From NCBI GenBank assembly GCA_934457515.1, contig CAKSHV010000040.1, positions 1 to 9,029 on the forward strand: DNA of 9,029 nucleotides, written 5' to 3'. The notes under the pieces were generated by a model. That model searched no databases. It worked only from the letters and a program-made list of their open reading frames with translations, and had not been told where the DNA came from. Below are positions 1 to 9,029 of the stretch, piece by piece. Every line of letters starts with the position of its first letter. Position 1 is the stretch's first letter. The translations under genes and the position numbers were made by a program. Source of the stretch: an uncultured Clostridia bacterium. Lineage in GTDB: Bacteria; Bacillota; Clostridia; RGIG6154.

Positions 1-212
1 ATATTGACCATTTTTTGTCTTTGGGTGCAGAAAACAACATTATGCTCGGTTGTGATTTTGACGGAATTGACACCACGCCGCGCGGTTTAGAGAACATATC
101 AAAGCTTCCATTTTTAATTGAGGAAATGCAAAAAAATCATTTTAGCGATGATTTAATTGCAAAAATCTTTCAAAACAACGGAAAAAGATGGCTAAATTCC
201 ATGTTTTTCTGA
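1..212 (+). CDS. Membrane dipeptidase (peptidase family M19), C-terminal fragment
   Basis: This is the last 69 residues of a gene that begins upstream of the window. The frame is open from base 3 and ends at TGA 210–212. The visible part reads IDHF…, then GCDFDGID, then TTPRGLENISKLPFLIEEM and a final NNGKRWL. This matches the C-terminal layout of M19 (renal-type) dipeptidases, where a DH pair is followed about 15 residues later by G-[SC]-DFDG, whose first Asp belongs to the active-site pocket, then by P-x-GLE and a closing GxNxxR-like helix. The family uses two zinc ions to hydrolyse dipeptides, including some with a D-residue at the C-terminal side. The zinc ligands lie upstream and cannot be checked. 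No hairpin terminator follows; the next gene has its own promoter 19 bases after the stop. The family call is fairly sure. Substrate and cell location are unknown. Confidence 0.85.
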   Translation, partial: IDHFLSLGAENNIMLGCDFDGIDTTPRGLENISKLPFLIEEMQKNHFSDDLIAKIFQNNGKRWLNSMFF

Positions 213-230
213 ATTTATTTAAAAAACAAC

Positions 231-259
231 TTGCATTTTTTCCGATTTTGTTATACAAT
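231..259 (+). promoter_or_regulatory. Sigma-A type promoter of the aspartate aminotransferase operon
   Basis: TTGCAT (231–236) and TACAAT (254–259) are separated by 17 bases. The -10 matches 5 of 6 consensus bases and the -35 matches 3 of 6. The predicted start lies near 266, leaving a leader of about 20 bases with the ribosome binding site GGAGG at 273–277. It sits in the AT-rich gap after the dipeptidase stop and would serve the aminotransferase–purB–proC run. Confidence 0.55.
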
Positions 260-287
260 AGAGTGAGGAAACGGAGGAAGATAGACA

Positions 288-1478
288 ATGGTACTTTCAA
301 GCAAAAACATGGCAATTTCGCCGTCACCCACATTATCGATTGACGCGAAATATAAAGAAATGAAAGCGGAAGGCATTGACGTTGTCGGTTTCGGCGCGGG
401 CGAACCTGATTTTGACACGCCCGACCACATTAAAGAGGCGGCAATTCAGGCAATTCGCGACGGACAGACAAAATACACGCCCGCAGCAGGCACACTTGCT
501 TTGCGCAAGGCGATTTCTGATAAATTTAAAAAGGACAACGGTCTTGATTATGCACCTTCGCAGATTGTGGTAAGCAACGGCGCAAAACATTCACTTGCAA
601 ACGCATTTGCTGCAATTTTAAATCCCGGCGATGAGGTGATTATTCCTGCGCCGTTTTGGGTAAGCTACCCCGAACTTGTTAAAATTTATGACGGTATTCC
701 GGTGTTTATCTATACCGATGAAACCCATCATTTTAAAATTACGCCCGAGCAGCTTAGAAATGCGATAACCGATAAAACCAAAGCGCTTGTTTTAAATTCG
801 CCCTGTAACCCGACGGGCATGCTGTATACCGGCGAAGAATTAAAAGCGCTTGCCGAAGTTGCGGTTCAGCACAACTTAATTATTGTTGCGGACGAAATAT
901 ACGAAAAATTAGTATATGACGGTCAGAAGCACGTAAGCATTGCGTCTTTCGGCGAAGAGATTAAAGACCACACCATCACCATAAACGGCGTTTCAAAAAG
1001 CTATGCCATGACGGGGTGGAGAATCGGCTATGCCGCTGCAAACGACAAAATTGCAAAGATTATGGCAAATATTCAGTCGCATACAGCCTCTAACCCCAAC
1101 TCCATTGCACAAATTGCAACCATTGCGGCACTGACCGGTCCGCAGGACGATGTGGAAATGATGCGCGGCGTTTTTGAAGAGCGCAGAGCGTATATGGTAA
1201 ACCGTATGAACAAGATTGACGGCGTGTCCTGCATTATGCCGCACGGTGCGTTTTATATTATGATGAACATTAAAGACCTCTTTGGTAAAACACTTTACGG
1301 CAAAACCATCAACTCTTCCGATGAATTTGCAGAACTCTTGCTTGAAAAGGCGAAAGTCGCTGTTGTTCCGGGCAAAGGCTTTGGCGCGGAAGGGTATGTT
1401 CGCTGGTCGTATGCAACATCGATGGAAAACATCGAAAAAGGTCTTGACCGATTGGAAAATTTCTTAAAACAGGCATAA
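288..1478 (+). CDS. aspB: Aspartate aminotransferase (class I, PLP-dependent)
   Basis: This 396-residue cytosolic enzyme is expected to transfer the amino group between aspartate/2-oxoglutarate and oxaloacetate/glutamate using pyridoxal phosphate. The N-terminal SPSPTLSIDAKYKEMKAEG followed by GxGEPDFDTP (about residues 12–45) is typical of the Bacillus/Thermus-type (subgroup I-gamma) enzymes. NSPCNPTG (170–177) contributes the cofactor-binding Asn. ADEIYE (201–206) contains the Asp and Tyr that contact the PLP ring. SKSYAMTGWR (236–245) carries the Schiff-base Lys237, and the Arg in YVRWSYA (about residue 372) should bind the substrate alpha-carboxylate. Length is normal. The ATG at 288 is chosen because GGAGG lies 10 bases upstream and the N-terminus aligns with the family. 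It is first in an operon with purB, 24 bases downstream. A related specificity (for example another amino acid) cannot be excluded from motifs alone. Confidence 0.9.
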   Translation: MVLSSKNMAISPSPTLSIDAKYKEMKAEGIDVVGFGAGEPDFDTPDHIKEAAIQAIRDGQTKYTPAAGTLALRKAISDKFKKDNGLDYAPSQIVVSNGAKHSLANAFAAILNPGDEVIIPAPFWVSYPELVKIYDGIPVFIYTDETHHFKITPEQLRNAITDKTKALVLNSPCNPTGMLYTGEELKALAEVAVQHNLIIVADEIYEKLVYDGQKHVSIASFGEEIKDHTITINGVSKSYAMTGWRIGYAAANDKIAKIMANIQSHTASNPNSIAQIATIAALTGPQDDVEMMRGVFEERRAYMVNRMNKIDGVSCIMPHGAFYIMMNIKDLFGKTLYGKTINSSDEFAELLLEKAKVAVVPGKGFGAEGYVRWSYATSMENIEKGLDRLENFLKQA

Positions 1479-1502
1479 AACGCACAGCTGAAAGGAGATA
1501 TC

Positions 1503-2933
1503 ATGCATAACACATATGAAAGCCCGCTTTGCTCAAGATACGCAAGCAAAGAAATGAAATATCTGTTTTCCGAGGACAAAAAGTTTATAACCTGGCGCAA
1601 ACTCTGGATTGCGCTTGCAAAGGCAGAAAAAGAACTCGGACTTGACATTACGGACGAACAGATTGCCGAAATGGAAAGCAATGCGGAAAATATTAACTAT
1701 GATGTGGCAATCGCCCGTGAAAAAGAGGTTCGGCATGACGTTATGGCGCATGTGTACGCATTTGGTACCCAGTGCAAAAAGGCAATGCCCATTATCCATT
1801 TGGGCGCAACCTCTTGCTATGTGGGCGACAATGCGGACCTTATTATTATGTATGAGGGCTTAGAGCTTATTAAAGCAAAATTGGTTACCGCCATGCAGCT
1901 TCTTTCGGATTTTGCATTAAAATATAAAGATATGCCGACTCTCGGCTTTACACATTTTCAGGCAGCACAGCTGACAACGGTCGGCAAGCGTGCATCCCTT
2001 TGGCTGCATGAGCTGTATTTAGACTATGAAAATTTGGAATTTCTGCTTTCCAAAAAGAAATTATTGGGCTCGAAAGGCACAACGGGAACCCAGGCAAGCT
2101 TTATGGAGCTTTTTGAGGGTGACACCGAAAAGGTAAAAGCGCTTGACAAAAGCATTGCAAAGCAAATGGGATATGACGCTGTATACCCGGTTTCGGGACA
2201 AACCTATTCCCGAAAAATCGATTCGCAGATTTTAAATGTGTTATCCGGCATTGCACAAAGCGCTTATAAATTTGCAAACGACATCCGCTTGCTGCAGCAT
2301 TTAAAAGAAATTGAAGAACCGTTTGAAAAAAGCCAAATCGGCTCTTCCGCGATGGCGTATAAACGCAATCCCATGCGTTCCGAGCGTATTTGTGCCCTTT
2401 CAAGATTTGTGCTGGTTGACGCATTAAATCCCGCAATCACGGCATCTACTCAGTGGTTTGAAAGAACACTTGACGATTCTGCAAACAAACGTCTTTCGGT
2501 TTCCGAGGCATTTTTGGCGACCGATGCCATTCTTGCTACCTACATCAACGTGGTAGACGGACTGGTTGTTTATCCCGAAGTCATTAAACAACGCATTTTA
2601 AAAGAATTGCCATTCATGGCAACCGAAAATATTATGATGGACGCTGTAAAAAAAGGCGGGAACAGACAGGATTTGCACGAAAAAATCCGTGTTCACTCCA
2701 TGAAAGCGGGCGAGCAGGTGAAAGTTTTCGGCAAAGAGAACGATTTGGTGGATCGCATCGCGGGCGACCCATCCTTTAATCTGACCAAAGAAGAAATTTT
2801 GGCGGTTATGAAACCCGAAAATTACGTCGGCAGAGCGCCGCAGCAGACAGAAGAGTTTATTTCGGAATACATCAAACCGATTTTGGAAGAAAATAAAGAC
2901 ATTTTAGGCGTTAAAGTGGAACTGAATGTGTAA
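1503..2933 (+). CDS. purB: Adenylosuccinate lyase, vertebrate-like subtype
   Basis: This 476-residue member of the fumarase/aspartase superfamily cleaves SAICAR to AICAR and adenylosuccinate to AMP, both with release of fumarate, in purine synthesis. The superfamily signature is at 280–293: GSSAMAYKRNPMRSE, with the catalytic Ser in the flexible loop at 281/282. RHDVMAH (77–83), HLGATSCYVGDNAD (99–112) and TLGFTHFQAAQLTTVGKR (146–163) supply the active-site histidines and substrate contacts; His151 is the likely general acid/base. Length and the wording MRSER and THFQ-x-AQLTTVGKR follow the human-type enzyme (about 480 residues) rather than the 431-residue B. subtilis type. Two prolines of the human-type motifs are Ala here (THFQA, SSAMA). 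The start ATG has AAAGGAGA just upstream. The gene lies between the aminotransferase and proC in one operon; aspartate from the former would feed this pathway. Confidence 0.95.
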   Translation: MHNTYESPLCSRYASKEMKYLFSEDKKFITWRKLWIALAKAEKELGLDITDEQIAEMESNAENINYDVAIAREKEVRHDVMAHVYAFGTQCKKAMPIIHLGATSCYVGDNADLIIMYEGLELIKAKLVTAMQLLSDFALKYKDMPTLGFTHFQAAQLTTVGKRASLWLHELYLDYENLEFLLSKKKLLGSKGTTGTQASFMELFEGDTEKVKALDKSIAKQMGYDAVYPVSGQTYSRKIDSQILNVLSGIAQSAYKFANDIRLLQHLKEIEEPFEKSQIGSSAMAYKRNPMRSERICALSRFVLVDALNPAITASTQWFERTLDDSANKRLSVSEAFLATDAILATYINVVDGLVVYPEVIKQRILKELPFMATENIMMDAVKKGGNRQDLHEKIRVHSMKAGEQVKVFGKENDLVDRIAGDPSFNLTKEEILAVMKPENYVGRAPQQTEEFISEYIKPILEENKDILGVKVELNV

Positions 2934-2948
2934 AGGGGATTGTTTAAA

Positions 2949-3728
2949 ATGACGAAAATTGCATTTATCGGAACCGGGAATATGGGCGGAGCGCTTATAT
3001 TAGGGCTTCTTCGCACAAAATTATATGATGTGTATGTGTACGACCTTGATTCAAACAAAGCAAAACAGTTTGAAGTGAAAGGCGCAACTCTTTGTTCATC
3101 GATTGAATATGCTGCCGAAAATGCGGATTTTTTAATTTTAACGGTGAAACCAAACGTATACCCCTCCGTTTTACAAACCCTTGCAAAGCTGAATTACTCT
3201 AAAAAACTAATTACCGTTGCACCGGGTATTACAACTTCGTTTGTAAAATCCATTCTCCCGAACGCAAGTGTTGTGCGCACCATGCCAAACACGCCCGCCT
3301 TGGTGGGAGAGGGAATAACCCTTGTTGCGGATGGGGAGGATAAAGCCCTTGTTTCCTCGGTGTGTGATATTTTAAACTGCGTCGGCAAAACAGCTGTTCT
3401 TGCGGAGGATTTGTTAGAGGCAGGAACCGCGCTTTCGGGTTCGAGCCCTGCCATTGTATATAAACTCATTGAAGTGATGGCGGAGAGTGCTCTGTCGTAC
3501 GGAATAGGAAAAAAACAAGCTGTGGAAATTGCTGCACAGACCGTTTTGGGCAGTGCAAAAATGGTTTTAGAGACGAAAAAGCATCCGTGCGAGCTGATTG
3601 ACAATGTTTGCTCGCCGGGCGGAACAACCATTGCCGCTATGAACGAGCTTGCCGTTCAGGGCTTTGACAAGGCAGTTTTAAAAAGCATGGAACGCTGCGT
3701 GGACAAAACCAAAAGCATGCGCAAATAA
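2949..3728 (+). CDS. proC: Pyrroline-5-carboxylate reductase
   Basis: This 259-residue cytosolic enzyme catalyses the last step of proline synthesis, reducing 1-pyrroline-5-carboxylate with NAD(P)H. An N-terminal Rossmann fold is shown by KIAFIGTGNMGGA (3–15), LTVKP (64–68) and VVRTMPNTPA (108–117). The C-terminal dimerisation/substrate domain carries SGSSPA (163–168) and the family signature in IDNVCSPGGTTIAAMNEL (217–234). Length is normal for ProC. The ATG at 2949 is preferred over an in-frame TTG at 2940: GGGG (2935–2938) stands 10 bases before the ATG but only one base before the TTG, and family members start directly before KIxFIGxGNMG. It follows the purB stop by 15 bases, so co-transcription is likely. 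No terminator is visible after the stop. Confidence 0.95.
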   Translation: MTKIAFIGTGNMGGALILGLLRTKLYDVYVYDLDSNKAKQFEVKGATLCSSIEYAAENADFLILTVKPNVYPSVLQTLAKLNYSKKLITVAPGITTSFVKSILPNASVVRTMPNTPALVGEGITLVADGEDKALVSSVCDILNCVGKTAVLAEDLLEAGTALSGSSPAIVYKLIEVMAESALSYGIGKKQAVEIAAQTVLGSAKMVLETKKHPCELIDNVCSPGGTTIAAMNELAVQGFDKAVLKSMERCVDKTKSMRK

Positions 3729-3741
3729 CAAAAATAAAGAC

Positions 3742-3770
3742 TCATAAACGCGATAGTTCTCACATATATT
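3742..3770 (+). promoter_or_regulatory. Candidate sigma-E (mother-cell) promoter before the spoIIM-like gene
   Basis: TCATAAA (3742–3748) and CATATATT (3763–3770) are 14 bases apart. Against the B. subtilis sigma-E consensus KMATATT-N14-CATACAHT these match about 5 of 7 and 6 of 8 positions. The predicted start would be near 3777, just ahead of the ribosome binding site at 3782–3787. B. subtilis spoIIM is sigma-E controlled, which makes the match worth noting. The motif is AT-rich and could be chance. Confidence 0.25.
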
Positions 3771-3795
3771 GTTTTAAGGACAAGGAGTGATTATC

Positions 3796-4356
3796 GTGTT
3801 TTTCTTTATACGCAAGCGAAGAAGAGCAAAACCGCGTGAAAGCAGCATTTACTATATTCTTGCCATGCTTTGCATGTCTGCGGGCATGCTTATCGGCTAC
3901 TTTAACGGCGGGCAAAGCACGCTTATTTTAAACGAAGGCGCAAAAGCGGCACCGATTTTGGTTTTTAAATATGCGTTCATAAAAAACTCCGTTATGCTTT
4001 TTATCACGTATTTAAACGCTTTTTCGCTGCTCGGATTTCCGCTTAACGCAACAGGACTTGCCGTAAACGGCTACATTTTAACGGTTTCCGCAACGCAAAT
4101 GCTCACCCTTATCAAAAACGGCAAATTTATGTTTATGCTGTATAACCTGCCGCATATGGCGCTTGTTATTATTGCAGACATTATTTTATCCGAGCGGGTT
4201 TTCCGTTTTTCGGGCAATTTGTTTTCGTCGGTCGTGCGAAGCGGATTCCGCGGAAATTTCGGAAAGTCTGTCATGCACCTTACAATTTGCTTGTTGCTGT
4301 GCCTTCTTCTTGTCTTTCTCGCAGCGCTTTACGAAGGATATATTGTTAAATTTTGA
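3796..4356 (+). CDS. spoIIM: SpoIIM-like stage II sporulation membrane protein
   Basis: This 186-residue integral membrane protein has a basic N-terminus (RKRRRAKPR, 6–14) and about five hydrophobic segments: roughly 18–36, 60–80, 84–104, 111–131 and 158–182. The central part, with KNSVMLFITYLNAFSLLGFPLNA leading to GLAVNGYILTV and then LPHMALVIIADIILS, follows the pattern of SpoIIM/DUF95 proteins: a membrane helix ending in LG-h-P, then a glycine-rich helix, then a LPxxxxxxxA helix. In B. subtilis SpoIIM joins SpoIID and SpoIIP in the DMP complex that remodels septal peptidoglycan during engulfment. The GTG at 3796 is chosen because AAGGAG (3782–3787) is 8 bases upstream; a GTG at 3787 overlaps that site and is unlikely. 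Its position ahead of a XerD-like and a DacF-like gene matches B. subtilis gene order and strengthens the call. Sequence similarity alone is moderate, so a more general DUF95 protein remains possible. Confidence 0.7.
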   Translation: MFFFIRKRRRAKPRESSIYYILAMLCMSAGMLIGYFNGGQSTLILNEGAKAAPILVFKYAFIKNSVMLFITYLNAFSLLGFPLNATGLAVNGYILTVSATQMLTLIKNGKFMFMLYNLPHMALVIIADIILSERVFRFSGNLFSSVVRSGFRGNFGKSVMHLTICLLLCLLLVFLAALYEGYIVKF

Positions 4357-4375
4357 ATAAATGCAGGTGAAAAAC

Positions 4376-5260
4376 ATGCAGGATAAAGCAAAAAAATATT
4401 TGGACTATCTAAAAAAGAATAAAAAACTGTCCGAAAGCACGCTTTCGGCTTATAAAAAGGATTTAAACGATTATTTTTCCTATCTTTCCATGCAGAATTT
4501 AACCTTAGATACCGTTCGTAAGAAAACCATTTTTGCCTATGAAAACTACTTAGCATCAAACGGAAAATCGGCGTCGTCCATTGCACGTGCACTTTCTTCC
4601 ATGCGTGGCTTTCACCAGTATTTAATGACAACCGGCAAATCAAAAAACAACCCGCTTTTGGGCGTGGAAACGCCAAAACCCGCGCGCGTTATGCCGGGCA
4701 TATTGTCTGTCCGTGAGGTGCAGACCCTTTTGTCGCAGCCGAAATGCACAAATTACAAAGGCTACCGCGACCGTGCCATTTTAGAACTTTTATATGCAAC
4801 GGGAATCCGTGTTTCGGAGCTGATTCAGCTAAAATTTTCAGACGTTGACTTTACAAAAAGAACCATTTCCTGTACCGACAGAATCATTCCGTTCGGCTCG
4901 TTTTCATCCGAAGCACTTGAGGAATACATAAAAATGTCACCTTTTCATTCGGACAAGGAAAAAGACGTGTATCTTTTTACAAACACAGGCGGCAGACAGC
5001 TGACACGTCAGGGTGTTTGGAAAATGATGAAGAAATACACTGCACAGTCGGGCATAGAAAAAGATGTTTCGCCCCAAATTTTAAGGAATTCCTTTGCTGC
5101 GCACTTAATTGAAAACGGTGCGGACGTTAAAATCGTGCAAGAACTTATGGGGCACACGGCGCTGTCGTCCACACTGATTTATGCGGAACTTACCAAAGAC
5201 CGATTGCGTGATGCATATAACAAGGCGCATCCGCGCGCAAAATTTCAAAAATTCGAATAA
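4376..5260 (+). CDS. xerD: XerD-like tyrosine recombinase with degenerate catalytic residues
   Basis: This 294-residue protein has the Xer layout: an N-terminal SAM-like core-binding domain (about 1–90; LSESTLSAYKKDLNDYFSYL) and a C-terminal catalytic domain ending in HPRAKF. Box I is intact (ATGIRVSEL, Arg145), as are Arg237, His260 (LMGH) and the nucleophile Tyr269 (LIYAEL). However, the usual GKGxKER beta-hairpin lysine is absent (ISCTDRIIPFG, 164–174), and box II HxxRH is QILRN, so the catalytic His is Gln234 and the following His is Asn238. Strand cleavage may be weak or lost. The ATG at 4376 is chosen because AGGTGA lies 5 bases upstream; an in-frame ATG at 4361 has no such site. It starts 19 bases after the spoIIM-like stop. 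Its place matches B. subtilis xerD, which resolves chromosome dimers with XerC at dif. Whether this protein still does so is doubtful. Confidence 0.85.
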   Translation: MQDKAKKYLDYLKKNKKLSESTLSAYKKDLNDYFSYLSMQNLTLDTVRKKTIFAYENYLASNGKSASSIARALSSMRGFHQYLMTTGKSKNNPLLGVETPKPARVMPGILSVREVQTLLSQPKCTNYKGYRDRAILELLYATGIRVSELIQLKFSDVDFTKRTISCTDRIIPFGSFSSEALEEYIKMSPFHSDKEKDVYLFTNTGGRQLTRQGVWKMMKKYTAQSGIEKDVSPQILRNSFAAHLIENGADVKIVQELMGHTALSSTLIYAELTKDRLRDAYNKAHPRAKFQKFE

Positions 5261-5264
5261 AAAT

Positions 5265-5307
5265 AAGCGCCTTTTCATATTTCTGAAATATGAGGAGGTG
5301 CTTTTTT
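5265..5307 (+). terminator. Terminator-like hairpin that contains the dacF ribosome binding site
   Basis: The left arm 5265–5282 pairs with the right arm 5286–5303 across a 3-base loop (CTG). All 18 pairs form, three of them G·U (5269–5299, 5273–5295, 5274–5294). The right arm includes GAGGAGGTG, the dacF Shine-Dalgarno sequence. The T-run 5302–5307 directly after it runs into the TTG start codon at 5306. It can serve as an intrinsic terminator for the spoIIM–xerD transcript, as a translational block on dacF, or both. Confidence 0.7.
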
Positions 5308-6439
5308 GAAGCGTTTTATTGCAATTTTACTTATTTATTGCTTTTTACTGCCAACCGCGGCGCTTGCAAAAGGAATAGATGAACTCACTTCAAAATCATA
5401 CATACTGATGGACGGGCAAAGCGGCAACGTACTCTTAGAAAACAATGCAGATGAGCAGTTGCCGCCGGCGTCCATTACAAAAATTATGACCATGCTTTTG
5501 GCAATCGAGGCAATTGACAGCGGAAAATTAAAGACAACCGACATCGTTTCGGTCAGCGAAACAGCGGCAATTAAAGAAGGTTCGCATGTTTTTCTTGCGC
5601 CCGGCGAGCAAATCAGCGTTGACGATTTAATGAAATCGATTGCTGTTGCCTCGGGCAACGATGCGGCAATTGCCATTGCCGAAACCTTGTGCGGCACACA
5701 GGAAAAATTCGTTGAGCAAATGAACAAACGTGCGTCCGAGCTGAACATGAACAACACCAAATTTATAAACTGCAACGGACTGGACACAGACGGACACGTT
5801 TCGTGTGCGCGCGATGTTGCAATTATGACTTTTGAACTGTTAAAACACCCGAAAATTTTTGATTATACCACCATTTGGATGGATACTTTGCGAAACGGAA
5901 CCTTTCAGCTTGCAAACACCAACAAGCTGATTCGGTTTTACGACGGTGCAAACGGCATGAAAACGGGTTCGACATCAAAAGCAGGATTCTGCCTTTCCGC
6001 AACCGCAAAGCGCAACGGTGTGCAGCTGATTGCTGTTGTGATGGGTGCGCCAAGCTCGAAAGAGCGTTTTGCAGACGCGTCAACCCTTTTAAATTACGGA
6101 TTTCAGAATTACAGCCTGACAACCGCGTGCCAAAAAGGGGATATAGCAGGTGATGTAGCGGTCACAAAAGGCACACTGCCGGCCGTTACAGCCATAGCCT
6201 CGCAAACCTACAGTCTTCTTACCGAAAATAACCAAAAAGACCTATTAAAAGAACAAAAAGTGCTTACAGAAACGGTCGAAGCGCCGGTTGAAGAAGGGCA
6301 AAAATTAGGAGAAATCATTTACACGTTTAACGGGAAAGAAACAGGCCGCGTGCCTCTTGTCGCGCTGAATTCGGTCAGCAAACTCACTTACGGACATTTA
6401 TTTAAGGAATTAATAAATAATTTTTTGTTTAAAATATGA
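5306..6439 (+). CDS. dacF: D-alanyl-D-alanine carboxypeptidase (DacF/PBP5-like, peptidase S11)
   Basis: This 377-residue low-molecular-weight penicillin-binding protein trims the terminal D-Ala of peptidoglycan pentapeptides outside the membrane. A signal peptide is visible (basic KR, a hydrophobic stretch at about 4–20, and a likely cut after ALA at residue 21). The three active-site motifs are SITK (Ser56 nucleophile, Lys59), SGN (116–118) and KTG (219–221). A C-terminal domain of about 100 residues follows, and the last 20 residues (KLTYGHLFKELINNFLFKI) could form an amphipathic membrane anchor as in PBP5. B. subtilis DacF is of similar size (389 residues) and is sigma-F dependent; the order xerD then dacF is shared. 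The start is TTG at 5306, with AGGAGGTG 5 bases upstream, and both elements lie in or beside a strong hairpin. The spoIIA genes that follow dacF in B. subtilis are absent here; a terminator follows instead. Confidence 0.93.
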   Translation: MKRFIAILLIYCFLLPTAALAKGIDELTSKSYILMDGQSGNVLLENNADEQLPPASITKIMTMLLAIEAIDSGKLKTTDIVSVSETAAIKEGSHVFLAPGEQISVDDLMKSIAVASGNDAAIAIAETLCGTQEKFVEQMNKRASELNMNNTKFINCNGLDTDGHVSCARDVAIMTFELLKHPKIFDYTTIWMDTLRNGTFQLANTNKLIRFYDGANGMKTGSTSKAGFCLSATAKRNGVQLIAVVMGAPSSKERFADASTLLNYGFQNYSLTTACQKGDIAGDVAVTKGTLPAVTAIASQTYSLLTENNQKDLLKEQKVLTETVEAPVEEGQKLGEIIYTFNGKETGRVPLVALNSVSKLTYGHLFKELINNFLFKI

Positions 6440-6441
6440 GT

Positions 6442-6471
6442 AAAAGCGTGCCAAATATGGCACGCTTTTTT
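6442..6471. terminator. Bidirectional intrinsic terminator between dacF and the convergent recombinase
   Basis: AGCGTGCCA (6445–6453) pairs perfectly with TGGCACGCT (6458–6466) around an AATA loop. A-T pairs extend the stem outward, so there is an A-run on the left and a T-run on the right. It can stop dacF transcription on the plus strand and, read the other way, transcription of the minus-strand recombinase, whose stop is at 6486. Confidence 0.92.
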
Positions 6472-6485
6472 AGATAGAGTAGGGG

Positions 6486-7454
6486 TCATTCCTCCGTAAT
6501 TTCACTTAAAGGGTTATTTTTCACGGCGTTTCGGCGCTGCTCATCATCAACGTGGGTGTAAATCTGTGTTGTCGCAAGCTGATTGTGTCCTAAAATTTCC
6601 TGCAGTGTTCTCAAATCCGTGTGTGCGTATTTATACATTAAAGTTGCCGCGGTATGGCGCAGTTTGTGCACCGAATACTTGGTTTCGTCAAGTCCTGCGG
6701 TCTTAATATATTTTTTAACTAACCACTGCACGGTTTTGTTGCTGATTCTTGTGCCGCGATTGCTTAAAAACAGCGCTTTTTTGTCCACAACGCCGTCGTT
6801 CGGACGAACGCGCAGATAGTTCCGAACAGCCGACAGGCACGCATCATTTAAGTATATAACGCGTTCTTTATTTCCTTTACCGGTTACGATTAAAATATCG
6901 TCTTTAAAATCGTTTAAATTGATATTCACAAGCTCCGAAAGGCGCAGACCGCAGTTTAAAAACAAAGTTAAAATGGCATAGTCGCGGTATTTATTTTCTC
7001 CGTCTACCGCGCTTAAGAGTTCTTTGGATTCATCTAAATTCAAATATTTCGGCAGCGCCTGCTTTAATTTGGGCGAATCCAGCTCTTTTGCAGGGTTATC
7101 CTTAATGTATCCGGCTTTTGATGACATGTATTTAAAATAGCTTCGAAGGCAGGCAACCTTGCGTGCACGCGTTGAAGCGGTGTTGCCGCGGGATTCTGCC
7201 ATATAAGTAAGATAGGCATAAAGGTCCACAAGAGATATTAAATCAGCAAAAGCATAGTTTAAATCCGAAATATCGGTTTCGGTTAAATCATCTGGCACAG
7301 AGCCTGGCTGCTTATAATTTTTCATAAACTGAAAGAACACATGCAGGTCGAGCGCGTATTCTTTAACCGTGCTGATGGATTTTCCTTTAACGGACTGCAT
7401 GTACATTAAAAATTCGCGAGAGATAAACGGCTGGTCGTTGATTCTAAATTCCAT
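6486..7454 (-). CDS. Tyrosine recombinase, XerC/XerD-like, complete catalytic set
   Basis: This 322-residue protein belongs to the phage integrase/Xer family. The N-terminal core-binding domain (about 10–115) has KGKSISTVKEYALDLHVFFQFM and then a longer loop (GSVPDDLTETDISDLNY) than in the upstream XerD-like protein. The catalytic domain has Arg171 (NCGLRLSEL), the GKGNKER lysine hairpin (192–198), His263/Arg266/His267 in VHKLRHT, His290 (ILGH) and the nucleophile Tyr299 (QIYTHV), so all six key positions are present. The ATG at 7454–7452 has GGGGAG 6 bases upstream; an in-frame TTG at 7478 falls inside the palindrome near the predicted transcription start and is rejected. The gene stands alone, converges on dacF and is divergent from the M20 gene. 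No excisionase, phage gene or tRNA target is nearby, which favours a housekeeping Xer role over a prophage integrase. Its own perfect palindrome upstream may be its substrate or operator. Confidence 0.9.
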   Translation of the reverse strand: MEFRINDQPFISREFLMYMQSVKGKSISTVKEYALDLHVFFQFMKNYKQPGSVPDDLTETDISDLNYAFADLISLVDLYAYLTYMAESRGNTASTRARKVACLRSYFKYMSSKAGYIKDNPAKELDSPKLKQALPKYLNLDESKELLSAVDGENKYRDYAILTLFLNCGLRLSELVNINLNDFKDDILIVTGKGNKERVIYLNDACLSAVRNYLRVRPNDGVVDKKALFLSNRGTRISNKTVQWLVKKYIKTAGLDETKYSVHKLRHTAATLMYKYAHTDLRTLQEILGHNQLATTQIYTHVDDEQRRNAVKNNPLSEITEE

Positions 7455-7468
7455 GTTTTTCTCCCCTA

Positions 7469-7498
7469 AATTATACAAAATGTTTATTTTGTATAATT
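7469..7498. repeat. Perfect inverted repeat in the recombinase promoter: possible dif-like site or operator
   Basis: AATTATACAAAAT (7469–7481) and ATTTTGTATAATT (7486–7498) are exact reverse complements around GTTT (7482–7485). Read as a Xer site, it is 11-base arms 7470–7480 and 7487–7497 around a 6-base asymmetric centre TGTTTA, 28 bases in all, the same geometry as bacterial dif sites. TTTTGTATAAT agrees with the E. coli XerD half-site TTATGTTAAAT at 8 of 11 positions. It overlaps the last two bases of the -10, and the predicted transcription start falls inside it. The mRNA would therefore hold only about half, so a DNA-level role is more likely than an RNA hairpin. Confidence 0.85.
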
Positions 7499-7524
7499 AT
7501 ATCATTTTTTAAAGGACTTGTCAA
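7496..7524 (-). promoter_or_regulatory. Full-consensus sigma-A promoter of the minus-strand recombinase
   Basis: Read on the minus strand, TTGACA (7524–7519) and TATAAT (7501–7496) are 17 bases apart, a 12 of 12 match to the housekeeping consensus. The predicted start is near 7489, giving a leader of about 35 bases with GGGGAG before the ATG. Such a strong promoter with a palindrome across its -10 and start region suggests a gene normally held down by a bound protein. Confidence 0.85.
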
Positions 7525-7708
7525 GCCCTGTCCTCTTTTTATTTTTTGTCTATTTTGGGGCTATTTACATGAGTTTGCGCTCTGTTTCGTTTTCGGCATA
7601 TTTTCCTTGCCAAATAGATAACAAATAAATCATTTAATTATTAAACATTTTAAACCTTTATTTTTTCCTTTTAAAAAAATTCCGCCTGGATTCTAAAATT
7701 TTTTTCTT

Positions 7709-7754
7709 ACAGAAATTTTAAAAACGATACTCTGTTCAATTTAAAAATTTCTGT
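7709..7754. repeat. Inverted repeat in the AT-rich spacer
   Basis: ACAGAAATTTT (7709–7719) is exactly complementary to AAAATTTCTGT (7744–7754), and three more A-T pairs are possible with a one-base slip. The loop is about 24 bases. The heptamer GATTCTA occurs on both sides (7689–7695 and 7757–7763). No T-run follows, so it is not a terminator. It may be a weak RNA or DNA structure, or chance in AT-rich sequence. Confidence 0.4.
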
Positions 7755-7817
7755 GCGATTCTACAGCATGCCTATTTTTAAAATAATTTCAATTTTGACT
7801 TAAATTCAAGGTTTTGA

Positions 7818-7859
7818 TTCGTTTTTAAAGTCTGAAACAATAATTGTTGTTAAAACGAA
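7818..7859. repeat. Nested inverted repeat in the AT-rich spacer
   Basis: The outer arms TTCGTTTTTAA (7818–7828) and TTAAAACGAA (7850–7859) pair with one bulged T. Inside them AACAAT and ATTGTT (7836–7841, 7843–7848) are exact complements around a single A. An asymmetric internal loop separates the two stems. There is no T-run after it on either strand, so it is not a terminator. Confidence 0.4.
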
Positions 7860-8030
7860 AAAAATTTAAATGGATTACTAACTTTTCTAAAAAAATTAAT
7901 TTTAAAATTTAAACCACTCACCTGTTTTATACTTGCGTATTCCAAACATATAAGATAAACTGCTTGTCTGCTTCAATCTTAAAATTTTTCTTTCCTGCTT
8001 TATAGTATAATTGTTTTATTTTATATGGTG

Positions 8031-8059
8031 TTGAAAAAAATAAAGATTTATGTTACAAT
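8031..8059 (+). promoter_or_regulatory. Sigma-A type promoter of the M20 amidohydrolase gene
   Basis: TTGAAA (8031–8036) and TACAAT (8054–8059) are 17 bases apart and each matches 5 of 6 consensus bases. The start would be near 8066, so the leader is only about 20 bases, leaving no room for a riboswitch. Confidence 0.7.
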
Positions 8060-8084
8060 AGAAATCAATAAGGAGTGATTGAAC

Positions 8085-9029
8085 TTGAAGTATGATTATA
8101 TAAATGTTCGGCACGATTTTCACATGCACCCCGAGCTTTCCTTTCAGGAAACCGAAACCGCAAAACGAATATGCGACATGCTAGCTTCCCTTTCTGTTCC
8201 CGTAACATCCAAAATTGCCAAAACGGGCGTTATGGGCGTGCTTGAGGGCGGCAAAAAAGGAAAAACTGTTGTTTTGCGGGCAGATATGGACGCGCTGCCG
8301 ATTTTAGAAAAAAACGATTGCGAATATAAATCTCAAAACGAAGGCGTTATGCATGCCTGCGGACACGATGTTCACATGACGGTTGTTTTGATGGCTGCGG
8401 AATTGCTTGCGGAAAAGAAAGATTCATTAAAAGGAAACGTGAAATTCGTTTTCCAGCCGGCGGAGGAAACAACCGGCGGTGCGCTGCCCATGATTCAGGA
8501 AGGCATTTTGGAAAATCCGCACGCGGATTGCTGCGTGGGACTCCACGTCCGTCCCGAGCTGGAATGCGGAAAAATTATTTGTGCGCCCGGACCGCTGATG
8601 GCATCGCCCGATAATTTTTATGTTACATTTAAAGGAAAGGGCGGACACTGCGCCACGCCCGAACAAAACGACGATTTAATTGCGGTCGGTTTGCAGTTTA
8701 AAGAACGGCTTTCAAAGCTAAAGTATCCAAAATCGGTTGTAACCCTTTGTTCGTTTCAGGCGGGTGACGCACCGAATGTTATGCCGTCTGAAATACGCCT
8801 AAGCGGCAGTTTCAGAACGTTTAACGGAGATATGCGCTGCAAAATTGCAAGCGAAATCCGCGAAATCGCCGAAAATGTTGCGGGTCACTTCGGCATTACA
8901 CAACGAACCGAAATTGAGTTCCTCTACCCTCCTCTTATAAACGACGCTAAACTGGTTAAAAAAATGCAGACTGCCGCCGAAAAAGTGATTGGCGAAAAAC
9001 AGGTTGTAAAAACGTTTGAACCTTCCATG
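8085..9029 (+). CDS. M20 family metal-dependent amidohydrolase (N-acyl amino acid hydrolase-like), 5' part
   Basis: The first 315 residues are present and the gene continues beyond the window. The N-terminal RHDFHMHPELSFQETETA (9–26) is typical of the M20D branch, which includes hippurate hydrolase, IAA-amino acid hydrolase and N-acetyldiaminopimelate deacetylase. Metal-site motifs are in order: LRADMDALP (64–72), MHACGHDVHM (89–98; Cys92 and His94 as ligands), FQPAEE (123–128; catalytic and ligand Glu) and GLHV (152–155; His154). TFKGKGGHCATP (181–192) begins the lid/dimerisation domain; the following EQNDDLIAVG departs from the usual DP-containing stretch. These enzymes remove acyl groups from amino acids or small amides in the cytosol. 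The start is TTG at 8085, 9 bases after AGGAG (8071–8075); an in-frame TTG at 8079 is only 3 bases from it. The substrate cannot be told from this part. The last metal-binding His lies past the window end. Confidence 0.9.
   Translation, partial: MKYDYINVRHDFHMHPELSFQETETAKRICDMLASLSVPVTSKIAKTGVMGVLEGGKKGKTVVLRADMDALPILEKNDCEYKSQNEGVMHACGHDVHMTVVLMAAELLAEKKDSLKGNVKFVFQPAEETTGGALPMIQEGILENPHADCCVGLHVRPELECGKIICAPGPLMASPDNFYVTFKGKGGHCATPEQNDDLIAVGLQFKERLSKLKYPKSVVTLCSFQAGDAPNVMPSEIRLSGSFRTFNGDMRCKIASEIREIAENVAGHFGITQRTEIEFLYPPLINDAKLVKKMQTAAEKVIGEKQVVKTFEPSM

Follow-up and report, generated by a model that had tools for sequence, protein, structure and literature searches.

A perfect palindrome directly upstream of a gene for a tyrosine recombinase, in a stretch of 9,029 nucleotides from an uncultured Clostridia bacterium (the window), raises the question of whether it is the site at which this single Xer enzyme resolves chromosome dimers. 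Xer systems that work with one recombinase include XerS/difSL, XerH/difH and XerA/dif (PMC5357621) as well as XerL (PMC9765430), and have been described from few groups only (PMC5357621, PMC9765430). Searches of the open-licence literature on dif in Clostridia, on single recombinases and on C. thermocellum (main texts) found no paper containing the site strings and no report of the site. A preliminary description of the window had suggested that the palindrome may be the dif site of the adjacent Xer recombinase. Here we show that conservation, copy number, linkage to the gene and position at the GC-skew switch in related genomes support this reading.

The palindrome spans positions 7469-7498 and is assigned no strand. 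It reads AATTATACAAAAT-GTTT-ATTTTGTATAATT, a 30-bp inverted repeat of the form 13-4-13 whose symmetry is perfect out to 13 bp per arm. The same letters can be parsed as 11-6-11, with arms at 7470-7480 and 7487-7497 around the asymmetric centre TGTTTA (7481-7486), which corresponds to the layout of a dif site, about 28 bp with two 11-bp arms and a 6-bp centre. This is the sole perfect 13-bp repeat with a loop of 3 to 8 nt in the 9-kb window, and dinucleotide shuffling produced a repeat of this kind once in 200 versions of the window, shuffling of the local 701 nt twice in 500. Sequence and shuffles confirm the palindrome, in both parsings, as first described; its designation as dif-like further draws on homologous sites and on the covariation of their arms. 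The window also contains an exact 19-nt direct repeat, CTAAATTCCATGTTTTTCT, at 192-210 and 7444-7462, one copy at the end of the first gene and the other across the start of the recombinase gene, which is estimated to be longer than expected by chance.

The adjacent gene (6486..7454, minus strand) encodes a XerC-like tyrosine recombinase of 322 aa, identified by profile matches and by a complete R-K-H-R-H-Y set (R171, K193, H263, R266, H290 and Y299); the palindrome lies 14 bp upstream of its ATG at 7454. The six catalytic residues are invariant in the 27 aligned sequences and all present in 120 of 120 distinct copies of the gene in which the catalytic part is covered. The protein matches the XerC, XerD, XerA and XerS models and stays below the cut-off of every listed NCBIfam family, scoring 230.3 bits against 335.15 for the XerC equivalog TIGR02224, 206 against 220 for the XerA model NF040815 and 147.5 against 267 for the XerS model. 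Its PDB matches include XerD at 123.6 bits, XerC-like/XerA entries at 119.5 and 116.3 bits and XerH at 67.6 bits. The few nearest relatives that carry a name are mostly called 'tyrosine recombinase XerC' and occur in Clostridia. One genome has a single palindrome between two paralogues of this recombinase (G001 C23:17648-21601).

To assess occurrence across genomes we used the 18-bp core ACAAAATNNNNATTTTGT alone as search pattern and the reversed pattern as control. The core is present in 151 of 391 genomes of the class (Clostridia, the class of G001) compared to 24 for the control. It also occurs in 30 of 46 gene-bearing genomes (control 1) and, within one order, in 31 of 58 (control 4); these three genome sets overlap. 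Among the 151 genomes, 135 have one copy and 16 have two, so that in relatives the site is conserved and mostly single-copy, as anticipated for a dif site. Though only seven arm pairs were required by the core, 24 of 30 loci selected with it extend to at least 12 perfect pairs. The gene itself was called in 225 of the 391 genomes (E 1e-80, at most 5 candidates scored per genome). Both gene and site occur in 125 genomes, the site only in 26, the gene only in 100 and neither in 140 (Fisher p 2e-16); the reversed pattern falls in 16 gene-bearing and 8 other genomes (p 0.4). Since the reversed pattern also matches genomes that lack the gene, part of the 26 genomes with the site only can be put down to chance.

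Where both positions are available, site and gene share a contig in 41 of 47 genomes, at distances of 16 bp to 37.6 kb with a median of 116 bp, and 26 of these 41 pairs are at most 161 bp apart. The orientation of the site relative to the gene varies between genomes. The expectation that the palindrome would always stand beside this gene thus holds in a weaker form: the two are mostly linked, but the site can lie up to 37.6 kb away or on another contig.

If the palindrome is a dif site it should mark the replication terminus. GC skew was sampled in 20 stretches per chromosome in four single-contig chromosomes, and in all four it turns from positive to negative at the site: at 1,789,765 of 3,604,547 in G010, 2,003,084 of 4,731,216 in G039, 891,560 of 3,843,301 in G019 and 1,470,838 of 3,135,972 in G130. 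The switch lies within about 1 kb of the site in G039, G019 and G130 and within about 5 kb of it in G010; G019 has a second match at 1,591,796, away from the switch. In three relatives of the window (G112, G146 and G172) the skew of the contig also switches at the site, and the signal is weak in the short contig of a fourth, G199. For 29 sites the flanking sequence reaches 4 kb or more in both directions; 22 of them show a sign change greater than 0.1, all 22 in the terminus sense, compared to 112 such changes at 745 random positions in the same loci, a background that is raised since many of the loci had been retrieved around a site of this kind. At least one member of the set (L369 5957) has the appearance of a terminator hairpin instead, and in G211 the skew shows no switch across 20 kb around the site. 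Within the window the skew is mixed; the predicted proximity to the skew switch is therefore borne out in relatives only, by the four chromosomes and the three clade contigs from which the terminus placement is read. A position at the skew switch would also suit a Ter-like site, at which a bound terminator protein arrests replication. Known replication-arrest sites come in several polar copies. The palindrome, mostly present once per genome, symmetric in sequence and linked to a recombinase gene, departs from this, and we consider a Ter-like function highly improbable.

The arms of the site are not the same in all genomes. Some genomes without the core have, close to the gene, a palindrome with identical geometry, such as CATTCAACGAAAT-4-ATTTCGTTGAATG in G280 and TATTTCGGGAAAT-4-ATTTCCCGAAATA in G333; near the gene in G022, G023, G026, G028, G006 and G024, among others, no palindrome of that form was found. 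The preliminary description had held that absence or variation of the palindrome beside orthologues would speak against its reading, and this applies in part: the core is missing in 100 of 225 gene-bearing genomes, several of which have such a variant palindrome of the same geometry. Variant arms such as CGCTAAAT, CGGGAAAT and AACGAAAT also stand near the gene in further loci (L369 10762, L368 9285, L370 9110, L367 10984 and L359 7359). The variant palindromes near the gene are likely the versions of the site that belong to other lineages.

We defined a general form, AAAT-4-ATTT with no more than a single mismatch among the seven adjoining pairs, and examined 123 gene loci, a few of them duplicates (G001 and G084 each appear twice) and one from a viral contig. 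A site of this form occurs within 3 kb of the gene in 64 of them, compared to 2 sites in 736,553 bases farther out; the other 59 loci have none within 3 kb, many of the loci spanning only about 1.5 kb per side. The 34 different sites compared, which were in part chosen for being symmetric, show changes on both sides in 9 of 13 pairs, giving 60 double-change cells against 13.4 after shuffling, while the inner four pairs AAAT/ATTT, which are part of the selection pattern, are constant. An XerCD/dif site has two different half-sites; here the arms are identical and co-vary. Since the arms vary between genomes and yet change together, the simplest explanation is that one protein reads both.

Covariation alone would also fit the stem of a transcribed hairpin in the 5′ leader of the recombinase gene, acting on mRNA stability or translation, and the palindrome does fold into a hairpin of -9.4 kcal/mol (z -5.84). 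The constancy of the inner AAAT/ATTT pairs in the 34 sites is unlike a stem conserved for pairing only, with the qualification that these pairs belong to the selection pattern. The varying distance and orientation of the site relative to the gene do not suit a leader element, and the terminus position would have no explanation. We regard a leader hairpin as extremely improbable.

The window's own palindrome does overlap a promoter. On the minus strand we predict a sigma70 promoter for the recombinase gene, with the -35 hexamer TTGACA at 7519..7524 and the -10 hexamer TATAAT at 7496..7501, separated by 17 nt and matching the consensus at 12 of 12 positions; its -10 hexamer overlaps the outer end of the palindrome and thereby the outer arm. 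This overlap is a point that was absent from the preliminary description. Downstream, AGGGGAG (7461..7467, minus strand) is the likely ribosome-binding site of the recombinase and doubles as the G-rich tail that follows many homologous sites: of 80 oriented sites, 45 have GGG within 12 nt and 11 have CCC on the opposite side. Four relatives (G199, G146, G172 and G112) have arms identical to those of the window just upstream of their recombinase gene, around the centre AAAG in the first three and AAAA in G112, where the window has AAAC; their recombinases are 82-83% (G199 and G146) or 64% (G172 and G112) identical to that of the window. The -10 overlap is found in 4 of 4, and all five clade members read TTGACA-17-TATAATTATACAAAAT. 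Thus, the predicted promoter and the site are fused in this clade. G146 has a second copy of the 18-bp pattern besides the one next to the gene.

Because the site overlaps the predicted promoter, the bound recombinase would likely repress its own gene in the window's clade. Such an arrangement could also mean that the palindrome is an operator and nothing else, occupied by a dimeric repressor, either the recombinase or an unrelated regulator, that covers the -10 hexamer and the start site; a perfect predicted promoter whose -10 lies inside the outer arm, in the window and in all four relatives, is what this explanation would lead one to expect. In other genomes, however, site and gene are separated by hundreds or thousands of bases (37.6 kb at most), in either orientation, and there is no reason for an operator to mark the GC-skew switch. 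An operator function by itself is thus very unlikely, and regulation could be a second role of the same site. Operator and leader hairpin were both rejected as sole roles on the grounds that in other genomes the site is far from the gene and sits at the skew switch. Taken on the evidence of sequence, the palindrome is very probably the dif site of this Xer system.

How many catalytic recombinases act at this dif site is a separate question. The window encodes a second enzyme, a XerD-type recombinase at 4361..5260 (plus strand), flanked by a weak spoIIM match (25 bits; cut-off 100.2) and by a gene for a D-Ala-D-Ala carboxypeptidase. It scores 311.7 bits against a cut-off of 329.6. The reading frame is open, the hairpin with the catalytic Lys is four residues shorter and the His of the HxxR motif is replaced by Gln. 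The loss of Lys and His is common to 15 of 15 clade proteins (P0121-P0135, 60-100% identity, the first identical), and the same active-site defects occur in G199 and G146. The earlier characterization of this second recombinase as degenerate is therefore right for the active site and wrong for the frame. The retention of a dead XerD as a conserved open frame in the clade suggests a non-catalytic role. Outside the clade the active-site changes differ, with R to K and H to N, T, D, K or Q.

XerCD/dif requires a catalytically complete XerC and XerD, a pair that the window's clade lacks; XerD is complete in other site-bearing genomes. In the order of G001, 13 genomes were inspected: 12 have a catalytically complete XerD, and in G056 none was found. 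Among 80 of the 125 genomes with both gene and site, XerD scored above the cut-off in 24, below it in 28 and was not found in 28 (E 1e-70); among 80 genomes without gene and site the corresponding numbers were 20, 18 and 42, incomplete genomes inflating the 'not found' counts in both sets. We had expected XerD loss to accompany the site, and this expectation was rejected, loss being as common without gene and site. XerD decay thus appears as a general trend of the class sample and is not evidence tied to the site. With XerD above the cut-off in 24 of 80 site-bearing genomes, the palindrome coexists there with a possible partner. The preliminary description had also named a classical Firmicute dif site with intact XerC and XerD as evidence that would overturn its reading. 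An intact XerD was found in part of the group, whereas the classical dif core remained at background, with up to 3 mismatches in 15 of 67 genomes against 16 for the reversed control and in 4 of 80 against 4, a result that says little as the query, a B. subtilis-type core, was perhaps too narrow.

The palindrome might accordingly be the dif of a two-protein system, in which the XerC-like enzyme and XerD take one half-site each and, in the window's lineage, the inactive XerD stays as a structural or FtsK-contacting partner. Intact XerD in many site-bearing genomes fits this arrangement, as does the dead XerD frame kept at 60-100% identity, which suggests a remaining role. In the window and several relatives, no more than a few kb separate the site and xerD. 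In two genomes xerD is the nearer of the two recombinase genes: G066 (C16:21051-22720) has 0.8 kb between site and xerD and carries the XerC-like gene on a different contig, and in G273 (C4:122994-123995) the site is separated from xerD by 0.1 kb and from the XerC-like gene by 37.6 kb. These two genomes led us to hold the action without a catalytic XerD very slightly less firmly. One palindrome arm also agrees at 8 of 11 positions with a XerD half-site. Identical arms that change together would, however, be needless for two different DNA-binding proteins, and a dead XerD would be unable to carry out its own strand exchange. Furthermore, XerD was not found (E 1e-70) in 28 of 80 site-bearing genomes, for example G241, some of them perhaps incomplete, and in the single-contig chromosomes G010, G019, G039 and G130 the site is 1-16 kb away from the XerC-like gene but 58-353 kb away from xerD. 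On balance we consider a division of the half-sites between two proteins rather unlikely. From the symmetric arms and the dead or missing XerD we infer action by one recombinase: the palindrome is probably the dif of the adjacent enzyme, which is predicted to act without a catalytic XerD partner.

In the proposed mechanism, a single protein species, the adjacent recombinase, would occupy the two identical half-sites, and four copies of it would bring the two sites of a chromosome dimer into synapsis at the terminus. Cleavage would occur at the edges of the 6-bp centre, and strand exchange by this enzyme alone, presumably dependent on FtsK, would yield two monomers. The asymmetric centre would hold the two sites aligned in one direction. 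In the clade, the recombinase bound at the promoter-overlapping site would in addition repress its own gene.

This system shares features with each of several known ones. As in XerS/difSL of streptococci and lactococci, one recombinase gene stands directly beside the site, but difSL measures 31 bp and has unequal arms and an 11-bp centre in place of two identical arms in an 11-6-11 layout (PMC5357621). The L. helveticus xerS gene lies near the skew shift point (PMC3025954). XerA/dif likewise uses a single recombinase on an 11-6-11 site, XerA being archaeal (PMC5357621). XerL/dif of Legionellales resembles the present system in dimer resolution by a single recombinase at a palindromic site near the terminus; on a Coxiella plasmid the site is beside the gene, and XerL, from a different bacterial group, is set beside the window's system by its description (PMC9765430). 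XerCD/dif of Firmicutes (CodV/RipX) has a 28-bp 11-6-11 site at the terminus, as here, and some relatives of the window have an intact XerD; it differs in having two different half-sites for two recombinases, compared to identical co-varying arms and an inactive XerD in the clade (PMC3025954). Kono et al. predicted dif for 97 of 100 Firmicutes, and some of the present sites may already be among their XerCD dif predictions (PMC3025954).

The palindrome also turns up in sequences filed as viral. Its exact 24-base form is carried by 13 IMG/VR contigs (L282-L294); L284 and L293, the two whose reading frames were inspected, resemble tailed-phage contigs (portal and terminase by eye). The centres on the viral contigs are mostly other ones, such as ACCT and ACAT, and differ from those of chromosomal sites near the gene. 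It is possible that these are phages using the host site, or that they are unrelated. L283, filed as viral, has a recombinase orthologue (53%) and the palindrome 522 bp apart (1834-3335).

In its widest form, the proposal is that across much of the class Clostridia a lone recombinase resolves chromosome dimers, giving a fifth Xer type of this kind beside XerS, XerH, XerA and XerL, in which symmetric dif arms evolve together with the enzyme, XerD is repeatedly inactivated or lost, and the fusion of dif and promoter in the window's clade forms a self-regulating module; we judge this to be evenly poised. If it is true, a large part of Clostridia would join the single-recombinase Xer systems, and the background-level occurrence of the classical dif core in these genomes could be explained. 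The site would serve as a sequence criterion by which the terminus of a draft genome could be located, and the class would present a natural series in which two catalytic recombinases are reduced to one. As both arms change jointly, the evolution of recombinase specificity becomes directly testable.
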